Assembly (NCBI GenBank): GCA_004764695.1
Contig: SMSO01000014.1
Coordinates: forward strand, 6,562,029 to 6,626,028
DNA: 64,000 nucleotides
Direction of reading: 5' to 3'
Origin: Schizochytrium sp. TIO01
Taxonomy: Eukaryota; Sar; Bigyra; Thraustochytrida; Thraustochytriidae
In this document: in pieces, positions 1 through 64,000 of the stretch
Position numbering within the stretch: the first letter of the stretch is position 1
Layout of the letters: the number at the start of each line of letters is the position of its first letter
Notes under the pieces: generated by a model
Seen by the model: the letters and a program-made list of their open reading frames with translations, nothing else
Told to the model about the DNA's origin: nothing
Databases searched by the model: none
Position numbers and translations under genes: made by a program

Positions 1-599
1 CGAGTATCTGGTCGAAGGAATTCGAGATTTAGTCGTCAGAAGCAAACCTTAAATATACAAGCAGAAATTATTCTAAACAGCACTTTGAACAGCAACCCAC
101 AAAGATTCCAATACCAAAAACCAAAACACAAACGTCAGCAGTTTTGAGCCGCAGTTGCGATCTCCCAAGCTTTCCGCAGCAGAATCTCACAACCGAAGGA
201 TACGGGTGTTGAAATAATCACTTGAAATGGCTCCTTCCTGAGAGAAAATGAACAAGCGTAAGTTTTGTTTTAACTTGAATATTGGAAAGAGCAGAAAGAA
301 CAGAACAACCCAAAACAATTATCATTCAAGATTGAAAAAATCGAAAACAAAGCAATTAAGAAATACGCGCTCATACGTCGCAGTTCTGGCGGCAAAGAGA
401 GAGGCGCCGGGCACCAACCGCAGTCTGCCAAGTGGCCTGCCTGCCGTGCGAGATCCTAGAGGAGGTCCTCGCGGCCGCAAAAACAAAAACAAAAAACTGC
501 AGTCAGCTTGGCTTGAATCTCCCAGGTCAGATCGGCTTGCTTCACAGCTTCTAGTAAGCAGCACGGGAACACGAAGTTAAGTAACCTGCAGGAGCAACG
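1..599. other. 5' flank of the first gene, no supported gene
   Basis: AT-rich upstream DNA that becomes more GC-rich from about 400. A 110-codon open frame at 248-580 on the plus strand is Lys/Arg/Asn-rich with no recognisable motif, and most likely lies in the leader or promoter of the gene starting at 600. The sequence begins inside intergenic or transcribed DNA, so nothing can be said about what precedes it. Confidence 0.4.
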
Positions 600-1913
600 A
601 TGTCGCTCGCGCAATTCATGGCATCAATGATGGGCACCTCGTGCCCGTGTCTGGTGACATGGCTTCCCGTGGAGCAAGACCACCGCGGCAGCGATGACGA
701 CGAGGAGGTCCGTGTGCGGCTCAAGAGTGACCAAGATGTGGTGAGCCAGAGCAGCATGGTACGCCAGGACGACGAACTTCGCGTGAGACCTGCCTCGGGA
801 ATGTCTTCTAGGTCTGCAAGATCCCTAGCCTCCTCTTCATCTTCGTCATCGTCCAGTTCCCCGTCGCCCTCACCACCTCCTTTCACCGCGAGACGAAGCA
901 GCCTCGAAATGCGTAGTTCACAGCAGGATTTGCAGCAGGATTCGATGAAGCAGGACTTCGCAAAACAAGAGTTCACAAAGCAGGACTCCTCAAAGCACGA
1001 TATTGCAAAACATGTCACAACGAAACAGGACTCCATGAAGCTTGATGTGCAACCGCTGCCGCAGAAGAATGTTGAGTCACAACCTGTGAATTCGGGGGAC
1101 GACGAGAATGCATTCGGAGCTGACGAGGATTTTGTGGAGGAGAGTTGGAGCGATGAGGACTTTGAGGATAATGGGGACTTTGGACATGAAGATGATGGGA
1201 ACAACAAATGTGAAAATGTCACAGATGCCCAAAACCTGCTCAAGAAGGATGATGAGAAAGAGACAGTTGAGGAGAGCTGGAGTGACGAGGACTTTGATGG
1301 TGATGGTGATGGTGACTTTGGACATGGAGATGTTGAGAACGAAAAACCTGAAAATAGCATGGCGATTCAAGACCTTCTCAAGAAGGATGACGACCTAGAG
1401 AACAAACAAACAAGTGTGGGGCTTGTCGGAGATCAAGTAGAAGCTGTGGAGGTGCCTGTGGTCCGCGCGCCGCCACCGGCGCCTATCCCAATGGCCATCA
1501 AATCCCTCGGACGCTCAAACTTGTCGCTTGCTCGGCAGCCCAGTGAGGAGCAGGATATCTTTGGCACATACAGCGACAACATCGAGCAGCAGATCGAGGA
1601 AGACGATAAGAAGGACCGTGACGCTGCTTTGGCCATGTTTGCAGAGCTTGGAATGGGCAGCGCCCCAGACACTAGCCGCCTCATTGCTCCCAAGGCCAAG
1701 CCTGCCCTTGTGCAGGCAGCACCAAAACCAAGCCAACTTCTTTCCGCAGCTCTTGACTTTGACTCACCTGCTGGCGCTGGCTGGGGTGACGACGATGAAG
1801 TCGCTAACGGTAAATCTGGAGGTTGGGGTGATGACAACGAGTTGGGGGATGATGATATTGATCTAGATGCTATGGATGAAGGCGACCTTGACCGCTACCT
1901 TGAAGACAACTAA
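600..1913 (+). CDS. Acidic, repeat-containing protein of unknown function
   Basis: The product is 437 aa starting at ATG 600. I do not recognise a family. Residues about 75-105 are Ser/Pro-rich. Residues about 116-150 form seven five-residue units of the type x-K-Q/H-D/E-x. A 44-residue acidic unit containing EESWSDEDF and ending LLKKDD(E/D) occurs twice in tandem, starting near residues 179 and 223. The C-terminal third has a short helical stretch (RDAALAMFAELGMG) and then two GWGDD motifs in an acidic tail ending DRYLEDN. Short Trp-Asp motifs in acidic tails are common in adaptor or trafficking proteins, including C-termini of SCY1-like proteins, but no kinase or HEAT domain is present, so no function is assigned. 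The frame is intron-free and clearly coding by composition. The next gene is convergent, on the other strand. Confidence 0.75.
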   Translation: MSLAQFMASMMGTSCPCLVTWLPVEQDHRGSDDDEEVRVRLKSDQDVVSQSSMVRQDDELRVRPASGMSSRSARSLASSSSSSSSSSPSPSPPPFTARRSSLEMRSSQQDLQQDSMKQDFAKQEFTKQDSSKHDIAKHVTTKQDSMKLDVQPLPQKNVESQPVNSGDDENAFGADEDFVEESWSDEDFEDNGDFGHEDDGNNKCENVTDAQNLLKKDDEKETVEESWSDEDFDGDGDGDFGHGDVENEKPENSMAIQDLLKKDDDLENKQTSVGLVGDQVEAVEVPVVRAPPPAPIPMAIKSLGRSNLSLARQPSEEQDIFGTYSDNIEQQIEEDDKKDRDAALAMFAELGMGSAPDTSRLIAPKAKPALVQAAPKPSQLLSAALDFDSPAGAGWGDDDEVANGKSGGWGDDNELGDDDIDLDAMDEGDLDRYLEDN

Positions 1914-2955
1914 TATCAAACAAACCAAATCGAAACGACAAAAATTAACCTGTCGCCTGCCTGTTGATAAACACATTGACGTTTGAATGATTGGTTATTT
2001 TGTTTGATTGACTGTCGTTTGCTGGTTAGATTTTGAATATCGAATTCTCAGTCTAAATAAATTTGACGCCAATTGCGTACACTTCTGAAGACTTTGGAAG
2101 ACACTGTTGAGGAGAAAAAACAGTAAATGTGTTTATTTCGATCTGATGAAGACTCTCTCAAAGGACGAATATGACTATGTGTATAATGAATTCGTTGCAA
2201 CCAAAATTAGATGATGGCGATAATGGCTAAATGACAACATCTTTTTGTTTTTTCTCTCCCCATTTCCTGTTTTGTGTAAGCAATAACATACTTTTACTTG
2301 ATTAATTCTTCGTATAAAAAGCACCAACTATTTAGTTAAGCCTACCTTGAATACAGATACTCTTCAGTTGCGCTGAAAACCTAGGGGGGGCTAACTTTCG
2401 TGACAGGTGACAACTACTGTAGGAGAAATCATTTCTGTTGGACAAACAAATACCAATTTATTGTGTGAAAGAAAGCAAATGGGGACGTGGTTTCATAAAA
2501 AGCAAGTGATCTTTGACAAAAAGCACTAAATTCTGCTACTGTGGGTATGGTAGGTTTGAGCACTCTATGCAATTATTTTCCAACTAATTTATTGATGTTG
2601 ATAGGAGAAGCGCTATAATTAATGCAATCCCCGTTTGCTACCGTATGAAAAAAAGCTATAGCGACTGAGAAATTATAATACTTAAGTAGAACGCCAACTT
2701 CTCACTCGGGTTCTGCAAGTCAGTGCGGGTGCATTGCCTCGCATAGAGCGGAAACCAGTTATATGCCAAGATTATATAGATTGAGCAAATGGGTGTGTGC
2801 ACTAGAAATAAGAAAAAGAGGCCGTAACCCACATGCATCGTGTCTAAGCCTATTAGCAAACCGACACTTCTCATAGAGCAGGCCTTTCGTACTCCCTAAG
2901 AGGTTTGAGGTATAGACAACTCTACTATCAGAGATGCAAGATGCAAGTAAAAGGT
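1914..2955. other. Intergenic DNA between convergent genes
   Basis: AT-rich 3' flanks of the repeat protein (plus strand) and the histone deacetylase (minus strand). Only short open frames without protein-like composition are present. No RNA gene or repeat was recognised. Confidence 0.5.
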
Positions 2956-4700
2956 TTAAAGAGCATCAATAGCAGGCTTTGGTGGATCAAAGAACTCAGC
3001 TTCATGCATGCGCTGCTCAATTGCTGCTTTAGCTTCTGTGTTGCGATCTGCATCTTCCATGTCCTCATCAGCTTCAGGATCAACACTATCAGGAGGCTGT
3101 GCTGATTGCAAACTAGTAGCCTGGAGGCCTGGGACATGCTCGAGGCTCTCAAGACGTTGAGCAATAGTTTGGTAAATTTTCTGAAGGTCTGCGGGCTTGT
3201 TTCTATTTTCCATATTGCTTGGCGTGATGTGCAGGTTGTAATCAGGTGCGTAGTACTCATAGTACAGGTTATGGGGGAGAGGATTCTCAACCTCCTTGTT
3301 CACAAGAATGCTGGTCTCGTAGGTCCAGCAGCGTGCGACATTGCGCATCGTGTAGCCGCCACCGCCAAGGACAAGTACTGGGACATTGAAGCTTTTGACA
3401 TAAGAAACACAGTCACCATGACCACGGAGGGAGAGGTTGAAACAGCCAAGACGGTCACCTGAAAGAGAGTCGGAGCCACATTGCAAAAGGACAGCCTCAG
3501 GAGCAAAAGTCTCAAAGATCTTCTTGATCACAGGACGGAAAATGCTCACAAATGTTTGATCATCCATACCCTCCTGCAGAGGCACATTTACAGCATAACC
3601 GGCACCTTTTCCAGCGCCAACATCTTCAAGGCAGCCGGTGTGCGGGAAAAAGTCTCCGTAGCGATGGAATGAACAGGTCATGACTCGGTTCGTTGTGTAA
3701 AATGCCTCTTCAACACCATCACCGTGATGCACGTCAATATCGATGTAGAGAACACGCTGGTGATACTTCAACAACTCAAGAATACCAAGAACACAGTCGT
3801 TCACATAGCAGAATCCAGAGGCTTCAGACTTTTTGGCATGGTGTAATCCTCCAGACCAGTTGATGACAATATCCGAAGTCTTGGCGTTCAGGCGCTTTGC
3901 GCCACCAACACTGCCACTTGAGTAGATCTGAACATAGTCAAAAAGACCATCAAAAACAGGACAATCGTCGCCGACGTTAACTGTTTTAGATGAATGATTA
4001 GCAACTACAACGTCAGTCTTAATTTAGATTAGAAGGAAAACAATGAGCGGCAAAAGAAATCATGTCCAAAAAGAAAGTTTACCGTGGTAGGAATACACCA
4101 TATTAAAAACTTTCCAAGGGCATCTGGACGGCTCAAGTGGGGAGAAAATAAACTTACATCTCTGTAGTTGCCGCACGTATTGTTCCATGTTGTCTGGTGT
4201 CACCATACGCAGGAAGTTCACGTAGTCATCAGAGTGAAACTTTGTGATATCAGCCTGACTGATGAGGGGCGGGCGATAGACATCAAGATACTTATACAGC
4301 CCATACGTCACAATTAAGTGGTGGGCCATCCGCACGCGATGCGGCTTCATTGGGTGTCCCTCCGCATAGTGAAAGTTGCCAATCTCACCTGTCACGCGCA
4401 ACAGCAACAAAAGATAATAATTTCCAAAAAGTCAGCTCACAATCCTAATTGCTTCAAAACCATTCACCCTCGAGCTACGAGCTGTCCCGATTGAGCCCAA
4501 ATTTCTCCTCTGTTAAACACCCTTTGACGCAATTGGGGTATAGCCAAGTTCCTCTCTGAAGAAATAGCATCGATGAGATCGCTCTCCACAAATCAAATTG
4601 ATATGGGCGCTCGCTCATCACCGTTGGCTAGTCCTATCCGCGTAGGTGATGATGTGAACTTACTATCATAGAAGTATGAGACACGGCGTTTTCCGCTCAT
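2956..4700 (-). CDS. Class I histone deacetylase (HDAC1/Rpd3 type), three exons
   Basis: A zinc-dependent lysine deacetylase that removes acetyl groups from histone tails, normally in nuclear co-repressor complexes. Exon 1 is 4664-4700 (begins [12 protein letters not shown]), exon 2 is 4158-4388 and exon 3 is 2956-3980. Introns at 4389-4663 and 3981-4157 have GTAAGT donors and CAG acceptors, and splicing restores family sequence exactly across both junctions ([21 protein letters not shown]... and [17 protein letters not shown]). The product is 430 aa. Active-site signatures are intact: GLHHAKK (proton-relay His pair), [15 protein letters not shown] (zinc ligands), [13 protein letters not shown] and [14 protein letters not shown] (catalytic Tyr). 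The tail after the catalytic domain is short and acidic, ending PPKPAIDAL, without the long KED-rich tail of animal HDAC1. This is one of only two genes here with introns I can define. HDAC1/2 versus HDAC3 cannot be settled by eye. Confidence 0.96.
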
Positions 4701-5496
4701 GGCTGCTAGCCAGTCAGGTTAACTGCAAAGAGTTCACGCTTAAAGCTCTTCGAAAGTCGCTGGGATGCGAGTCCGTGGTGGCCTGGATGCTAATGCGGTC
4801 AATGTCAGGCCTCTGAGCGGGTTGCTGCGAGCGCGGCGCCAGAGGAGGGCTAGTGTCGAGGATTGGACCGCAGATGCAGTGATCTTGGACCACAGCCTTG
4901 AGGAGAGCGTACTCCCAAGCGCCGGAGCGAACGGGTCGCGGGATTGGAGCGAGTCGCGGTCAAATCAACGCTGCTGTAATATGAAAATAATGAAGATGCC
5001 TCAAATGAAACTTTCCTTATATAATAAACTTTAGCGGTACTATACTATTGCTTATTCTTTAACTTCACTTTAAAATACTTCTACCTTAGGCGCTCTAATA
5101 GACTACCATATTTATCATAACTACCTACCTACGTAGTACTCATAGCTCTAAGAGGCGGCAAAAAAAGACAGGGAAAGAGTAGTTTGTGTCTGCCTTCTGG
5201 TGGATAAAATGGGTTTAAGAATGGTATGCAGCTTCGGAAATGCCGTCCTGTAAATGCAGAACTATCAAAAGTTCATGGTCCATGCTCATGAGCTTGGCAT
5301 CGCACGGAGGGGTCAAACATAATTTTGGATTTTTTCTGATCCTATGGCTGCTTTGGTTTTAAAACTGGCAACAGCGTTGCTGGTAGTGCGAAATACGACA
5401 TAATGATAAGGGAGATTTCGAGATAATGCAGAACAGTAAAAAGTTCGGAAGGTATTTTTAGAACATATTCTTTGGATTTTAGAGGATTTATCTGAA
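4701..5496. other. Intergenic DNA upstream of the deacetylase gene
   Basis: Holds the promoter side of the deacetylase gene and the 3' flank of the gene at 5497-6486. An 89-codon frame at 4765-5034 (plus strand) shows no family features. The stretch near 5100-5150 has the CTACCTACCTACGTAGTA-type words that recur in intergenic DNA of this window. Confidence 0.4.
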
Positions 5497-6486
5497 TCAC
5501 CGCCTCAGCTGCTCGTCGAAGTCGATGTCTGGTACGAAGCTTGGGGGCGCCGGGTAAGAGTGCTTGATTTTTGGCGTAAAGATAGGCTCCCCCGTAAATG
5601 TACGAGAAACACTTAGGCGCATAGATAAACGCTCCCAGTGGTTGCCTCTTAGGCGCCACAACTTCCCTGCTTTATCTTTGAGGCCCCATGCTCGCTGCTT
5701 TGCAGTTTGCTTGCGCCTGACCTCCTCCTCAATCTCTCTTTTCTCAGCTTTGACCCCCGCGAAAAACTTTCGTAGTCTTTTGCTTTTTTCATTCTTAGGA
5801 ACACTGGGGCTATTGATGCTGTCGCTCATATCCTCGGCCTGTTCAAAAGTGGGCTTGACACTGTCAATTTCAGCCTGGGTCAAGCGCATATGCCCGGGGA
5901 GTTTGCTTTGAACGCGTTCTACGACCTCTGCAGAGTTACCATCATTGGTAATGGCAGAGATAGCAACGAGTTCTAGGATTTCTTTTTGCGTCATATCAGT
6001 TGGCGGATGCACAAGAAATGTTGCTGCAGCCGCAACCTGAGCTTCCTCATATGTCATGCCAAATTTTTCCTTATAAAGAAACGGAGCACCATATCTCAAA
6101 GTTTCTAGCATTTCATACGTTTCTTCACCTTCATCCCCATCTCCTTTTATGAGAGCATTGTAGACTTCGCAATTTTCTCTGTCTTTTTTTGATTCCCAAA
6201 GGCAAAGGAACACACGTGAAAGGCCAAAGCGCTCAAGACTTTTGTTACACCTGTTGAGGTTTTGACGATACTTCTGCTCAAGATTGTACCAATTGAAGCT
6301 ATTCTTACCCTCTTTTTCTGCTTGTAAGACTGATTGATTTCGTTGCGTTGCATGTGTTCCACCAAATGAACATCCTGGACAAGTTACAAAGCCTTTAATA
6401 TGGAACTGCAAGCCTGCTCTCATATCTCGCTTCTTAATAACTTTTTTATGGAGAGCTTTTTCAAGCTCAGGCCTTATATCACCCAT
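5497..6486 (-). CDS. CxGC family protein, copy 1 (unknown function)
   Basis: First of three paralogues (others at 8253-9260 and 13433-14458). The first in-frame ATG at 6486 gives 329 aa beginning MGDIRPELEK, which lines up with MGARLSRAYA of copy 2. The frame stays open upstream to a TAG near 6590 with no further ATG, so an upstream exon is possible. Shared features in order: a helix ending in (D/E)xRAG followed by a CPGC motif (about residues 36-39); RVFLCLW; YEMLETLRYGAPF; EEAQVAAAA; a helical stretch; then the strongest block, WGLKDKAGKLWRLR...WERLSMRLSVSR...GEPIFTPKIK...FVPDIDF, up to the C-terminus. There is no signal peptide or membrane segment. The CxGC pair suggests metal or disulfide chemistry, but that is inference. 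I know no named family with this set of motifs. Confidence 0.85.
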   Translation of the reverse strand: MGDIRPELEKALHKKVIKKRDMRAGLQFHIKGFVTCPGCSFGGTHATQRNQSVLQAEKEGKNSFNWYNLEQKYRQNLNRCNKSLERFGLSRVFLCLWESKKDRENCEVYNALIKGDGDEGEETYEMLETLRYGAPFLYKEKFGMTYEEAQVAAAATFLVHPPTDMTQKEILELVAISAITNDGNSAEVVERVQSKLPGHMRLTQAEIDSVKPTFEQAEDMSDSINSPSVPKNEKSKRLRKFFAGVKAEKREIEEEVRRKQTAKQRAWGLKDKAGKLWRLRGNHWERLSMRLSVSRTFTGEPIFTPKIKHSYPAPPSFVPDIDFDEQLRR

Positions 6487-8252
6487 TGCGAGTTTAAGTT
6501 TGAGGTCTGAATATCGTGTTTGCTGATCAGGTTTTGCTGTCTTTTGCCAAGGTAAGTCCAAATCCAGGCGAGCTATAAGTTGAAGCTAGTAAATACTAGT
6601 ATGAGGATGGAATCTTTCTGCCTAGTTCTGAAAAGCTTAGCTGTAATGGGACCGTTATCAATAGTACTAGTATCAACTCAGTAGCAACCTAAAGTCCGCG
6701 AAGCGCGTGCAACAAGTTATTCTTGATCTTCCAGATACATGAAGGGATTCACACGTGTGCAGACAGTAGGTATATACGGCAACTTTAATTACTTGCTTTA
6801 TAAATTACTCATTCTAATCTACTGGAAAGAGACTATAAGTTTTCAATACTGGCCAGCTAAGATCATCTATTTCCTTTATCGGAATGTTTCCAGCCTGGTG
6901 CGTGAGCCTTTAACCATACCAGTTGCAGTTTTGTCCTTTCAATCTGCTCTCGTGTTTTAAAGAAACAGCCCAGGGAAACACTAGTAATACCATACCATAA
7001 AATGGTAGCAGCGGCAATGAAAAATAAATAAACTACTAGTAGTAGGTAAGAAGTATTTTCTCATTGAGTTGCAGGCATGACTAGCTACTCCCTAGGCGCT
7101 GTGGTAGTAGTAGTATTCATCCAAAATCGAGAAAACATTAACAAACAGAGTGAGTGATCATGTTTGTGAGTTTCGATCTCTAAAATCTACCCAGACACTG
7201 AAAATGCGTAGCTTTGTGTGTGCACGTCGTTGCCATGATGATCTTCGAGTTTGGTGTGTGGCTTGTGCTGGACACCAAGCCCAGCGAGCATCTGCAGTCA
7301 ACTTTCGAAACTTGCGCAGATACCTAGGTAGAGGATGGCTCAACACTTGAGGATTGAACACGGTTTCGAAACCCGAGTCCTAAATCTTGAAGGATTCGTG
7401 GAGTGTCCAGCAGTTGCGAGGTAGCAGTGAATAAGTACCTACAACTGAGATCTTAGTCAAAGCAGTCATCAATTCCAGAAAGAAAAGGAGGAAGGGTCGG
7501 GACGCTGAATAAATGGCATTAGTAGGCTCTCTACTAGAGCGACCAAGCACGGAAGACTAGAAAGCTGTGCAGAATGAATGGACAGCCTGCTCCCGGTTTG
7601 ATTACCTCCAGAAATAGTCGTGCAGACACGCGCGTACACAGTTTTAACAGCAAAAGTGGTCGAGAACCCCAACGCTAAGTTACATCAAGTTGTTTCTATC
7701 GTGGGCACCTAGTGTGACAAGTAAGCCCAATTAGCGCTCTTGAAAAATAAACAATTTACACACCATTCTTGATCAAAGGCTTCAGCTTGCTTTCTCAGAT
7801 GCTGCAAGGATCGATGGACACAAGATCTTCCTGTCGTTTGAAAATGGGATGAATGGAGTCTGGCAGCACTGCACAAGTAGTACAAAAGAAAAGGTGAAGG
7901 GCTTCACTGCTAATTCTCCAGATTCTGTGGAAATCAATCCTCAAAACAAAGGAGCGACAAAGAAGTGACAAAAAAGTAAAAGACCTTTATGAGAATCTCT
8001 CTAAATTGGTCAGGAGGCAGCAGCCTTTTGCCTACCCCAAGCAAATCAAAAGTATATGTAGAAGGGGATTAGAGTCGTGTTTCCTGGTTTTTATGTTGGT
8101 TAGGGAAGAAAAGAAGACAAAAAGAAAAACATGCTTTTTTGAGGTTGTGAGTATTCAAATTCTTGATTTATTCACGCTTTCAAAGAAAGTTAAAGGCCGT
8201 AAGTAATAACCAGCGCGCGTACAAGAGATTTGAGCAATCACGCAAGGGCGAT
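6487..8252. other. Intergenic DNA between family copies 1 and 2
   Basis: No convincing gene. It is AT-rich with several CTAGTAGT / GTAGTAGTAG words (for example near 6590, 6665, 7035 and 7105). Reverse-strand sequence from about 6560 to 6750 may hold a first exon or promoter of copy 1. Open frames at 7150-7361 and 8006-8206 look random. Confidence 0.4.
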
Positions 8253-9260
8253 TCACCGGGTTTGGTGGTATCTGGGATGATCTCGATGCCAGTGGGTGCC
8301 TTTAAGCTGTTGCTCAAAATCGATCTCTGGAACAAAGCCTGGCTCCCCTGGATGGGTGTTTTTGATTTTAGGTGTAAAAAGGGGCTCTCCATTTGCCAAG
8401 CGAGACATGCTGTATCGAACAGATAGGCGCTCCCAACGATTACTACGAAGACGCCATAATTTGCCAAATTTATCACGGATACCCCATGCCTTTTGCTGAC
8501 GTGTTTGTAGGCGCTCTACTTCCTCGTTAATTTTGGGGGAAGGTAAGGGCCGATTGTTAAAGAAAGCCTCCACGGTACTACGCTTATCACTTATGTCAGT
8601 GTTTTCCGCAATGGCCTGGCCAAGGTTTTCAGCCCTTGTGAATTTCTCACGAAGTTCATCCATCTTATCTTCTGGGATACGCAGACCTTCGGGCAGTTTT
8701 TCCTGTACCTGATCAAGAACTTCGGCAGAATTTCCTTCGTTTGTAATTGCTGCAATCAAGATTAACTCTTCGACTTGATCAGAATTAAGATCAGGAATAT
8801 CAGCAGAGTACAGAGCAGCCGCTGCTGCGACTTGAGCCTCTTCAATAGTTAAATTCTCATTCGTAAGTTGAAAGGGCGCGCCATATCTCCATGCTTCAAG
8901 CATATCGAAAGTTTCTTTATCTTTCGCAAGCAGATTGTATGCACGGCACTTCTGAAAGCTTCCCTCATGACCCCAGTAGCACAGAAAGGTTCGTCGAATG
9001 CCGTAAGGCTCAATGTGTTCATTCAACTTCTGAAGGCTCTGACGGTATTCTAACTCGCGAACATGCCAAAACAAGGCCTCGTCTCCTTTTGCTGATTTAA
9101 CCCGATTTCGAGCTGCAAGATGTTGTCCACTCAAGCACCCAAGGCACGCAGACGTAGATCCTATGTAATATGTAAACCCTGCCCGCAGCTCATCTCTGGT
9201 AATCTCCCCATCTGCATATGCCCGGGATAGGCGTGCACCCATTTGATACCCTTCGGCCAT
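8253..9260 (-). CDS. CxGC family protein, copy 2 (unknown function)
   Basis: 335 aa from ATG 9260 (MAEGYQMGARLSR). It aligns with copies 1 and 3 over its whole length: DELRAGFTYY before the cysteine motif CLGC (residues 39-42), RTFLCYWGHE, FDMLEAWRYGAPF, EEAQVAAAAALY, then WGIRDKFGKLWRLR...WERLSVRYSMSR...GEPLFTPKIK...FVPEIDFEQQL. Unlike the others it ends with an extra His/Arg-rich tail (GTHWHRDHPRYHQTR). It contains an intact start codon and no intron, which makes it the best model for the N-terminus of the family. No known domain recognised. It is in the same orientation as its two paralogues and the acyltransferase gene between copies 2 and 3, consistent with dispersed local duplication. 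Confidence 0.87.
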   Translation of the reverse strand: MAEGYQMGARLSRAYADGEITRDELRAGFTYYIGSTSACLGCLSGQHLAARNRVKSAKGDEALFWHVRELEYRQSLQKLNEHIEPYGIRRTFLCYWGHEGSFQKCRAYNLLAKDKETFDMLEAWRYGAPFQLTNENLTIEEAQVAAAAALYSADIPDLNSDQVEELILIAAITNEGNSAEVLDQVQEKLPEGLRIPEDKMDELREKFTRAENLGQAIAENTDISDKRSTVEAFFNNRPLPSPKINEEVERLQTRQQKAWGIRDKFGKLWRLRSNRWERLSVRYSMSRLANGEPLFTPKIKNTHPGEPGFVPEIDFEQQLKGTHWHRDHPRYHQTR

Positions 9261-10800
9261 GGTGCCTTGCCTTCAATCAGTGGGGAGGGCAACCTGCTCT
9301 GCGCTGCGAGGCTCCCGACCCTTCGCTCAAAGTTTTGAGGTTTTATCAATTAGCGATATGCCACAACCACTAGCCCCGTTTAAAGCCCAGCTAGCTGGGT
9401 TGTCGCAGAGACTCGCTCAATCAACCATGACGAATCGCAGATCCTTTTCCCCTCACAAAATTTGAACTTGAATGACATTCGTAAGACTGGCACCTGCAAG
9501 TCCTACAGATACCTCTAGCAGGCCACTCTAACCACCGCAAATACGTGCTGAGCATTCCTAATAAGGACTAGTCAACCATAGCATAGTAAGTACTGTAGGT
9601 GTGCACCTCAGGTCAGGGATAGCAAAATTTAGAGCGCCTGATAGCAATTACTAAGAGGTCTGCGAGTGACTCGAGAATGGATCACTTCCGCAAATGGGTG
9701 TCCATTGCTCAAGCTTAATTTTTTGCCTAGGAACAGTTCGCGAGTCGCGAGTCATGCGTCGTGGCTAACTTGACGCGAGCGTCGAAGAAAAGGTGGTAGA
9801 GTGCGTCAACTCAAGAGAATCCAATGCCATGGTCAGCCCTGCGCGACACGGCGGCCGGCCCGTGGCGAGCCTGAGGGCGTCTTAGAGACCTTTCCATGTG
9901 GGATGAATAATGTGATTTCAGGCCTGGTGCCTTCTGAGTACCTAGGTGTCTGAAAATGTTCAAGGCGCTAGTGCACACCGGTGTGCTTGAAGTTGTGGAA
10001 GCCTGAGTATGAATTGGAGATGGTAGGCTGAGGTTTCTGTTATCGAAGTGGGCGTCCGCAACCATTGACTACGAGAACATAAGCTTTTAAGTATCTCTGT
10101 TAGGAAGGAAAATATGAAGTGCGGATTCCGCACCAATCGCGCAAGCGATGAGAAATCACTACTATTACCTATGATCTACTAGTACCTAAGTTACCAAAAG
10201 GTACCTAAATCTCTGGAAAAACCACGGACGCTGTCTGTGGTGGATCGCTGACGCACTTGCAAGTTTCATGCAAAAGGGTACAGCAAATAGCTAGCGTGAC
10301 GGAAGACAATTTACAAACTGAGCTACTAAAAATTGAAATTAAAGATACCTTAGTTGTTTTTTAGTTTCTTCTGCTGACTTGATATAGGCCTAAGGCCATA
10401 TCATAAAGCTCGGAGGGTTTTGTCCGACAGCAATGACGCGAGCACTTGAGTACGCAAAGCGTTCAATTTTGGTCGGAGTGCAATTCCAAGTTTCGAAAAT
10501 CAGTAGAACAATTGAGTAGAGTGAATTTAGAATCAAACTTAATTCAAACACCATGGTAGTCTATGAACTGTGTTCAGACGGCATCATTCCGAAATAAATG
10601 GAGGAGATGCAAAGGGTATCTGCATAGAGGGGCTCCATATTGGACTACAGAACTTAAAGGGTGCTGATATTGCATCTAAAAACCAGAATGTGCTATGCAG
10701 CATCAGCTACCAGAGTAGAAACTAAAGCAGCACTGGAGTAAATCTTGCTTTGTGACAGTCTCGTAGTATCAATGGCCACAGTAATGATCCTAGATCTTCA
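9261..10800. other. Intergenic DNA between copy 2 and the acyltransferase gene
   Basis: 1.5 kb with no supported gene. The open frame at 9811-10065 (minus strand, 84 codons) is Ser/His-rich without family features. Short CTAGTA / CCTAGGT words occur (9565-9600, 10150-10205). No tRNA or repeat array was recognised. Confidence 0.4.
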
Positions 10801-12276
10801 CTAGCCTGAAGCAGAAACTTCAAATGGTAGATTCCAGTCGCGGACTAGTTTCCGCAGATGGCGTATCTGACTTGGGGTCAAGCGCATTGCAATATCTACA
10901 TCATTACTTGATGTACGCGGCACTATTGTTCGAAATGCGCACATCGTAATGCCCGTTCCAGTAAGGAGCTGAGAAGGGTTTTCGCCACTTCCAAAATCCA
11001 TGCCATCAAACCAGTCAAACTTGCACCACGAATTTGCAAGCTGCATATAAGGTTCATCTAGAAAAACCGGAGGAATAAGTTTTGTGCGGCACGAGTCCAA
11101 AACACCGGGTGTGTTTTGCGCTGAGTTATACCATGTATGATATTGCAGAAGCTTTTCTTTCTCGTCAAGTTTTTCTCGAAAACTGTTATGGAAGGACATA
11201 GCGGTCTGCGCAATTCTTTGAAGCGGATTAGTGAAAATTGTCCCGGCATCCGTGTCTGCAACCACAAAAACATTACTGTTGCCAATGTAGTCCTTCGGGA
11301 AAGCATCAATGTTTTGCTGACGTAGATCAAGATTAATTGCAACACGAACCCTCGTGTCTTTTGGTGCACCTCGAAGTTCGTAATCTAGCACAATGAATGC
11401 CGCTTGGATTGCCTCAAATGACGAAATCCACTCCTTCGCAGGAAGGTGCCTTTGCAAAGAGGCCTTAAACGCGGCAACATTCTGAACTCTGACCTCACAA
11501 GGTGATGCAAACACTTGACTAGAGATTGCTCTCGGCATTGCTAAAAAATTCCCAAGGCGAGATCGTGTAAGGACATCTGGTAGCTTCTTTAGTAAATCAT
11601 CCTTTGTGCATTCGGTTGCATCAGGCACAACGAAACGAGGTGGAGACGTTAAAGATGCCACCTTCCCACTGCACCCCGCTGACCACAATCGAAGTAGCAT
11701 TGCCATAGATGCTCCATCTGCAAGGCCATGATTTACCCTGATCGAAAGGACAGAGCGATTGGACGCCGGGAACAATGTGAGTCGCGCGAGAATCAGCGGA
11801 TGATCCGGCTTGAGCGGTGTCACAAACCCTGACCCAAGCGCAATACCGCATTTTTCCAGCTCTTTAGAGGTGACTGAGTTATCCCATATCCATTCAGTAC
11901 TCTTGGTAATAATGGTGAGTGGTACAGTACCTCCAAAGTCTTGAATTTTGCCATCCCGAATGCGACCAGAGAGCGCAGGAAAAGCAAAAAGAGCGCGAGA
12001 AAGCCCTAGAGAAACCTTGTCTTTGTCAAGTACAATATCGAAAACCCACGTTACAGAAGAAAAGGCCTCTTTGAGCGAGATATCACAGCCGCTGAGAGGC
12101 ACGGGTGACGTCAAGCTATCTGAAAGCGTCTGCTCGGGAGCCACGTTGAAATACTCAAGCTGCAGAGGGTCTGGCTTTTTCTTACGAAGTCTCCATATTA
12201 ATCCTAGAGTAATGGCGGATATTGTTGCGCAGACCAGCCCTTGTTGAAGAGATGTCAGCATTACTGCAAAAGGCAT
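10801..12276 (-). CDS. BAHD/HxxxD-type acyltransferase with N-terminal membrane anchor
   Basis: 491 aa from ATG 12276; M6 is a possible alternative start. Two family signatures are present: HGLADG (H183...D187 of the HxxxD catalytic motif, placed after SIRVN as in the family) and DFGSG near residue 433 (the structural DFGWG motif). Size and spacing fit PF02458 transferases, which move an acyl group from an acyl-CoA to a hydroxyl or amine of a small molecule. Residues about 8-28 are hydrophobic and followed by RLRKKK, giving a predicted membrane anchor with the enzyme facing the cytosol; plant BAHD enzymes are usually soluble, so this is unusual. Acceptor and donor cannot be told from sequence. 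The gene lies between copies 2 and 3 of the CxGC family, which may be only coincidence. Confidence 0.85.
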   Translation of the reverse strand: MPFAVMLTSLQQGLVCATISAITLGLIWRLRKKKPDPLQLEYFNVAPEQTLSDSLTSPVPLSGCDISLKEAFSSVTWVFDIVLDKDKVSLGLSRALFAFPALSGRIRDGKIQDFGGTVPLTIITKSTEWIWDNSVTSKELEKCGIALGSGFVTPLKPDHPLILARLTLFPASNRSVLSIRVNHGLADGASMAMLLRLWSAGCSGKVASLTSPPRFVVPDATECTKDDLLKKLPDVLTRSRLGNFLAMPRAISSQVFASPCEVRVQNVAAFKASLQRHLPAKEWISSFEAIQAAFIVLDYELRGAPKDTRVRVAINLDLRQQNIDAFPKDYIGNSNVFVVADTDAGTIFTNPLQRIAQTAMSFHNSFREKLDEKEKLLQYHTWYNSAQNTPGVLDSCRTKLIPPVFLDEPYMQLANSWCKFDWFDGMDFGSGENPSQLLTGTGITMCAFRTIVPRTSSNDVDIAMRLTPSQIRHLRKLVRDWNLPFEVSASG

Positions 12277-13432
12277 GCACGCAGCTATTTGGGATCTGTG
12301 TTACTAAGTGGTGTCTGGTACAAGGTTGTCGAAAAGACTTTTTAGTCAGAGAGTTCCTATCGAATCGTTCTTGGAACGTTCCTATTGGATCCAAAATGGG
12401 CGGGCAGAAGAGAAGAAAATCTTGACTCTCTGCTCAGACTTTGAGACTTTGCTTGTTCAAGTAGCTAGATAGCCTCGTTTAAAGTAGCATACATCATAAC
12501 TTTGAGAAACCAAATATGCAAATTATAACTTGCATGGCTGATTCCGGATTCGTTCCAATTCCGATACCTCATTTCTGCTGTTCATCTTCAGTGTGATGTG
12601 GGAGTTCTCGCCCAATTGAAAGATGAAAAGGAGCAGCCTTTGACTAGAGAGACTGGTCTTAATCAGGATGGTCAAACTAGATGCTTCTAACATGTGATTT
12701 AAAAGAAAAAAAATCAGGGTAACTTGTTTTCAGATTGACAAGGTCGATTTTTATGAGAAATAAATACGCGAGACCACACTTGATCTCCGCAGATATGAAT
12801 CCTTTTTTGTTTCCCTATAGTAGGCACTATGTAGTTGTTGGATGTTAAATGCGAATAATAAGTGGACGACTTATGAAAACGCGAGGCTATCGGCAATCAT
12901 TGTTGTAAAAAAGAAAGAAATTATAGCATTATTGAGATGGTATGGCCATTTGAGGGAAGGAATGTAAATATGTTATGTATATAATCTTGTGTGGTCTGCA
13001 ATCCTTAGCAGCAATTGGTAAACTTCAACAAACTAGCTTTTAAATTGCGGTTGGATATTCACAGGTTTAGCGGGCCTTTGTTCCGGAGAGAAGATAAGAA
13101 GAAGTCCATCGGCAACGTTTAGGCAAGATGAGAATTTTCGAGATATATGCCGCAAAGAGATACAGAGCCAAGAATAATTCCGAGTACCCGTGGTATGACT
13201 AAAAGAAGAAATAGTATGATTCAGGTGCAATAAATGTTGTTGGCCTCTGCGGGTAGATGACCTATAAAGGCTTATCAATGGCGGCCATGCCTTTAGGATC
13301 AAAAATCACAAAGCCATGTAGGGTTGTTCTTGAGAACGTCTTGTGGTGGTCATAAGCATTTGGTTGGTTGCCAAACGAAGGGTTTCGGCACTGAGTGCCA
13401 TGCGCAAATTGTATCCTGAAGTACAAAGTTAT
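12277..13432. other. Intergenic DNA between acyltransferase and copy 3
   Basis: AT-rich flanking DNA. Short open frames at 12714-12896 and 13033-13302 (minus strand) have no recognisable features. No repeat or RNA gene seen. Confidence 0.4.
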
Positions 13433-14458
13433 CTAGCGAAGGAATCGCTTTTCGAAGTCAATGTCAGGAACAAACTGAGGCGCCTCAAACCGGTGTACAT
13501 CCTTGATCTTAGGGGTGAAAAGCGGTTCACCGTTGAAAGCACGGCTTACGCTGAAGCGCATTGACAGCCTCTCCCAACGGCTTGGCTCACCACGCAGACG
13601 CCAAGTCTTGCCACCGCGGTCCTTAAAACCCCAGCGCTGCTGAAATTTGCTTTGGTGCTCGGTCACCTCCTTACGAAGCTCCTCTGCATGGTCTTCCTGA
13701 TAGCGTTGGTGTAAAACACTGATCTGTTCGTGGAGAACTTCGAAAGGAAGAACTCCACCTTGAGCTGCTAGCTCCTCGGTGGCTTGGAAGATATCCCGCA
13801 TTTCATCAACCCGGTACGCCGGTATACGAAGATACTCGGGGAGCCTAGTTTCGAGACCTTTCAATTTAGCAGAGGTGTCGTCAGGGTTGGCGACGGCAAC
13901 CATGGCAATAAGCTTTTCAGCTTCGTCGATGAGCTTCTCATCATCGACATCACTAGCATGCACATACAAGAAAGCAGCAGCTGCGATTTGCCTCTCCTCA
14001 AAAGTGAAGTCTTCAAGGTTGTCAACTTCAAGAAGGTGAAAAGGCGCACCAAAGCGCAATTCCTGAAGCATCTCATAAGTAGCTTCATCGGCAAGCATGT
14101 TGTAGATCCGTACCTCTTCAAAGGACTCATCGCTTTCACTAAAGTAGCACAAGAATGTACGCTTGATGCCAAAGGGCTCTAGGCGGTCGTTGAGGTCTTC
14201 AAGGTAGTGGCGGTACTCACCCTCAAGCGTGTACCATTCGGGTTTTTCCTCGATAAGGGCCCTACGAGCCTCCTGGTGTTCGCCACTCTTGCATCCAGCA
14301 CACAAGCTAGAACTTGTGATGAAAAACTGAAGACCTTCACGCATTTCATCATCTGAGACGTCCCTCAGTGCCTCAAGTTGGCTCAAGCGCACATCAACGA
14401 CCTCGTCTGCCAAAGACTTCATGAAGCCGCCATCGCTTGATCCGCTGGTGCTGGACAT
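13433..14458 (-). CDS. CxGC family protein, copy 3 (unknown function)
   Basis: 341 aa from ATG 14458 (MSSTSGSSDG). It has a longer N-terminus than copies 1 and 2, then the same order of motifs: MREGLQFFITSSSLCAGC (C53, C56), RTFLCYFSE, YEMLQELRFGAPFHL, EERQIAAAAFLY, and the C-terminal block WGFKDRGGKTWRLR...RWERLSMRFSVSR...GEPLFTPKIK...FVPDIDFEKRF. The middle region is more acidic than in the other two. Codon use is more GC-rich than in copies 1 and 2 (many GCC, AAG and GAG codons), which in this window goes with well-expressed genes such as the bL12m gene; this copy may be the ancestral or most expressed one (inference). Function unknown. Confidence 0.88.
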   Translation of the reverse strand: MSSTSGSSDGGFMKSLADEVVDVRLSQLEALRDVSDDEMREGLQFFITSSSLCAGCKSGEHQEARRALIEEKPEWYTLEGEYRHYLEDLNDRLEPFGIKRTFLCYFSESDESFEEVRIYNMLADEATYEMLQELRFGAPFHLLEVDNLEDFTFEERQIAAAAFLYVHASDVDDEKLIDEAEKLIAMVAVANPDDTSAKLKGLETRLPEYLRIPAYRVDEMRDIFQATEELAAQGGVLPFEVLHEQISVLHQRYQEDHAEELRKEVTEHQSKFQQRWGFKDRGGKTWRLRGEPSRWERLSMRFSVSRAFNGEPLFTPKIKDVHRFEAPQFVPDIDFEKRFLR

Positions 14459-15790
14459 GGTGTAGTCTATAAAGTTGTGTACTTAGAATGATGACGTTCA
14501 GAAGTTGGCCACGCCAGGCTCAGCTGTTTCTCGCCAGGATCCCAGCGAAAGGGTTTTGCTACGGCGCCAACCAAATAAACTCGAGCCGAGCGAGTGAACG
14601 ATCCTAGAGGGTAAGTCGATTAGGAAGTGATAGAGAGGGTGTGAGTGAGTGATTCAAAGAAAGAGATATCGCCGAGGGAGGGCTTCGGTCTACAATTCCA
14701 TGATTGCATGGTTCCACTTCTGGGCTTTTGTGAGATCGTTTTCTTTTGCTTTTTTCCTATTCAAATTAAACAATTTTATTTAATAATAATATTAATAACA
14801 ACAACAACAGCAACAACAGTAGTACAATAACATTTGTAATCGTAGTATTGTTAATTGAAAAAAATGTTTATGTAAAATATTATTTTCACATGGTCCTCAG
14901 AATTAGTAATACCTAAGTACTCTGCCTAGTTTAAACGTTTTATAAGAGCACCAGCATTAATTTTGCAGAAGAATATCATTATAGTGTGCGAAAGTAAACA
15001 CAAAGAGCTCTTCTTAGGTCACTACAGCAGAATTCTCCAGCAAAAGTGTTTTCCAGCTCTCATTATCCTTGTCAATCACCGAAGAAGACAGAACCTCATC
15101 GATCCCAACTACCGCGATATCTAAACAGTGGCAGCTTAGATGAGAGGCAGCCTTCTAATAAGATGCTGACTTCGGAGGAAAGAAAGTTCTTTCCTTTTTC
15201 TCTCTATTTGAAAACTTAAAATATGATTTCTAGGTAGGGCTGTGTCGTACATACCCGTCCTCTTTTCCTTTTCTCCTTTCTATTTTCTTTTTAAAAATTA
15301 TTTTAAAAAAAATAATATTCTTCCCGGCTTCCGAGTCATCGACCATCCTTCTCACATTAGAAGAATAAACATTTTTCTAAATGAAAAATAATAAAACTTG
15401 AAGTGGGCCAGTGAACTTTCCAATTTAATGAGACTCCCTCCGGCACGTGCAGAAAATATTATGAGGGTTAGCGGCAGAATTGGGCTCTTCTTCACAGACA
15501 GTTCTGACAACAGCAACTCTTCTATTGGAGTTCATTCTCAACTAGCATACCTAGTACGCCAATCGAGCGTCGTCCTTGGTACTGACTGCCTTCCTCCATC
15601 TTTAACGAGTGCTTCGTTCAAGTTTTGTTGCTGGTGATGTTAAACAATGATTCTAAACTAGGCAGGTGGAGACACGTGTTGACAATTAAAAGCACTAATT
15701 AGCCTCTAGGCACGCTATGGCATAGAGCCTAACTTCAACAACTTCGAACTGCAAGCAGATTGGAAAACAGTGAACTTTGAGAATCCACTA

Positions 15791-15815
15791 CCAAACCAAA
15801 CCAAACCAAACCAAA
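15791..15815 (+). repeat. (CCAAA)5 microsatellite
   Basis: Five perfect tandem copies of CCAAA in the gene-poor region. Read directly from sequence; no coding context. Confidence 0.9.
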
Positions 15816-16260
15816 GCCTGGCGTCAAAGACCTCCATGGTTGATGTCTTGGCACTGGTGCCTACCTGGCTCTAGAAACCAAATTTAACCAATGAAAATTG
15901 CATACGTACCTTCTGCTGATTTTTCTCGGGACCCGGCTGTAGCTGGGTAGCGATTTCAGATCGTAGAAGCGGAAACCTCTACACTGTCTACCAGCACAGC
16001 AAAGTTTTGGACTAAATTTAGTAGGTACTCGCGCATACAGATGATATTGAAAGCCATATCATGGCATGCAATAGATTGTGCCCTCTGCTGATGAGGGTTC
16101 ATTCGCATATCCTCCAGCGAGGGCATTACATCGAGTGGTAACAAACGCGCGCTTCCCAGGAGGCAGCTGGCAGGCTGAGTTATAGAAGGAGATGAAGCAT
16201 TTGAGCCCGCCAAGATTTTCGAGGTTTTCAATGGCTCCGCTCAAAAGCTGGAGAGTTAGA

Positions 16261-16380
16261 AGCTGAGCGAGCGAGTGATTGAGTGATTGAGTGATTGAGT
16301 GATTGAGTGAGTGAGTGAGTGTGTGAGTGATTGAGAGAGTGAGCGCGTGAGGAAGAGAACAAGCGAGCGAGCGAGCGAGC
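16261..16380 (+). repeat. Compound GAGTGATT / GAGT / GCGA microsatellite
   Basis: Four perfect copies of the octamer GAGTGATT at 16273-16304 are followed by GAGT tetramers, a degenerate stretch, and a GCGA array at about 16363-16380. A shorter GCGA run lies just before the octamers. This is an expansion of related 4-mers, not a CRISPR array: there are no spacers. Confidence 0.9.
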
Positions 16381-19300
16381 ATGCATCACGATGAACCACT
16401 GGCTGCCTTCGATACGTTTGGTAATCTTTGAGCTTTCGACTCCTATCAGCTATGTATGGTGAAGGCCGAAGTTAGGGATTGATGGTGTGCATTGGCAGCA
16501 GCATCGGCCTCAGAAACAGATTTAATTTCTTTTTCTTTTTTCTAATTTTTTCATTGCTTGTTTTTTTGTTTTTTCTTAATTAATTAATTAATTTAAAATA
16601 ATGATAATAAAATAGAGGTTCTGTATCTTCAATTGAAAGAAGACCCTTCAATCAAAGTGTGCCGCGGCTAGCCGCACAGCCAGTGCTTTTACTTCACACT
16701 ACACGATGAACATCTGCAGCGGATTTGGGAGATGGGTTATACAGGTGGATGCTACAGTGGCGCTTCAATACCATTCGATTCGATTCGTTGGAATTACTCT
16801 TTCTTTCCACATTTAAAAAAAAGAGGGGGAAAAAGCTTTCCAATTTTTGTTGGAACGCTTGTTGCACGACATTCCTTGCTGCATTTCAATGTCTTGAGTC
16901 TGCAAAGTTCTCTAGAAGCATTGTGCAGGTGATGAGAAAAACGATCGAGCTTTACGACAATGATTACTTGACCTGGTTCAATATGGCGGTGATTAATCTT
17001 CATCGAAGCACAAGATAGGAAAGCGCGGCACGTGCAGAAGAAAGCGTGGTCTGCTCTGACTATCAAGTGCGCACTAAGTGTGCGCCAAACTCACCGGCGC
17101 CTGACAAGTTCTACTCGAAGTTCAAGTCGGTGCTTGAGGTTCACCACCTCTCAAACTGATTTTCTGACTTTTTGATGAAATCTTAAAGAAAAAAGAAATT
17201 GGGTGAGTTTTATATCTTTAGTATCGCTGATTATTCAACCATATGTAAACTATTCATAGGCAAATACTTTGGTAAAGTGACGTAAGTAAATAGGATCTGA
17301 AAAAAACACCTCAAAGTATTCAAGTCTTAAAAACGAGTTGGTATTAATGCCAATGAAATGAATTATTGAGAATTGAGGCAGAATTGGATTGTTTGGGACG
17401 ATCAAGCTCGCTTGGTTGCTGGGAGAGTTGTAATGAGCTTCCTCTCTCCTTTTCGTCAAGAGGCAAGCTGAGGCTTTCGAGGAGCAGGGTTAAATGATTG
17501 GAAGTACCACGTCATCACTACCTTCTGTAGGCCGACTTGAATGTCTTCAAACTGATGTACAAAAGTGGGAATCTTGGATTTTTAGGATCTTTGCTCGATT
17601 TGCAAAGCATTGGTAGATTGAGAAAAAAACTGAGAGCGATTGAGCGCTATCCTTTAAAAACATTACTACCCATTCAGCAAAAACACCAATGATATACCGC
17701 ACTTTTTTTCGGATTACCTTAGATGCGCTGATGGCATGGATTAACCAGTACAAAGACTTAGAGGTTGCCTAGGTAAGTTTTCTCTAGGATGAGTCGCTTT
17801 GATGCTGCTACAAAATTGTTGATAATAAGCCAAGTGTTAGTACCCTAGCCTTTCAATTTTTTTAAAATATTTCTAAGAGAATCGAGGGTGTGCGCCACCG
17901 AGAAGAGAATGACATCAAGTACTAGTAATTGAGTTCTTGCGCTTTTGCCGGCCCGAATGCAAAGTTTGATCGAATAACCAGGCTTCAGAAAGGCGCTAAG
18001 TAAATACCTTTGGAGAAGTAGTAGTAGTAAGTGAATAAGATTGACCTCAGCCTGGCAGGTTATTATTTGGGGTGGCTGCGATTTCTGAGAGTGCTGACCG
18101 TTCGAGTGTACCTACTCTTCGCATGTTTCTCATACGGATCAGTATATCGTCGGAGATTGAGCGCCTGGCAAAGCTTCCACGCGCCTTTGAGTTTGTGTCT
18201 TCGAATTATTTTTGGAAAGTTTTGCATAGCAACGAACCTCAAGCCGTCACGTTGTCGTTCGGGTCCTTAGAATAAAGTCCCGTCCATACCAGACTATTTG
18301 CCGCTAGATCCCAGATACATCTACTACATAGTAGGAAGCAACCTTTGAAAGACCGTTGCAGCAGCTCAGAAGGGTATCATACTTTGAATAAGTAAAGATT
18401 TGGCAAAACTATTCCAAATACCTTGCTTGGCCTATTTACAACAGCAGCCAGATATTCTTATTTTCTTTATTTTTAGTTTTTAAAAAAAGGATCTCAACTG
18501 CCAAATCACTAGTAATTACTGTCAATGATTTCCAAGCGAATCACTGGTGGCGAAGAAAGTCTCTCCCTCGCTCAGCTGCCTCTGCATGATGCAACCTCAA
18601 CATGATGCAACCTCTAGCTACGCCATCCTTTCGTCGCAAACTAAGATATTTCTCAAGTACAACCTAAGGAGTTTACAATATTCTAATCGTTGTGCAAAAG
18701 GCCTACAAATCCAGACAATGCTTTTTGGTTGCCTTTCACATCCGTAAGGAGGGATTATTTTAACTTGAGTTTTTACCCAGGCTAACTCACTACCTCTGAC
18801 TAGTGCGAGTGTTTTCATATCATAAAAGAAGGGTGCCTCTGCTTTAGCTATCTGCCCATCCTGTGCTTTGAACACTGTTTTCGGAATTTTAAAGAGATGA
18901 GCAGACGAAACTTGCTTCGCAAATAGTATCAGTTGCCAGTGTATGAAATAAAAATAAGTAAACTCAAGCGAAATAAGGAATTCTATATCACTGCGCAATT
19001 CTCAGCGAGCTACTTCGAACAACTAGGTAGTACTGCAAAGTGAATTAGGCCTTCAACTTATTGGATGAACTCTACTCGAACCTAAGTCAAAACGTTCTTT
19101 TGATCTTTAGAACACTCTGACCAATGTTTTTATGAAGAACACTCATGTTTTAACTCATTTTGTATAAATAAAACAGGATTGATAGACTATTAGTGAAAGC
19201 ATGTGAAAGAGTGGTTCACGCGGTAGTAAGCAGGTAGGTAGGTACCATTTCACATGGGAAAGTGAAATGGAAAACCTGATTCAAAGCCACATGGTGGTGT

Positions 19301-19888
19301 GACTATGATCAAACGATTCACTCTTCACAAACTGTATATGAAATTGAATTTGTTGCCATTGATTGATTGAGACTCTTCAGGCCCTGGCATGAACGATCAC
19401 CAAGCCAATACAAGACCAGAAACAATCAGGTTTGCATTGCGCATGCAAAACAACACATGAATTTGTTTGATGGGGGGAAAGCAGACATATATTCCGAGCC
19501 TGTAAACTCGAGCAAGTGGCCGCTTTCTTCGAAAACAGTGACAAAGCCCCGTAGTGGTCCTTTCTAAAATCTTGGAAAACTATGGCAGGACATTTTTACT
19601 TTCTGGGCGCCAAGTCCTAGACGATAAATAAAACTAAGGAGCGCCCTTTCTTCTTACTCAAGTTATACAATATAATAGTATGGAACTAGTACCAAGACAC
19701 CTACGCCGTAAAGTTCGATGGGCCAGTTTCTTGCGAACTACTACTTTTACACGGTAAAACTAGTGAGCGTGCCGCACTCCCAGAATCCCAAACAAGCATA
19801 GAAGACGAACTGGCAATTGCTACAGCCGAGCTTGCCCACTATCTGAAACGCAGCGTTGTTTGACTCGGATCCAGGGCAGACCGACGCC

Positions 19889-22780
19889 ATGGACTTCAGG
19901 ACCTGCAACGCGAACCAGGAGGACCCGCTGCACTACGTTGCTAGTCTTGCTGAGAGGCTGCGAGGGGTGATGAACGATATAGAAGTATTTTCTGTGCGCT
20001 CCTCAAAGCTTTGCAATCTAGTTCAGCTAGTCTCTGAAAGACTTCAAGACTTATGTGAAGCAGAAACTCTAAGACAAGAACTTGAAGAGATCTTGCAAGG
20101 CTTGCTGAGACGCTTATCTCAAATTGTTGCTATAGAGGGCATAGACTGGAGAGATAACCAGCCAGAACTAGCTTTTATCATTCAATACGTCAAGTCATGC
20201 CAATACTTTGAGGAAATCTACATATCTCATGAGAGATTAGCCAGGATTGTGACACCACTCCTACAGAACGAAGGAAATACTCTAGATACAATCATTGTTA
20301 CCATGGATGACGATCATGAAGACTACAGTCAGGATTCTACATATTTCTCAAATGCCATTGTTGCAGCCAGGAGAAATTTCCCTGCCCTCCAAGATGAATT
20401 CATTGGTTTACAAACATTTGGCAAAAACGTGAACGACTTTGGAAGAGATCTAACGCAAAGACACATCCGTTTGCTACGGGCCACGTCTAAGATTTTGAGC
20501 AAGCTTGCATTTATAATTGCGCCATATGTGGCAACTGATTGTAATCCAGGAGGTCTTAGCTTTGAAAGAAGCAGAGATGTTCCTATGCAAGGCAGCTTTG
20601 GATTTGCGATCTCTTCTGTATGGCGTGGCCAATATGTGGTCCTTCGAAAGACCCAACCACAACATCCATTGATGAACGATCTTGATTTGCTCTATGCAGC
20701 TCAATCTTGGCAGGTAATTCGACATCCAAATATTGTGCAGCTTTATGGCACCTGCATTCTCGAAAACAATGTTAATCTTATCACAGAGAGGTGCCATCAA
20801 AGTCTTCAAAATTTACTCTATAACTGCAATGCAAGCCTTTCTCTCGATCAGGAGGACACAATAATCAAAGGCATCGTGCGTGGCCTGAAACATTTGCATA
20901 GTCTATATATAGTGCATGGAAACATTCAGCCAGAAAGTGTTCTTCTTGTGGATGGGTCGAACGGAAATATTAAGCTTACCGATATCGGTATTGCGCCCGC
21001 AAAATTAACGGACAAGACATACCGGTATGCTGCCCCAGAGCTCTACAGTTCGCCATTGCGCTGGTCTCGAGCTTCAGACATCTTCTCACTAGGAATTCTC
21101 TGCTGGGAAATCAAGGAATGTCAGCCTCCGTGGGGAGCAGAAAACAGAAACGTGATACAGAATCATGTATTGAAAAACCGCAGGCCGCAATTTGGCCACG
21201 ACACAGAATGGAAGTCTCATTTTCAGGAGCTGGTTACCAAAATGTGGGCTTCTGAGGCTACCAGTCGACCAACTGCAAAAACGATCTTCGATTGTGTTTC
21301 TAGCAATATAAAAAATCGAAGATCCTCACGGGTACTGGCGGGCATCTTGTTGAGTCATCGGCGCTCACCCGAACACCGAAAGTCAGGGAAAGAGACAGCT
21401 AGATGGTCTATTTCTACATTTGAAGAAGACGAGAATTTGGAAAATGAGCTTGATTCTCCCCAGCGTATACATGCAAGTCATACCGAGAGACCAGTCATGG
21501 AAATTACTAACGGGCAAGAAACATTCTCGATGTATGAGACAGAAGAACGCCTATTTGATAACTACGATGAGAACTACGGTGAGAACTCTGTTACCTCATT
21601 TCAAACTCCAAGCCTTAGAGAAGAGGCCAACTATAGAAATGAGGAAGGGTTAAGACCCTCTCAGGTTTCTCATGATGGGCTGAGTGAAACTAGCACGCGC
21701 TCATCTTTGGTAAATAATCAAGACCAATGGAATAAAATTTGTTCAATTTTGTCGCAACTTCGACTAGATAGCTGTGCTCCCCTCCTTGAACAAGCAGAAC
21801 TCACGACATTTGCCAGTTTTGCTGATTGTTCTGCGCAAGACTTGAAAGAGTATGGTTTTCATAAATTTTCAGACCGTGTGGCGTTTCTCTCCGCTGTTCA
21901 GGGCAATGAAGCATCTCATAGTTCCTCTGAGGATGATTCTTATGATGATGATGATGATTTCGATTCAGATATTCAAAATGAAGAAAGGTATGACGAGTTG
22001 CATTATCTCTTTCCATCGATCACTGATATGGAGACTGATAAGGAGCTTCAAGAATTAACAGAGCTCCTATCCACCATTCATCAAGAACATCATGCGAGAG
22101 AGATATATAGAGAATCAGGTTCCCTCCAAGAATGTAGGAATCTGACTCACCAGCAGCTTCGCACTATTGGAATACGAAACTTCGCAGATCGCCACTCCAT
22201 TCTCACAACTCTTTCGCAAAGTGAGTTCACAACGGACGATGACCTAACTCTTGAGGACTTTCTCTCAAGTATTAATATGTCCATGTACACCCGACAGCTT
22301 CAACAGCATGGTTATCGTAAGATTTCTGATTGCAAAAGACTTGCCTTTTGCGATGATGATTCACCTGAAGTCGAAAGCATCTCACTTGAAGATCGCAGTC
22401 GCATTGTTTTAGCTGCGAAGGAACACAGACTGCCTGCAGAACGTCCCCCGATTGTCATCGGAAGCTTTGTAAAACTCAATGCTTGTCATTCTAGAATTCC
22501 ATTCCATCATACAGGCGAGGTAATTCACATCGAAGAGCCTGGCCGTGCCATCTTGGTCAAATTTGAGGTAGGGAACTCGACGCTAGAAGAATATCTTCCA
22601 CGGGAGCATCTAGTTACCACAACCAAGCCGACCTCCAGGTTTTATGCGAAACCCCTGCTTGTATGGAAAAGGTTATCTTCTTTTAGGTTTTCTCGAGACT
22701 CCTTCATAAGTAGACAAAGAAGAGGTTCTTCTAGCAATGTTAGTTTTGTTAGAGATCGTTCATGGGACGACGACTACTAG
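19889..22780 (+). CDS. Pseudokinase with N-terminal helical region, three SAM-like modules and an SH3-like domain
   Basis: 963 aa from the first ATG at 19889; the frame opens at a TTG 33 bases earlier. Residues about 15-215 are helical and resemble the bundle that precedes TKL-type kinase domains, with an RSSKLCNLVQLVSERL helix. Residues about 231-475 are a kinase fold: GSFG glycine loop, K254 in VVLRK, AAPELY at the APE position, and DIFSLGILCWE. The catalytic HRDLKPEN is HGNIQPES (D to N, K to Q, N to S), and DFG is DIG, so catalysis is probably lost. Three SAM-like modules follow at about 613-672, 722-778 and 787-846, separated by acidic linkers, then a small beta-rich SH3-like domain at about 856-911 (GSFVKL...GEVIHIEE...LVKFEV). 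It is a tandem paralogue of the next gene. A scaffold or oligomer-forming signalling protein is inferred; partners are unknown. Confidence 0.88.
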   Translation: MDFRTCNANQEDPLHYVASLAERLRGVMNDIEVFSVRSSKLCNLVQLVSERLQDLCEAETLRQELEEILQGLLRRLSQIVAIEGIDWRDNQPELAFIIQYVKSCQYFEEIYISHERLARIVTPLLQNEGNTLDTIIVTMDDDHEDYSQDSTYFSNAIVAARRNFPALQDEFIGLQTFGKNVNDFGRDLTQRHIRLLRATSKILSKLAFIIAPYVATDCNPGGLSFERSRDVPMQGSFGFAISSVWRGQYVVLRKTQPQHPLMNDLDLLYAAQSWQVIRHPNIVQLYGTCILENNVNLITERCHQSLQNLLYNCNASLSLDQEDTIIKGIVRGLKHLHSLYIVHGNIQPESVLLVDGSNGNIKLTDIGIAPAKLTDKTYRYAAPELYSSPLRWSRASDIFSLGILCWEIKECQPPWGAENRNVIQNHVLKNRRPQFGHDTEWKSHFQELVTKMWASEATSRPTAKTIFDCVSSNIKNRRSSRVLAGILLSHRRSPEHRKSGKETARWSISTFEEDENLENELDSPQRIHASHTERPVMEITNGQETFSMYETEERLFDNYDENYGENSVTSFQTPSLREEANYRNEEGLRPSQVSHDGLSETSTRSSLVNNQDQWNKICSILSQLRLDSCAPLLEQAELTTFASFADCSAQDLKEYGFHKFSDRVAFLSAVQGNEASHSSSEDDSYDDDDDFDSDIQNEERYDELHYLFPSITDMETDKELQELTELLSTIHQEHHAREIYRESGSLQECRNLTHQQLRTIGIRNFADRHSILTTLSQSEFTTDDDLTLEDFLSSINMSMYTRQLQQHGYRKISDCKRLAFCDDDSPEVESISLEDRSRIVLAAKEHRLPAERPPIVIGSFVKLNACHSRIPFHHTGEVIHIEEPGRAILVKFEVGNSTLEEYLPREHLVTTTKPTSRFYAKPLLVWKRLSSFRFSRDSFISRQRRGSSSNVSFVRDRSWDDDY

Positions 22781-23217
22781 TAGTAAATTTTTAACAATTT
22801 CATTACACATGGTAGGTAGGTTTACCTAATAGTAGTGCGTTTACTTCGAGAGCGCCTAGGCCTGGTTATTAAGTTCCTATTAATAGACAATACTCGTTAA
22901 GTTGCCAAGGACACTTTAGGTACCTGGTATTATTAGGTAATTGTTCAATACTTCGGATACACCTAGTACCACCTATTACCAGCTAGGAAGGTAGGTAGCA
23001 CCCCTTGGAAAGTAAAATTTCTTGGAAACCAGAACCCAATCGATCCCGATTGAGTTTAGTACGGCTGATCCTTCTCAGCCTAGGGCTTGCTGTAGGCCAA
23101 GGCTTCCACTGTAGCCACCGAAGAGCCAAAACCCTCGCAACGTCGACGAGCCTTCAGGTGAGAGCGTCCTAGTAGTGGGCAAGTCCTTAAAATTGTGCTC
23201 AGCACGTGCACGCGACG
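22781..23217. other. Spacer between the two pseudokinase genes
   Basis: 437 bases holding the 3' end of the first gene and the promoter of the second. Very rich in GGTAGGTAGG, CCTAGTACC and CTAGTAG words (22795-23000), the densest patch of these in the window. No gene. Confidence 0.5.
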
Positions 23218-26200
23218 ATGCGGAACGCAGACGGACTTGATGCCCCACTAGGTCGACTTTTGGAGGCCCTCAAGACTTGCCAAGTTTCCCGTATTCGAGT
23301 TTCAAGGTTGTCAAAACTTGTAGAGGTGATATGTCGTGGACGGGATGGTGGGGGGCAAGATCTGGACCTTCCGACTAGCCTGAAAGGACGACTTTACCAA
23401 CTTATAGAAATCATTTGTGCGTATGTACGGGATATGCCGATACGCTTACGCGAGGTAGAATTCGTGCTGCAGTATCTGGCTTTCCAAGAGCGAATTGAAG
23501 AGCTCACAAGAATTGAAGTGGAGCTCTATGAGTTATGGTGCAGTTTTGTACTTTGCACATCGCTTGAATCAAATCTGGATGTGATGGCAATTTATCAACA
23601 TCCAGCAAAATGTACTTTCCATAAGAAGAATAGTAATGTACGAGGAGAAGAATTGGATATCCCTGGTGCTAAGAGTGATGCCATGACCAGTTCAGATGAA
23701 GACGATGCTGATGAAAGCGATTGTGTTGAAACACATGAAAAACTCGAACCTATGATGTCAGTTGATGACAGCATTATTGCTGTCCAAGCAAAAATTGAGA
23801 GTGATCATACGATTGACCAGAGCCGCGATTTTGAGGGCCTAAAGTTAGCATTGCGCAGGATTCATCTGGATATCGAATGCATTCATCCCCTTGACCTTGA
23901 TGAATTTTCTGGCACAGAGGACAGCGGCGACACTGAACAAGTGAGGGCACATGAATTCATTCGAGATGTTTTCCCTTTGATCATGCAGGAATACAATAAA
24001 GCAGACAGCTCTCTTGATGTTTCTCCTTCTTCTTTAGAGATGGATGACGTAGAGATGAACTTGTCGAATTTAGTGGTGGGTACATTTAGTGGCATCTGGT
24101 CTGGTCAACAGGTTGAGGTAAGCTGTGGGCCAGTCTTAGTCCGAGAGGAATTTTTAGATATATATTTAAGAGAGCTATATCATGCTCGTACGTGGAAGCA
24201 CCTATCACACCGGAATATTCAGACTCTTCTCGGGGGATGCGTACTTGACACACGAGTTCTTTGGATCACCGAGCAAGGCGACCGCACTCTCGCCGATGTT
24301 CTAGAAGACACCAACATAACTTTGAATTCGGACCAGGAGGAAACAATTATGAAAGGTGTCGCTCGCGGTCTCGTGTATCTTCACGAACAAGGACTTTTGT
24401 GTAATACCTTGAGTCCTGGCACAGTAACTCTGTCAGACCACCTACGATCAAACGTGAAGATCAAATTTACCACACAAAACAAAACACAGTTTCTTCAAAC
24501 GCACCCTATCAATACTGCACCTGAGGTTTTGATTGACCAAAGCACAGGCTGGAGCACAAAAAGTGATGCGTTCGCTTTCGGAATTCTATGTTGGCAGATT
24601 AAGGAGCGAGCCAGCCCTTGGTTTTATCTCGATGAGACAGACATACGTTTAGCAATCACGAACGGCGAGCGTCCCGCCTTCGGCAGGGACACCCCTTGGA
24701 AGCCACGACTTCAACATATGATTGAGGCTTTATGGGAGCAAGAGCCCTCCAGCCGCCCTGAAGTGGCACTTGCGTTACGCAGTCTTGAGGAACGAGTTCG
24801 TGATCGACGTTCAACTCGAGTGATGAAATCCTTGTTGCGGGTATATTGGCGCTCATCCCAAGACACAAGAGACGAAAGGGGGATCATTCTTGGGCTTTTA
24901 AGCCATGTTGGAATGGACAAGTATGCCTCTCTTCTCTTCGAAAACAACTTCAGAAGCCTGAAAAGTGCAGGAGTCTTACACACGGGGATCTTTGTGGTCT
25001 TGGTGTACCCTTTGCCTCAGACCGAGACAAGATCATATGTGTTCTGAGTGAGGAGGCATTCATTCAATCTGAGTCACAACGTTTCGCCTCTCTCCGAAAA
25101 GAGTCACAAAATCGTTTCAGCGCAGCGCATTATCAAGATTATGGGAGTGGTATTGAAAATACCGAATATAGCACTGAGAGCCACCTAGGGGCAGGCGTGA
25201 ATCATCTGGAGGATTCAACAAATTCATCTTCAGATAATCAATCTGAAACTACCTGTGAAAATGATGATGATGAGGAATCTTGCTCATCGGAAGAACAAGG
25301 AGCGAATGCAATAAGACAAATTCTACAAGAACTAGGACTTGAGGATTTTCTGCAACAGCTGATGGATGCAGGTCTAAATACTGTAACAAGCTGTAGAAAT
25401 GCTTCAGAGTACGATTTAGAGGCCGCCGGGGTAGAGTCAAGTGAGATAAGAGATCTACTACTAGATGCTTTCCAGACGCGGGGACTTGATGGTTCTGATG
25501 ATGGAGGAATTTCACTCCCTAGTTTCTCTAGTGAGTCAGAAAGTGAAGAGAAAGCAACCAGCAAACTTGAAAAGCTCATGGGCGCGATTGGAAGTGAAAG
25601 ATACTACCCAAGTCTTGTAACTCAAGGATTCTACTCTATTCGACGATGCAAGAAGCTCACGTCTGCAGATCTTGCTCGCATCGGAGTTGAGTCTGGTGAT
25701 CGCTCACAATTGCTCGACCTCTTCAAGTATTACAACTCCTCATTAGAAAGATCTGCAAAAACGTTACATTCAATTCGACAAAAAGCTGTCAAAGGAAGAA
25801 AAAAACGCCAGCATCGTGCTCGCCGCAAGCGCCATGAGCGCGAGCTTATTGCATGTGTGAGCAAAGCCAACTTGAATAGCATGGTTGAGTCTGTTCTTAG
25901 CGATCTCGGAATGGAGAGAGCTTCAACCAAGATTATAAAGTCAGGATTCAATATCAAGTCGGTCTTGCGCCGAGAGCCTTCAGATCTCTACAATGCGGGT
26001 ATTAAGAAGGAATTTCGCGAAATTATTTTTGACGCCCTCGAAACAATGGCTGAGCAACAGCTATACGAATACCAACGAGAGAGAAGGCGTCAAGCTAGAA
26101 GCAGAACTCCAACTACTGCTGTTGAGTCGAGATCGGTAGATGAGGCTGATGAATTCGATGACATTACAATGGAAAGCAATTTAGATTTTGACAGTATGGT

Positions 26201-27149
26201 GGATCTCCTTAGATCTTTGGCACCACGCACATCTGCCACAGCCTGGGAAGAGTTTCTGGTACCCCTTGCTAGACAATACAGCACATTAGATGACCTTCGC
26301 AATTTAGAAAATTATGATCTGACAAACATTGGCATATCAGATCCTGCCTGCAGAAGAGAAATACTGCATGTTCTTGGCAACCTTAATGAAGAAGAACTTA
26401 GGCGAATTCGTTCAGGATGGCGGCGTAGATCTCAGTTACCAGAGAATATTGAGGAAGATGATGCAGTCATTGAAAAGGTCCTCAAGTCTATTCATAGGCA
26501 GTCTCTTTCGCCAACCATTATTGCGCGCTTTGGAACAGTTCGTAGGTGTAAGGGTCTGACTCACAGAGACCTTCAAGAGATTGGAATGGATCGGTATCGT
26601 GACCGAGACCGAGTCATATCTGCATTTCGCCATTACAGCAGGAGCCCAACCCAAAGGAAACAGCGCTCTGGCTCGCTTGAATCTACGACGTCTGAAGAGA
26701 GCAATGAAGATTCGCTATTCACGATGCTGCATAGTCTTTCAATGGATAAGTATCATCGAAATCTTGCCCGCCACGGTTTTGACACACTGCACAAATGCAA
26801 AAAGCTGAGCTTAAGTGACTTAAAATCATGTGGAATTCCAGCTGATGAGAACAGTCAAAAGCTACTGAACGCGTTAAAGCTTGCTGCATCCCAGACTGAG
26901 CTAGATGAGAAACAGTATACAGGCAATGACTCTCATTCGAGCGAAGATTTGGATCTGGGCCCCTTTTCTCAACCTCGAGCAAGCATGAACAGATTATCCT
27001 CACGCATTAAGAGTCGTTCACCACTTAGTGGCTCTCAAGAGCAGGCTGTTGTAGCGAGGAAAAAATCGCTCGCGTTTCGAAGCAGTCGATTTCGTCGGTT
27101 GCCTTCACTAAATTTTGTTCGAATGTTGAAAATTAATAGTGACCAGTAA
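23218..27149 (+). CDS. Pseudokinase with seven SAM-like modules, interrupted by a one-base frameshift
   Basis: Two overlapping frames, 23218-25047 and one entered at about 24961 and ending at 27149, make one protein of about 1310 aa. The first frame begins at ATG 23218 (MRNADGLDAPL) and holds an N-terminal helical region like that of the previous gene and a fully degenerate kinase domain: HRDLKPEN is replaced by CNTLSPGT, and DFG by TTQ, while APEVL and DAFAFGILCWQ remain. The first SAM module starts near residue 555 and its second half is in the other frame; a shift of one base at the AAAA run 24961-24964 restores the SLKKCRSLTHGDL pattern seen in sister modules (RRCKKLTSADL, RRCKGLTHRDL). 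Further modules lie at about 697-753, 782-839, 886-943, 989-1056, 1082-1140 and 1164-1223. A Lys/Arg-rich stretch separates modules 3 and 4. The break may be a sequencing error, true decay or programmed shifting. Confidence 0.85.
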
Positions 27150-27880
27150 GATTATAACTCTAGCCTTTCCTACAGATAAAATTCTCTTGCTGAACGGGTA
27201 AAGCACGTTATAGAAATCATGACTTTCTTTTTCTATTCAGAATTTCATATTAGTTTCCGCCCATGAAATTTGTGTTCTCGTTCTATGGAGACAATTCAAC
27301 ACTGAGAAAAAGGGTAGAGCAGAGTATCTTTCGGGAGTTCGATTAGTCTAACCTTATTTTCAACTTTATGTGGGACATGAGAGAGCCCGTATTATCAAAG
27401 AGCCAATTATTAGCTTGGCTAAACCTCTTCCTCGCTCTATATTTCAACATCAACGACCTAGCAAGTAAACAAACGATCGCCGTCACTCTCAAGTATTCAC
27501 AGGCATTGGGAAAAAAAGAAAAGAAAAGTAGAAATGATTTATATTGAAACGGGAGTCAAAATAAAATTAGTAGATTTTCATTAACTTTCAAAGGAAGAGA
27601 ATTTACTTGAAATGCATATCGGTTTCCAAATTGATTTCGGCGCATATTTATGGAACAGCAAAGTTAATCTCAAAATGTTCTTTCTCTAAGCACGTCGATG
27701 CTCAAAGGTGAAACCATCTGACGTAAGTTCCAAAATTGCTAAGTGAAAAGAGTTGCGCAAATAATTAAGTCACCAACCCCCAACCCCCCTAGACCTACCT
27801 CTGTACAGAACATTTTTTTGTTTGATTGTGTAGGTCTTCCTCGCAACAAACCTGTTTCGCCAATCTGTCTGCGCTACGCA
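27150..27880. other. Intergenic DNA upstream of the glucosidase II beta-like gene
   Basis: AT-rich spacer with no gene. The downstream frame is open from about 27743 but has no ATG until 27881; the part before 27881 is Pro-rich and not family-like, so I treat it as leader sequence. Confidence 0.45.
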
Positions 27881-29320
27881 ATGGATCCCGTACGCAGACG
27901 ACGGGGTCTTGGCGTCTTGGCGTCTGAAGGTGATGGGGCAAGAGAAGATGACTATGCCTTCTTTGCTGGAGCAGCGGCTGATGACGATGACGACGATAAC
28001 GATCAGCGGCGCAGACGGCTGCCAATTGCAAGAGTACTTGTCGGAATGCTGAATTCAGACAGGGGCCGAAGGTCGGTCCTTGCCGCCCTAGTTCTATTAT
28101 TCTTCATGGTTACTACCACAATCTCACATCGAAGAGCAAAAGCACCAGAAGTGAATTTTGAAGAAAAGCCGGATAAAAAAGTCTTCATGGAGAGACATGG
28201 GAGCCTTTTGGATGAGATCAAAGTTACCATGGACTTGGTTGAGAATGAAGAATTGGTTCAAAACACGGCTGAAAGCAGATTTGATGATTTGAAGGTTACA
28301 GCAACTTCACCGCCCACGTTTCCGGATACTGTAGGCGATAGTGCTGAAGGACTGGAACCAGAAGAAGACGACAAACATAAGCTAAAGTTGAGAGGGTCAC
28401 CGACAGGTTTGACGACAGACAGTATGCATCACAATGATATAGAACCAAATACTAACCCTGATATAGAGGAAACTTTCAAACTTACATTCGTTGCAGGTAC
28501 ACGCCACGATGATCCAAGAAGGTACCTTGTTGGTCAAAGACAAAAGTTTCGTTGCCCTGGGAGCGACCCACGCACTGCACAAACTTTGCTGCACTTTCAG
28601 ATTAACGATGGTTACTGTGATTGTCCTGAGTCAGGATTTGATGAGCCTGGCACACCTGCTTGCTCAGGACTAGCTTTGGCATCTTACGAACCTTTGTTTT
28701 ATTGCGGCCACCGTGACGGTCGTTCGCTACCAAGTTCCCGGGTGTGGGATGGAGTCTGTGACTGCTGCGATGGTGTTGACGAGGGTCCAGGCCAGCGGTA
28801 TTGTAAAGATACATGTGACCAAAGACAATATGACCGTGAGCAAGAAGAACGGCGGATTGCAGAGGCTAAAATGCGTGGTAAAGATTTGCTATTGCAGAAC
28901 CCGGAACTTCAGAGCCTATTGGACAGTACACAATCTGAAAATGAACTAATAGTACTAACAGATCACTTGCTAGAACTGGTTCTAGGAACTTCTGGTCACA
29001 CAGCGCTAAGCTTTGATGACGGGCAATCCACATATGAGATTTCATCAACTCTCAAAAGATCCTTTCGCCAGTATTCAGGGCATCGCGCACGAGGACGCGG
29101 CATATCTCTCGGTAATGTGCGAAGCTGGGATCCTGTTCATAAGCGTCTTTTATTGAATAGTGGGGATCGGTGCCCGAATGGCATCTCCCGAACTGCTGAA
29201 ATAATTTTAGAATGTGCAGAATCAGGTTCTGCATCAACTATTGTTCGGGTTTCTGAACCTTCTACGTGCAACTATCTGGGTGTAGTAAAATCTGCATTTG
29301 GATGTGCACTACAGTCATGA
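27881..29320 (+). CDS. Glucosidase II beta subunit-like protein (PRKCSH type), type II membrane form
   Basis: 479 aa from ATG 27881. In the family, the beta subunit retains the glucose-trimming alpha subunit of glucosidase II in the ER and presents N-glycans to it. The N-terminus is acidic and cytosolic, with an RRRR cluster, then a hydrophobic segment at about residues 63-80 (SVLAALVLLFFMV) followed by HRRAK, which looks like a signal anchor and not a cleaved signal peptide. The luminal part has the paired LDL-receptor-A-like Cys repeats typical of the family: FRCPG...INDGYCDCPESGFDEPGTPAC and FYCGHRDGRSLPSSRVWDGVCDCCDGVDE. A short coiled coil follows, then a C-terminal MRH-like Cys region (GDRCPNGISRTAEIILEC...CNYLGVVKSAFGC). 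The long acidic middle region and KDEL/HDEL signal of canonical GTB are missing, so it may be a membrane-bound relative and not the main subunit. Confidence 0.8.
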   Translation: MDPVRRRRGLGVLASEGDGAREDDYAFFAGAAADDDDDDNDQRRRRLPIARVLVGMLNSDRGRRSVLAALVLLFFMVTTTISHRRAKAPEVNFEEKPDKKVFMERHGSLLDEIKVTMDLVENEELVQNTAESRFDDLKVTATSPPTFPDTVGDSAEGLEPEEDDKHKLKLRGSPTGLTTDSMHHNDIEPNTNPDIEETFKLTFVAGTRHDDPRRYLVGQRQKFRCPGSDPRTAQTLLHFQINDGYCDCPESGFDEPGTPACSGLALASYEPLFYCGHRDGRSLPSSRVWDGVCDCCDGVDEGPGQRYCKDTCDQRQYDREQEERRIAEAKMRGKDLLLQNPELQSLLDSTQSENELIVLTDHLLELVLGTSGHTALSFDDGQSTYEISSTLKRSFRQYSGHRARGRGISLGNVRSWDPVHKRLLLNSGDRCPNGISRTAEIILECAESGSASTIVRVSEPSTCNYLGVVKSAFGCALQS

Positions 29321-29753
29321 TAATCGCACGCTCCAGGATTTATTCAATAAATTCAATGTCAATTAGCGAGCTAGATGTATCAAGGATTCACTTCAAGCTA
29401 GTTTTCTACTCCGTATATCACAGGGAAGAACCCTATAAGGAAACAAAAGGGATAATCGCGTTCTGGTATCTTCACCATAAGCTACGTTGTTCAAAAAATA
29501 ATTTTCTTCTTATTGATAGATGTCATGCCAAAATATTCAGTGCTAAACGTGCACAAAATGAGCTTTAAAATAGTAGTGTCCTTCTTGAGAGGTAACTTTC
29601 AAAGAACTTTCCTTTTTTTTTCCTTCGGGCCTTATTTTGAATGAGTAATAACAAAGTAATGATGGTTACTTTCCATTTCATTCAGAGATGGGAAAGAGGT
29701 TGCATACCGCTCTCTAAATTGTAGGCATATATTTATTGGGACAAGGGTGATGG
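29321..29753. other. Spacer between convergent genes
   Basis: 433 AT-rich bases that hold the 3' ends of the glucosidase II beta-like gene (plus) and the protease gene (minus). A 100-codon frame at 29266-29568 overlaps the end of the former and shows no motif. Confidence 0.5.
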
Positions 29754-32660
29754 TTACATTTCATGCAGAGACCAGGTACAGGAGTTTGGGTCGCGAACAA
29801 GATCCAGCGTCGGCCAGTAATGATAGTCACACTTGAGTGTAAAGACGCGCTTCTTTTCCTTGAGCGAGATTGTGCGAATGCGGATGAATTCCCCGTCTTT
29901 CAGATTGGTCACAACTCGAACAAGATCATCAAGCGTTGGAGTGTCATGATCATTGATGCCCAAGATAAAGTGAGTAGCCTTGAGATCATATTTATGCGCC
30001 GGCGAACCATAAAACCAGCGACTGCAGTAGACAGTGGTACCAGGATCGAAACCACGGAAGTCTACAGAAGGATGTGGTTCCTGAATGAACATTCCTGCAA
30101 AAAGAATCAGACGGGAGGTTCCAGTATAGGAAAGTTCCGAAACAGGAACTTCGAGAGTCTGCTCCTTCAAGTCGCGAAGAATTGTTACTGAGACCTTAGC
30201 GGGGTTAGCTTCGGAATGATTTTGCTCCTCAGCGCACGTTGTTACTGTCTTCTGCACAGCCTGGAAAGTATGCATGGGCTCACCGTTCAGGTCTAAAATA
30301 ATGTCACCTGCCTTAAGTACCTTGGCCGATCGGGAGCGTGCATGAACAGACCGGATTGTAAGGACTTGATTGCGAGCTTCCTTGCTGCTTGCAAACTGCC
30401 GAACACGTTCGTTAGATAGACCCATGCCTGCTCGAGCCTTGGAAATGGGGGTCACAACAAAGTCTAATGCAAGGGTGCACATGGGACGACTAGCACGGCA
30501 GCCATCGACTCTCAAAGCTTCGACAGTTTCGTAAACAATGTCTGCTGCCACACCCACAAAGGTTTCCTTGTCCTTGTAACTTGACGATTGATAAGAGAAG
30601 GACCACCAAAATGCTTGGACTTGATTATCATTATCCAAGAGCACACCTCCTACGTTGGAGACAAGCTTATCAACATGGATCACAAGTTGATTTAAGGCAG
30701 TGAAACGAGGGGGACTGGTAATTGAGAAGAGTAACCGCTCAATATTGGTCACCGTGCATGCCTGTTCAACAGGGGTCATTTGGTGGGAGAGTCCAGCAAA
30801 CGTAGTACCATCTCCGGGGTTTAATTGCGTCGGCGAAAGCTTGAATTCAGCGAAAAAGGGTGTTAGCTTGCTTTCCGATGATGCATCTTCACCATTCTCC
30901 TGGAATGGTCCACCGTTCAGACTTTCCACTTGCAAAAGACTAGGGTCATACTGAACAATACTAAAGTTCTGCGTTGGGTGAACTAACAACACGCGACTCG
31001 GGATTTCTACACTTCCACAAAAGGTGATAGTGACGTTACATAGAGCATTGGGGACGGTATTGCGATCAACAACAACGAGACCATTTTTGGCATCAACTAC
31101 AATACCTGTGCCATACATGTTAGAGCAAGGGATGCCATCAGCTAAAAATGGAACATCACAGGTAACCATGACAAGGCCAGCACGTTTATCATCTGCCACC
31201 GGGATAGTGTGCGTTTCGCGCTGAGGGGTAAAGCTTGGAGCAGCAAGATCACGAAAGTGCCAGGTGCCATCCTGATCACATCGCTTCGCATGGCGCCACA
31301 CAAACCATGTTCGATCCACAGTAATGGAGCGGACTAGCTCATGGTGGCGATGTGAGACCTGCGCGTATCGAATGGAAATAGTGCTAAGATCTGGGTATTT
31401 GGAAATGACGCGCTCGAAAGTTTCCAGGTCTGGTGTCTCTTCGTCGCCAATAGCCAGGATAATTGAGTTCCAAGGGACATTAGACCGCCCCAACATAAAT
31501 CCGGACGACGCAAGGTACACAGAGCCAGTAGGTATGGTGTTGTTGATCGCCTGCGTATAAGATAGAGGGTGAATGACCGCTCCTGATATCTCGAGAAAGC
31601 CACTTGGCGTAAGGGTGTGCAGATCATCAGTGGCAACGTCAACGACAATATCTTCAGTGCCGCGACGAAGCTTCAGCTGTACAGTGTTTTCGCCAGCATC
31701 GTCGAGCACAGCCTCGAGCGGTAAGAACTCATGGATAAGCTGTCCATTGAGCTCAAGAAGGATATCTCCAGGAAGAACCCCAGCGCGGTCGCCAGGTCCG
31801 CCAGGAACCACCTGGTCAGCGACAAGCAGTCCTGTTGCTTTGGGGAAGGTTTTGCGTACTGTAGCCTCAACTTCACGGGGTAAGCCAAGACGTAGGGCCT
31901 CTGTAAACGCTTGATGCTTGAAGATTATTTGCAGTGTGCGCCGCGGCACTTGCTCACCCTTCCTCAGGTACTCAAGAGCCCTCGTGACGCGGTCTAGTGG
32001 CAAGTAGAAGCTAGAGGCTGCCTTGGTCTTTCCACCTGCGTTAAGAGCCACCGCATAACCTTCCGCATCAATGACTGGGGATCCACTTGATCCGCCTGAC
32101 GTGGAGCTCGCTGCTGCGTAGTAGAACGTATTATGATCATTGTACTCCTTAGAACCATAATGTGGAGCGTCTCGGTCTAGTCTTGCTAAAGTACCAGAGA
32201 GGATTGAGAGCTTCTCGCCAGCATCGTTTCCCAACAGCCTGACTTCGAGGCCAACGCGTGCTCTCTCTGGCGCCAGCGGAATTTGCTTTACCTCCTGGAA
32301 TTTCACCTCGGACGGGTCAAACTGAAAGACGCCATAGTCGTGAACCGGGTCTCTGTAGACAGCCTTGAGTTCTACTTCCTCTTTGCTCAAAAATGTGGCA
32401 TCCGCGCGCACGGGTCCGCACGATACTACGTGTCTATTGGTAAGGATGAGGCCCTTGGCTGCGTCTACCACGAAGCCCGTCGCGCTTGAGCAGCCTCGGC
32501 CCTCGCCGTCAAAGGCTCGAACGTTGTTCACACGCAGCACGACCACCGCCGGTGCTACCTTCGCAATCGCCTCTGCGAACACTCCGCTCGCCAAGCCTGC
32601 CGGCACGCCTGGCGTTCCGGGCTCTTCCGCGGCCATCAGCGCCGCCGAGTCGTCATCCAT
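29754..32660 (-). CDS. NMA111: Nma111/DEG7-type tandem HtrA serine protease with PDZ domains
   Basis: 968 aa from ATG 32660, close to yeast Nma111 in size. The first protease domain has the full trypsin-like triad: NRHVV (H77), HDYGVFQFDPSEV (D108) and GGSSGSPV (S192). PDZ domains follow (VVPGGPGDRAGVLPGDILLELNG). A second, degenerate protease domain (about 500-740) lacks the triad (VVDRNTVPNA in place of the His motif, SNVGGVLLDNDNQ in place of the Ser motif), then comes a further PDZ-like region (LKAGDIILDLNG). This double HtrA layout, with an active and an inactive half, is diagnostic for the Nma111/DEG7 group, which acts in the nucleus or cytosol of fungi (linked to stress and cell death) and in plastids of plants. 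There is no signal peptide here. The codon use is fairly GC-rich at the 5' end. The frame opens upstream from a TTG at 32702, without an ATG. Confidence 0.93.
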   Translation of the reverse strand: MDDDSAALMAAEEPGTPGVPAGLASGVFAEAIAKVAPAVVVLRVNNVRAFDGEGRGCSSATGFVVDAAKGLILTNRHVVSCGPVRADATFLSKEEVELKAVYRDPVHDYGVFQFDPSEVKFQEVKQIPLAPERARVGLEVRLLGNDAGEKLSILSGTLARLDRDAPHYGSKEYNDHNTFYYAAASSTSGGSSGSPVIDAEGYAVALNAGGKTKAASSFYLPLDRVTRALEYLRKGEQVPRRTLQIIFKHQAFTEALRLGLPREVEATVRKTFPKATGLLVADQVVPGGPGDRAGVLPGDILLELNGQLIHEFLPLEAVLDDAGENTVQLKLRRGTEDIVVDVATDDLHTLTPSGFLEISGAVIHPLSYTQAINNTIPTGSVYLASSGFMLGRSNVPWNSIILAIGDEETPDLETFERVISKYPDLSTISIRYAQVSHRHHELVRSITVDRTWFVWRHAKRCDQDGTWHFRDLAAPSFTPQRETHTIPVADDKRAGLVMVTCDVPFLADGIPCSNMYGTGIVVDAKNGLVVVDRNTVPNALCNVTITFCGSVEIPSRVLLVHPTQNFSIVQYDPSLLQVESLNGGPFQENGEDASSESKLTPFFAEFKLSPTQLNPGDGTTFAGLSHQMTPVEQACTVTNIERLLFSITSPPRFTALNQLVIHVDKLVSNVGGVLLDNDNQVQAFWWSFSYQSSSYKDKETFVGVAADIVYETVEALRVDGCRASRPMCTLALDFVVTPISKARAGMGLSNERVRQFASSKEARNQVLTIRSVHARSRSAKVLKAGDIILDLNGEPMHTFQAVQKTVTTCAEEQNHSEANPAKVSVTILRDLKEQTLEVPVSELSYTGTSRLILFAGMFIQEPHPSVDFRGFDPGTTVYCSRWFYGSPAHKYDLKATHFILGINDHDTPTLDDLVRVVTNLKDGEFIRIRTISLKEKKRVFTLKCDYHYWPTLDLVRDPNSCTWSLHEM

Positions 32661-33040
32661 GACGCCAGCAGCGAACTCAACACCAGCTGCCTCCTTCTCC
32701 AATCCCAGCGCTACCCGCGCAACAGAGGCCGTGCCTGCCCGAGTCCCCCGGCTTCCGCCCGGAACTGGACTTGGTGGATTGCTGCCCCGGATTCGATTCC
32801 TCCAGAGCTGCGCGACCTCGAAATCGGAGGATTCGAATTCGAATTTGGCGCAATCGAATTGGAATTAGATTTGCAATGACAATTCACTCAATTTGAATTT
32901 TCTTTCTTTCTCTCTCTTCAACGAAAATTAGTTCTTCGACGAACGTGAACGAACATAACAATCTCAATCTATCAATAATTAGCACGAAACAGCCCAAACC
33001 CGCCCCTCCTAGAGACCGCTTAGGACCTCCTAGTGCCTGC

Positions 33041-33093
33041 GAAAGATAATAGAAAGATAGAAAGATAGAAAAGATAAAAAGAAAGATAGAAAA
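33041..33093 (+). repeat. Imperfect GATAGAAA tandem array
   Basis: A purine-only run of about 50 bases made of GAAAGATA / GATAGAAA units with small variations, in the region between divergent genes. It could act as a poly-purine promoter element, but this is inference. Confidence 0.8.
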
Positions 33094-33322
33094 CAGGGAA
33101 AACTCGAGTCGGAATCGGAGAATCCGAACCCAACTTCAAGATCGATCCCACTCCGCCGCGGCCGCCTCCCTCGCGGCTTGCGACGCCGCCAGCCTCCTTC
33201 GCGGCGGCTACCGCGAGGAAGGGGTCGCGGCAAACCTGGAGACTCCAAGCTGGCTTGGACCGACTTGAGTCACCACAGTCTTTGCCAACGTTGTTATTTG
33301 TTTGATTTTCCAATTCCTACTA

Positions 33323-33349
33323 TTTCAAATCTTTCAAATCTTTCAAATC
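33323..33349 (+). repeat. Three copies of TTTCAAATC
   Basis: Three perfect, head-to-tail 9-base units upstream of the gene at 33864. A short tandem repeat; it might be a regulator-binding cluster, but no matching factor is known to me. Confidence 0.85.
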
Positions 33350-33863
33350 GATTCAGGCGATGAAGCAGGAGAAAAGGAAGGTGGCAGGATCCGCCTGCAA
33401 AGACTGCGATGTACGGGTGCTAATAAGTCCCGTAATTTACGCAACCCTGGGGACACCCTAGGTTTGGGAAGAGGATTAACTAGAACTTGTGGATGCAGTT
33501 CGTTAATTACAAGACTTGAGAAACCCTCGTTCGGGAGGGGAATTTCTCCAGGCTTCCCAGGGTTCCTTCTTTCTTATGCTTGCTCCAGATGTTCTTTACG
33601 TTCTAAATGTTCAGGGTCGTAAATGAGTTCCTCAGGTTCTAAATAATCCATTAGTTCTGTAAGTTCTTATGCTGCAGGCGTGTAGGATTGAGTTGGCGCT
33701 CCGTAGCTAGCAAATATCTCTGCCAGCGTCCTCTGGCACAGGGTAACGGAGGACCTCTCGCCTGGTCTGTTGAGGGTCTCTATTCTCCTTCCTCCCTTCC
33801 CCAGTAAACAGGTGCGCGTCTGAGCAGCTTTCTCGAGCCTTAAGGCAAGTAGCGTTGCTGAAG

Positions 33864-34814
33864 ATGTCGCAACTTAAGGTGAAGATCAAGCTAGGCGGTG
33901 GCTCTTCCTCCTCCACTTCTCCTGTAGCCAGACCCGATGTCTCCAAAGCAGAAGCTGCTCCACATGAGGTCTCTGTCCTTGGTGTGTTACGCCGTCAAAC
34001 TCTCTCGGCTAGCTCGCAGCCTCTGCGACGCATGCGGCCAGTTTTCCGGGGAGACACTGCTTCGAAGGAGTCGAAAGCCTCCTCATCTCAACCCTCAACT
34101 GACGGTAATTCTGCCCAAGCTTCCTCTTCTGCACCTATGCCACCTTTGCGTGTACATCTGATTTCTGCGTCATCCTCCTCTTCGTCTTCATCCTCAAATT
34201 TGTTGTCTAGTTATAAGCGCGCTCGCAAGATTTCTAACCTCAAGACAAAACCTCGCATCCGCGACTACTCCGTGTGGGAGTCCGTTGCAAAGTACAAACT
34301 TGCTGAGGACGCTTGCGAGAGAGACGAAGCTACCGAAAGCGGTAGCGCCAATGGTGGAGCTGGCTCCGTGGACAGCTCTGCAGCTTCAAAGCTTGCTTCA
34401 GGAGGACATACTCAAGCTGGCAGTCTCGTTAGACTAACATCACATCGTGGCGCAGTTCAAGCGAGCATGAGCTTGGATGAGATGAAGTCATTATGGAGAG
34501 AAGCTCAGGCACAACACAGGGGCCAGCTGGCAAGGAAGCTCCAAATACAGGAGATTGAAAAGAAAATCAAAGAGGATCGGGCTCGCGAAATTCAGGCGCT
34601 CAGAGCACAGGCGCAGGAGGAAGAAGCAAGACGCAAACGTGAAGAGGACGAGGCAAAGGAGCGGGAAGAGCGTGCTCGAAATGAGGCACGTGAAAAAGCA
34701 CGATTGGAACGCGAGCGCTTGGCCAGGACGATTGATATGGATGCTCAGAATCAAATCATGGAGGATGGTGATGATGACGACGATGATGACGATGATGATA
34801 TGGGCGGTTTCTGA
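33864..34814 (+). CDS. Basic-to-acidic coiled-coil protein of unknown function
   Basis: 316 aa from ATG 33864. The N-terminus, MSQLKVKIKLGGG, is a short alternating basic/hydrophobic strand that recurs at the start or middle of some chromatin proteins (INO80B/Ies2-like and others), but the rest does not show the PAPA-1 region, so I make no assignment. Residues about 60-115 are Ser-rich. A conserved-looking patch follows (RKISNLKTKPRIRDYSVWESVAKYKLAEDA). From about 195 to 290 there is a long, highly charged helix rich in Glu, Lys, Arg and Ala, typical of coiled coils or single alpha helices. The protein ends in a run of ten Asp followed by MGGF. A nuclear role is plausible from composition only. 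The upstream TTG at 33855 adds three residues and is not needed. Confidence 0.7.
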   Translation: MSQLKVKIKLGGGSSSSTSPVARPDVSKAEAAPHEVSVLGVLRRQTLSASSQPLRRMRPVFRGDTASKESKASSSQPSTDGNSAQASSSAPMPPLRVHLISASSSSSSSSSNLLSSYKRARKISNLKTKPRIRDYSVWESVAKYKLAEDACERDEATESGSANGGAGSVDSSAASKLASGGHTQAGSLVRLTSHRGAVQASMSLDEMKSLWREAQAQHRGQLARKLQIQEIEKKIKEDRAREIQALRAQAQEEEARRKREEDEAKEREERARNEAREKARLERERLARTIDMDAQNQIMEDGDDDDDDDDDDMGGF

Positions 34815-35603
34815 GCAAGAAATACACTTGAAAAACCCTGTGCTGCATAAGAAGTAAACTTAGCATGTGTGAACTATCAATGATTTAATGAGACGGTTGT
34901 CTCCTCATGAGTGAAGGGAGATGATTGCTCAAGTGTTATCTGAATGGGGGAAAATAGGTTATTTTCACGATCCGTTCGGAAATGTTATAGCGTGTATCAA
35001 AACGAAAGTCAATGGAGAATAAGTGCGAGAGTATTTGTTCTGTTATCTCTAACGTATCTTCCCTAAACTAGATTCCATTTTGGTCCGATTTTTTTTCTAG
35101 CTTATGTAACTCTTGGTCTTATCATCAATGCGCTTCTCTTTTTCTTTTTTTTTGGGTGGTATTCTACCTGCTTGTCCCGCTCCATCACTCAGTATTACAT
35201 TTCCACTTTTATATGAATTTTCATTCGCGTGCACCACTTGTTGTAGACGCAGCAATTAACTACGTCAACTTTAGAATGAATTACCTAGCTAGGTATCAGT
35301 GCCAGGCACTCCCAAAAACAAAATTTTAAAACATATATTTTGACTTTCAAACCAGATCGACTTAGACTACGCTTTACAGAATATTACTTTATCAACGGTT
35401 CGTAGTTTTCCTGCCAAGTACGCTTGTTCCCTCTTTGCAACATGCCTGGGTACTCTATGGCGAAAAAGCTCAACTTCAAGTTCTCCTCCTTTTTTTTTAC
35501 CTTTTTAATCTTTCTTTTCTGCTTCTTTCATTGGAGAATTTGGGATACTCAATAAACCCAAATTCCAATCCTCACAAGCAGGTTTTCCCAAACCCTTGAC
35601 AGC
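34815..35603. other. Intergenic DNA before the Nudix gene
   Basis: AT-rich spacer with T-tracts (35085-35155, 35485-35520), probably the 3' flank of the coiled-coil gene and the promoter of the Nudix gene. No gene or RNA recognised. Confidence 0.5.
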
Positions 35604-36545
35604 ATGCCTCGAGCTTGTGAAGTGCTCCTGGCTGTCGGCGGAGGTGCGCTGGAGCGATGCGACTTTGGCAGGTGTCTCGTATGTCGTCTCGCTGGTAGCA
35701 AAGGTCGTCTGCCACCCGAAGGCCGAGCGTTGGTGCATTTAGTCCACGATCCAAAGAAATACAGCGTAGCTTTGGCACCAGTGGCAAGACTTGACGACAA
35801 AGAAGGCCTTCTCGAACTGATGAAGGGATCAGCAGTAGTTCCCATTGCCCATAAGACGCCTATGTGTCCTGCATTTGCTTTCGAAAGCGCAAATCATAGC
35901 CGCGAGGATTTGTCCGTCCGTGTTGGAGTCGCTGTGCTTCTTGAGAGCAGCGACGGCAAGATTCTGCTCACAAGAAGACCTTCGCGACTTCGTTCGTTTG
36001 GAGGGCTGTACGTTTTGCCTGGTGGAAATCTAGAGCCTGACGAAACTTTGGTGCAGGCAGGACTTCGAGAACTGCTCGAGGAAACTGGAGTACACATTCA
36101 AGACAATAGTAATGTACGCCCCTTTTGTCTGTGGGAGTCCACATTCCCACTTAGCTTCGAGGAGGACATGGGGAATGAAGGCCTTACACATCAGCACCTT
36201 GTTATTTACATTCACGTCCGAGCGGCGCATATAAGTTCTCAGGACCCCACACCATTTCGACCTCAGGTTTCTGAGATCTCAGAACTTGTTTGGGTATCTC
36301 GGCAAGAAGCCAAGATCTTTCTTGATGACGAGGTTAGCCTTGCAAACGAAAAGCCGTCTATTGTGGCTTTCGCACCAAATCAGAAGCACTTTGATGCCGA
36401 CGACTGGCACAGACAGGTTGATGTCACGCACGAAGATGCAGAAAAAATTACTCTGATGCAACTTCGAGAGAACGTCGTCATTGGTACCCGCTTCGCTTTG
36501 GAGACATTTTTCGAGCGGCAGGAGTGTAACATTGCAACACTGTGA
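35604..36545 (+). CDS. Nudix hydrolase, NUDT17-like
   Basis: 313 aa from ATG 35604. The Nudix box is complete: GNLEPDETLVQAGLRELLEETGV, residues 141-163, fitting GX5EX7REUXEEXGU with the metal-binding glutamates E156, E159 and E160 in place. Family members hydrolyse a nucleoside diphosphate linked to another group and need Mg2+ or Mn2+. The block just before the box (VRVGVAVLLESSDGKILLTRRPSRLRSFGGLYVLPGG) and the long N-terminal region with paired cysteines most resemble NUDT17 of animals, which has no well-established substrate. The C-terminal part includes SELVWVSRQEA, typical of the end of a Nudix fold. There is no targeting signal. It ends in TGA, which shows that TGA is a stop codon here, a point that matters for the selenoprotein at 43713-44393. 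Confidence 0.88.
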   Translation: MPRACEVLLAVGGGALERCDFGRCLVCRLAGSKGRLPPEGRALVHLVHDPKKYSVALAPVARLDDKEGLLELMKGSAVVPIAHKTPMCPAFAFESANHSREDLSVRVGVAVLLESSDGKILLTRRPSRLRSFGGLYVLPGGNLEPDETLVQAGLRELLEETGVHIQDNSNVRPFCLWESTFPLSFEEDMGNEGLTHQHLVIYIHVRAAHISSQDPTPFRPQVSEISELVWVSRQEAKIFLDDEVSLANEKPSIVAFAPNQKHFDADDWHRQVDVTHEDAEKITLMQLRENVVIGTRFALETFFERQECNIATL

Positions 36546-36808
36546 TGAATTTTTCTGTCATAAACACCCTCTCGCTTGCAGGAGAAATGCACTTTGAAAG
36601 TCCAACAATTTCCCAAGTCCCCATGAGGCACTATACATGTTTGTCACTCTATTGTCCTTTCGAACAAACACAACAAGGCAGCAAGTCATATAACATGCCC
36701 CCCTGGTGTAACTCTTTTTGCTAATGAGGTTCATGTGATTAGTTTTATAAAAATTTATATTAAAAAAACATTAGAAGCTTTTGGGGGGAGGGTAACATCA
36801 AGAAGCGA

Positions 36809-38323
36809 TCACAAAGCCAGTTCTGATGACAACATGTTTGTTCGTTCATGAGGATCCATTCCATCTGCTGTTGCTGGTTGCCCATCGTGGGTTCGAACGC
36901 GTACTAAGGTATCGCTACGCGCCAAGGCCTGTGCAATATCCCGAACAGCATACTGCATCCAAGATAAATCCTTGTTGGCAAAAAGCTTGATTTGGTCTGC
37001 AGCTTGTTTCTCTTGAAGTAAACGATCCTTCTCCATTTGCATTTGATGAATTTGTTGTTTCAAGTGCTGTACACGCTTCCATTTATCTAGTAGAGCATTT
37101 TCTTCCTTTGCGAACTGAGGCGAGTGCTCAAGTTCAACACGTGCATATCGGAATCGGTATGCTTCATCAAGCAAGCACAATGCATCTCCTAGGGGACCTG
37201 GACTCGAAAGCGATGACGCAGACGCAGAACCTTTAAGTATCTCACTATGAGGTGTCGAGGAGCCATTCATATTAGGTCGCAAGTTCTCTTTAGTAGTGGA
37301 AGTTGAACGAGACGAGGTTCCAGATTCACTGGAACCAACGCTCATACGTGATGACGGTGTTGAAGTCTTTGCACCTGCTCTAGACGCTGCCAAGCTACCT
37401 ACGCGAGAACTAACGCGAGAATTCACTGCGTTTACTGATGCAGGGCGAGGCCGAACGCCACGATTAAGAAGAGATGACGGTGTTGAACGAGATTCTGAAG
37501 CTGGAGCCCGCGATTTGGCAGCAGCAATAGCGGCAGCGGCAGATGAAGGCCTGGTCTGTGTCGAAGCTTTCGAAGCATGCGTGGTGGGTGTTGCAGAGCT
37601 ATTATTGCTATTGTTGTTTTCGCTACTGGCACGGCTCTCTCCACTCAGCCTGGTACTTCGAGCATTTGCAGACCCTGGTCGAGAGGTCGTTGTTGATACC
37701 CGGCTTACCTGGGCTGCCCTCGACGCCGATGTAGTTCTTGTTGTAACAGAACCCAATGTCCGTCTTGCAGAGGTTGATACTGAGGCTGAAGAGGTAGAAG
37801 TTGTTGAGGTTGAAGGTGCTGAGCGGGTTGTTGGGGTGCTCGTTTGCATAAAGCGACTGGCCACAGAGATTGATTTGCGCGCAGGTCTGAGCTTCTTGGA
37901 ATCTGCCTGATCAGTATCCTTTGTATTAGACCCATTTCCTTGCTTAGAAGATGAAACGGTAGTTTTCCCCTGCGGTGTTGTGCGAGTTCGTGTTGTATTC
38001 CCTGTACGCTTCACTACGCTTGTAGAAGATGATGTAGTTGAGGATGCAGCTGCCCCAGGTTTTTCAGTTGGAATACGACGTCCAAGGTGATCTAAATAGC
38101 GTGCTCTCACGGGGCCAGACCTTGTTGTTTTTTGTTTTGCGGAGGTCGTCGCTAACTTCGACGTGGTTGTTTCCGCTGCAGACGTTGTGGCGTCACAACC
38201 ATCCTGATTCACTGAACCACCTCCCTCGCTCGAGCACTCGCTTGTGCCATCGCAAGGTTGGGGAGATTCTGCGGGGGATACTTCAGGCACATCCTGGGAG
38301 AAGCCCTCTAGAGTATCATCCAT
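36809..38323 (-). CDS. Ser/Thr-rich basic protein with C-terminal coiled coil, HAUS8-like
   Basis: 504 aa from ATG 38323. Residues about 60-350 are a disordered, basic, Ser/Thr/Ala/Arg-rich region without negative charge, as in microtubule-binding tails. It begins after an acidic leader with a short conserved-looking motif, SGPVRARYLDHLGRR, which resembles the SRYLQY patch at the start of HAUS8 and of plant QWRF/AUG8 proteins. The C-terminal 130 residues form helices: ALCLLDEAYRFRYARVELEHS, a Gln/Lys-rich coiled coil, and LFANKDLSWMQYAVRDIAQAL. HAUS8 is the microtubule-binding subunit of the augmin complex, which nucleates branching microtubules in the spindle. The call rests on layout plus one short motif, so it is tentative. 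The gene converges with the Nudix gene, 263 bases apart. Confidence 0.55.
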   Translation of the reverse strand: MDDTLEGFSQDVPEVSPAESPQPCDGTSECSSEGGGSVNQDGCDATTSAAETTTSKLATTSAKQKTTRSGPVRARYLDHLGRRIPTEKPGAAASSTTSSSTSVVKRTGNTTRTRTTPQGKTTVSSSKQGNGSNTKDTDQADSKKLRPARKSISVASRFMQTSTPTTRSAPSTSTTSTSSASVSTSARRTLGSVTTRTTSASRAAQVSRVSTTTSRPGSANARSTRLSGESRASSENNNSNNSSATPTTHASKASTQTRPSSAAAAIAAAKSRAPASESRSTPSSLLNRGVRPRPASVNAVNSRVSSRVGSLAASRAGAKTSTPSSRMSVGSSESGTSSRSTSTTKENLRPNMNGSSTPHSEILKGSASASSLSSPGPLGDALCLLDEAYRFRYARVELEHSPQFAKEENALLDKWKRVQHLKQQIHQMQMEKDRLLQEKQAADQIKLFANKDLSWMQYAVRDIAQALARSDTLVRVRTHDGQPATADGMDPHERTNMLSSELAL

Positions 38324-39291
38324 GGTGCCTCACGTGCAATCTGAGTTTTGGGCTCCGCTGCCCTTGTCTTTGCCAAGGCAGTTATCACATCGCTAAGCGC
38401 ACTAGGACTGCTACGACTTATTATAGTAGTTTCAATGTATGTACTGGTACCTACGATATGCGCACTTCAGATACATAAGTACTAGTCATACTTCGTGGGA
38501 TAATCTCCCTAATGGAAGCAATAAATCTCAATACCATGTGCACAAGAGTACCCTTGATATAACTATGCATATCCGATGCGTCTCTGCGGATTGGGAGCGT
38601 TATAGCTATTCAACAAAAATTATTTCTTGATAGCAAAGAATATCGACCTACACGCGAGAGACCAATTAGACAATAACGTCGCCAACCAGGTGAAGGGCTG
38701 AAAACAACAACAATTTTATTTTAGAGTTTAATTTGCCTTTTTTGCGTAAAATCTTCGAGGTTTCAAAACATGGGCGCTATAATTCTGCTTGACTTCAGAA
38801 TGATTTCTATTTCTGGGCAAAAATAAAACCCAGTATTCCCAAGATTTGAGAAAATGCGATATTCTTTGATCAGATTGTCCTGCCAATCCTATGATCTGCA
38901 ATAAATTTCTCAAAGTCTGTTTTAAGATAAAATGCACAACAAAGAATCTGAGGAACCCTTTTTAGAATCATATTATTATTATTTTCTTTTATTTTCAAAA
39001 GCATGTAATTTTTTTTTTAAATAACAAAAATTGAAAACATCATGGTAAAACACAAACTTCCAACGGACACTTTCACAATGCTCTTTTAAATCAAACAAAG
39101 AACTACAAATGATACATAAACCATCTTTGTAAATCTTCATCATTGCGTACGGGTGGTGCACGTTCGCAAGTAGCGCTGCGTGAGCGCCATCAGCACCTTC
39201 AAGAAAGGAGTGTCTTCACGAAGGCTCAGACGCAGGACCCAACCACGAAAGCACAAAAGGACCTTTCCATATTACAACAAATTGAGCTATC
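38324..39291. other. Divergent promoter region between HAUS8-like and DRC12-like genes
   Basis: Nearly 1 kb of AT-rich DNA between divergent starts. It has A/T tracts around 38980-39025 and the word CATGTACTGGTACCTACG near 38435. The frame before 39292 is open from 39143 in another phase and is not coding-like. Confidence 0.45.
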
Positions 39292-39864
39292 ATGGGAAAG
39301 GCAAAAGGCAAGGGCAAGAAGAATGATGGAGGCGGAGATGGCGGTGCTGAGCTCACCCCGATGGAGGTGGCTAAGCTTATGCAAGCAGAAAATATTGCTC
39401 TGCAAAGACAGCTTGCCGAACGTCAAGAGGAGTCCACAAAGGCAATCGCAGCTCGACGAGAACTTCAGAACAGGGTAATAGAGCTTAAGCGCGACTTTGA
39501 GGATGAACAGAAACAGACATTTCAAATTACAGCAGACATGACAAGGCAGTACAAATCAATGCAAGAAGAGTTGCTGACACGAATTAATATTTTGGAAAAC
39601 ACAATTAACGAACTCAATGATAAACTTGAGCAGGCTAACGCAAGCATTGAGGATATGAAGAAAGAACGCGAAGAGATCATTGCACAAAAGGACTCAGAAA
39701 TTAATGAGCACAAGCAGCGTATGGAAGATATGGCCAAGGAGTTTGGTGACATGCTCAAAGAAACTCTTGACAAGATGGGCGAACGAATTGACGTGAGCGG
39801 AAACGGCTGGGACAATGAGACCGCAACAGGTGTGCAACAGAAGCTTGCCGAGTTCAAGGTTTAA
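39292..39864 (+). CDS. DRC12: Dynein regulatory complex subunit 12-like coiled-coil protein (CCDC153/DRC12)
   Basis: 190 aa from ATG 39292. The N-terminus is MGKAKGKGKKNDGG, the Lys/Gly-rich leader typical of small axonemal coiled-coil proteins. Residues about 22-165 are one continuous coiled coil with the pattern of CCDC153: RRELQNRVIELKRDFEDE, then ADMTRQYKSMQEELLTRINILE, then EDMAKEFGDMLKETLDKMGERI, followed by NGWDNET (the family has a Trp here, in its PQWD patch) and a short tail. DRC12 is part of the nexin-dynein regulatory complex that couples outer doublets and controls ciliary bending, so the organism probably forms motile flagella. Size matches the family (about 200 aa). The gene converges with the transporter gene, 246 bases away. 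Confidence 0.75.
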   Translation: MGKAKGKGKKNDGGGDGGAELTPMEVAKLMQAENIALQRQLAERQEESTKAIAARRELQNRVIELKRDFEDEQKQTFQITADMTRQYKSMQEELLTRINILENTINELNDKLEQANASIEDMKKEREEIIAQKDSEINEHKQRMEDMAKEFGDMLKETLDKMGERIDVSGNGWDNETATGVQQKLAEFKV

Positions 39865-40110
39865 ATTTACACAATAGATAGTTTACTAGTATGTTTCCTT
39901 CGATGTTGATAAACGCTTTATATAAAAAGGAAGAATTATTTTAAATATTCGATTCACGGTCTGGTAACTCTAGTTCTTGCTGAAAACTTGTTCGATGTAT
40001 TTTACCTTGGGGTCAGAACTGAACTCTGTACATCCATTCAGTAACCTATACGTATTGTTTAGCGTGCCTATCACCAAGACTGAGGAATTTCGAGTTATGA
40101 GTTTGCGGAT

Positions 40111-41751
40111 CTAGATAAGTGAGCGTTCCCGAATAGTGTCAATTTTAAGCACAACAATCATGAGCACAAGCCCCATCATGATAATTGGACCAATATAAAC
40201 ATTGAGGTGATCATCAAGGTTTGTAAGCGCAATACCTGCATACAGAGGTGCTGCTACGCGGCTAATTCCTTCGATGCCTTGCAAGAGACCAATATACAGC
40301 CCAGCGCTTGTAGCCAGATTTTCATTCTCCTCGAGACGTTTGGAAAACAGGCTCATATTAGGGGAGCCCACAATTGGTGTTGCAGATGAAATCAAGAAAA
40401 CACATACAACAAAGACACTCATTTGAGGCGTGGTACGACAGGATGTGATAGCAACAATGAGTCCCACTAGCAGCGTGGTTAAGCCAAAGCTAATGAAAAC
40501 CCGATCAGAGATGCACCGTGAAGCAGTAACTACAAATATAATTGCAAGTGCCACACTAAGACCAAGACCAGCGTACATGTACGAATTGTCAATAGTCGTC
40601 CAGTGAAAGTCATGGCTTGTGAGCGCTGGAAGTGCAGTCTCTAGTTCATTGAGCACAAAGCTAACGCAAAAACTAATCACAAAATGTACCCACAAGGATC
40701 GCTCTCCAAGGCGCCTAATGAGTGCGCAGAAAGTTACATTTTCCTGTTGCATCTGCTGATGTATGGATGCTGTGTCAATTATGGGTTCGGTGGCCTCATC
40801 GCTGAAAAATGAGATGACAGAAGGTCTTCGCGCAGTCGTAGAATAAGGGGATTGAGTCGTGTTATGTGAAATTAGCGGCGATCGCATCGATGGTGTTTCT
40901 GTAGTCGGTTTTACGAGACGCGGGGGCTCCTTGAAGGTCACGAACGTAAGAATGAAGAGTCCAAGCAAAAGAACAACCATGAGCCAACCCGGGTTCGTCA
41001 ATTCATTTAAAATGATAATCGAGTTGCCCACCTGATAATGAACCTCAGTAACTAAAAGGTTTGTTGCTGGCCCGATCACAATGCCAATAAGGTTCAGACC
41101 GCTGAGAGTAGCCATTGCTTTTGTGCGCTTTTCTTTTTCTGTAATGCGTGTAATAAAACTCATTGCAAGAGTTGAATTTGCAGCCCCTAAACCAACAAGG
41201 ATACGTGCAATTAAGATGAGCTCGGCGTTCCTGAGCCCAAAGGCAAGCGCATAGAGAACATTTCCTGCGATTGCTACGGCAATACAAAACATAAAGGGCT
41301 CAATCATAGGACGGCGGTCCGACCACTGGCCCAGCACAGGCATAAATAAAAGTCGGGACAACGAGAAGCTAGCTTGGCACACTCCATAAAAAACGTTCGT
41401 CTGACCAAGTTCTTTGACGTACTTTGCTAAAGATGGCATGACCATTGAATACTCAACCATGCCTATGCAACCAACTGCAATAACTGTGGCTGAGGTGAGC
41501 GACAATAGCTCGATTTCCTTGCGTTTTGAATTAACCTCAGGTGATGATGAGCATGTGCGATCATCAACAATCAAGAAACCCTCATCATCATCGCTTTCAA
41601 CAAGCGCATAATCATCATCTCTGTATAGCATTGCGCTATCCTCACCATGATGGTTTCCTACCACGAAATATTCGTTTTGGCTTTGTCGTCGCTCCCCAGC
41701 TTCTACAGGTCCCTGGTGATCCCCGTCACCAGGGTCCACGTGGTCTCGCAT
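40111..41751 (-). CDS. Major facilitator superfamily transporter, MFSD8/CLN7-like
   Basis: 546 aa from ATG 41751. An acidic cytosolic N-terminus of about 80 residues is followed by about 12 hydrophobic segments. The loop 2-3 signature is clear (FSLSRLLFMPVLGQWSDRRPMIEP), and helix 4 has ILIARILVGLGAANSTLAMSFI, as in SPX/MFSD8-type carriers. Between helices 6 and 7 lies a long Ser/Thr-rich loop of about 90 residues. A C-terminal half signature (LGLSVALAIIFVVTASR) and PLYAGIAL complete the fold. MFSD8 is a lysosomal chloride-permeable channel or carrier defective in one neuronal ceroid lipofuscinosis. The acidic N-tail here may hold sorting signals. Substrate is unknown. The start is the first ATG; the frame is open from a TTG nine codons before. 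Confidence 0.8.
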   Translation of the reverse strand: MRDHVDPGDGDHQGPVEAGERRQSQNEYFVVGNHHGEDSAMLYRDDDYALVESDDDEGFLIVDDRTCSSSPEVNSKRKEIELLSLTSATVIAVGCIGMVEYSMVMPSLAKYVKELGQTNVFYGVCQASFSLSRLLFMPVLGQWSDRRPMIEPFMFCIAVAIAGNVLYALAFGLRNAELILIARILVGLGAANSTLAMSFITRITEKEKRTKAMATLSGLNLIGIVIGPATNLLVTEVHYQVGNSIIILNELTNPGWLMVVLLLGLFILTFVTFKEPPRLVKPTTETPSMRSPLISHNTTQSPYSTTARRPSVISFFSDEATEPIIDTASIHQQMQQENVTFCALIRRLGERSLWVHFVISFCVSFVLNELETALPALTSHDFHWTTIDNSYMYAGLGLSVALAIIFVVTASRCISDRVFISFGLTTLLVGLIVAITSCRTTPQMSVFVVCVFLISSATPIVGSPNMSLFSKRLEENENLATSAGLYIGLLQGIEGISRVAAPLYAGIALTNLDDHLNVYIGPIIMMGLVLMIVVLKIDTIRERSLI

Positions 41752-42423
41752 TATCTGGAACTGTCTGCTCTGCTTCAAGTATTCCAGTCCTAGCTCTCAT
41801 CCAAACCAAAGTCAAACTCTTCGAAAGAAGTGTTCCAGCTTGGTCTTCGTATCCTCTCTACCTTTGGGAGCAGGCCCAGTGTCGTTTCCCGCGGGACGAG
41901 GCAGAGCCTTGGTAGTACTCCCGTACCTAATTAGTTGTCAATATATGAGCCGTATACTTCTGTTTTGAGCATTTGTAAGTATCCGTCATACCTACTCATG
42001 TAGTTTAATTCTGTTCAAGTTGTGGTGTAGTGCCGTGCCGGGCTAGTAGATAGGGCAGGCGCCCGAGATCTCTCAAGCTTCGACAAGCTCGATTTAGTCT
42101 TTGATTCGTACTTAGCTACAGAAAGAAAAATTGGTATTACGCAAACGAGAACCTAAAAAGTGGGAAATGGCCCTGGTTCTTGTTTTAACTAGATTGAGGG
42201 CTCTTCTCATTATATACAGGACAAAGTAGCATGTCTACTCGCTGGGATGTGAATATGCTATGGAGACGAGCGAGCTTCGTGTAGCAAACCACATTTGATC
42301 CAAGCGCCATTCGCTGTTGCGCTGCTGTTGCGCAACACTTGAGATCTCGTAAAGTATTTACGTAGACGCCGCTAAGACTTCATTTGGCTTTACCTTTTGC
42401 AAAGAAGAGCCCGGCTGAGTGTC
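41752..42423. other. Divergent promoter region
   Basis: 672 bases between the transporter gene (minus) and the phosphatase gene (plus). The part near 41752-41915 is open on the plus strand but has no protein-like features. No repeat or RNA gene seen. Confidence 0.5.
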
Positions 42424-43158
42424 ATGGCGGAACATTTAGCGCAAGATGCAGTTGGCGGGCCAGACAGGACTCTCTCGTCTAGAGTATTGCAACTAAGGCT
42501 TGATGAAGGAGATGATGAGGATGAAGATCATGACGAAGGCGAGTTTGATGACCTTGTAAATAATGAAGAGGAGAGCGACGAAGACGATGAGGTGTTTCTC
42601 GATGTTCCCCAGGTTAGCAGGGATAAGTTGCTCATCCCTCCGCTCAATTTTGCGATTGTGGCTAAAGGTGTTTTCAGAAGTGGATATCCGAATGCTAAGA
42701 ACTTTTCGTTCATCAAGCATTTGCAAATACGTACTATGATCTGCCTTTCAGCGGAGGAAGCAGGCGAGTTGAAAATTGGCGAGGAAAACCGCGAGTTTAT
42801 CGACGCAAACGGTATTCGACTTGTGCGATTTCCGCTTGAAGGCCAAAAGGAGCCGTTTAGTCAAATGGACCTTGGCAAGATACGCAGTGCATTACGAGAA
42901 ATCTTGGATGTGCGGAATCACCCGGTGCTCATTCATTGTGATAAGGGAAAACATCGCACAGGAACTTTGGTAGGATGTCTCAGGAAACTCCAGGGCTATG
43001 CTTTGAGCGGCATCTTCCAAGAGTACTTGAGGTTCTGTAAGCAGAGCGTGCGCCTTCTCGATCACCAGCTGATCGAGTTCTTCACTATGGAATTCACCCC
43101 AGAAGAGTGCATGTTTTTACCATCCTGGCTTCCTGCAGATCAAAAGGTCCGCATGTAG
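42424..43158 (+). CDS. Siw14/PFA-DSP-type phosphatase
   Basis: 244 aa from ATG 42424. The first 60 residues are strongly acidic (DEGDDEDEDHDEGE...). The phosphatase domain follows: PPLNFAIVAKGVFRSGYPN at the start, IRTMICLSAEE, LVRFPLEGQKEPF, and the P-loop HCDKGKHRTGTLVGC with nucleophile C172 and R178. The opening PPLNFA..V..G.FRSGYP and the KGKHRTG P-loop are hallmarks of the plant-and-fungal atypical dual-specificity phosphatases; the yeast member Siw14 cleaves the 5-beta phosphate of inositol pyrophosphates such as 5-InsP7. The basic P-loop residues fit a highly phosphorylated substrate. The C-terminus, EFTPEECMFLPSWLP, looks complete. It converges with the selenoprotein gene. Confidence 0.92.
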   Translation: MAEHLAQDAVGGPDRTLSSRVLQLRLDEGDDEDEDHDEGEFDDLVNNEEESDEDDEVFLDVPQVSRDKLLIPPLNFAIVAKGVFRSGYPNAKNFSFIKHLQIRTMICLSAEEAGELKIGEENREFIDANGIRLVRFPLEGQKEPFSQMDLGKIRSALREILDVRNHPVLIHCDKGKHRTGTLVGCLRKLQGYALSGIFQEYLRFCKQSVRLLDHQLIEFFTMEFTPEECMFLPSWLPADQKVRM

Positions 43159-43712
43159 TATGCACATTTCCTCATTCTCTAGTAAACTTGTATTATAATT
43201 TTGTTTCGTTTCATCGCTTTAGTCATTCATATGATTTGTAAAGATGTCCTTCAAGCTTTTAGTAATTCTTTGGTTTATAGAAACTAACAAAACAAAACCC
43301 AAGTGTGTCTACTAAGTACATCCTCAGGGTAATGTACAAAATTTAAAAAAAATTACTTTTCTTCATATCAAGCTCTAATTCAAGAGACTGAAGATAGATT
43401 CATTAAGAATAAAACGCAAATCGAGAGCGTGAAGCAGGCTTATATTGAAACTGGCAAACGATGTAAGAAATCATGCTCTGGAAACCCGTTTTCAGCAAGT
43501 GAAGCTGCCTGATATGCATTTTGCCTCATTACGTCATCATGGGTAAGCCCAGCATTGCACGCACATTTGCTTATTTTTCGGGTTTGGAATTACTGCATCT
43601 ATGTGCACCGCGAATAGAATGTGTTTATAAAATAGAAGTCTTGAATTTACTTTTTGCACCTCCCTGCTTTTCGTGAACTTCATTCAGATCTTGCGCCACG
43701 AGTCATCACGTT
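43159..43712. other. Convergent 3' region; probable 3' UTR of the selenoprotein, SECIS not identified
   Basis: 554 bases between the phosphatase stop and the selenoprotein stop. A SECIS element would be expected here, read on the minus strand. I examined ATGA positions (minus-strand ATGATGAC near 43520-43530, ATGACTCGTG near 43700, ATGAATC near 43398) and could not build a convincing helix with the AA loop and GA quartet by eye. A strong hairpin (GTGCACAT...ATGTGCGTGC on the minus strand, about 43555-43610) is present but lacks the ATGA core. Confidence 0.4.
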
Positions 43713-44393
43713 TTACTCCGTGGCAGTCTTAATTTCATCCCAATTCAGACGGGGCCAACCAGGCGTGGCTTCATGAAGAGCATACAAAACATTCCCCTCT
43801 AAGGTGCATACTACAAGGCCACCTTGCATAAATGGTAGACCGACGTTTTTTTCATGTCCCTGAGCATTCACTCGCCAACCCTTGCGAAAGATAATTCCGA
43901 AAAAGGCAAAAAGACCTTGCCAGTTCTCTCGTCTACGAAGCACTAATGTACGGCCTAAGCTACTGTAGCATCCAAGAGCCAAATGAGTGTCACCACTCTC
44001 ATCAATTACAAATCGGAGGCGAATTCCATCTGCACGTGGCTGAAAAAGATTGAGCTCAGCAGCCTTGTCCTTGGCCACAAGCAAACTACCTGAACCAACT
44101 AGAACCACTGTTGTGCGCTGAGCGATCCACGGGTGCTCCAGCACCTCGCGGATTCGCTCTGCGCACATGTTTCATGCAAAGTGCCGCAGCATCACGGCAG
44201 TGATGGCCTGGTCTTGACCTTCCTCATTAGTAAAAAGTTCTCGAAATACAAGTCCCTGCCCAGTCTCCACATCGACTACCTGAAGGTCGTTGCTTAGAAC
44301 TTTGTCCATATCCACCCGAGCAGCGTACTCGGCAGCGTTTCTAGCGAGTTCTTGCTTTGACTTTGCATCCTCGCGTTCGCTCTCGAGAGCCAT
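43713..44393 (-). CDS. Predicted selenoprotein, PRXL2/AhpC-TSA_2 family (thioredoxin fold), Sec at an in-frame TGA
   Basis: One 226-residue frame from ATG 44393 to TAA at 43713, interrupted by a single in-frame TGA at 44172-44174 (residue 74). The sequence before it ends VMLRHFA and after it reads NMCAERIREVL. Relatives of the AhpC/TSA_2 group (plant PRXL2-like proteins, animal PRXL2/FAM213) have a redox motif of the type LLRHFGCxxC at this place, so the TGA falls exactly on the first cysteine, giving UxxC. Downstream family features are intact: TTVVLVGSGS, LRFVIDESGDTHLALGCY, a FFGIIFRKG helix and LPFMQGGLVVCTLEGNVLYALHE. TGA ends other genes here (for example the Nudix gene), so it is not a reassigned sense codon. 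Insertion of selenocysteine is the best explanation; family members reduce peroxides or regulate redox state. A nonsense mutation is less likely because the frame continues conserved for 152 codons. Confidence 0.82.
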
Positions 44394-45009
44394 CGTCCTA
44401 GATCAGTACTAAGTACTTCAGACCAGCAAGATCTTCCACGCTGCCCAACCTAGCAGCCCATGCTACGCCTTTGTAAGCACATATTCTGCTTCCCGGTTTT
44501 GCTTGCTCCATGGCCAGACCAACGTGTGTAAGAATGGAGCGGTCAGAAAATTGAACACTTCGTAAGTAAAAAAATGCGCGAGCATTTTTATATTAAGAGT
44601 ATTATGACAGACTAGCTATTGTAATCTTTCTCTTTAAAAATTCATAAAAAGGCACAACCTAATGGTTGCAATTTAAAACTGTACAGTGGGTCATGGCTTT
44701 CAACCTCGGTACATACCTACTACATGGTTTCATTCTGTTTTGTGAACAAGCTTTTGAACTAACAGTCGAAGTGAAAAGCAAAGTTCTCTTGAAGGAAATA
44801 TCAAAGAAGAAATGGCAGGAAGTACACAAATTATTAGAACATGGTTGCAAGAACTTTTGAGCAAAAGGCAAGACAATGCTTGAGTGCAAAATTGCCAAGA
44901 GATTGCAGATTTTACAAATCAGGTTCCTGGGTAGAAACTATATGTATAGGGCTCCCTCTAAAAAATGAAATTAATGAAGGGAAGATTCGTTATAGATTGA
45001 TTACATTCT
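44394..45009. other. Intergenic DNA upstream of the selenoprotein gene
   Basis: 616 AT-rich bases between the selenoprotein start and the end of the helicase gene. Open frames at 44659-44898 on both strands show no motif. Confidence 0.5.
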
Positions 45010-46674
45010 TTAATGGGACTTTCCACGGCCGCGACGTCCACTGCCACCTCGGCCTCCTCTACTGCCACCTCGGCCTCCTGCGCCAGGGCCAGACCCGCGT
45101 CCGCCGCTGCCTGAAGGTCCTCCGGGGCCAGATCCATGGCGTCTCTTTTTACCACCGCCCTTGGTCTCATCTTCTTCACGCATTTGTAAAACAGCTTGGC
45201 GAGAAGCCTCAGAGACCTGCTCGTTAAGTACCATGACAAGGTCTTTCTGTGCAGGGAACTCGGACAGCTTTTTCTTGAGCATGGCCTCAATTCGCTGGTA
45301 AATCTCAAAATCATACTGGGTAACCATGGTGACGGAGCGACCCGCCTTTCCAGCACGAGCGGTACGACCAACGCGGTGAATGTAGTCCTTACCGTTGGAA
45401 GGGACATCATAGTTAATGACCAGGTCAACAGAAGGAATATCAAGACCACGTGCAGCAACATCCGTGGCGACAAGAACGTTGTTTCCTTGGCTCTTGAATC
45501 TGTTAAGAGCACCAAGGCGTTTAGTCTGGTGCATCTGGCCATGAAGAGCAGTAGCACCAATACCTAGGTTTCGCATCATGAGTGCGAGGCGCGTAGCGTT
45601 GTTACAGGTGGACACAAAAATAATTGCAGACTGCCCAGCTAGTTCATTGAGAATGAAGACAAGGTAGACATCCTTATAGCTAGCAGGCACAAGAAGGTAA
45701 TTTTGTTCGAGCGTCTTGACGGTCTGGTATCTTGACTTGGAGACCTCAACTTTGACGGGGCTATCCAAAGAAGCACGTTGGAGTTTGGCGACCTTGCTGG
45801 TCATGGTAGCACTAAACAAAAATGTTTGCCGCGTGCCACGAGGAGGCATCGCTTGTAAAATAGCGTTGATTTCCTCCTCGAAATCCATCGAGAGCATGCG
45901 ATCAGCCTCGTCCAGCACCAGAACCCGAGCAGAATCGAGAGAAAACCCTTTAGTGTTTTCCAGGTGATCCACAACACGACCGGGAGTTCCAATTACGATA
46001 TGTGGCTTCTTGGCGAGCGTGATAGCCTGCGACACACGGTCCACGCCACCGACAATGCAGCAGGACTTGACGCCAATCGGAGTGCCAAGACCCTGGACGA
46101 CCTCGTGAATTTGAAATGCGAGCTCTCGGGTAGGCGCGAGAACAAGTCCGAAGAGACGTCTCGTAGGCTGGTCAAGTAGACGGCACAACATTGGTACGGA
46201 GAATGCACCGGTCTTACCGGAGCCGGTTTCTGCGAGACCGATCAAATCACGGCCTTCGAGGGCGTGCGGGATGGCTTCGCGCTGGATTGCAGTGGCATAT
46301 TTCCAGCCGAGGCCTGTACATGCCTTGCAAATCTCTTCGTGGACCTTCAGGTCAGCAAAGGTGACCTGAGCCTCGTCTTCTTCGGCGGCATTCGAGTCCT
46401 CATTGTCATCAGATTCGCCACTCTCGTCAACTTGGTTCTCCTCTTCAACACCTTGAGCTACTTCCTCCTCTGCTTCTGCCTCTTCTTCAGAATCCACAAC
46501 TTCCTTCTCCTTTCGCTTGCGTTGCTCCAGTTTATCCTGCGTATAGGTCTTCTCAGAAGTGGTCTTGCGCTTCTTCTGAGTGGTGTTCACCTTGCCCGAA
46601 GGGGTCTTCTTGACCTTGACAGGTGCCACATCTCGGGCTTCCGCATCGCTTGATACGCGCTGCCGCTTAGCCAT
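45010..46674 (-). CDS. DDX47: DEAD-box RNA helicase DDX47/Rrp3
   Basis: 554 aa from ATG 46674 ([10 protein letters not shown]); the frame is open from a TTG 24 codons before. All helicase motifs are present: Q motif (F106, [11 protein letters not shown]), I AETGSGKT (148-155), Ia [11 protein letters not shown], Ib [40 protein letters not shown] and [12 protein letters not shown]. The stretches SFADL-like [39 protein letters not shown] and [19 protein letters not shown] match the DDX47/Rrp3 branch, which acts in the nucleolus in early cleavages of pre-rRNA for 18S. The N-terminus is Lys-rich then acidic; the C-terminus is an RGG/GRG-rich tail, which binds RNA and is often methylated. Codon use is GC-biased, as expected for an expressed housekeeping gene. 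Confidence 0.95.
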
Positions 46675-47320
46675 CGTCTCCACAAGCCGTGACCCAAGAA
46701 CTAAGCAGGGGCTTCCGTGGGACCTTCGCAAAAGCCCGCCCTCCAAGAGTTCTTCCTTGTCGCTCGCGAGAGGTTCGAGCTTCGATTGGAGTTCTGCGAC
46801 ATCGAGCGTCTCGACCAGTCAGTACTTGGTCCACCAGGTCTATTATTATATTTGTATATATAGTATAAAAACATAGAACGAAATATAATTGGAACGGCTT
46901 AATACAGCGTATATGTGATGGTTGCAATTTCTTTATTTAGTTTTATTTGAGAGAGAAAGACGAAATGAGGCGAAGTAAGTGGCAGATGTTAGTGTGTTGA
47001 ATTTGAGTTATTGTGGGCCCTGCAAAGGGCTTAAATTTCATTAGGTTGGCTGAAAGCAAGAATCTCTCTTCGATAGCTATGTTATTAGAATAACTAAGAG
47101 GAGAGTTTTGAAAGAGTGAGGGAATTTTCTGATTTGTAGCAATCTATATCGCAACTAAACTCAGGTCTCCCACAATGAGAATAGTATATACAATCTTGCA
47201 TATTGATCCATTTTAGCGATGGTAAAAAAATACTTGCATTATCAATTTTGTTGGTTGCGCGTCTGGGGTCGTTGATGCAATCTCTGCAACACTAATACAT
47301 ACAAAGTGATTCATTTGGGT
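46675..47320. other. Intergenic DNA upstream of the helicase gene
   Basis: AT-rich; the first 150 bases next to the helicase start are less so and are the probable promoter or leader. It also holds the 3' flank of the gene ending at 47321. No repeat or RNA gene seen. Confidence 0.5.
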
Positions 47321-48016
47321 TTATTCAACAGGTTCAACAGGGGCAGCTTCAAGCTCACCTTGGCGATTTATGCGAGATTGACCATTCAGCATTTTCACAT
47401 ATGTTATTTCTAATTCCGGAAGGATGCCAGATCGAACCCGTTGCATTTCGTCACGAACTGTCTGTCCACCGCCAAAGCATAAAACACGAAGGGTTCTAGC
47501 TTTTGCACTACCTTGCACCCACTGGAGCGCAGCAAGGGCTAAGTCCAAATAAGTTTGATCTGGAAGCTGGGGAATAGGCACAAGCGTGCACCTTGCAAGA
47601 TTTTCGATAGGTGGCAGAGCCTCTGAAAAATTAATTGAGCCAATTGATTCAAAGTTGAATCCAGTCATTCGATCATGCTCGTATTGCGAGCATGGTGCTT
47701 CTGTAGAAAAGTAGTGGCTAACAAAACGAACACTCGGCGGAAGGATGGATGCGAGGTGACCTAAGATCTCTGTGAAACTATTCGGGGCATATTGATCTCC
47801 ATCCCAAATTACCAGCAGGTTGCGTAGTGAGCTCAAATCCCCGTCGTCTGTCAATGCCTGAAATGCTTGTACAGCGTCTTTTTTAGCCTTGCTCACATCC
47901 TGAATTCCGTAAGTCCAACCTACAAGACGTACGACACTGAAGACAGGTTGCTCACTTTTGTTAACATCTTGATCTTCACCAATACCCTTATGTGACATTT
48001 TCACAGCTCCTCGCAT
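47321..48016 (-). CDS. Hypothetical protein, unknown fold
   Basis: 231 aa from the first ATG at 48016; M7 is an alternative start. The open frame reaches at least 58 codons further upstream (to about 48190) without an ATG, and an upstream exon or a non-AUG start cannot be excluded. I do not recognise a family. Visible features: FSVVRLVGWTYGIQDVSKAKKDAVQAFQALTDDGD, then LLVIWDGDQYAPNSFTEIL, VRFVSHYFSTE, a Pro-rich linker, TYLDLALAALQWVQG and RVLCFGGGQTVRDEMQRV, ending Glu/Pro-rich. The alternation of short hydrophobic strands with helices (LLVIWDGD, RVLCFGGG) suggests an alpha/beta fold like a Rossmann-type or hydrolase domain, with GDQY and GGGQT as possible ligand loops (inference). No signal or membrane segment. 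Confidence 0.7.
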   Translation of the reverse strand: MRGAVKMSHKGIGEDQDVNKSEQPVFSVVRLVGWTYGIQDVSKAKKDAVQAFQALTDDGDLSSLRNLLVIWDGDQYAPNSFTEILGHLASILPPSVRFVSHYFSTEAPCSQYEHDRMTGFNFESIGSINFSEALPPIENLARCTLVPIPQLPDQTYLDLALAALQWVQGSAKARTLRVLCFGGGQTVRDEMQRVRSGILPELEITYVKMLNGQSRINRQGELEAAPVEPVE

Positions 48017-48881
48017 AGGCTCCCACGCGCAAGTTTTGTGGCTGTCGCAGTTGCCTGTTACGAGTGCATGTGTTATCCTGCCCCCTTTCGAAGGTAACGA
48101 GCCGATCTCCAAGTTAGACTTCTCCAACTCCAAGACCAAGACCACGTCTATGCTTATCCCAACCTTCGATCTGCCTAGCGCTAACGGCAAGGACCCCGTT
48201 CTACACCCGCTCCAAGTCCAACTTGAGGTTGAGGTCCTTCCCCCCCCGGAACGGCATCCTAATGATTATTCTGTATCGATCGAGTTCTTCGCATTACATT
48301 CCCAATCACATTCGCAGCTTCGTCCTCTGCTTTGCACCACTCCTACGCGGCGCGTCCTACCGTAAACCATAGCACTCCCTCCCTATTTCCCGCTTTCTTC
48401 TCATAGCGGGCCCAATGAACTCTGGACGCAGTGCTAGGCTGCACTTAGGCTAAACCCCTAGCCCTCGCGGCTTTGCAGGCTTTGCAGAAGCCGTCGAGAA
48501 TGGAGAAACCCGTCGCAAAAGCCCTGCTGCCTCGTGGCGGTAGCTGAGCTCTGCCTCTCTCAACAAGCCCAAGCCCTCTCGCTGCTGCTGCTCTGCCAAT
48601 GCGTGGCAGCTTTTCTTCGCAGCATGCGAAAGCAAGCAGCAAGCGGGCCCGGAAAAGGGGAAAAGGCGCTGCAAGAAGTTTAAGGAGGTAAGGCACCCTG
48701 CGAGGAAAGAGAACGGGAGAACGAATTGGAACGCCCTCCTCGCGGGGCGCAGGTAGCCTCGGGAATAGCCTAAACGGTAACAGCCCGCGGGGCTCGCTTG
48801 GAACGGAACGGCGCAAGAAAGAACGGGCGAAACGGACTTCCGAAATTTAGGCTTTTACAATGAAGGAATAAATACATTCGT

Positions 48882-48911
48882 TAAATAAATAAATAAATAA
48901 AGTAAATAAAG
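48882..48911 (+). repeat. (TAAA)n microsatellite
   Basis: About six near-perfect TAAA/AAAT units followed by AGTAAATAAAG. Read directly from sequence. Confidence 0.85.
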
Positions 48912-49602
48912 AATGAATGAATTTCATGAATGAGAGGTTGAAAAAGAGCAATTTGTAAAATCGAAATTGAGCGAAATTGAGGATATTGAGGAAATTGGCA
49001 GTGGCTGGAGGCCAAATGGTGCAGATGGATTTTGATGGCACGGACCTCGGGGTGGAGCTTGAGGGGACTGCAATTTTTCCACATGCATGCAAGCTCCCTT
49101 GTGCAGCAAGAATCGCCAAAGCGAGAATTAGAATTCGAGGCGGCAAAAAGAAAAGAAAGATTTTTAATTTATTGTTTCTGTTCCCAGCTAGTAAGTGCTT
49201 AGCTAGTAGCTACAATGCAAGCATGCAATTCATGCAAAGAGAGAGAAACGAAAGAAAGACATCGGAAAAATAGAGCACATGGGACTCCTTTTAATTGTTG
49301 CATTATGGTGGTCTCTTCTTCGTCTGCTGAGGTTTAATACAGAATCCTTGCTTCCGAGTTTCTTCGCATCCGTGAATTTCCACTCCGATTCATGCTTCAG
49401 AGCAGTGGCACCGCCACTCATCGCCACCCAAGTGAACTATCCGAGTTTCCACAAGTGGAGTTTTCCCCAAACCTCCATTGTAATATCAACTCCCACAAAT
49501 AGGTAATACACTTCGCAAGTGAAACAAAACCTCAATTATCAACAACCTGAAAACGTGCGAACACAGACATCAAGAAACAAACAACTTAAAACAAATATTT
49601 AG

Positions 49603-49677
49603 ATAAATAAATAAATAAATAAATAAATCGTAGTACAAAGAAAAGAAAAGAAAAGAAAAAGAAAAAGGAAAAGAAAA
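49603..49677 (+). repeat. (AAAT)n followed by (AAAAG)n microsatellite
   Basis: An AAAT tetramer array (49603-49628) is followed after a short gap by AAAAG pentamers (about 49636-49677). Just downstream (49706-49745) AATCC / CAATC words repeat imperfectly. Non-coding. Confidence 0.88.
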
Positions 49678-50799
49678 ATCAACAAACCCTGCAAATGCAG
49701 CCCAAGCTATCCAAATCAATCCAAACCAATCCGAATCAATCCTAAAACACCCCCAAAGCAATCCTACCCATCATTTATACCCCTGCACCCTTCTTCCCTA
49801 CCACTACAGCCAGCAAAGTAGAGCACACGAAGCAGAGCAAGACAGAAAGGAAGGGCCGTGTAACGAAGGGGACTCCTAGTTACATGCGCGGTGTGCAGAG
49901 TCCTCTGTACCAATCTGTGGACGGTCCCGTTTCGCTGCCGAGGGCGCGCTGCCGGAGGGGCCTTAAGGTGCCTGTGCGGGAAAGGGAGATTAAGGTGCGT
50001 TTAAGGTGGGCATGCACAGCAGCGCAGCGCCAGTCGCCAATACCATTGCTCTCGCGGCATTCTGGCAGGACTCGGACGCGCGATAGAGGCGTGAACACAA
50101 CACAGGGTAAGTGCGGGTCGGAGGGCGACCCTTCATGGCGGGCGCGTCTCGTGGGCTTATTTGTATGCGACCTCGGGAGGCGCGGCGGCGGCCGGGATGA
50201 GGATGATGAAGCTGCTGCTGCTGCATCTCTGTTTGTTTGATATATGAAATAGGTGGACCCAACGCAGCGGTGGCGGAGAGGCTGGAGGAGGGCGGGCAGC
50301 CGGGGCTGGGAAAGACATGTGTGAGAGGAACGAAGAGAAACTGACAAGGTAACCTACGATGCTTGAAACTCGGTTTTGAATATCTATCTCTTGGTGCTTC
50401 TCCTGGGTTTTCTTGGGTTTTCTTTACTTTTTGACTGTGTCCTTATCTCTTCGGTTTTGCAATATATGTCTGGCAATATGGCTTGTGCTGCATATGCCAT
50501 TGGGATTGATGCTGGGGCCTCTTTTGTGGACTCTTTTTTGTGCTTCGCAATCTGGTGTCGTTCGCTGTGGATGTTGGTGTTGATGTTGCTGATCACTTCG
50601 CATCAACTGCGCGTGGCTTTTCCCATCTTCGTGCCTCTTTGTTGAACTTCTTGGCATACTTACATGGCTCTTGTAACTCATGACTCACCTAATTTGAATA
50701 TGGATATGGATACGAATCAATCCATGTTGTGGTTCGGTTCGGTGTGATTATCAAACTGGTGATGACACGCTTCATGGTGATAACTGCGATCACAGAAAG

Positions 50800-51348
50800 A
50801 TGCTCGGAGGCTTGCGAATTGGAGCAGCTGCTGTGCGCCGCCAGCGCCAGCAGGCTGTCCGTCAGACTCTTCAGGTTGCCCGGCCCGCTTGGGTTCGGTG
50901 CTTCTCGGAGGAGGCCGCCCCGGCCAAGACCCTTAGCCCGGCTGTGTCCAAGATCGTTGATGATATTGTCGCCCTCAACCTCCTTGAGGTTTCCGAGCTC
51001 GTCGAGGAGCTCAACACCCGCCTCAACCTCCCGGATATGCCCGCTGGTGGTATGATGATGCCCATGGGTATGCCCATGGCTGCCCCAGCAGCAGCTGCCG
51101 CAGAAGAGGAGGAGGCCCCCGTTGAGGCCCTCAAGCCCATCGTTAACATTCAGCTCGACTCCTTCGACGCCGCCGGCAAGATCAAGATCATCAAGGAGGT
51201 CAAGAACCTTGCCAACCTCGGCCTCAAGGAGGCCAAGGCCGCTGTTGAGGGCGCCCCCGGCGTCATCATGAGCGACATCAAGCGTGAGGAGGCAGAGGAG
51301 ATCATCAAGACCCTCGAGGGCTTGGGCGCCAAGGCCTCCATGGTCTAA
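50800..51348 (+). CDS. MRPL12: Mitochondrial ribosomal protein bL12m
   Basis: 182 aa from ATG 50800. The first about 40 residues are Arg/Ala/Gln-rich without acid residues (MLGGLRIGAAAVRRQRQQAV...), a typical mitochondrial presequence, with the mature protein starting near FSEEAAP. The N-terminal dimerisation helices (SKIVDDIVALNLLEVSELVEELNTRL) are followed by a Met/Ala/Pro hinge and the C-terminal factor-binding domain: VNIQLDSFDAAGKIKIIKEVKNLANLGLKEAKAAVEGAPGVI and EEIIKTLEGLGAKASM. The family is the stalk protein that recruits elongation factors to the ribosome. Codon use is extreme (GCC, AAG, CTC, GAG), which marks a highly expressed gene. It converges with the coiled-coil gene, with only 67 bases between stops. 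Confidence 0.97.
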   Translation: MLGGLRIGAAAVRRQRQQAVRQTLQVARPAWVRCFSEEAAPAKTLSPAVSKIVDDIVALNLLEVSELVEELNTRLNLPDMPAGGMMMPMGMPMAAPAAAAAEEEEAPVEALKPIVNIQLDSFDAAGKIKIIKEVKNLANLGLKEAKAAVEGAPGVIMSDIKREEAEEIIKTLEGLGAKASMV

Positions 51349-51415
51349 ACAGCCTCTATTCGCTTCCCTTTTATCATTGCTTTGCAAAAATATCAAAATG
51401 AAACAGATGGACTCA

Positions 51416-53899
51416 TCATTTGCTCTGATTATATAGTCTAGTTAGTGAACTTTCTACAGCGCACTGCAGACTTTTCATTACTTCTTCTACCCAGCTCTTA
51501 GGGAGCTGTGCCCCGCTTGACGGTGGGGAAGATGGTTCCGTTGAACCATCCTTCTCAATCGTGTAGATTCGCAAAAACTTGGGCAACACCTCCTCCTCGA
51601 GGCATCGCTTCACGGCGCTACGGCTAACCTTGCCCCGACATTGTACATGTTTCTCCTTGCTCTTCCCCGAGCCTTCTGTTTGTTTCCCTTTTTCATTAAT
51701 TTCACCTTTTCCCTTCATTGTCTTCGTTGAATATTCTTCTGGCGTGAACGGTCCGTCTGTTGGAATCGTAGCAATCAACGTGCCTCTGGTGTTTTGTGTT
51801 AGTGAAGTCGAGGAGGCAGTTGTCGCACCATTGCGGGATCGCATCGATGATGCTGTGCCAGGTCTGCTCCGGTTGTTATTGTTTTTCACTCCCTCTAAGT
51901 CACTGCTGTTTGGATTTGTCCCAGCAACAATTGAGGTAGATTTACCTTTTACCACCGTAACGTCTATTGTAGGGCTTATTACATGTATTGACACGCGTGG
52001 TGCCGGAGGCTTACGGTCCTTTGCCCGCGCGAGTTTCTGCTCCAGTAGGCTGAGGCGAGTTTTAAGTAGAGTTGAGAGAGAGCTCGAGCTTTCTCTGCTC
52101 GAATTATCGCATAACATTCTACGCAGTCTAGCATGCTCCGCAGTGAGTTCAGCATATGCATGACGAGTTTCTGCAAGTGTTTTCTTCATCTCCGCAACTT
52201 CGTGTTTCGCTTCCGCAATTTTGCAATGTGACTTTTGATTATTTGCTTCGTCAAGTTTCAGTGAGCGAGCAAGCTCTTCCTTTTCTTCAATCACTCGTGC
52301 CAAAGCAGCCTTGTTTTCTAAAAGTTCTGAAAAGATTCGGTCAAGTGAACTTGCTCGACCCTTCCAGTGGTCCATCTCTTTATCAAGCTTTTTTTCACGT
52401 GCTTGACCTTCTTCACATTCTCTTCCAAGGGCCTCCGCTTGTAACTCCGCAGCTCTCGCCTCTTGTAAAGCACGCTCCAAGCGTCCATGCAAGTCGTAAA
52501 CCTCCTGCTCAAAGTGTCTAAGAATTTCCTCATCCTTGTTTGATTTGGCTTCCAATTCCTGCACCCGCTGTGTAAGTTTGGAGGTTTTCTTCACTTGATC
52601 CTCTTCAGATTCCTCAAAACTTGCTAGCTTCGTTGCAAGCTCCTTAAGCCGATTTCCAGCAGATGTTAACCGACTTTGGAGTTCGATAGCCTCTTGTTCT
52701 TGCTTTTGGATTGTCTCATGAGATATATGGAGCTCATTTTTTGTGGCGTTTAGGTTTTCTTCACTCCTGCGTAACATTACTCGAAGATATTCTGCATGCG
52801 TATCCATCTGCTCTGCCGTATGCACATTTGCTATGGTTTCCTTCTTTTTAGTTGCTTGACGACTAGCAGCTTTCTTTAGCACCGATACAACACTGTTTGT
52901 AGAAGTCGTTCCAGTTTGACCATTGAATTTGTCGTGCTGGGTTTGTTCAGGTGCTGTCTTTGGCCGCGATGCCAGAAGCTTAGATTCCTCTTGCGTTACT
53001 TTCTTTTTGGCATTGGATGAATTACTAGTTTGTGTGGGCTTTGCTCGGGAGGTTCTAGGAACAAAGAAGCGTTTCTTCTCTTGCACAAGTTCTCCCTGGA
53101 GGCGCTTTTGGGATTCTAAGCTTGTCTTCAGCTGTTCTCGAAGTTTGATCATTGTATCCGTATCTCGGGCTGACTTTTGCTGTAAGAGAGCGAGCATATT
53201 GGCCTGACGTTCCACCTTTTCCTTATAGGCGTCCTCGATGTTTTTACTTTTGGAAAGTTCTGCACGTGCAACTTCTAGCTCGTCTTTTAAAACGTTTGTA
53301 ATGCCCATAGCAACTTGAAGGTCTCGCTCATGCTGAACAAGTCGCACAGGCGCATGATTAACGTCCTCGTCAGATAAGACGCCTGCTGTTCTAGAGCTCA
53401 GTGTTCCAGAAGAGGACCCTGGAGTGGTTGGTACTGCACCTGATCCTATTGACGCTGCAGATTGTGTTCGTGCTAGGGATTGCCGCTGCGGCTGCACGAT
53501 GGTTCTAAACTGCCCACCGCTCACCAAGCGCTTTTTCCCATGTAAATTGTCAATAAAGGCACGCTTCAATTCGGTTATTTCAGCTCGCAGAGCCATATTT
53601 TGAGCTAACAATGTATCTCGGCCTGACCCAAGTCGGTTCGAGCTCTCATCATCAATTTGGTCATCCTCACTGTTGTTATTATTGTTACTACGTAGTTGTT
53701 TCTCCTTCTTCAAGCCATCCTCGCAACCCGGATTACTATTAAGATCGGTGTATGCCGATTGTCTATCCTCTGACATCGATTTTTCATCATTGACATGGAG
53801 TTTACGCATCATAATTTGTTGCATGAGCGGAACTCCAAAGCTCTCCTGAGAAGGCAACGGGGGCAGAGCCTTGGTGTGGCTGCCAAGATTGCCAACCAT
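51416..53899 (-). CDS. Long coiled-coil protein of unknown function
   Basis: 827 aa from ATG 53899. The product is almost entirely coiled coil with disordered ends. Residues about 90-125 form a first helix (MALRAEITELKRAFIDN); about 190-290 and 350-600 are long heptad-rich coiled coils (for example QVAMGITNVLKDELEVARAEL and KLDKEMDHWKGRASSLDRIF). Linkers are Ser/Thr-rich, and the C-terminal 80 residues may fold independently (RSAVKRCLEEEVLPKFLRIYTIEKDG...LPKSWVEEVMKSLQCAVES). No catalytic motif. Centrosomal, basal-body or flagellar scaffold roles are common for such proteins, and a DRC12 gene is nearby, but this is only suggestive. The frame is uninterrupted, and the strand is certain because the opposite frames are short. 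Confidence 0.85.
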   Translation of the reverse strand: MVGNLGSHTKALPPLPSQESFGVPLMQQIMMRKLHVNDEKSMSEDRQSAYTDLNSNPGCEDGLKKEKQLRSNNNNNSEDDQIDDESSNRLGSGRDTLLAQNMALRAEITELKRAFIDNLHGKKRLVSGGQFRTIVQPQRQSLARTQSAASIGSGAVPTTPGSSSGTLSSRTAGVLSDEDVNHAPVRLVQHERDLQVAMGITNVLKDELEVARAELSKSKNIEDAYKEKVERQANMLALLQQKSARDTDTMIKLREQLKTSLESQKRLQGELVQEKKRFFVPRTSRAKPTQTSNSSNAKKKVTQEESKLLASRPKTAPEQTQHDKFNGQTGTTSTNSVVSVLKKAASRQATKKKETIANVHTAEQMDTHAEYLRVMLRRSEENLNATKNELHISHETIQKQEQEAIELQSRLTSAGNRLKELATKLASFEESEEDQVKKTSKLTQRVQELEAKSNKDEEILRHFEQEVYDLHGRLERALQEARAAELQAEALGRECEEGQAREKKLDKEMDHWKGRASSLDRIFSELLENKAALARVIEEKEELARSLKLDEANNQKSHCKIAEAKHEVAEMKKTLAETRHAYAELTAEHARLRRMLCDNSSRESSSSLSTLLKTRLSLLEQKLARAKDRKPPAPRVSIHVISPTIDVTVVKGKSTSIVAGTNPNSSDLEGVKNNNNRSRPGTASSMRSRNGATTASSTSLTQNTRGTLIATIPTDGPFTPEEYSTKTMKGKGEINEKGKQTEGSGKSKEKHVQCRGKVSRSAVKRCLEEEVLPKFLRIYTIEKDGSTEPSSPPSSGAQLPKSWVEEVMKSLQCAVESSLTRLYNQSK

Positions 53900-54519
53900 C
53901 CTGGCGAATCAAGGAGAAATGTAAAATAGGTACCTTGCACGCCACGCTGCTCGAGGACGAATACGACTCTCCGTGAGATTCTATCTCTCCAGCCGGAATT
54001 CGATGTGTGCCCTTTCCTCTTCTCTTGAAATAGACATGTAAATCCGAAGTGCTTATGGCGATAAATACAATCAATGTAGATGACTTCCTTCGCCTACTTG
54101 CGTTTTGTTTCTGATCGAGAATCTAGCTACGACTGGTACTGCAAGCAGAGCAGGTCTTACTTGCGATATGACTCTCCTCACACACCATACGACTTCTCAC
54201 GTACTAGGTACATACCTACCTACCTTCTAGTTCATGCCCGAACCGGATCTTCCTCCAAGTAAACAGTCTTTTAAATAATGATGTTTTATAACACCTAACC
54301 AAAAGTAATCGTGATCACAGATTTCTACGTTACATCTTTCGATTTCGCAAAATTTTACCTTCTATATTTCTGCATAGACTCAGCTTATAAAGAAAAACAA
54401 CGAAACATAAGAATCAATACAGTTTTTTAAACTATGCCAAGGTGGGCAGGTACTCAGGAAAATGCAAATTACGACGATGCCTCTAGCTAGCACATTTCCT
54501 GTGCTGGATCTATGTGCGG
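53900..54519. other. Intergenic DNA upstream of the coiled-coil gene
   Basis: 620 AT-rich bases with ACTAGGTACATACCTACCTACC near 54205. A 108-codon plus-strand frame at 54512-54838 is the shadow of the next gene. No other feature. Confidence 0.5.
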
Positions 54520-56229
54520 CTATAAAATGTTTAACTGTGCTGGAGCTGAGCCACTGCTCTCGACGATTTCCTCGTTTCTGGTGCTATTTATTTCTGGTTC
54601 ATACTGGTTTATGAGCCGTTGGCGAAGTCCTGCTTTATCTAAGGCTGGTGTGCGCAACCCAAAATTAGAAGTATTGGTCAGATTTGACTTTTCACCTCCG
54701 TTTGTAACTGACTGGAGCAAAAATGTGCAAAACGAGTCTACATTGGATGCTGAAGAAGAGCTCATTGAAACTGGTTGGGTTACAGAGACAGGATATAAAC
54801 TACCCGTACTACCGGTAGTATTACTGAACTTGCTGTGAAGGAGGCACTGTTGACGATAGACTACAACTGCCCGCAAATTTGGATGCTCATAATGCTCACA
54901 GGCCAAGTGTGCGATGCCACGACAAAACGAGGGAGGGTGAGATGTGCAGAATACATTCTCTCGCCAGCGCTTAGTTGAATGGCAATACCACGGCAAGTCT
55001 GTAAAAGCCTTTCCATACTGGCCTCCTGAGATTTCGTACCAATTTGCCGCGAGTCGAAGAATTTCAAAGCCGCTCGTCTGATTTCGAGCTTGCTTTCGCC
55101 AGACGTCGTCAGATATGCCTAGGTGGAAAGTCCATGGGTCTAGGGGCAAACCTGAGATTCGACGCCACACTTGTGGAATGTCTCCGTATTTGAATTGAGA
55201 AGGTACCCATAAACCCCAAGGCCGCATTCCCATCGGGTGCGTCATTCGTGCAATCGGTTCAGGAAGGAACTCTCGCTGGAAAAAAAAGCAGTCATTACCC
55301 GGATGTCTGAGTCCTGAGCGATTTATGGCACGGGTTAAAGCCAAGGTAGAAGACTCATTAGAAGAGGTCTTAGCAAGGACTCGAACTTGCTTCGTAAGAG
55401 CATCTGGAATATTAATCCGTGTGATTGTACCCGCTACAGGTACCCATCTTTGAATTTCGATACGATACTGATGATAGTCAAGAATGATATCTTCCATGGA
55501 TTGTTGAAGTGTAGGATCTATTTTAGTCCTACATTTAAAAGGTAAAGTAGCTGTAAACTCCAAATAACGCTTTAACAGCGGCTCTGTCTCTTTCGCTCGA
55601 CTTCCTGTACCAGCATTTTCCCACCACTCCACAGCATTGGCAAAACACAGAACCTCTGCATAAGAACAGTTGAGTGTTCGTGTCATAGCTCTCATGCACT
55701 CTTGATAAAACAAACTTGCCCCTTGTAAATCTCGAGAAGTGGCTGTCTGTGTGGGATGCCGGTGTTCATGTACCAAGTTGTAGAGCTTCGTGTAGAAATC
55801 AGGCGTCAATGCAATATCTGCGTTTGTATATAAAATCCATTCTGAGTTCGCAAGCTCTTGTGCTTTACCCCAGATCTCTCCAACAGAAGGCACACGGTGT
55901 CCAGAAACGCTTTGCGTTGGTCTCTCAAGGTCTACAACGCGGTGCTTTCGTTGAATACGATCAGCTTCTTTGTCTTCTGGTAGTACAAAATTTATCATGT
56001 CCACTTGAGCATTTGGTATTGACAGTTCTGCGTTGTTGGCCGCTTGTTCCCAGCTTCGCTGCACTGTACGAGCCTCAAAACGGCCTTCTTCAGACCTTGG
56101 TTCGTACGTCGAGAAAACGTGAGTTATAGTGAAGGACTCCACATGGACACACCGCGTCACAAAGACCCCAAAAAACAAGCTCCATGTGAGAAGCAAGAAT
56201 TGACAACGCAGATGGTTGGTCATAGTCAT
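54520..56229 (-). CDS. Glycosyltransferase-like type II membrane protein
   Basis: 569 aa from ATG 56229. Residues about 10-28 are a signal anchor ([16 protein letters not shown]) after a short N-tail, so a Golgi type II protein is likely. The luminal part contains FTITHVFSTYEPR, then GEIWGKAQELANSEWILYTNADIALTPDFYTKL. A strand ending in YTNADI has the shape of a GT-A fold nucleotide-sugar site (variant of the DxD motif), and TNADIA is common in uncharacterised family members. HPGNDCFFFQREFLP and PWGLWVP follow, and a Cys-rich patch lies at CHSTKRW...FCRGIAHLACEHYEHP. The last 100 residues are Ser/Asn-rich and probably disordered. Donor and acceptor unknown. Several N-x-S/T sites are present (such as NRS and NQT). 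Confidence 0.72.
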   Translation of the reverse strand: MTMTNHLRCQFLLLTWSLFFGVFVTRCVHVESFTITHVFSTYEPRSEEGRFEARTVQRSWEQAANNAELSIPNAQVDMINFVLPEDKEADRIQRKHRVVDLERPTQSVSGHRVPSVGEIWGKAQELANSEWILYTNADIALTPDFYTKLYNLVHEHRHPTQTATSRDLQGASLFYQECMRAMTRTLNCSYAEVLCFANAVEWWENAGTGSRAKETEPLLKRYLEFTATLPFKCRTKIDPTLQQSMEDIILDYHQYRIEIQRWVPVAGTITRINIPDALTKQVRVLAKTSSNESSTLALTRAINRSGLRHPGNDCFFFQREFLPEPIARMTHPMGMRPWGLWVPSQFKYGDIPQVWRRISGLPLDPWTFHLGISDDVWRKQARNQTSGFEILRLAANWYEISGGQYGKAFTDLPWYCHSTKRWRENVFCTSHPPSFCRGIAHLACEHYEHPNLRAVVVYRQQCLLHSKFSNTTGSTGSLYPVSVTQPVSMSSSSASNVDSFCTFLLQSVTNGGEKSNLTNTSNFGLRTPALDKAGLRQRLINQYEPEINSTRNEEIVESSGSAPAQLNIL

Positions 56230-56757
56230 GACCAGCGCGCTCGCGCAAGGTTTGATATCCTTCTCGGGAAGCACATTCAACTTGTATTGCTCGATTGTTT
56301 GATTGCTTGATCGCGAACTAGCTTTGAGTCATCAACAATCTCATATCTACCTTACATGTTCGATCTAGCGCGTCCACATTTCGTAATCGCACGAAATTAA
56401 AAAAAAAAAAAGAGATGAAGATAAAGTTTCCAAAAGAGATTAAACAGAAAGAGTAGAATACATTATTCCTCACGGCGTTGAGAATCTTGCTACACTATCT
56501 CATTTCGTTCCCCTGGGGGTATCGAGGGAGGATTCAAACAAATCCACTTGATGCTCAGTTCAAATGCTGGGGAGTTACCTATATTCTATTTTAGCATATC
56601 AAAACAATTCAGGGTGCTTATGAAGTCAACGGTGGTAGTGAAAGCTCAGGTTTTAATAGATCGTCCATAGCATGCCATTGTGAGTACGTACGGAAAAACA
56701 TATCAAATCATATTATGTGGGAAAGACAGTTCCAAATTAAACCTTTACTACTACATT
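56230..56757. other. Spacer before the PKA regulatory subunit gene's 3' end
   Basis: 528 bases, AT-rich, with a poly-A tract at 56399-56412. It holds the upstream region of the glycosyltransferase-like gene. No gene seen. Confidence 0.5.
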
Positions 56758-58345
56758 TTAAATCTTATCAGCAACAAATCGTCGGAAGAGTTCTTCATCA
56801 CGGCGTAGAATCTCTGTGAGGGGACCAAAGACACGAACAAATCGATCGCGCTCTATTACGAGGGCATTCACGACAGTTTCGGCAACTACCGAAGCTGCGC
56901 GTGGACGATCGGTAATAAGGGAAATCTCTCCAAACCAATTCCCAACACCAAAGTGCGTAATAACCGAGCCAGGGTCTGAAGGAGATAGTCGTTGTTCGCA
57001 GCGCGATGTTCCTTCTAAAATGACAAACATTCCGTCAGAAGGTGCATGTTGCCGAACCAAGGTCTCGCCTGGTTGGAAAGACCTTGCTATAGGCAACATC
57101 GATTGAGAGACGCAATACCTCAACCTCACTTAGAATGTTCTCTGCGAACAGAGGGACATTACGTAGAGCCTTACAATTTTCAATCGTGCGAGTGTTTTCC
57201 TGAAAGTCTTGTAGTAAGCGCTTGTAAACTTGCGACTCTATAGAAACGAGGTGAGCTTCTTCAGATGTGACTGTAACTGTGCATATAGCCTTTGTTGCGT
57301 GCAAGAGCATTGCGTGGCCAAAACAAGTTGCAGGTTTGACAGTGATGATGCGATTATCATGCATTTCCAGTTTGCAGTCACCAGATGCAAGCACAAATAA
57401 CTCTTGACATGGCTGGCCTTGCTGGCAAACCACATTATTTTGCAAATATTTCTTTACACGGAAACCTTGACAAATGGCTTCTCTCTGTTCTTTATCCAGT
57501 TGCGCAAAGAAAAAATCCTTTTCTAGAGCATCGTGTAGAATCTTTTTCTGTTCATTTGATGGTAAACTGTTTGATGAACTATCTTGAGAAACATTAGATA
57601 TGTTTGCTTCAGGAGTGTGCGCACAAAGAGCTCCTCGACGACGAAAGAGTTCCCCCTCGTACTTCTGCTCCTTCGGCGCAGGCGAAGGCTTTTTGGATAC
57701 ATCGGTTGAGTTTTTACTCGATTCATTACGTTTAGTTCCGTCTACCTTTTTCTCTTCATCATCGTCATCAACGTTTGGGATCGTGGAAATAGCCGCTAAT
57801 CCTGTAAGCGGAATCCCCCCACCAACAAGATTTGCAGCGGTAGGGAACGTCTTCGCAAAAGAAGACTCTCTTGCTTGGTCCGGAAACTGTGCAAAAAGAT
57901 AGTCCACGATGTACTTTACAGGGTTGTCGGGGGTGTCGACAAGCATTTCCTCAACTAGCTCTTCAAAAAGACTATCCAGTCGCATTTGTATGAGGTATCT
58001 AATATTGATGTTCAAAGTGCCACATTCAATTTTCGAAATACAGAGTCAGTAAAATGTCAAGCAGGGGCTCATGAAATCAGAATATCTGCAGAAAAAGACG
58101 TGCAAAGAAGGCTAGCTTTTCTACACATTAAGGTGGACTTACTCTTGCAATTGAGACTCTTCAACTCGAAAAATTTTAGCTTCTTCTTCAGGGTCTAGCA
58201 CCGAGATGGCATCCTCTTCGTCTTCCTCATCCTCATAGCTTTCTTCTCGGGTTGAAGACTGGGTATCTGACTTCTTGCTGATTGAACCACGCCTCTCTCC
58301 ACTGTTCTTGTTACCAGCCCTTGATTCAGGCACTGGAGTACTCAT
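56758..58345 (-). CDS. cAMP-dependent protein kinase regulatory subunit, two exons, one frameshift
   Basis: Exon 1 is 58143-58345 (ATG 58345, MSTPVPESRAG) and exon 2 is 56758-57998; the 144-base intron has GTAAGT and TTAG ends, and joining gives ESQLQEYLIQMRLDSLF in frame. The product is about 480 aa. It has a RIIa-like dimerisation/docking helix pair (MRLDSLFEELVEEML...PVKYIVDYL) and an RI-type pseudosubstrate, RRRGALCA, with Ala at the phospho-site position. Two cyclic-nucleotide-binding domains follow. Site A reads FGHAMLLHATKAICTV, lacking the FGE glutamate and the phosphate-contacting Arg. Site B is canonical: FGEISLITDRPRAASV. One extra base near 57100 breaks the frame between LRLSI and MLPIARSFQPGET; the two halves align as one cNBD. 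The protein binds and inhibits the PKA catalytic subunit until cAMP binds. Confidence 0.9.
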
Positions 58346-59020
58346 CGTGCCGATCGAACAATCCGTCCTGGCGTCTTCCACGTCCTCAAACAGCACACCC
58401 ACTATGTACTATGCTCTACGCCACCCTTGGCCTTGACTCCCCGGCGAAGTTTTGTTTGAAGTGTCGGCAATCTCAGACGTGATGCAATTGAAGAACGTCG
58501 AAGCTTGGTATCCCAACTGACGTAACGGGTCAAATTTAATTTTGGACCAAGTCCTACTAAGAGTATACTATTCCCGCTAGGCCTGCTGCTACTACTACTA
58601 CTACCGCTACTACTGCTCACAATGCTCATGACAAGGTTCCCGATTTGTTAAGCAATGCAAAGTAATGAATAGACTCTTCGCAAATGTAAATGAACAATGT
58701 ATCATGCAAGCCTTTCAAAGCTTGTCATAAAGAGAAGAATAAATTGATTCAGCAAACAGAAATGGTTCACATTCTAAATGTGAAGAGGAATTGATACTTG
58801 GCAAATGAGTAAAAAGCGCCAGGAAAGTCCCAAAGTAAGCATAACAGAAGTACATGTAATTATCTAATTGCAACACAACCTAAAGAATAGGAGTTAACAG
58901 CATACAGAAAATGAATTGGACTTTAGAACAGAAATACCGTCGAAAATATCAGAAGGGGTAATGACGACTAAAGAATTTATCAATGCCGAGGAGACAAACT
59001 GCCCCGAGTTCAGCGTGGAA
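58346..59020. other. Intergenic DNA upstream of the PKA subunit gene
   Basis: 675 bases. On the minus strand a 75-codon frame (58402-58629, start MSIVSSSSGSSSSSS) precedes the PKA subunit start; it is Ser-rich and ends before it, and may be a uORF or leader. No other feature. Confidence 0.4.
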
Positions 59021-59506
59021 TCAGACGCGTTTATATGGGTTACAACATAGGTCGCAACGATCATAGCAATCACAACATGCTTCTTTGGAAATAAACATGC
59101 AGTCCCGAGTACAGTGGCCAATGGGTGTAAAAATGTAATCATAAACGAAGAAGATTGGTGGAGCTAGCACACGCCGCCAGGTCCATCGAAAGCAGGAGAA
59201 TACTTTCGGCAAGATATAATACAAAGCTACTAGACCCAGGATACCTCCAATGACAATGAGAACGATCATAAGAGTGTCCAGTCCGCCTCGCCTTCGACTA
59301 TGGATGTCTATTGTATCTCCATTACGAATTCCATTCTGAGCCAATGTGAGATGTGAGCGAAGAGGCCTGCCATTGCATGTGAAAAAAAGGTCAGGTTGGG
59401 AATTATGGGTCCTAGGCAGAAGAGAGTCTACGCAATCTGACACAAGAGACGGCTGCGAGCAGAAAAGTTTCCCTTTCTCATCTCGCACCCACACGTTTAC
59501 AGACAT
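59021..59506 (-). CDS. Ubiquitin-like membrane protein with RRRGG junction and Cys-rich tail
   Basis: 161 aa from ATG 59506. Residues about 3-70 look like a beta-grasp (ubiquitin-like) domain: VNVWVRDEKGKLFCS, SDCVDSLLPR, DLFFTCNGRPLRSHLTLAQNGIRNGDTIDIHS. The pattern NGRPL...L.L...GI..GDTI is the classical ubiquitin-like turn and strand 5. It is followed at once by RRRGG (71-75) and a hydrophobic segment (77-99, LDTLMIVLIVIGGILGLVALYYI). A cytosolic-type tail has about ten cysteines in the last 35 residues (HCTRDCMFISKEACCDCYDRCDLCC), which could be palmitoylated or bind metal. No family recognised. The RGG end recalls the ubiquitin C-terminus but continues into a membrane helix. Confidence 0.75.
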   Translation of the reverse strand: MSVNVWVRDEKGKLFCSQPSLVSDCVDSLLPRTHNSQPDLFFTCNGRPLRSHLTLAQNGIRNGDTIDIHSRRRGGLDTLMIVLIVIGGILGLVALYYILPKVFSCFRWTWRRVLAPPIFFVYDYIFTPIGHCTRDCMFISKEACCDCYDRCDLCCNPYKRV

Positions 59507-61159
59507 TCTATGTTCCTGTTATCCGACGTAAACGCTGCCGGCGATTTTAGATTAAATCTAGGTGTTGTATCAAGGTGATGTTGTATGTTAACTGAAAAGA
59601 CTTCGTAAGATTTAGCCAAGGTTTGGTCCTTACATAGGTTTGACAACCTTTTTATTATAGTGGAATCACGTTGATTAAATCCTTGTGCAGGAAAGCACAG
59701 TCCACTCCTAGATCTATCAGGAAACTGGCTTTTAGATAAAATACACCCACGCCCACCACGAAACTAAACAATCGATAATCTCCACCGTTTCTAAGCTCAC
59801 AAAGTATATTTGTTAGGGTTTGTTGAACCTTCTCGGCGTCCAGGTCCTCCAGAGGCCCTGCACAAAGATCCAACTCCAAAGCTCGTCTTACAGCTCCGTT
59901 CCAAAGCGAAGCCGTTTTCTCGAGAAACTAGTTGCTTCCTGTAGCCTCCACGAGAGCAAGCTAGTTTGCCACCAATACCCACCGCGCCAGTGAGGACTGA
60001 GAAGGCGGTCCTGGCCTCCAAAGTTTCCTAATTGCTTGCTCTTGATTGTTTGCTTGTTCTTGTACTATATAACTAAAAGAACATAGTGCCGACCTATCTG
60101 GTAGTAGCAAACAGCTTCTTGCCTAAAACCTCTCTCTGGCTTGGTTTATTTTACTTTGGCATTCGTATAAACCATTTGCAACTCTACCTTATAGTGAATT
60201 ATAGAAGGAAAACTCCCTTTGATTCTCTTCGTGAAACATCAACAATCGTCTTTTCTGTCGAGATTAGAATAGACCATTTTCACGGTGGTGATGGCTTCAG
60301 TAGGGTACACTATAGTACAGATATTGAAAACAAAAATAACCCACTTTAAAGAAGGTGGTTGGGAGAAAGGGGTCTAAATTAAAAGAGGTCTAATCTGCGT
60401 TCAAACGGCGACTATCGATGGAAGATCAACAATCAATCCTCGATCGACGATCGCCGCGCGAGCGCAGGCCGCGGGGGCGCCGTGAGAGCTCGGCGGCGCG
60501 ATACGGGTTGGCAATTGCCGTGTCGAATTCGCCGGCGCTGGCACCGTGCCGGCGGCTGGCAACGGCGCACGTCGCTCACCCGGCGATTTATCCATCCATT
60601 CATTCGACGATTGTTTCATCCATTTAGTTTCTTTCGCTCTTGCTCGTTCCTTTTTTCCTTTCTCTAAGCTCGTGTTCCCGCAGAGCTACCAGAGCACATT
60701 GCACAGAGCAATCTTGGAGCACGACATAGAGGGGTTCGATTTGGAGAGTCACTCAATTCTGCACCACGTAGAGAAGCTCTTTACGGTATCTTTTTGCAGA
60801 TATTTTAAGTTTTGGTGCCGCATGGGAAAAAGGGACCAACACTAATAATAAATATAGAGGAGCAGTATTTCAATCAAACATACACATCATACGACGCCAG
60901 ATTCTATCCTAGGTTCTGTTGAGCAGCGGCCGTTTGGGAAGAAGAACTTGGGAGATCTTGTGAAAAGGATCCGAGGAAGACAACGGGGTGCGAAATTATT
61001 ACGACGATTGAAAAAATTGGGCAGATTTCTTGTTTGGGAACGGCAGATTATATATAGATTTTTAGCATTTTCAGGCAGACACAGATTTGCCCACCTGAGT
61101 AAGGAATCTGAGAGCGGTGGGTCAACAAGACACTTAAAAGTTAGTGCAGTGCACAGAAA
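59507..61159. other. 1.65 kb intergenic region with doubtful small frames
   Basis: On the minus strand, 59655-60021 has two overlapping frames that could be exons of one small gene (LDAEKVQQTLTNILCELRNGGDYRLFSFVVGVGVFYLKASFLIDLG...); the first has no ATG start and I do not call a gene. 60401-60660 is GC-rich with CGATCGACGATCG words. The region from 60880 to 61159 is the leader of the SNF2 gene. No RNA gene recognised. Confidence 0.35.
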
Positions 61160-64000
61160 ATGGCAGGGCCTGATGCAGATAGGCCTGCATCAAGACCCGG
61201 GCCCGCATCTGCAATTCATGGAGCAAGTGGAGGAGGGCCTCCCTCCCACCCTACAAGCATGATGAAAAAGGGATCCTCATCTAGCAGCAGCAAATCAAAC
61301 CCCGTGATGCAACCCCGTGTATCACTTGCTCAGCCAGTTAGGGCAAGGCCAATGCCAATGCCAATGCCAATGCCAGCACAGAGTTTGGGAACAACCCATT
61401 CGAGGAAGAAGGCGTCAACGATGACAACTTCGACAACTACATTAACCGGGCCTAAATCGTCCAAATCTTCAGGCACTGCTACCTCGTCGAATGGGGCGAC
61501 TTCTCAAGCAGCTGGGGCAAAACGAAAGCGACAAGAAAAAAAACCAGTGTCAGCAGCAGTTGCTCGGCAACGTAAAATAAATGCTCGGCTGCTGGACTTT
61601 CTAAACAAACAAAAGGCACTCATGAAACAACGGGAACAACAAGTGGCGCGACTTTCCTCTGCACGCTCAAAGCTTGGCACAAGTATGGCTGTGCAGGCCG
61701 AAGCTCCTCGTACAAGGTCACACTGGGATTGTGTGCTTGAAGAAATGATGTGGATGGCAACGGATTATATTGAAGAACGCAAATACAAAACAAGTGCAGC
61801 TGCCCGCCTAGCGTATTCTGCAAAGATCCAACATTCTGAACGCGTCATCAATAAAGAGCAAAAGGCAAAACGTTTGGAGGAAGAGCACAAATCAATTAGT
61901 GAGCTTGTGGCTAAACATGTAGGCCGCTATTGGGAAACCACTGTTGCGAAACAGCAACTAATGCAGCAACGCGAAGCACAACGGCAATTGCAAGTACAGC
62001 TGCACGTGCAGCTGCAGCAACAATTTCAGCAGAAACGCCGATCAAAGAGCGCAAGCACAAGTGATGCTGCTACGCACGCATTTGCACCTGAACGCATTGA
62101 GAAACTTGAAGCGTTGGGCCCTCACGGAGCAATGGCATTGGATGTATTGCGAGCCGAAGCCGAAACTGAGTTAGACGAGGGTCTTTCAAAACTTGTGCAA
62201 CGAGAATTGCAAGTGGAAACCCTAGCCCGCCATCGCCATGCAGCAGCATTAGCATTGGCAGATAAACATGAATTGCGCCATGGATCATGGCGCAAATACT
62301 GGGCAATTAGCGACCAAGATGACAATAACAACATTAGCGAAACTGATGAAGATCTAGAGGTAGCTGCAGTGGCAGAAGAGGAGGAGGAAGAAGAAGATGA
62401 TACCTTTGATAAAGCTGGCAAGTCTAGCAAGCCAAAGCAAACGCCACGCAAACGAGGTTCTACCAAAACTGTCTCGAAAGAAAGTGACAATGAGTCTGAA
62501 CAGGCCATGGAAGTTGATGGGTCCGACGAAGAGGACAAGAATAGCGACGAAGACGGAGACGAGGAAGCGGATGATGACAGTGAGGAAGAGGTTACACAGG
62601 CAGAGCAGAACCTGCTGAAACTCATGTCTAATGATGATGATGATGACGATGATGAAACCTACTCATTGGAGGAAGAAGCCCAAGAGCTTTTGGACCTTGA
62701 CGAAGAGGAGGTTGCCGAACACCGACGCCTTTTTCCTGAGGGTGAATACCAGGGAACCACAGAGCGGATGATATTGACTCAAGATATGGAGCGTTCTGTC
62801 GAAGAAGTTGTACAAGAGATGCTAAGCCGACCTGCAAATCGATCAAGTCAAAATATGCGTCACCGTCTTGGCACCGAACAAGTGGACGCTGCTGACGAGG
62901 AGCAAGATGATGAGGAGGAAGAAGAGAAGAAAAAGGTCGAGGATAAGAAGAAGGCAACAGAAGACGAGGAACAAGAAGAAGAAGAGGAGCAAGAAGAAAT
63001 TGAAACCAAACGGCCCAGGGTAAGCGCACGAACTCGTGCTCGTAAGGGAAACACCAGGGATAAGGAAAAAGAAAAGGTGAAGGAGAAGGAGAAAGAGAAG
63101 GAGAAGGAGAAGGAGAAGGAGCGCGAGGAAGTTGTGGAGGACATAGAGCCTGATGAGGATGAGGAAAACATGAAGCTTTTGACCTCAAATCTGCCAGTGA
63201 TTCCACAAAAGGATCTCACTGCTCGAGTTAAAGCATATGCTACCCTTGCTCGCACTGTGCGCGCCGCTTGTGATGCACGCAGTGGGGAGTCTCTTGCAAG
63301 GGTTCCACCACGCCTAGTACCAGCTTCCGCTCTACAATCATTCTATCCTCATCAAGAAACCGCCCTGGATTGGTTAGCATCAATGCATAAGCGGCACTTG
63401 AGCGCAGTTCTTGCTGACGAACGTGGCTTGGGCAAGGAAGTTGTAGTTGCTCACTTCCTTGCTTTGCTTGCAGGTGAAGCCGGCCAATGGGGTCCTCATC
63501 TTATTGTCACAACTCCACAACGCGCGTTCCAATGGCGTCTGCTTCTTTTACAAAATTGTCCTGCGCTTCGGGTCTCACGCAAACTCCCGAATAAGTCTGA
63601 CTTTGCGTCTGTGCCCAATGTCCTTATTCTAACGCAAGAAGAGACGGCTACGCAAGAGGAGGTTCTTCGCCGTCAAACGTGGTATACCATTGTGTGGGAT
63701 CTAGTAGACACCTCGAAGTTACAAGTTGCGAGTTCACAAGACAACAATAGCAATGGGCAACCGGAGGACGATGACGACGACGAAGAAGAAGATGCGATTG
63801 GAGAGCCTGAACCCGAAGTTGTTGTGCGCAGCCTTCCGCTATTGCGCTGTAAGTCGCGCATTGTTGTAAGTGCAAGTGAGGCAGACACGAAGGCCAACGC
63901 AACGAATATTGCCTTTTTCCTCATACCATTTGTTTTTCTTGGCAGCTCAAGTAAAGTTCGACAATGGGCTTCAAAGAAATCTGCAAACTCATGGCGGGAT
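61160..64000 (+). CDS. HSA-domain SNF2 family protein (SWR1/SRCAP/EP400-like) with degenerate ATPase; runs off the window
   Basis: 947 codons from ATG 61160 stay open to the end of the window (3' partial). The N-terminus is Pro/Ser/Lys-rich with a PMPMPMPMP run. The HSA domain starts at residue 187, SHWDCVLEEMMWMATDYIEERKYKTSAAARLAY, which matches the SWR1/SRCAP/EP400 form (actin and Arp binding). Coiled coil and long acidic stretches follow. The SNF2 ATPase begins near 732 (LQSFYPHQETALDWLASMHKRHLSAVLADERGLGKEVV...WGPHLIVTTPQ). The Walker A Thr is Glu (GLGKE, K759-E760), the DEAH box is replaced by VWDLVD (845-850) and motif III by VSASEAD, with an acidic insert between. ATP hydrolysis is therefore doubtful. 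The family exchanges H2A.Z for H2A; this may be a structural paralogue. No intron is visible in the window. Confidence 0.86.
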   Translation, partial: MAGPDADRPASRPGPASAIHGASGGGPPSHPTSMMKKGSSSSSSKSNPVMQPRVSLAQPVRARPMPMPMPMPAQSLGTTHSRKKASTMTTSTTTLTGPKSSKSSGTATSSNGATSQAAGAKRKRQEKKPVSAAVARQRKINARLLDFLNKQKALMKQREQQVARLSSARSKLGTSMAVQAEAPRTRSHWDCVLEEMMWMATDYIEERKYKTSAAARLAYSAKIQHSERVINKEQKAKRLEEEHKSISELVAKHVGRYWETTVAKQQLMQQREAQRQLQVQLHVQLQQQFQQKRRSKSASTSDAATHAFAPERIEKLEALGPHGAMALDVLRAEAETELDEGLSKLVQRELQVETLARHRHAAALALADKHELRHGSWRKYWAISDQDDNNNISETDEDLEVAAVAEEEEEEEDDTFDKAGKSSKPKQTPRKRGSTKTVSKESDNESEQAMEVDGSDEEDKNSDEDGDEEADDDSEEEVTQAEQNLLKLMSNDDDDDDDETYSLEEEAQELLDLDEEEVAEHRRLFPEGEYQGTTERMILTQDMERSVEEVVQEMLSRPANRSSQNMRHRLGTEQVDAADEEQDDEEEEEKKKVEDKKKATEDEEQEEEEEQEEIETKRPRVSARTRARKGNTRDKEKEKVKEKEKEKEKEKEKEREEVVEDIEPDEDEENMKLLTSNLPVIPQKDLTARVKAYATLARTVRAACDARSGESLARVPPRLVPASALQSFYPHQETALDWLASMHKRHLSAVLADERGLGKEVVVAHFLALLAGEAGQWGPHLIVTTPQRAFQWRLLLLQNCPALRVSRKLPNKSDFASVPNVLILTQEETATQEEVLRRQTWYTIVWDLVDTSKLQVASSQDNNSNGQPEDDDDDEEEDAIGEPEPEVVVRSLPLLRCKSRIVVSASEADTKANATNIAFFLIPFVFLGSSSKVRQWASKKSANSWRD

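Follow-up and report, generated by a model that had tools for sequence, protein, structure and literature searches.

Two adjacent genes of the marine protist Schizochytrium sp. TIO01 each encode a pseudokinase followed by a row of SAM modules, and are read here as MLKL-like switch proteins, in which brace-like helices would connect a four-helix bundle (4HB) with a catalytically dead kinase domain of TKL type acting as a latch, with the SAM tail as a sensing or clustering part; we put the probability of this reading at about 0.5. The genes lie in a stretch of 64,000 nucleotides (C13:6562029-6626028, hereafter the window) of a genome whose 37 contigs add up to 64 Mb, and belong to a superfamily with a constant head plan and a variable tail of SAM, ARM or WD40 modules. 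By Pfam, a glucosidase II beta subunit-like gene (27743-29320, forward strand) lies directly downstream of the pair, and an HtrA-like protease with a trypsin-like domain and several PDZ domains (29754-32702, reverse strand) is a further neighbour.

Gene 1 (19889-22780, forward strand) is a single uninterrupted open reading frame of 963 amino acids. Its modelled N-terminus is helical and resembles a four-helix bundle (residues 13-126, 19925-20266), with helices at residues 13-28, 35-50, 59-80 and 92-126 separated by short breaks. Two further helices (139-163 and 165-215; 20303-20533) are predicted at the place of the MLKL brace with lower confidence (block pLDDT 66-89). The pseudokinase domain follows at residues 234-467 (20588-21289; PF00069, E 1.3e-30; PF07714, E 4.5e-27), with HGN instead of HRD (20915-20923) and DIG instead of DFG (20981-20989). 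Three SAM modules, positioned like those of gene 2 with a profile built on nine SAM modules of the paralogue C7b, occupy residues 614-673 (21728-21907; Pfam SAM_2, E 5.9e-11, 42.8 bits against a cut-off of 20.5), 721-778 (22049-22222; SAM_1, E 3.2e-9) and 785-845 (22241-22423; SAM_EPH, 25.8 bits, under its cut-off of 27). The putative SH3-like end suggested by the earlier note for one of the proteins (22433-22588) has no Pfam match up to E 1; it is conserved in C7b (31% over 52 amino acids, pairwise E 1e-6) and in a SAM protein encoded on C33. Protein P0001 (926 amino acids; listed in eukprot as MMETSP0961, a name that points to an MMETSP transcriptome), which we take from its organism field, rather than from a taxid that is now that of a fungus, to be from Aurantiochytrium, probably A. 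limacinum, is 99% identical to gene 1, with 10 residue differences, an unbroken frame and the same start methionine.

Gene 2 (23218-27149, forward strand) is spread over two overlapping frames (23206-25047 and 24846-27149) and starts at 23218. The first frame tracks an intact counterpart to about position 24963, a short A run within the first SAM module. This counterpart, P0024 (1310 amino acids; source lgn, two contigs), is continuous across both frames and differs from gene 2 at four of the first 575 residues and five of the last 712 (9 of 1287 residues compared); the frame break is therefore an assembly error or an allele. A small intron at the break, judged by eye, was ruled out because conserved SAM sequence continues across the junction. 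Residues 11-105 (23248-23532) are collinear with the helical bundle of gene 1 and the C7 paralogues in a consistent register; the similarity is weak (26% by BLAST, pairwise E 0.005; hhalign E 0.021 and probability 2.3, against E 0.27 for a reversed control). The degenerate pseudokinase spans residues of about 290-520 (24085-24777; PF07714, E 1e-15 over residues 323-518 of the frame), aligns with the kinase domain of gene 1 from 24073, and has CNT instead of HRD (24400-24408) and FTT instead of DFG (24466-24474). Seven SAM modules follow, five strong and two weak. The first (24877-25052) is split by the frame break; the second and third lie at 25302-25481 and 25557-25733, the weak fourth and fifth at 25875-26027 (i-E 0.045) and 26265-26384 (i-E 0.13; the best SAM_TNK stretch by Pfam), and the last two at 26460-26636 and 26706-26885. 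The second frame scores 62.9 bits with SAM_2, for which the cut-off is 20.5. The earlier note had described a tandem pair of pseudokinase-SAM genes with three and seven SAM modules and with HRD and DFG lost in different ways, and all of this is borne out, including its proposed check against SAM profiles. Its helical N-termini are recovered in the model of gene 1, and in gene 2 as the weak collinear similarity only.

An alignment of 32 kinase domains places these losses in a wider frame. The VAIK lysine is absent in gene 2 as well, while the four paralogues of the C7 cluster retain both lysine and DFG without the catalytic aspartate (HRN in C7a, HQN in C7b, C7c and C7d). Thus, by motif reading, the HRD aspartate is missing in all six SAM-branch genes, whose kinase domains are, judging from these motifs, catalytically dead. 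In a tree of 28 domains (four of the 32 were dropped; two rows come from outside this genome), the five SAM-branch rows fall together on one side of a branch with support 98/98, and presence of the HRD aspartate switches at least six times; deep joins are unsure because of several long branches. The best NCBIfam match is an anti-phage kinase model, an identity that was rejected since the score is far under the cut-off and reflects the kinase domain.

Further copies, which the earlier note had proposed to look for, are present. A genome search with gene 1 gave at least 47 kinase matches (47 of 246 candidates scored), and C7a-d are added to the pair in the SAM branch. Of the eight sister loci whose downstream frames were read, L033 carries WD40 repeats and the other seven carry ARM-like repeats (L018, L019, L020, L023, L026, L027 and L030). 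ARM models of Pfam matched in all five ARM-like loci scanned (L018, L019, L020, L026 and L030), and WD40 models in L033, which joins a helical N-terminus, a kinase domain with HRD and DFG and the WD40 repeats in one open reading frame (C4:1350942-1351688 region). NACHT or NB-ARC was absent from the Pfam families listed for gene 1, gene 2, C7a-c and seven sister loci (for L033, among the best 25 of 60 matches). The N-terminus of L018 has 26 matches in the genome, some with split frames or stops and many in runs on C30, which fit the expectation of a birth-and-death cluster. Near-copies with the 4HB-TKL-ARM plan follow one another in tandem at C30:178452-190583 and C30:741255-754263, and some of them have stops or a split frame.

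In the C7 cluster different tails sit on nearly identical heads. C7b and C7c are 99.4% identical over their first 1577 nucleotides and then diverge: the C7c tail has five units of 101 residues, three of them identical over the 300 nucleotides compared, and the C7b tail matches the C-terminal part of a frame on C33 in two blocks of 84% and 94% nucleotide identity. The latter frame (L052, C33:4365000-4374900, reverse strand) has 2424 residues, no kinase, 18 SAM matches and a putative SH3-like end as in C7b, to which it is 94% identical at the nucleotide level over the last 2.2 kb. The tail of gene 1, SAM modules and SH3-like end, aligns collinearly with the C-terminal end of the C33 protein (24% amino acid identity, E 1e-11) and may, on this sequence likeness, be an old form of the C7b-type arrangement. 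Gene 2, C7a and C7c have scattered SAM-level similarity only to the C33 gene.

In the sister genes certain positions of the ARM repeats are hypervariable. A scan of eight loci yielded ARM units in six (none by pattern in L024 and L031); 26 units from L018, L019, L023 and L027 were pooled, and L020 and L030 were treated apart. Most of positions 1-30 hardly vary, in many cases down to the codon, whereas the entropy is 1.6-3.1 bits at positions 16, 19, 20, 23, 26 and 30; positions 31-36 vary as well and were excluded for one-residue length differences, and arrays are truncated at the locus ends. The same six positions emerge when picked from L027 and L019, and in L018 and L023 taken together their pN/pS is 1.23 (singly 1.81 and 1.41) versus 0.60 for the framework, by simple counts; for the more diverged arrays L020 and L030 the values are 0.80 and 0.36, also by simple counts. 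The helical periodicity of variability over positions 14-30 was matched by none of 5000 permutations, and from this spacing we infer that the hypervariable positions of the near-identical repeats lie on one face. The pattern in these four genes resembles the repeats of fungal NLRs, which according to the available text are conserved copies under concerted evolution with positive selection on their concave surface (PMC4986451).

The MLKL-like fold predicted for the heads is clearer in the sister branch and suggestive in gene 1. With Foldseek, MLKL takes ranks 1-8 for a sister-branch N-terminus at probabilities of 0.82-1.00, far higher than those for other bundles, with no row at E<=0.001; with the VIA structure comparison MLKL takes ranks 1-3 for the gene 1 model, but with Z inside the chance range for bundles. 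Pfam MLKL_N (PF22215) does not match gene 1 up to E 10; it matches 2 of 18 paralogue N-termini (best E 0.0092) and scores 8.9 bits in the whole L026 protein against a cut-off of 27. A profile of the 18 N-termini found four weak rows among PDB sequences by hmmsearch, the best at E 0.0054 and none of them MLKL, and sequence alone leaves the relatedness of SAM- and ARM-branch N-termini unproven (hhalign probability 10.5 versus 5.8 for a reversed control). The interpretation given in the earlier note, a helical bundle and pseudokinase arranged as in MLKL and joined to SAM arrays in a polymerising signalling or cell-death scaffold, is partly supported.

For what the two proteins may do we propose the following. 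The tail, which in gene 1 includes the SH3-like end, would sense or cluster, its SAM modules binding either a partner or a scaffold made of SAM modules, for instance the 18-SAM protein of C33; clustering, or phosphorylation by a sister kinase with intact motifs (L018, L019 and L020 are candidates), would release the bundle from its latch; and the freed bundle would oligomerize and act on a membrane or trigger a death or defence signal. Since the superfamily keeps the plan of its head and varies its tail, self/non-self or pathogen recognition is the most likely use, and the family, which is partly fast-changing, might serve in self-defence or such recognition. Tentatively, and with less assurance than for the switch itself, the superfamily may be a thraustochytrid, kinase-centred counterpart of NLRs, with MLKL-type executioner heads, TKL kinase or pseudokinase latches and fast-evolving exchangeable ARM, SAM or WD40 tails, for self/non-self or antiviral (e.g., mirusvirus) recognition and regulated cell death in a unicellular stramenopile.

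The same parts could make ordinary signalling scaffolds not involved in cell death: a helical N-terminus that only dimerizes or docks, a pseudokinase that serves sister kinases as an allosteric partner and a SAM array that assembles complexes at membranes or the cytoskeleton. We consider this rather unlikely, as it leaves unexplained the different tails on nearly identical C7 heads and the hypervariable positions of the sister arrays, and the Foldseek preference of the sister N-terminus for MLKL over other bundles also speaks against it. The likeness of the C7b and gene 1 tails to the C33 gene would suit integrated decoys, in which a killer-switch head carries a SAM tail copied from a host SAM scaffold under attack by pathogens or viruses. 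Transfer could have run in either direction, no pathogen target is known and gene 2, C7a and C7c are similar to that gene at scattered SAM modules only; decoys appear improbable. We think it very unlikely that the SAM branch is a relic of kinase expansion, with tandem copies drifting into pseudogenes. The broken frame of gene 2, two TGA codons in C7d and the stops or split frames of several C30 copies would agree with such decay, as would the clustered TKL family of P. infestans, which, as far as the available text goes, has the largest number of catalytically inactive members; against it, an intact gene 2 exists in P0024, gene 1 has its 99% match in a transcriptome set, and the HRD aspartate is lost branch-wide while kinase fold and SAM modules are still recognizable.

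Compared with known systems, the switch-like plan is nearest to MLKL, including the plant AtMLKLs: the family resembles it, from sequence and predicted fold, in the order of predicted 4HB, putative brace and kinase fold, in the predicted fold of the bundle and, in the SAM branch, in the pseudokinase. It differs in its long SAM, ARM or WD40 tails and in the failure of MLKL_N to match gene 1; its kinase sequence is not specially close to MLKL, and no RIPK3-like partner was identified. The plant resistance protein Pm13 likewise joins MLKL_NTD, brace and kinase, although its kinase is predicted to be active and the available text mentions no repeat tail (PMC10951266). Some fungal NLRs combine 4HB-type HeLo/HELL heads with highly conserved WD, ANK or TPR repeats that have selected positions on the binding surface, and HELL domains occur in kinase or pseudokinase proteins according to the available part of a review on fungal cell death (PMC12881547); the present superfamily has a TKL kinase or pseudokinase core instead of NACHT/NB-ARC, and ARM, SAM or WD40 repeats. 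Plasmodium PfpTKL shares a SAM domain and a TKL pseudokinase but has one SAM, placed before the kinase, and MORN motifs, and no helical bundle head is mentioned in the text available. Oomycete TKL expansions in the P. infestans kinome are, as here, stramenopile, often clustered and with inactive members, whereas the domain table has two SAM-bearing kinases and the available text does not mention 4HB heads.

Among the matches listed in three protein searches (23, 1 and 42 rows), P0001 and P0024 are the own counterparts of the window genes and no evident orthologue was found outside Aurantiochytrium; the remaining matches listed cover 13-26% or 12-58% of the query and have kinase domains joined to other partners. 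P0003 has a weak ARM match and is a possible remote relative; P0044 has the SAM_TNK model together with SH3 models; and P0002 (743 amino acids, source jgi, 48-kb contig) joins a kinase and Sel1 repeats to MLKL_N at 50.3 bits, above the Pfam cut-off. MLKL homologues bearing Sel1 repeats are described, in the available text, from Glomeromycotina (PMC8778642). The earlier note knew the combination from no named family and, in agreement, no 4HB-TKL-SAM or 4HB-TKL-ARM family was found in the open-licence papers surveyed; the main text of an A. limacinum proteome paper (PMC12221091) contains neither SAM domain, sterile alpha nor armadillo, and kinase four times. New, as it appears, are the repeat tails, their exchange, a SAM branch in which all kinases are dead, and the group of organisms that hosts the family.

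In a survey of 67 protists in 2020, which sought MLKL by homology, the regulators of mammalian necroptosis had no reported homologue, as far as its available text goes (PMC7539657); contrary to this, the fold-level comparison suggests MLKL-like proteins in one protist. Antiviral defence of protists is described as not thoroughly characterized in the available part of a 2026 review, which proposes A. limacinum and mirusviruses as a model (PMC12911909). The family provides deletable genes in a culturable and engineerable organism, and would allow a test of whether a kinase can replace the NACHT core in NLR-like recognition.

Follow-up and report, generated by a model that had tools for sequence, protein, structure and literature searches.

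On the minus strand of the window (the whole stretch of 64,000 nucleotides analyzed here, with a GC content of 45.7%), we identified a frame for a protein similar to the PRXL2/SelU family that is traversed by a single in-frame TGA codon and is followed, in its 3' untranslated region, by a SECIS-like element (Table 1).

Table 1. Features of the predicted selenoprotein gene and its surroundings (positions are those of the window)
Feature	Position	Strand	Basis or remarks
Predicted SelU/PRXL2-like selenoprotein CDS, 226 aa + TAA	43713..44393	-	Single frame, coding signal on both sides, family match in both halves
In-frame TGA, codon 74; proposed Sec as the first redox residue of UxxC (U74 N M C77)	44172..44174	-	Position; Cys of LRHFGCxxC in homologues
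151-aa ORF starting at ATG codon 76, lacking residue 74; expected output of a standard gene caller	43713..44168	-	
Inter-stop space from the TAA to the stop of the convergent neighbor; taken as the 3' UTR region	43159..43712	-	Neighboring ORF 42424-43158 (+)
SECIS-like element	43478..43551	-	Fold, scan, hold-out covariance model

Elsewhere, the window contains three single-exon genes (5497-6486, 8253-9260 and 13433-14458 (-)) whose products, 329-341 aa long, resemble one another, have no Pfam match and form a local unnamed gene family, as well as a run of adjoining genes on the plus strand (19889-27149) that encode protein kinase and/or SAM domains. Two PfaD-type PUFA-synthase domains (L148 and L149, on G000:C4 and C30, with scores of 673 and 672 bits, respectively) were detected in this eukaryotic genome, in keeping with a thraustochytrid.

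The preliminary description of the locus proposed a continuous frame of 226 codons with an internal TGA, and translation of 44393-43713(-) bears this out, the TGA at 44174-44172 being the one stop codon inside it. When about 60 or more codons were required before the TGA, at least 100 after it and at least 226 in all, this pair of open stretches joined by a TGA was unique in the window across both strands and all frames. With the other long ORFs of the window as the reference, the codon-usage score of the CDS frame is 0.37 bits per codon before the TGA and 0.21 after it; the other five frames score between -0.16 and 0.16. The start at ATG 44393 is fixed by another in-frame TGA located 12 nt upstream. 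An alternative ATG at codon 76 (44168) opens the ORF of 151 aa that does not include the redox residue, and it is this fragment alone, with the catalytic residue lost, that automatic annotation would deliver. The existence of this shorter ORF, together with the weak similarity of the protein to known families, would fit a pseudogene or a remnant split into two ORFs, in which a nonsense mutation created the TGA and no product other than a truncated or a restarted one results. We consider such decay very unlikely given that the frame is clean and single, has a coding signal before as well as after the TGA and shows no further lesion, and that the TGA falls on the very residue that known SelU proteins have as Sec.

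Five of the 15 other long ORFs in the window terminate with TGA, which is thus a normal stop codon here, as had been stated from the first reading. The same count argues against near-cognate readthrough or an altered code as the way in which the TGA is passed. A small intron that would remove the codon has no room because the distances of LRHF and C77 from the TGA are those characteristic of the family; furthermore, none of these routes would account for the SECIS-like element described below, and we regard all of them taken together as extremely improbable.

The TGA stands where members of the PRXL2/SelU (AhpC-TSA_2) family have the first Cys of their redox motif, LRHFxCxxC. The protein is PRXL2/SelU-like, with a predicted UxxC replacing CxxC. 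No match above the cut-off was obtained with the curated SelU/PRXL2 profiles: AhpC-TSA_2 (PF13911) yields a weak match of 18.7 bits against a cut-off of 27, and the NCBIfam profile SelL_rel_redox (NF040769) matches weakly over residues 59-221, scoring 22.8 bits where the cut-off is 120. The scores being below the cut-offs, we refer to the protein as PRXL2/SelU-like rather than as a strict Pfam member. The NCBIfam match includes the TGA and extends across it to residue 221; the number of codons on the 3' side of the TGA is 152, as initially described.

Bacterial homologues were retrieved with a DNA pattern for LRHFGCxFC. The motif columns in the resulting alignment are invariant by construction, and because the homologues were picked by this motif, we excluded the invariance from the evidence. 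We relied instead on how the remaining parts of the sequences align, on the NCBIfam match, which involved no such selection, and on the match to human PGFS. A profile of 86 bacterial homologues from which the window protein was left out scores 12.1 bits against the full-length protein, with residue 74 placed on Cys, compared to a best score of 2.9 bits in 300 shuffles subjected to the same test. A profile that combined the window protein with 11 homologues, and accordingly is mostly bacterial in content, retrieved human PGFS/PRXL2B with an E-value of 4.6e-19, its redox Cys pair being aligned to the motif. Thus, both the bacterial Cys-containing relatives and human PGFS/PRXL2B agree with the original assignment to a PRXL2-like family that has Cys at the position of the TGA, and the proposed alignment with AhpC-TSA_2 homologues does place Cys at residue 74 in the bacterial relatives. 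In this respect, the gene conforms to what is expected of a eukaryotic selenoprotein gene, its in-frame TGA lying inside a conserved coding frame and on a redox Cys position. The PF13911 matches L004 and L005 were considered as possible paralogues and rejected, as they resemble ordinary Cys peroxiredoxins. A scan of viral contigs identified no relatives.

The AlphaFold model of the protein (pLDDT 75.5) is peroxiredoxin-like, and residue 74 directly precedes helix 75-85, the first one after strand 63-68. According to the alignment and the predicted structure, the fold is Trx/Prx-like and its first helix has the C/UxxC motif at the N-terminus. The top Foldseek matches are human PGFS (PRXL2B), followed by AhpE and AhpC. 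In the VIA-align comparison, PGFS shows a Z-score of 12.0 and 24% identity over 123 aligned residues; this identity is the highest among the matches listed, and many peroxiredoxins equal PGFS in Z-score.

The preliminary description anticipated a SECIS in the minus-strand 3' UTR, and a SECIS-like element is indeed present in this region. Its outer stem leads to an internal loop that holds the quartet ATGA (43537-43534) and then to a helix II of 10 bp; GA lies on the 3' side, and the apex carries AAAA along with a small extra hairpin, resembling the type II architecture; the full SECIS fold is found in the minimum-energy and centroid structures alike. The same components recur in the 3' UTRs of the window gene and of the genes for glutathione peroxidase (GPx) and SelT in the same genome: TGATGACG, a helix with 10-13 base pairs, an apical loop that contains AAA, and GA on the 3' side. 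The stop codon and the element are separated by 175 nt in the window gene, 231 nt in GPx and 252 nt in SelT, and the stretch from the quartet to AAA comprises 11 nt in the window gene vs 14 nt in the other two.

A hold-out covariance model, for which no elements other than those of GPx and SelT were used, with hand-shortened loops and a manually supplied structure, was run unfiltered on the window and placed 43548-43481(-) at rank 1 (17.6 bits, E-value of 0.041, 128 kb); the UTR makes up less than 0.5% of this search space. The generic SECIS shape is on its own only moderately rare, with 0.04 occurrences expected in the UTR and 41 of 1000 UTR shuffles containing it, and the folding energy is not below that of the shuffles (z of -0.58). 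A search of the genome for the pattern CACTGATGACG..AAA recovered GPx, SelT and four further sites, and no selenoprotein frame was seen upstream of those four. Rfam cmscan reported no SECIS in the whole window or, at permissive settings, in 42900-44400. Genome-wide, Rfam SECIS_1 (RF00031) detected no element at all; because this model misses the elements of GPx and SelT as well, we do not take its negative result as evidence of absence. By computation, then, the 3' UTR of the window gene appears to contain a SECIS, as expected of a eukaryotic selenoprotein gene, and the element seems to be of the same type as those of GPx and SelT.

The expectation that the organism possesses the machinery for Sec insertion proved correct. 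The genome encodes a tRNA-Sec with the anticodon TCA (70.4 bits; ARAGORN concurs), SepSecS (E-value of 7.1e-82), eEFSec at locus L017 (E-value of 4.4e-130 to eEFSec from the PDB), selenophosphate synthetase (SPS; E-value of 1.9e-81) and a PSTK-like gene that is below the cut-off (E-value of 7.9e-21). The best match to the selB family, L015, was rejected as eEFSec, its sequence reading like that of an organelle-type EF-Tu. In the GPx gene and in the SelT gene (loci L010 and L013), TGA occupies the known Sec site, namely VATTU (VATT-U-GTT) and FCTSU, respectively. The SPS domain (L023, G000:C36:4255747-4256697) lies at the C-terminus of an open frame of 647 aa without an internal stop, the N-terminal part of which is similar to pyridine-nucleotide oxidoreductases, an arrangement that resembles the NADH dehydrogenase-SPS fusions of bacteria and some protists (PMC4561486); this gene shares its contig with the tRNA-Sec gene, at a distance of about 31 kb.

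These genomic features bear on two of the alternatives. The TGA is one base away from the Cys codons, so that a sequencing or assembly error hiding a true TGC or TGT is conceivable; such an error would not, however, give the 3' UTR its SECIS-like element, and GPx and SelT show the same pattern in the same assembly, which makes this explanation highly improbable. Likewise, a SECIS-like element downstream of the gene and a genome equipped with the Sec machinery and other selenoproteins are not what would be expected if the locus were a pseudogene.

The gene product is therefore very probably a selenoprotein of the SelU/PRXL2 (AhpC-TSA_2-like) branch, with a peroxiredoxin-like fold and with UGA74 read as Sec. 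The selenocysteine reading given in the preliminary description is supported by the SECIS-like element, by the Sec machinery and by TGA at the Sec sites of GPx and SelT; Sec insertion itself, along with the substrate and the cellular role of the protein, is what we infer. The ribosome would start at ATG 44393 and meet the UGA at codon 74, where the SECIS hairpin, 175 nt past the stop codon, would recruit eEFSec and Sec-tRNA(UCA), such that Sec would be inserted at codon 74 instead of termination. U74 and C77 could then act together as a redox pair (UxxC), with peroxides or disulfides as the presumed substrates.

SelU proteins with Sec make up an ancient and widespread selenoprotein family whose biology has already been described in algae and animals, and because the family is known, the selenocysteine proposed here is less surprising. 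We can only tentatively regard as new the thraustochytrid PRXL2B/C-like Sec branch (LRHFxUxxC) in a selenoproteome that is undescribed in the literature searched, with a SECIS that has the TGATGACG core and is missed by Rfam; no description of thraustochytrid selenoproteins was found in that literature, and one could still exist. The finding is important chiefly to annotation and because it documents Sec machinery in the thraustochytrid lineage, the SECIS elements of which are overlooked by the Rfam SECIS_1 model. This PUFA-producing protist retains the Sec machinery and has three or more likely selenoproteins, and therefore selenium supply may affect its redox defense.

The bacterial AhpC-TSA_2/SelL-related proteins (NF040769) align LRHFGCxFC with the TGA and have conserved glycines in a similar order, but all those fetched contain Cys (by selection), and the identity is 17-25%. 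Human PGFS/PRXL2B (PDB 9us9 and 9usa) is the best Foldseek match of the fold, and its C44xxC47 occupies the position of U74xxC77, although PGFS is a Cys enzyme with 24% identity to the window protein. The genome's own GPx and SelT belong to unrelated families and have a quartet-to-AAA stretch that is 3 nt longer, but they share with the window gene TGA at the Sec site and a SECIS with the TGATGACG quartet region. Selenoproteins are known in other stramenopiles, including Phytophthora (PMC5330540), and Sec forms of SELENOU occur in fish, birds, invertebrates, green algae, diatoms and haptophytes (PMC2375036, PMC3473315, PMC7539508): there are two Sec-containing SelU genes in the diatom Thalassiosira and one in Ostreococcus (PMC2375036), and such forms are present in over half of 36 algal genomes (PMC7539508), in all three SelU subfamilies in invertebrates (PMC3473315) and in SelU1 only in vertebrates (PMC3316567). 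Whereas the window protein, with its LRHFxUxxC motif, is nearer to PRXL2B (LRRFGC) and to the bacterial proteins (LRHFGC), it resembles SELENOU in its Prx-like2/AhpC-TSA_2 type, in the predicted Sec at the redox position and in the predicted SECIS located in the 3' UTR.
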